NCBI GenBank assembly: GCA_029932675.1
Contig: JAOZPP010000089.1
Location: 1 to 10,478, forward strand
From: a bacterium
GTDB lineage: Bacteria > SM23-81 > DAOVCL01
Reading direction: 5' to 3'
DNA length: 10,478 nucleotides
Positions 1 to 10,478 of the stretch are shown piece by piece (the stretch's first letter is position 1; the number at the start of each line of letters is the position of its first letter). The notes below the pieces were generated by a model, which saw only the letters and a program-made list of their open reading frames with translations, made no database searches and was not told the DNA's origin. Made by a program: the position numbers and the translations under genes.

Positions 1-43
1 TGTTTATATGCGGCTTCCTCCGCTCAAACCTCTTCTTCGCCAT
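1..43 (-). CDS. tuf: Elongation factor Tu, N-terminal 14 codons only (cut by window edge)
   Basis: Read on the minus strand from the ATG at 43-41, the sequence encodes M-A-K-K-R-F-E-R-R-K-P-H-I-N. This is the conserved start of bacterial EF-Tu (usual form MAK-x-x-F-E-R-x-K-P-H-x-N), the GTPase that delivers aminoacyl-tRNA to the ribosome. The rest of the gene lies beyond position 1. A GGGAG Shine-Dalgarno-like sequence sits about ten bases upstream. The identification rests on the short match plus context: it directly follows a Thr-Tyr-Gly-Thr tRNA cluster, the same order as thrU-tyrU-glyT-thrT-tufB in E. coli. It is probably cotranscribed with tRNA-Thr(GGU), 88 nt upstream. A second tuf copy elsewhere in the genome is possible but cannot be judged here. 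Confidence 0.9.
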   Translation of the reverse strand, partial: MAKKRFERRKPHIN

Positions 44-131
44 ATCCTATTCTCCCTTTAAGCTCCTCAAAGCTATGCACCAACTCACCCGATAAGGGGA
101 CAATCTTAAACTTTTTACTCCCTTGCAGAAA

Positions 132-204
132 AGCCCACGACCGGGATTGAACCGGTGACCTCATCCTTACCAAGGATGTGCTCTACCAACTGAGCTACGT
201 GGGC
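132..204 (-). tRNA. tRNA-Thr (anticodon GGU)
   Basis: The minus strand folds into a full cloverleaf: a 7-bp acceptor stem GCCCACG/CGTGGGC, a D-arm with AGCTCAGTTGGTAGAGC, an anticodon stem CATCC/GGATG enclosing TTGGTAA (anticodon GGT) and a T-arm with GGTTCAATCC. The discriminator is T and the CCA tail is not encoded. It is the last tRNA before tuf (thrT position in E. coli). It is separated from the other three tRNAs by 245 nt that carry its own promoter and an intrinsic terminator. Confidence 0.97.
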
Positions 205-229
205 AAAGGGGCCCTGCTGCTTAAAAGAT

Positions 230-256
230 AAAAAAAACTTTATCCTTTCGGATAAA
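230..256 (-). terminator. Intrinsic terminator upstream of tRNA-Thr(GGU), possible attenuator
   Basis: The minus strand reads TTTATCC-GAAA-GGATAAA, a 7-bp stem with a GNRA-type tetraloop, then G and a run of eight T (237-230). This is a canonical rho-independent terminator. It lies downstream of the promoter at 327-299 and upstream of tRNA-Thr(GGU), so it could end the upstream tRNA transcript, produce a roughly 60-nt RNA, or act as an attenuator for thrT-tuf. Confidence 0.75.
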
Positions 257-298
257 TGTTTTCCTTCAAAAGGAAGGAAATTAAAAGCTCAAACGTTA

Positions 299-327
299 AA
301 AATAGAGAATAAAAAGGGGATTGTCAA
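299..327 (-). promoter_or_regulatory. Sigma-70-type promoter for tRNA-Thr(GGU)-tuf
   Basis: On the minus strand, TTGACA (327-322) is followed after exactly 17 nt by TATTTT (304-299). This gives a consensus -35 and a 5/6 -10. Predicted transcription starts near 292, about 88 nt before the tRNA-Thr(GGU) gene. It gives thrT-tuf a promoter separate from the one that serves the first three tRNAs, with the same -10 hexamer and spacing. Confidence 0.75.
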
Positions 328-449
328 GAAAATTTTCCCTAAACTTCACAAATTATTCTAAACCTTCACCTAACTTCCCAAAAATCATAAAGAAAACTTT
401 AACCCCTTTACCTCCACGGGGTTGGTAGTTAACCCTACCCAAGCTACAA

Positions 450-523
450 AGCGGGAGACGGGATTCGAACCCGCGACCCTCAGCTTGGAAGGCTGATGCT
501 CTGGCCAACTGAGCTACTCCCGC
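450..523 (-). tRNA. tRNA-Gly (anticodon UCC)
   Basis: The minus-strand cloverleaf has acceptor stem GCGGGAG/CTCCCGC, D-arm AGCTCAGTTGGCCAGAGC, anticodon stem TCAGC/GCTGA around CTTCCAA (anticodon TCC) and a T-arm with GGGTTCGAATCCC. The CCA end is not encoded. Only 4 nt separate its 5' end from the 3' end of tRNA-Tyr, so the two must be processed from one transcript. Confidence 0.97.
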
Positions 524-527
524 GCAG

Positions 528-609
528 TGGGGAGGGGAGGATTCGAACCTCCGAAGGCTGCGCCGGCAGATTTACAGTCTGCTCCCTTTGACCGCTCGGG
601 AACCTCCCC
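528..609 (-). tRNA. tRNA-Tyr (anticodon GUA)
   Basis: This class II tRNA with a long variable arm reads on the minus strand with acceptor stem GGGGAGG/CCTCCCC, anticodon stem GCAGA/TCTGC around CTGTAAA (anticodon GTA) and T-arm GGAGGTTCGAATCCTCC. The discriminator is A and CCA is not encoded. Its 82-nt length fits bacterial tRNA-Tyr. It sits second in the Thr-Tyr-Gly-Thr-tuf order. Confidence 0.97.
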
Positions 610-658
610 ATAAGCAATTAACAATATTAGAACTTTTAAGAAGTTGCCACGTAGGGTA

Positions 659-731
659 AGCTGGCGGAGGGCTTCGAACCCCCGACCTGCTGATTACAAA
701 TCAGCTGCTCTACCCATTGAGCTACGCCAGC
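659..731 (-). tRNA. tRNA-Thr (anticodon UGU)
   Basis: The minus-strand cloverleaf has acceptor stem GCTGGCG/CGCCAGC, D-arm AGCTCAATGGGTAGAGC, anticodon stem GCTGA/TCAGC around TTTGTAA (anticodon TGT) and T-arm GGGGGTTCGAAGCCCTC, where the last T-stem pair is imperfect. CCA is not encoded. It is the first gene of the tRNA-tuf cluster, about 90 nt downstream of the predicted start of the promoter at 854-826. Confidence 0.97.
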
Positions 732-825
732 AAAAACAAACTTGTTAAATCCTCCAATCCAAGATCCATCTCAATTGTTTCAAGCAGTGACAGCTCTTAG
801 ACCATCTTCGAGGTTAACCCCCACG

Positions 826-854
826 AAAATAACAATCTACCCCCCGGTTGTCAA
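826..854 (-). promoter_or_regulatory. Sigma-70-type promoter for the tRNA cluster
   Basis: On the minus strand, TTGACA (854-849) is followed after 17 nt by TATTTT (831-826). The -35 begins only four bases after the cysS stop codon (TAG at 860-858), so tRNA transcription starts immediately behind cysS. No terminator hairpin separates them, so read-through from glnA-cysS into the tRNAs is also possible. Confidence 0.75.
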
Positions 855-857
855 TAG

Positions 858-2267
858 CTATTTTCGCCTCACCTTATAAGTGGTTCCCTCAGGCCTATCC
901 TCCAGGGTAATCCCCCTTTGGAGAAGCTCTTCCCTTATCCTGTCAGCCAACTCCCAGTTCCCCTCCTTCCTGGCCTTATCCCTTTTCCTGATTAGTTCCA
1001 ACTCCTCCTTCCCTATCTCTTCCTCCTCCTCTTCTCTGAGGACTCCCAGAACGCGATCAAAGTCCCTGACGACCTTCAGAACAATTTCCCCTTCCCTCCC
1101 CCCCATCTTCCCTTGAGAAATCAATTTGTTGACCTCTCTGACCAACCTAAAGAGGGCCCCCCAACCCTCGGAGATGTTCAGGTCATCGTCAAGGGCCTGG
1201 CGGAACTCCTCCCTTGCTCTGGAGGTCAACCTCTCTACTACATCCATCTCCCCTTCGCCGGTGAGCCTCTTTAGGTTGGCCACGAAATCCCGCAACCTCT
1301 CCACCGCTTCCTGAGAAGCTTCCAGTCCATCAAAGGTAAAGTTCAACTTCTGTCGATAATGAGTGCTCAAAAGGAGGTGCCTTATCGCCCGGGGGTCATA
1401 CCCCTTAGCCAGAATATCTCGCAAGGTATAGTAGTTCCCCAGGGACTTGCTCATTTTCCTTCCTTCCACTATTAGATGCTCGCAGTGCAGCCAATAGTTG
1501 ACGAATCTTACCCCCGTGGCCCCCTCGCTCTGGGCGATCTCGTTCTCGTGATGGGGGAAGATGTTGTCCACCCCACCGGTATGGATGTCAAAATGCTTCC
1601 CCAAGTATTTCATAGACATACTGCTACACTCTATATGCCAACCAGGTCGACCTTTCCCCAAATCGGTATCCCAGAATACATCACCATCCTCTGGATCCCA
1701 GGCCTTCCAAAGGGCAAAGTCTGAAGCCTCATCCTTCTCATATTCATCCGAGCTCACCCGCGCACCCACCCTTAGTCCCCTCAGCTTCATATGGGAAAGC
1801 TTCCCATAATCTTTGAACTGAGAGACGCGAAAGTAGTAAGAACCCTTTGCCTCATAGGCATACCCACTCTCAATGAGCCTCTTCACCAGATTCACCATAT
1901 CCCCAATATGCTCGGTGGCCCGAGGATAGACCTCAGCCCTCTCGATATTTAGGGTATCCAAATCCTCGAAGAAGGCGTCTATATACCTCTGGGTAAACTC
2001 CCCCAGGGGGATGCCTTCCCTCTTCGCCCCCGCGATGGTCTTGTCATCCACATCGGTGAGATTCATCACCTGATAGACCTGATAGCCCCGGTATTTGAGG
2101 TACCTCCGGAGAAGATCCTCAAATACATAGGCGCGAAAATTCCCTATATGGGCATAATCATATACTGTTGGCCCACAGGTGTACATCCCCACTTTTCCCT
2201 CCTCTATGGGGGAAAACTCCTCTTTGCACCGGCTTAGGGTATTATAAAATTTTATGGACATCAGCAT
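858..2267 (-). CDS. cysS: Cysteinyl-tRNA synthetase
   Basis: This class I aminoacyl-tRNA synthetase charges tRNA-Cys in the cytoplasm. The 469-residue product is the usual length (E. coli has 461). Visible landmarks are the HIGH-type motif HIGN at 40-43, the catalytic-domain segment around GRPGWHIECS near 206-215, and the KMSKS loop at 271-275. The expected zinc ligands are Cys31, Cys214, His239 and Glu243, aligning with Cys28, Cys209, His234 and Glu238 of E. coli. The end, GTT followed by a basic tail, is also typical. The first ATG overlaps the glnA TAA stop by one base (TAATG) and has no clear Shine-Dalgarno, so translation probably depends on reinitiation from glnA. A second ATG, two codons in (2261), is an alternative start. 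Two glutamates-only stretches near 415-425 lie before the anticodon-binding tail. Confidence 0.97.
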   Translation of the reverse strand: MLMSIKFYNTLSRCKEEFSPIEEGKVGMYTCGPTVYDYAHIGNFRAYVFEDLLRRYLKYRGYQVYQVMNLTDVDDKTIAGAKREGIPLGEFTQRYIDAFFEDLDTLNIERAEVYPRATEHIGDMVNLVKRLIESGYAYEAKGSYYFRVSQFKDYGKLSHMKLRGLRVGARVSSDEYEKDEASDFALWKAWDPEDGDVFWDTDLGKGRPGWHIECSSMSMKYLGKHFDIHTGGVDNIFPHHENEIAQSEGATGVRFVNYWLHCEHLIVEGRKMSKSLGNYYTLRDILAKGYDPRAIRHLLLSTHYRQKLNFTFDGLEASQEAVERLRDFVANLKRLTGEGEMDVVERLTSRAREEFRQALDDDLNISEGWGALFRLVREVNKLISQGKMGGREGEIVLKVVRDFDRVLGVLREEEEEEIGKEELELIRKRDKARKEGNWELADRIREELLQRGITLEDRPEGTTYKVRRK

Positions 2268-3592
2268 TAAAGAACGGGGAGGTCAACCTCAAGCTCGTAG
2301 GGGGTCACCCTACTCCGATAGTCCTCCCATATCGCCCACCTATTCTTAAGGAACTTGGAGAAGAGTTGTTCTCCCAAAGCCTCCTTCACCAGTTGACTCC
2401 TCTCCATCTCAACCAGCGCTTCGGCTAAGCTTCCAGGCAGATATGTGATCTTTGCCCTTCTTCTCTCCTCCTCGCTCATATCATAGATATCCCTCTCTAT
2501 TGGTTCCGGGAGAGGATATCCCCTCTTTATCCCCTCTAAACCAGCGGCAAGCATTACGGCAAAGGCCAGATAGGGGTTGCAAGCCGGATCCGGGCTCCTG
2601 TATTCTATCCTGGTAGAAAGCTCCTTGCCAGGCTTATATTGGGGAACCCGCACCAAGGTGGATCTGTTCCTCTGCGCCCAGGAGATGTAGACAGGGGCCT
2701 CATATCCAGGGACCAGTCTCTTATAGGAGTTGACCCACTGGTTGGTGATCGCGGTAATCTCTCTGGCATGGTGTAAAAGGCCGGCTATAAACTTCTTTCC
2801 AACTTCTGAGAGGCTATATCTATCCCTTTGGTCAAAGAAGGCATTGCTGCCACCTTTAAAAAGGGATTGATGGGTATGCATCCCGCTTCCGTTTATCCCA
2901 TAGATGGGTTTGGGCATAAAGGTGGCATAGACTCCATTCTGTTGGGCTATTTCCTTAATCACCAATTTATAGGCCATTGTATTATCGGCCATAGTAAGGG
3001 CATCTCGGTACTTTAAATCGATCTCATGCTGGCTGGGGGAGACCTCATGATGGGCATACTCCACCTGAATTCCCATCTTCTCCAGGGCGAGGATGGACTT
3101 CCTCCTGAGTTCATCCCCCAGATCCGGAGGGGTAAGGTCAAAATATCCCCCCTTGTCTAAGGGGAGAGGCTTATCTGAGCCCTGAAAATAGAAATATTCG
3201 ATCTCCGGGCCAACGAGGTAGGAATAGCCCATCTCCTCTGCCCTTCTGAGGACTCTTTTCAGCACATACCTGGGATCCCCCTCATAGGGGGTGCCATCTG
3301 GATTCATTATATCACAGAATATCCGGGCTTCTCCATCTTCCTGGGGGCTCCAGGGCAGGACCTGAAATGTGGTCGGATCAGGGAGAGCGATCATATCGCT
3401 TTCGTGAATCCTGGTAAACCCTTCAATCGAGGAGCCATCAAACCCCTTTCCCGACTCCAAAGCATCCCTCAGTTCCTCTCTGGTGATGGTAAAACTTTTG
3501 GGAAATCCGACGATGTCTGTAAACCAGAGTCTGATAAACTTTATCTTCCTCTCCTCTACAATTTTGAGTATATCTCCCCTTTCGTCTTCCAC
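2267..3592 (-). CDS. glnA: Glutamine synthetase, type I (alpha-like)
   Basis: The enzyme makes glutamine from glutamate, ammonia and ATP, normally as a dodecamer in the cytoplasm. Its 441 residues match the short GSI-alpha form of Bacillus (about 444) and lack the extra segment of the longer beta form. Seen in sequence: the active-site loop DGSSIEGF at 52-59, the GPEIEYF metal-binding region, GINGSGMH, NRSTLVRVP, and the RIEYRSPDPACNPYLA segment. Arg61 aligns with Arg62 of the B. subtilis enzyme, a residue tied to glutamine feedback inhibition. A Tyr is present in the DIYDMSEEE loop, but the surrounding motif is not the adenylylated NLYDLPP type, so covalent regulation is not supported. The start is GTG with GGGAGG five bases upstream (3603-3598). 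It is followed by cysS with a one-base overlap. Confidence 0.96.
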   Translation of the reverse strand: MEDERGDILKIVEERKIKFIRLWFTDIVGFPKSFTITREELRDALESGKGFDGSSIEGFTRIHESDMIALPDPTTFQVLPWSPQEDGEARIFCDIMNPDGTPYEGDPRYVLKRVLRRAEEMGYSYLVGPEIEYFYFQGSDKPLPLDKGGYFDLTPPDLGDELRRKSILALEKMGIQVEYAHHEVSPSQHEIDLKYRDALTMADNTMAYKLVIKEIAQQNGVYATFMPKPIYGINGSGMHTHQSLFKGGSNAFFDQRDRYSLSEVGKKFIAGLLHHAREITAITNQWVNSYKRLVPGYEAPVYISWAQRNRSTLVRVPQYKPGKELSTRIEYRSPDPACNPYLAFAVMLAAGLEGIKRGYPLPEPIERDIYDMSEEERRRAKITYLPGSLAEALVEMERSQLVKEALGEQLFSKFLKNRWAIWEDYRSRVTPYELEVDLPVL

Positions 3593-3609
3593 CTTTGCCT
3601 CCCTTCCTT

Positions 3610-3652
3610 AGAATATTGCTGGTAATTTAAACGTCAACCCCTCAAGTGTCAA
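3610..3652 (-). promoter_or_regulatory. Tandem sigma-70-type promoters for glnA-cysS
   Basis: Two overlapping minus-strand candidates are visible. One is TTGACA (3652-3647), 17 nt, then TAAATT (3629-3624). The other is TTGACG (3637-3632), 16 nt, then TATTCT (3615-3610), very close to the ribosome-binding site. Either could drive glnA. An imperfect inverted repeat, CAACCCCT (3635-3642) and AGGGGTTG (3667-3674), overlaps the downstream -35 and brackets the upstream one, so it may be an operator. Confidence 0.55.
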
Positions 3653-3714
3653 GCTTTTTTCTCCCCAGGGGTTGGACTTGATAAAAGACCAACGTACATT
3701 AACCGCTGCTCCCT

Positions 3715-3738
3715 GGGATTGTTCTCAATCCCTTTTTT
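3715..3738 (+). terminator. Intrinsic terminator in front of the sigma-factor gene
   Basis: GGGATTG (3715-3721), a TTCT loop and CAATCCC (3726-3732) form a perfect 7-bp stem followed by six T (3733-3738). On the plus strand this is a canonical terminator, yet there is no plus-strand gene upstream. A candidate promoter, TTGGAC (3672-3677), 17 nt, TACATT (3695-3700), would start RNA only about 8 nt before the hairpin. It may block plus-strand transcription from entering the sigma gene, or act as a leader attenuator. Confidence 0.65.
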
Positions 3739-3826
3739 AACTTGCTTTCTACCCATTTTCTGCCGATATTTATGTGAAGAGAGGATGTGGCAAGGGGAAC
3801 TTTTAAACCTTCAAGGAGTTTAAACT

Positions 3827-4414
3827 TTGAAGATGGAAATCAGGGAAACCTCTCAAAAGAGGGCCAAAATACCTGATGAAGAGCTTATGCTTCGATTGGC
3901 CCAAGGGAACGACTATGCCCTGGAAGTCCTGGTCAAGAGGTATCAGCTCAAGATCATCAACTTTGTCTACCGAATGGTGGGAGACCTCGATCAAGCCGAG
4001 GATATAGCTCAGGAGGTCTTCATTAGGGTTTACCAGCACAGGACGAGGTATCGACCCCTTGCTAAGTTCTCCACCTGGCTCTACACCATTGCAGCCAATC
4101 TGGCCAAAAGCCAGTTGAGAAGGAGAAGCATCTTTAATCCCATTTCCCTTGCTCGATTGAAAGGGGAGAGGTTTTCGTCTTCTAAGAGAGGTCCGGAGAA
4201 GACCTTATTAGATAAAGAGCTTGGGCAGAAAATTCAAGAGGGGATAGAGAGACTACAGACAAATTATAGGGTTCCCTTAATCCTGCGAGATGTAGAGGGG
4301 CTCTGTTACGAAGAGATCTCCCAGATAGTAGGCTGTCCCTTGGGCACGGTGAAATCTAGGATCAACAGGGCCAGACTGAAACTACGGGATATATTGGCGG
4401 AATATCTTAGCTAA
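3827..4414 (+). CDS. ECF-family (RpoE/SigW-like) RNA polymerase sigma factor
   Basis: This alternative sigma factor of the extracytoplasmic-function class directs RNA polymerase to a stress regulon. In its 195 residues the sigma-70 region 2 spans about 17-100, with the typical YRMVGDLDQAEDIAQEVFIR helix and the FSTWLYTIAANLAKSQLRRR segment. Region 4 spans about 143-192, with the helix-turn-helix YEEISQIVGCPLGTVKSRI. Regions 1.1 and 3 are absent, as expected for ECF proteins. The TTG start at 3827 is favoured because AGGAG (3814-3818) lies eight bases upstream; an ATG two codons later (3833) is 14 bases away. It is followed, after a 271-nt gap, by a membrane anti-sigma factor and an HtrA-like protein, which fits an envelope-stress module. 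The exact ECF subgroup and regulon cannot be assigned. Confidence 0.93.
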   Translation: MKMEIRETSQKRAKIPDEELMLRLAQGNDYALEVLVKRYQLKIINFVYRMVGDLDQAEDIAQEVFIRVYQHRTRYRPLAKFSTWLYTIAANLAKSQLRRRSIFNPISLARLKGERFSSSKRGPEKTLLDKELGQKIQEGIERLQTNYRVPLILRDVEGLCYEEISQIVGCPLGTVKSRINRARLKLRDILAEYLS

Positions 4415-4685
4415 GGGCGGGCAAGTAAGCTTCGGTTTTTCCCCGCAGCTTTGGCCGGAGGCTGAAAGCCCGCCTGCAGATAGACTTCTCCCTGGTTAAT
4501 GAATTGCCTCAAGGGAAGACCAAACGCCTGAGAACCCCTAACAGCAAGCAGTAAACAGACCCCAGGATCTCTCCCCTTGGGCGATAGAATTAGAAAAGGT
4601 CTCTGAATAATGCAAGTTTAATGAGCTTATCCTCTTTATTAAAATAGGAATACAGATCCTATGAACTCAAAAAGACGGAGGGCCT
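4415..4685 (+). other. Structured intergenic gap between sigma and anti-sigma genes
   Basis: Cognate ECF sigma and anti-sigma genes usually abut or overlap; here 271 nt separate them with no credible ORF. The first 60 nt can fold into a closed arm: GGCGGGC (4416-4422) pairs with GCCCGCC (4468-4474), and inside it AGCTTC (4428-4433) pairs with GAGGCT (4458-4463). A further bulged stem, CTTC..CCT (4485-4493) with AGG-GAAG (4512-4518), follows, and GGT/ACC pairing could make a pseudoknot. Close to the anti-sigma start is a dyad, ATAGGA (4644-4649) and TCCTAT (4657-4662). It could be a 5' leader, a small RNA or a decayed gene. I do not recognise a known riboswitch class. Confidence 0.4.
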
Positions 4686-5228
4686 ATGAAATGTAAAGAG
4701 TGGGAAGAACTTTTTTCGGATTACATAGAAGGAAACCTAAACCTGGTTGTCAAAGAAGAGGTGGAAGCCCATCTTAAAGGTTGCTCCAGATGCAACCATA
4801 GAGTAGAGCAGATGAGGACCCTGATGGGCAGATTGCACGATTTGGAGATGGTTGAACCATCTCCAGGGTTTGAAGCCAAATTCTGGAGTCGCCTAAGGAG
4901 GGAATCCCTCAAGAGGAGTTACCACCAGATCCTCTCCCCAATTCCTGCACTGGCCGCCCTTTTGATCTTAGTGGCCACAGGCTACCTTCTATTCTCTTCC
5001 CCATCCCCTCGAAAAAGCCATCTCATCTCCGAAGCGGACATAGTAAATGTGCAGCCCTCTGGAGGCCAAGCCATCGGAGGAGAAACCAGGTGGGGTTACC
5101 GAACCGGAGAGAGCGGCGTGAGCCTGGAAAGGTTTCAATCTCCAGCAGATACTCTCTCTAAAGGAAGGACGAGATATGTCCTTCCCGTGATCTCTAACCG
5201 CCCAAAAGTGGAGTTTACCTCATTTTGA
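4686..5228 (+). CDS. Zinc-finger (zf-HC2/ZAS) transmembrane anti-sigma factor
   Basis: This is a likely inhibitor of the ECF sigma factor encoded just upstream. The N-terminal cytoplasmic domain carries the anti-sigma zinc-binding signature with Cys3, His29, Cys33 and Cys36 (H-x3-C-x2-C), which in this family clamps the sigma factor. One hydrophobic segment at about 85-103 anchors it in the inner membrane, leaving roughly 77 residues outside (104-180) with no recognisable sensor domain. GGAGGG (4677-4682) lies three bases before the ATG. The stop TGA is embedded in the Shine-Dalgarno of the next gene, ten bases before its ATG, so the anti-sigma factor and the HtrA-like protein are clearly cotranscribed. 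Release of sigma by regulated proteolysis is known for such families; which protease would act here is unknown. Confidence 0.9.
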   Translation: MKCKEWEELFSDYIEGNLNLVVKEEVEAHLKGCSRCNHRVEQMRTLMGRLHDLEMVEPSPGFEAKFWSRLRRESLKRSYHQILSPIPALAALLILVATGYLLFSSPSPRKSHLISEADIVNVQPSGGQAIGGETRWGYRTGESGVSLERFQSPADTLSKGRTRYVLPVISNRPKVEFTSF

Positions 5229-5238
5229 GGAGGGAAAG

Positions 5239-6444
5239 ATGAGAAGATGGGGTAGATTCATTATTCCCCTATTCCTTTTCTGGATTCAGGGGATGTCGCC
5301 CCTCCTTGCTGGTGGATCAGCTCTTAAATCTCTGGAAAGGGAAATAAAAGCAATCCTCAAGGAAGCTGCGCCTGCCCTGGTCAGTATATCAACCAAGGAA
5401 GGGCTTAGCTGCCAGCAGGATGTTGGCTCTGGGGTGATAATTAGGAAGGGAGGTTACATCCTCACCACTAAGGATGTGGCTGGTGATGGGCAAGAGGTGG
5501 AGGTAACCTTAGAAAATGGACGGCGCTATCAGGCAAAATTGGTCGGATCGGATGCCGAATTAAATCTTGCTGTCCTCAAGATCGATGCCGATGGGCTTAT
5601 ACCAGCTAAGCTGGGTGATTCTACAAAGATGAAACCAGGTTCTTGGGTTATCGTCTTAGGAAATTCGTTCGGCCTCGCCCCTGCGGTCTCCTTTGGCCTT
5701 TTCAACGGGAAGAGAAAGGACGGTCTTCTTCAGCTAAGTGCCTTTGTCTTTCCCGGAAATACGGGAGGGGCAGTTTTAAACTCAGACGGTGAGCTGATCG
5801 GGATAGTCACTGGTACGGCATCAGGGCTGGTAAAGACCTCTCTCTTCAAAGGGATTAACCACACATCCAAATTGGAGATAACCACCAGTCTCCTCCCCCC
5901 AGATCTTGATCTCCCCTATCAGGGGATGACCCTGGCTATCCCTATAAACACAGCTAAAGCAGCAGCTTCCCAGTTGATAAAAGAAGGAAAAGTGGAAAGG
6001 GGGTGGCTGGGGGTGATCATCCAAGACCTCACGCCCTCCCTGAGGGATCATTTTGGGGTAAAGAAAGGGGTCCTGGTCTCGGATGTGGTTGATGATAGCC
6101 CTGCACAAAAAGCAGGTATGAAGAGGGGGGATGTAATTGTTAGATTTCATGGTGAAAAGGTCGAGAATTCAACTCAGCTTAGGGAGATGGTTGTCTCTAC
6201 TCCCCCTGGTGAGGAGATTAGCCTTCTCCTTGTCAGGGATGGAGAGGAGAAATCAGTAAAAGTCACCATAGGAAAGAAGCCAAAATATTCCAGGATTGGC
6301 AAAGAAGAAAGGTTATGGCAAAACTTCCCATTCCCCGATCTCAGCAAGTTAAAAGAAAATCTCTTTTCGGAGAAGATTAGGGAAAGGCTGGATGAACTGG
6401 AAAAGGAAGTAGAAAAGCTCAAACGGAAATTAGGCGCCGATTAA
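5239..6444 (+). CDS. HtrA/Deg-family secreted protein with one PDZ domain, catalytic triad lost (pseudoprotease)
   Basis: The 401-residue product has a signal peptide (1-24, hydrophobic core then LLAGG), a trypsin-like HtrA fold (about 36-250) and one PDZ domain (about 255-348, starting GWLGVIIQDL). It ends in a charged, coiled-coil-like C-terminus (about 370-400). It is therefore expected in the periplasm. All three catalytic positions of the S1C family are changed. The TNxHV motif reads TTKDVA (Asp79 for His). The DLAVLK motif reads NLAVLK (Asn109 for Asp). GNSGG reads GNTGG (Thr175 for Ser). The frame is intact and the oxyanion-hole glycines remain, so this looks like a preserved but inactive protease rather than a decayed one. 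It follows the anti-sigma gene by 10 nt with a strong GAGGAGGG site. A role as sensor, chaperone or scaffold for the sigma/anti-sigma pair is inference. Confidence 0.92.
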   Translation: MRRWGRFIIPLFLFWIQGMSPLLAGGSALKSLEREIKAILKEAAPALVSISTKEGLSCQQDVGSGVIIRKGGYILTTKDVAGDGQEVEVTLENGRRYQAKLVGSDAELNLAVLKIDADGLIPAKLGDSTKMKPGSWVIVLGNSFGLAPAVSFGLFNGKRKDGLLQLSAFVFPGNTGGAVLNSDGELIGIVTGTASGLVKTSLFKGINHTSKLEITTSLLPPDLDLPYQGMTLAIPINTAKAAASQLIKEGKVERGWLGVIIQDLTPSLRDHFGVKKGVLVSDVVDDSPAQKAGMKRGDVIVRFHGEKVENSTQLREMVVSTPPGEEISLLLVRDGEEKSVKVTIGKKPKYSRIGKEERLWQNFPFPDLSKLKENLFSEKIRERLDELEKEVEKLKRKLGAD

Positions 6445-6471
6445 GCCGTTCCCTCAAGGAACGGCTTTTTT
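6443..6471 (+). terminator. Strong intrinsic terminator after the HtrA-like gene
   Basis: The stem AAGCCGTTCC/GGAACGGCTT with a CTCAA loop runs into a T tract ending at 6471. The hairpin starts inside the TAA stop codon of the HtrA-like gene. It closes the sigma/anti-sigma/HtrA unit, and the next promoter begins two bases later, so the two transcription units are sharply separated. Confidence 0.93.
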
Positions 6472-6472
6472 G

Positions 6473-6501
6473 TTGACAAACAGGGTTTAGCCAATTATAA
6501 T
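6473..6501 (+). promoter_or_regulatory. Perfect-consensus sigma-70 promoter
   Basis: TTGACA (6473-6478) and TATAAT (6496-6501) are separated by exactly 17 nt, matching the housekeeping consensus at every position. Transcription should start near 6508, giving a leader of about 85 nt before the lipoprotein gene. It drives the DUF4837 lipoprotein and the epimerase. Confidence 0.88.
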
Positions 6502-6593
6502 TGAACCAATCAGAACTCTGGGCAACCCCAATAACCCCATTTGAGACAGCTCCCGATGAGTTGCCTTAATCCGCATCCATAGAGGAGTTAAGT

Positions 6594-7604
6594 TTGACTA
6601 TTAGGGGAATCCTCATTCCGTTTTCCCTCTTCCTCCTCTCCGGAGGATGTTCACATCTACCTTCAGGAATTGGCTCAGACCATGAGATTAGGGTCTTGGC
6701 CAACCCCGCAGAGTGGGAGGTGCTCTACCCCTTACTGCAGGCGGTCTTCGAGAAGAGGGTTTACACTCCCGAGGAGGAAAAGGTCTTTACCGTAAGGAGA
6801 ATTGACCAAACAAAGTTCGACTTATATAAGAAATCAAGAAACCTTCTGCTCATCTCCCCCTTGAGTTCATCAGGACCAGCAGCCCAAAGGATCAGATCGA
6901 TCTTAAGCCCTCAAGCCCGCCGCATGGTTGAGGAAGGTAGGGCTTTCCTCTTCGCCAAGAAAAATGTTTGGGCCAATGATCAGGAACTTATGGTGCTTAC
7001 TGCTCCCACCCTCCCCGCTCTTAGAAAGAGGATCTCTGAGGGAATGGAGGATATCTTCTCGGTTATGGAGAGGGCCTTAAATGAGAAGACCAAAGTTTGG
7101 CTTTTCCAGAAAGGGGAACAGAGGAAGCTGGAGAAAGAGGTCTTCAGGAAATGGGGCTGGAGTTTACGCATCCCCTGGGGATTCTCCCTCAGGGAGGAGG
7201 CCCCTGGTTTTGTCTGGCTGCAAAAGAAAGCACCTGACAGATGGATATTCATCTGGTGGGAAACGAGCAAGGACAGCCTCCTTACCCCCCAATGGGCTGT
7301 TGGAAAGAGGAACGAGTTGGGAAGGGCCTATTATGGAGGTGATGAGGTGGTTCCAAAGTATCTGGGATGGCGTCGAGTCAATCTTAATGGCCTTCAGGGA
7401 TGGGAGGTCTGGGGAACTTGGCGGAACCAGAAGCTGGTAGCAGGAGGGCCATTCAAGCTCTACTGTTTCTGGGACAGGGAAACCAAGAGAAGATACATAT
7501 TGGATGGGGCTCTATTTGCTCCCGGAATAAAGAAGGAGCCTTACCTTAGACAACTGGATGTAATTATGAAGACTTTCACTACCAAACCAAAATGCGTATC
7601 CTAG
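6594..7604 (+). CDS. DUF4837-family lipoprotein of unknown function
   Basis: The 336-residue product begins with a lipoprotein signal (basic start, hydrophobic stretch, then LLSGGC with Cys19 as the likely lipidated residue), so it should be anchored to a membrane facing the periplasm or outside. The rest resembles DUF4837, a family best known from Bacteroidetes: an early W...L...F segment, the KNVWANDQELMVLTAP block, FVWLQKKAPDRWIFIWW, a LGWRRVNLNGLQGWEVWG block and a C-terminal YLRQLDVIMKTF. No enzymatic motif is visible and the function is unknown. The start is TTG, fixed by GAGGAG (6582-6587) six bases upstream. The final 13 bases overlap the epimerase start in another frame, indicating coupled translation. 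The assignment comes from remembered family features and has not been checked by a profile search. Confidence 0.8.
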   Translation: MTIRGILIPFSLFLLSGGCSHLPSGIGSDHEIRVLANPAEWEVLYPLLQAVFEKRVYTPEEEKVFTVRRIDQTKFDLYKKSRNLLLISPLSSSGPAAQRIRSILSPQARRMVEEGRAFLFAKKNVWANDQELMVLTAPTLPALRKRISEGMEDIFSVMERALNEKTKVWLFQKGEQRKLEKEVFRKWGWSLRIPWGFSLREEAPGFVWLQKKAPDRWIFIWWETSKDSLLTPQWAVGKRNELGRAYYGGDEVVPKYLGWRRVNLNGLQGWEVWGTWRNQKLVAGGPFKLYCFWDRETKRRYILDGALFAPGIKKEPYLRQLDVIMKTFTTKPKCVS

Positions 7605-8536
7605 TTACTGGAGGAGCCGGATTCATCGGCTCTCATCTCGTGGATGGGCTTATCAGGGAGGGACACAAGGTCTCCGTTGTGGACGACCTCTCTACCGGTA
7701 GAAGGGAAAACCTGAACCCTGAGGCCAAATTTTATCGAATAGACATAAGGGATCCCAAGTTAGGGGAGGTCTTCCAGAAGGAGAGACCAGATGTGGTTAA
7801 TCACCATGCTGCCCAGGCAAGCGTAAAGGTCTCTATAGATAAACCTCTTGAGGATGCACAGGTGAATATCTTAGGATCACTGAATTTGATGCAAACCTGT
7901 CTCCAATACGGGGTGAAGAAATTAATCTTCGCCTCCACCGGCGGAGCCATCTATGGAGAGGGGGGGGTGCACCCTCATCGGGAAGAGGAGCCACCCTCCC
8001 CCCTCTCCCCCTACGCGGTATCCAAGGCCTCCTTTGAATATTACCTGAGCGCCTTCGGAAAACTTACCGGATTGAGATACACCATCCTCAGATATGCCAA
8101 TGTCTATGGCCCCAGGCAGGACCCTTTCGGGGAAGCAGGTGTAGTAGCCATCTTCTCCTATCGCCTCCTGGCTGGTCTCCACCCCCAGATCCATGCACGG
8201 GAAGAGGTCGGCGATCCTGGATGCATCAGGGACTATGTGTTTGTGGGTGATGTGGTCGAGGCCAACCTCCTCTCCCTTAATCGGGGGGATGGCTTGGCCA
8301 TAAACATCGGCACAGGTATTGGGACAACCACAAAAGGTCTCTGTGAAATGCTCATTAGGATAACCGGATACCGAGGAGAAGTGGATCACCTACCACCCCG
8401 CCCCGGAGACCTTAAGGCATCCGTTCTCTCCAACCAGAGGGCTAAGGATCTCCTCGGCTGGGAACCCCACACCGAGCTGGACAATGGGTTGAAGGTTACG
8501 GTTGACTCCTTCCGCGGGGGGAGGGGTAGAGCATAG
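7592..8536 (+). CDS. NAD-dependent sugar-nucleotide epimerase/dehydratase (GalE-like, extended SDR)
   Basis: This Rossmann-fold enzyme of the extended short-chain dehydrogenase family probably interconverts UDP- or dTDP-sugars for cell-surface glycans. The nucleotide-binding motif TGGAGFIG is at 6-13, Asp31-Asp32 follow beta-2 as expected for NAD binding, and the catalytic Ser/Thr (115-116) precedes the YxxxK pair Tyr141-Lys145 (YAVSK). The segment RYANVYGPRQDP and the C-terminal LGWEPHTELDNGL are characteristic of UDP-glucose 4-epimerase relatives. At 314 residues it is complete. The ATG lies within the last 13 bases of the lipoprotein gene and lacks a good Shine-Dalgarno, so it relies on translation of the upstream gene. 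The exact sugar substrate cannot be told from sequence, so the name galE is not assigned. Confidence 0.93.
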   Translation: MRILVTGGAGFIGSHLVDGLIREGHKVSVVDDLSTGRRENLNPEAKFYRIDIRDPKLGEVFQKERPDVVNHHAAQASVKVSIDKPLEDAQVNILGSLNLMQTCLQYGVKKLIFASTGGAIYGEGGVHPHREEEPPSPLSPYAVSKASFEYYLSAFGKLTGLRYTILRYANVYGPRQDPFGEAGVVAIFSYRLLAGLHPQIHAREEVGDPGCIRDYVFVGDVVEANLLSLNRGDGLAINIGTGIGTTTKGLCEMLIRITGYRGEVDHLPPRPGDLKASVLSNQRAKDLLGWEPHTELDNGLKVTVDSFRGGRGRA

Positions 8537-8743
8537 ACGACCCTTCAGTCCTCCCGGAGAGGTTAATGAGAAAGTGCAGGAGAAGTTGATAATCCAGCCA
8601 AACAAAAACCGACCTGCTCCCCGGTAGGATGCCGAGCAGATCGGCTATCTCTCCTTCCTATTGGACTCCAGTCCGGAGATACTTGCTAAAAAACCCCTGT
8701 TTTCTGCCTCCCGACTTCCCTCACAGGAACATTTCGGTCCTCA
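8537..8743. other. Intergenic region, convergent ends
   Basis: No credible gene lies between the epimerase stop and the secreted-protein remnant. The only clear element is the minus-strand terminator at 8600-8644. No plus-strand terminator with a T tract follows the epimerase. Confidence 0.6.
8600..8644 (-). terminator. Intrinsic terminator for the minus-strand remnant
   Basis: CCGACCTGCTC (8609-8619) and GAGCAGATCGG (8634-8644) pair at ten of eleven positions around a 14-nt loop. On the minus strand the stem is followed by TTTTTGTTT (8608-8600). It sits downstream of the secreted-protein remnant, so it probably once ended that gene. On the plus strand no T run follows, so it is unlikely to serve the epimerase. 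Confidence 0.72.
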
Positions 8744-9016
8744 TTATACCAACCCGCGTACCAAACAGCTCAACCCATCGTAAATGATAAGTTGCACCAG
8801 TCCAGGGCGCTCGCTTGAATAGGGAACTACGGTTGATGGGTTAAATGGATTGAGACAATTTGGGAACAGTCGAATGGATGAAGGTAAATTGCGGTTTGCC
8901 CCTTCAGAAATTCCAGAGCCTATAATGTAACCGGTGAAAGGTCGCCCTATTATAATGGTCTGGTCGCCACCAGCGATGATTATATCGGCATCTACGATGA
9001 TTTGGGCTTCGCCCAA
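8744..9016 (-). pseudogene. Remnant of a secreted protein with FlgD-like / T9SS-type C-terminal sorting domain
   Basis: The minus-strand frame contains LNPFNPST followed by a short beta-rich stretch ending LIIYDGLSCLVRGLV. This matches the NPFNPST...LKIYDLLGREVRTLV pattern of the C-terminal sorting/FlgD-like Ig domain that ends many secreted proteins of FCB-group bacteria. The motif is at about residues 56-62 of the open frame. The domain stops about 30 residues early: a TAA at 8746-8744 interrupts it, and a weakly similar tail (WYNEDRN...TGVF) follows in the next frame, suggesting a frameshift. The body and signal peptide of the protein are absent, because the frame runs upstream into the DUF6506 gene. 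I read this as the 3' stump of a deleted gene. A short expressed peptide is less likely. Confidence 0.55.
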
Positions 9017-9047
9017 TAGGGAATGGGTAAAACAATAGACAGCTTTC

Positions 9048-9362
9048 TTAAAACCAACCCTCCCTTTTCATCACCTCCAGCGAGGTCCTTATGCTTGGAC
9101 CATCCCCTCTGGATACGGCAACTCCAACCCTCTCCCCAACCGCCGCTGATATTTCAGCAACATCCTTATGGGTAAACCCAGGGCAGAGGAGGATGGAGTG
9201 AATACCCTCCTCTTTGACAAGCCGTTTGCAGATTTCAACGGCTTGCCCTTGATTCTTGACCAGTACCACAAACAGTTTGTATTTAGATGTTTCAATCACG
9301 CACCGGTGCTTCTCAGGATCTGCATCAGGGGTGTGGGCAAGAAATGCTGTTTTAAATGCCAT
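9048..9362 (-). CDS. DUF6506-family small protein
   Basis: The 104-residue protein starts MAFKTAFLAHTPDADPEKHR and contains YKLFVVLVKNQ, the block LLCPGFTHKDVAEI and the ending SRGDGPSIRTSLEVMKREGWF. I recall this pattern as the DUF6506 family, short soluble proteins found in diverse bacteria and archaea; no function is established. The likely start is the ATG at 9362-9360, because AAGGGAG lies about eight bases upstream. An upstream in-frame TTG at 9383 would place that Shine-Dalgarno inside the coding region. The gene stands alone: upstream is the first copy of a structured repeat, downstream the secreted-protein remnant. No membrane segment or signal peptide is seen. Confidence 0.82.
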   Translation of the reverse strand: MAFKTAFLAHTPDADPEKHRCVIETSKYKLFVVLVKNQGQAVEICKRLVKEEGIHSILLCPGFTHKDVAEISAAVGERVGVAVSRGDGPSIRTSLEVMKREGWF

Positions 9363-9397
9363 ATTTATCACTCCCTTTAGCAATTCCCTCCGCTAAG

Positions 9398-9518
9398 CTC
9401 CAAAGTTTGGTTACACCTCGGCTTCCTGGCGTAGCCAGCGGCATTTTGCCCATCGGTATGGGGATATGTGAAGTTCCGACGATAGTCAGGATTTGGGCGG
9501 AGGCGAAGCCACATATCC
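9398..9518 (+). repeat. Structured dispersed repeat, copy 1
   Basis: The segment matches 10298-10419 in the same orientation. The first 63 positions (9398-9460) agree at 57 of 63, with a constant 900-bp offset. It contains three inverted repeats: CCAAA-G-TTTGG (9400-9410), CTGGC-GTA-GCCAG (9426-9438) and a long hairpin GGATATGTG (9462-9470) with CACATATCC (9510-9518) around a 39-nt loop. The hairpin arms differ from copy 2 but remain fully paired. It occupies the gap between hepT and the DUF6506 gene. Confidence 0.85.
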
Positions 9519-9584
9519 ACATGTTGTCCGAGTGCGATAGCACCGAATCGACCGTTAGAGAGGGTGAAGAGTTCCGAACTTCGC

Positions 9585-9932
9585 TCATACTCCTCCCCCT
9601 TTTTCAATAATCCCGCTTAATCTATGTTTCAAAGCGGGAATATCCCTTTTAACCGTATCCCAGACGGCATCTAAGTCTACACCGAAATAATCGTGTATCA
9701 ATTTGTCCCTCATCCCCGCTATATCTTGCCATGGTATTTCGGAATAGTTTTCTCTGATTTCTTTAGATAATCTCTTTGTAGCTTCACCTATTATCTCAAT
9801 CTGCCTTATCACCCCATCTTGTATAAGATGATCCTCCATGAAGCCTTCATAAGTTATACCTCGGGTATACTCCTTTATTCTGGAGATGGCATCTAAGATA
9901 TGCCGCAAATATACAGAGTTGTCTTTTCTCAC
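9585..9932 (-). CDS. hepT: HEPN-domain ribonuclease toxin of the MntA-HepT system
   Basis: The 115-residue all-helical protein belongs to the HepT-like HEPN family (formerly DUF86). The family RNase motif R-x4-H-x-Y is present as Arg75-DKLI-His80-Asp-Tyr82. The flanking segments [16 protein letters not shown] and [15 protein letters not shown] are typical. Proteins of this family cleave RNA and are silenced when the partner nucleotidyltransferase AMPylates the motif tyrosine. The start is GTG (9932-9930), overlapping the mntA stop in a GTGA junction, with GGAGG upstream inside mntA, so the two are translationally coupled. The pair is richer in A/T than its neighbours and lies between two copies of a dispersed repeat, consistent with acquisition by transfer. 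Confidence 0.92.
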
Positions 9933-10213
9933 CCGTAAATTACCTCCATTTCCTTCCTTAGCGTATTAATCAAATATGGACTTATAAATTTTTCCGTTAA
10001 CAAATCCGCTTTTATACCTAAGACTTCGGACAACTCCCTTTCTATTCTCACAAGTTCAAGAAGACTTTTTCTATCTGAAAATTCCACGATGACGTCTATA
10101 TCGCTTCCCGGCTTTTCTTCCCCTCTTACATAAGAGCCAAAGACAGCTATCTTTCTTGCCCCTTCATTTTTAAGCACTTGAACAACTTTTTCAAAAATTT
10201 CTTCTCTATTCAT
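9929..10213 (-). CDS. mntA: MNT-domain nucleotidyltransferase antitoxin of the MntA-HepT system
   Basis: This minimal nucleotidyltransferase of about 94 residues has the complete signature G-S-x10-D-x-D (Gly26-Ser27 ... Asp38, Asp40, in [15 protein letters not shown]) and a third acidic residue at Asp70 (KADLL). Family members attach AMP to the tyrosine of HepT and so neutralise it. I place the start at the ATG at 10213-10211, preceded closely by GAGGGGGAG and giving the usual family N-terminus ([10 protein letters not shown]). The open frame extends 15 codons further to a GTG at 10258, which is less likely. It precedes hepT and overlaps it by 4 nt. All catalytic residues are intact, so the module should be functional. 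Confidence 0.91.
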
Positions 10214-10297
10214 AACTCTCCCCCTCTCAAAGTCTGGGTTCAGAATTTCGGCTATCACTATTATGTCGCCCCTATATAGACTGGTAGCCTATACAAA

Positions 10298-10419
10298 CTC
10301 CAAAGTTTGGTCACACCTCGGCTTCGTGGCGTAGCCAGCGACATTTTGCCTATCGGGTTGCGGACATACGAAGTTCGGCTCTACCGAATTTAGGCGAAGC
10401 GAAGTGTAGCCGTATGTCC
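10298..10419 (+). repeat. Structured dispersed repeat, copy 2
   Basis: This is the direct-repeat partner of 9398-9518. It keeps CCAAA-G-TTTGG (10300-10310), TGGC-GTA-GCCA (10327-10337), and a hairpin GGACATACG (10362-10370) with CGTATGTCC (10411-10419) around a 40-nt loop. Compared with copy 1, three hairpin pairs change on both sides (T-A to C-G, G-C to A-T, T-A to C-G). It lies upstream of mntA, so the toxin-antitoxin pair is bracketed by the two copies. Confidence 0.85.
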
Positions 10420-10435
10420 ACTGTTAACTAAACTA

Positions 10436-10455
10436 CTACCGCCTAAAGGCGGTAG
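10436..10455. repeat. Perfect inverted repeat near the window end
   Basis: CTACCGCC-TAAA-GGCGGTAG is an 8-bp perfect hairpin with a four-base loop, 17 nt beyond repeat copy 2. Copy 1 has no equivalent after its long hairpin. Such hairpins are typical of subterminal ends of IS200/IS605-type elements and of REP-like repeats, but no transposase is in view, so its identity is open. Confidence 0.6.
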
Positions 10456-10478
10456 GTTTATGGGGTAGCCATAGAAAA

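Follow-up and report, generated by a model that had tools for sequence, protein, structure and literature searches.

An HtrA-fold pseudoprotease and a predicted PDZ ligand at the C-terminus of its neighbouring anti-sigma factor

A protein of 401 residues, encoded in a stretch of bacterial DNA of 10,478 nucleotides (the window, meaning this whole stretch), is on comparative sequence evidence best described as a pseudoprotease of HtrA fold with an anti-sigma factor as its dedicated partner; that anti-sigma factor itself carries a co-occurring predicted PDZ ligand at its C-terminus, and the combination was traced in at least seven phyla. Most of what is known about envelope stress sensing comes from Escherichia coli and Pseudomonas, in which a live HtrA cuts the anti-sigma factor. 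The module described here suggests that in several little-studied phyla the anti-sigma factor has a dedicated holder in the form of a dead HtrA, and it would show that a protease fold can be kept purely for binding over very long periods. No description of such a pseudo-HtrA/anti-sigma module was found in the open-licence papers searched.

The pseudo-HtrA gene and its neighbours

The gene follows those of an ECF sigma factor and a membrane-anchored anti-sigma factor, and precedes a DUF4837 gene.

3827..4414, + strand: ECF sigma factor, 195 aa, TTG start (Pfam Sigma70_r2 and Sigma70_r4_2)
4686..5228, + strand: anti-sigma factor, 180 aa, with zf-HC2 (40.8 bits) on the cytoplasmic side, one transmembrane segment and an extracytoplasmic tail of about 76 residues
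5239..6444, + strand: HtrA-family pseudoprotease, 401 aa (open reading frame, Pfam, NCBIfam, alignments, AlphaFold2 model, PDB fold matches)
6443..6467, + strand: intrinsic terminator downstream of the pseudo-HtrA gene (10-bp stem, T run)
6473..6501, + strand: sigma-70-like promoter upstream of the DUF4837 gene (TTGACA-17-TATAAT, perfect 12/12)
6594..7604, + strand: DUF4837 putative lipoprotein (PF16125, 133 bits; lipobox LSGGC)

The closest NCBIfam models for the sigma factor are of the RpoE/SigW type, and the transmembrane segment of the anti-sigma factor corresponds to a hydropathy peak of 2.17 at residues 86-104. The original prediction placed the HtrA gene inside an ECF sigma/anti-sigma operon. 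The neighbours are as it described, with only 10 bp between the anti-sigma and HtrA genes, but cotranscription with the sigma gene is called into question by a gap of 271 bp (4415-4685), in which no structured RNA was matched in Rfam; at other loci the sigma and anti-sigma genes overlap or sit close together. Inclusion of DUF4837 in the pseudo-HtrA transcript is doubtful in the window: since the terminator and the perfect promoter lie between the two genes, DUF4837 probably forms a separate transcript here, though it is a conserved neighbour. Elsewhere in the window, four tRNA genes stand in tandem at its start (132-731, - strand), and a HepT-like/nucleotidyltransferase gene pair (9585-10258, - strand) has a typical toxin-antitoxin layout.

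Pfam, structural modelling and fold comparison agree on an HtrA/Do fold, namely an S1C domain followed by a PDZ domain. Pfam assigns Trypsin_2 (93 bits) to residues 63-189 and PDZ_2 (56 bits) to residues 257-344, and finds no MucB/RseB domain in the protein; the closest NCBIfam model is that of Do-family DegP/HtrA, at 253 bits, below its cut-off of 416 bits. Modelled by AlphaFold2 from an input of 41 HtrAs of viral contigs (a single-sequence run reached only pLDDT 36), the protein has a mean pLDDT of 83.5, with chymotrypsin-like and PDZ domains, a C-terminal helix, and an N-terminal hydrophobic helix (residues 2-18) compatible with a signal peptide or a membrane anchor. In Foldseek the model matches PDB entry 8kic best (E 1.9e-30), an HtrA-type serine protease from a bacterium; DegQ, DegP, MucD and DegS come next. 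The features of interest within the gene are the following.

5473..5475, + strand: D79 at the catalytic His position, codon GAT (alignments with canonical HtrAs; same codon in the same-genus relative)
5563..5565, + strand: N109 at the catalytic Asp position, codon AAT (alignments with canonical HtrAs; same codon in the same-genus relative)
5761..5763, + strand: T175 at the catalytic Ser position, codon ACG (alignments; AGC, Ser, in the same-genus relative)
5923..6276, + strand: PDZ domain region, residues 229-346 (Pfam PDZ_2/PDZ)
5998-6015, + strand: RGWLGV carboxylate-binding loop motif of the PDZ domain, residues 254-259
6370..6432, + strand: C-terminal helix, residues 378-398, a probable short coiled coil (predicted helix; heptad-like tails in the alignment)

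By alignment, the protein lacks the His-Asp-Ser triad of an active peptidase, and the residues by which a DegS/AlgW-type enzyme cleaves an anti-sigma factor appear to be absent. The earlier statement that the triad is replaced while fold, PDZ domain and reading frame stay intact is confirmed by the alignments, Pfam, the AlphaFold2 model and the PDB matches. Binding of a terminal carboxylate is the role of the HtrA PDZ loop; its G255 and G258 are invariant or near-invariant in an alignment of 18 pseudo-HtrAs, and the window protein would in this respect resemble DegS and AlgW in having a PDZ domain fit for a hydrophobic C-terminus.

The one genome of the same genus that was compared (G001) encodes an orthologue that is 69% identical, with D/N/S at the triad positions, the same shortened loop ahead of the Ser motif and the same gene order (anti-sigma, HtrA, DUF4837, epimerase). 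Loss of Ser is not fixed within the genus, since this relative keeps Ser at position 175, while the His and Asp losses are common to both proteins. Replacement of all three triad residues therefore holds for the window sequence but not for its relative, and the expectation that D79, N109 and T175 would be fixed together fails, the more so as only His is always lost in the wider family. Close relatives with an intact H/D/S triad at this locus, which would have indicated recent decay, were looked for and none was found; searches of the other two genomes of the window phylum turned up no orthologue, and the trypsin-like proteins that they did yield were either canonical or weak matches. A Lys-based alternative active site was considered and rejected, as K78, beside D79, is Gly in the relative. 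The pseudo-HtrA gene is under purifying selection: comparison of the two genomes gives pN/pS values of 0.22 for the protease domain and 0.19 for the PDZ domain, against 0.99 for the linker (residues 196-228) and 0.12-0.16 for two canonical HtrAs of the same genomes, all being rough values with dS near saturation. The reading frame is neither a sequencing artefact nor a pseudogene.

Anti-sigma-linked pseudo-HtrAs and anti-sigma tails across phyla

Because a scan of genome contigs with the window protein gave only a distant Sporosarcina HtrA, relatives were collected by whole-genome searches, and the set was extended by searches with anti-sigma and pseudo-HtrA alignments. DUF4837 was found in 62 of 386 genomes, and at the loci around its genes other lineages show the same arrangement (sigma, anti-sigma, HtrA, DUF4837), with HtrAs that also lack the triad. 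ECF sigma/anti-sigma pairs repeatedly have a DUF4837 gene beside them, whether or not a pseudo-HtrA is present, far beyond Bacteroides; no mention of the family was found in the open-licence papers searched, and the module gives it a first functional context.

The final set comprises 71 HtrAs encoded immediately downstream of a zf-HC2 anti-sigma gene, in 18 families and at least seven phyla. Complete listings of phylum members tell six phyla apart (those of the window, G061, G121, G319/G042, G197/G328 and G275/G138), and the remaining families, absent from these listings, add at least one further phylum. The distribution is uneven: the module is carried by 8/8 genomes of the G275 phylum and by only a few families in the G197 phylum. 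The catalytic His is kept in none of the 71 proteins (S in 31, F in 21, G in 6, A in 4, D in 3, T in 3, N in 2 and P in 1), while 55 of them retain Ser and 41 retain Asp. Canonical H/D/S HtrAs were recovered in the same searches, none of them immediately downstream of an anti-sigma gene. A tree of 36 rows splits pseudo from canonical HtrAs on a single branch (support 99/99), and the division recurs, with support 99, in a quickly built tree of 70 rows, of which 27 are pseudo and 43 canonical. In both trees the window protein clusters with the other anti-sigma-linked pseudo-HtrAs, apart from canonical HtrAs, and it shares all the traits of the group: adjacency to a gene for a transmembrane anti-sigma factor, a missing His and a partner ending in TSF. 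Pseudo-HtrAs may share one origin, although the long branches among them keep this short of proof. Many members of the family also possess the C-terminal helix, seen as heptad-like tails in the alignment. Two side observations concern the diversity of HtrA relatives. One locus (L157:5404-7542, - strand) encodes a 712-aa pseudo-HtrA (D/N/V) with several PDZ domains, downstream of its own sigma/anti-sigma pair, the anti-sigma factor ending in ...NIVY; and 80 IMG/VR contigs (L307-L386) encode HtrA relatives, most of those scanned having intact-protease H and Ser motifs.

The tails of the partner anti-sigma factors were compared with those of 33 controls, and two features of the window anti-sigma factor stand out.

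5175..5192, + strand: YVLPVI hydrophobic motif, anti-sigma residues 164-169 (a motif type found about 10-40 residues ahead of the C-terminus)
5217..5225, + strand: C-terminal T-S-F-COOH, predicted PDZ ligand (also TSF in the same-genus relative; comparison with 71 partners and 33 controls)

All 71 partner anti-sigma factors have a transmembrane segment followed by at least 65 residues, and their last residue is F in 39, L in 28, Y in 2, W in 1 and P in 1, that is F, L, Y or W in 70/71. In the controls, anti-sigma factors with a transmembrane segment and a tail but no adjacent HtrA, drawn by similarity search and not randomly, the last residue is F, Y or W in 0/33 and L in 3/33. Since the 71 proteins are related, they were collapsed into 12 family/phylum groups, which end in F (8), Y (2), L/W (1) and P (1); for F the Fisher test gives p 2.3e-6, most of the 71 loci coming from three phyla, so that the effective sample is about 12. 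As background, a terminal F occurs in about 5% of long open reading frames at these loci. Five cassettes from a single phylum lack the HtrA gene though the sigma, anti-sigma and DUF4837 genes are present; the last residues of their anti-sigma factors are R, E, R, G and R. At these loci (L119, L134, L135, L303 and L304, in G102 and relatives) a VDT motif also lies near the charged or Gly end.

Conservation is concentrated at the very end of the tail: in the two best-sampled clades the mean share of the top residue over the last four positions is 0.88 and 0.91, against 0.52 and 0.70 earlier in the tail. Terminal Leu is written with five codons and terminal Phe with two, and all three stop codons are used. 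These varied codons and stops indicate conservation at the level of the protein and not of a DNA signal, and a DNA-level cause of the terminal Phe, such as overlap with a ribosome-binding site, was rejected on the same grounds. In one phylum the tail ends in GGL instead of Phe, and in the G061 lineage one anti-sigma factor (L194:5073-5780, - strand) ends in ...TVTFSP, like the usual VTF end with two extra residues. Motifs of the YVLPVI type occur in 56/71 partners against 2/33 controls, the pattern having been picked after the data were seen; this stretch is a possible strand that could dock in the dead active-site groove.

A proposed clamp and its rivals

The simplest account of these linked features is that the PDZ domain of the pseudo-HtrA binds the anti-sigma C-terminus. 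PDZ-bearing HtrAs and Tsp/Prc-type proteases have hydrophobic C-termini as ligands. We consider it probable that the window protein is a catalytically dead envelope HtrA that uses its PDZ domain to bind the upstream-encoded anti-sigma factor by its hydrophobic C-terminus, and that would act as a clamp, most likely a shield. The PDZ domain would grip the terminal residues, and the tail's earlier hydrophobic stretch may rest in the dead protease domain. The result would be a peptide-gated clamp on the extracytoplasmic domain, or 'hold without bite'; it is seen as a clamp, RseB-like in role, because no cutting is expected. Its most likely effect would be to protect the anti-sigma factor from site-1 cleavage by a different protease, for instance either of the two intact HtrAs of the genome, until a rival ligand takes over the PDZ groove and the clamp lets go; the C-terminus of an unfolded outer-membrane protein is one candidate. 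The anti-sigma factor could then be cut and the ECF sigma factor freed. Competing outer-membrane-protein tails are attractive as the release signal because those ligands also end in Phe. Taken as a whole, an undescribed and widespread stress sensor, in which the anti-sigma factor bears its own PDZ ligand, a dead HtrA clamps it and unfolded outer-membrane-protein tails compete to trigger the sigma factor, is a tentative reading that we would not yet call the expected one; if true, stress would be sensed via competition at a dead protease and not via activation of a live one.

This reading bears on what had been predicted of the protein. The 71-member family supports the idea of a conserved pseudoprotease linked with an anti-sigma factor, and a binding or scaffolding role without cleavage fits the comparisons. 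The proposal that the PDZ domain reads misfolded envelope proteins has to be refined: the evidence points to the anti-sigma factor's own C-terminus, so that misfolded proteins, if involved, would more likely be competitors for that site.

The main rival is an adaptor role, in which the dead HtrA, by binding the anti-sigma tail or by joining an active HtrA in mixed trimers, would deliver the tail to the active protease and promote release of the sigma factor. It ranks so because MamO is a precedent for a dead HtrA promoting the work of a partner protease, being required for MamE-dependent processing while its own active site is dispensable (PMC4794232), and the two intact HtrAs of the window genome offer candidate active partners; on the other hand, no intact HtrA gene is seen directly in the cassette at these loci, and the sequence evidence is silent on the direction of regulation. 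Protective and recruiting roles fit the data about equally well, yet we regard the adaptor as rather unlikely overall. Separate roles for the two partners, with the pseudo-HtrA a sigma-induced general envelope chaperone and the tail read by another PDZ protease (a DegS-like HtrA or a Tsp/Prc-type enzyme), are less probable again. The same genomes do encode canonical PDZ-bearing HtrAs, and a DegS-like intact HtrA could also bind the anti-sigma tail, but the hydrophobic tail tracks the adjacent pseudo-HtrA, and aromatic ends are wanting in all 33 anti-sigma factors without one, including those of otherwise similar HtrA-less cassettes.

Readings that turn on catalysis fare worse. Hydrolysis by the retained Ser, or by the Thr of the window protein, with a different base could draw on the Ser of 55/71 homologues, but the residues found at the His position (S, F, G, A, D, T, N or P) supply no shared replacement base, and the window protein combines Thr at the nucleophile position and Asn for Asp with a K78 that is Gly in its relative; such activity is very improbable. 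Recent decay of a former protease gene heading for loss is extremely improbable, although a rough pN/pS of 0.27, somewhat higher than in canonical HtrAs, speaks for it. It was rejected in view of the purifying selection, the open frames of the homologues, and the breadth and conservation of the dead state, the His loss being common to at least seven phyla on one deep branch. As for the preferred clamp, its predicted dependence on the last anti-sigma residue makes the module testable by a single-residue change.

Comparison with known systems

The closest likeness is to the DegS-RseA and AlgW-MucA systems, in which an HtrA with one PDZ domain acts on the membrane-anchored anti-sigma factor of an ECF sigma factor. 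The PDZ domains of DegS and AlgW bind the C-termini of outer-membrane proteins or of MucE (PMC8103513, PMC8545111). These ligands are hydrophobic C-termini, YxF in outer-membrane proteins and WVF in MucE. DegS and AlgW differ from the window protein in being active proteases whose ligand comes from another protein. The window protein has a dead triad, and its candidate ligand is supplied by the anti-sigma factor's own last residues.

In its proposed role the window protein resembles RseB/MucB, a non-catalytic periplasmic protein encoded downstream of the anti-sigma gene. RseB binds the periplasmic domain of RseA and limits its cleavage. RseB/MucB is proposed to shield the anti-sigma factor (PMC8103513, PMC8545111) against site-1 cleavage for as long as no signal takes it away, much as the pseudo-HtrA would do for its partner. 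The folds are unrelated, however, and the signal is a lipid for RseB/MucB, as against a proposed PDZ peptide here.

MamO and other magnetosome pseudoproteases share the HtrA family, a degenerate active site and non-catalytic roles, which include promoting proteolysis by another HtrA; MamO itself is non-catalytic and furthers the activity of a different protease (PMC4794232). It differs in its magnetosome clusters, in binding metal and in an active site with Thr for Ser but with H116 and D149 retained. The window protein scores 52.1 bits with the MamO family model, against a cut-off of 800, and the window holds no magnetosome genes.

An HtrA gene within a sigma/anti-sigma operon is also known from MucD in algU-mucABCD and from the mycobacterial HtrA beside sigE-rseA. 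These HtrAs are taken as active proteases with intact triads, unlike the window protein, and we know of no anti-sigma C-terminal PDZ ligand in either system. Finally, there is the hold-and-bite model of DegP: the PDZ domain keeps hold of the C-terminus of a substrate, and a segment upstream of it goes to the protease domain. The window protein is proposed to differ in holding without biting, and in doing so for one dedicated client.
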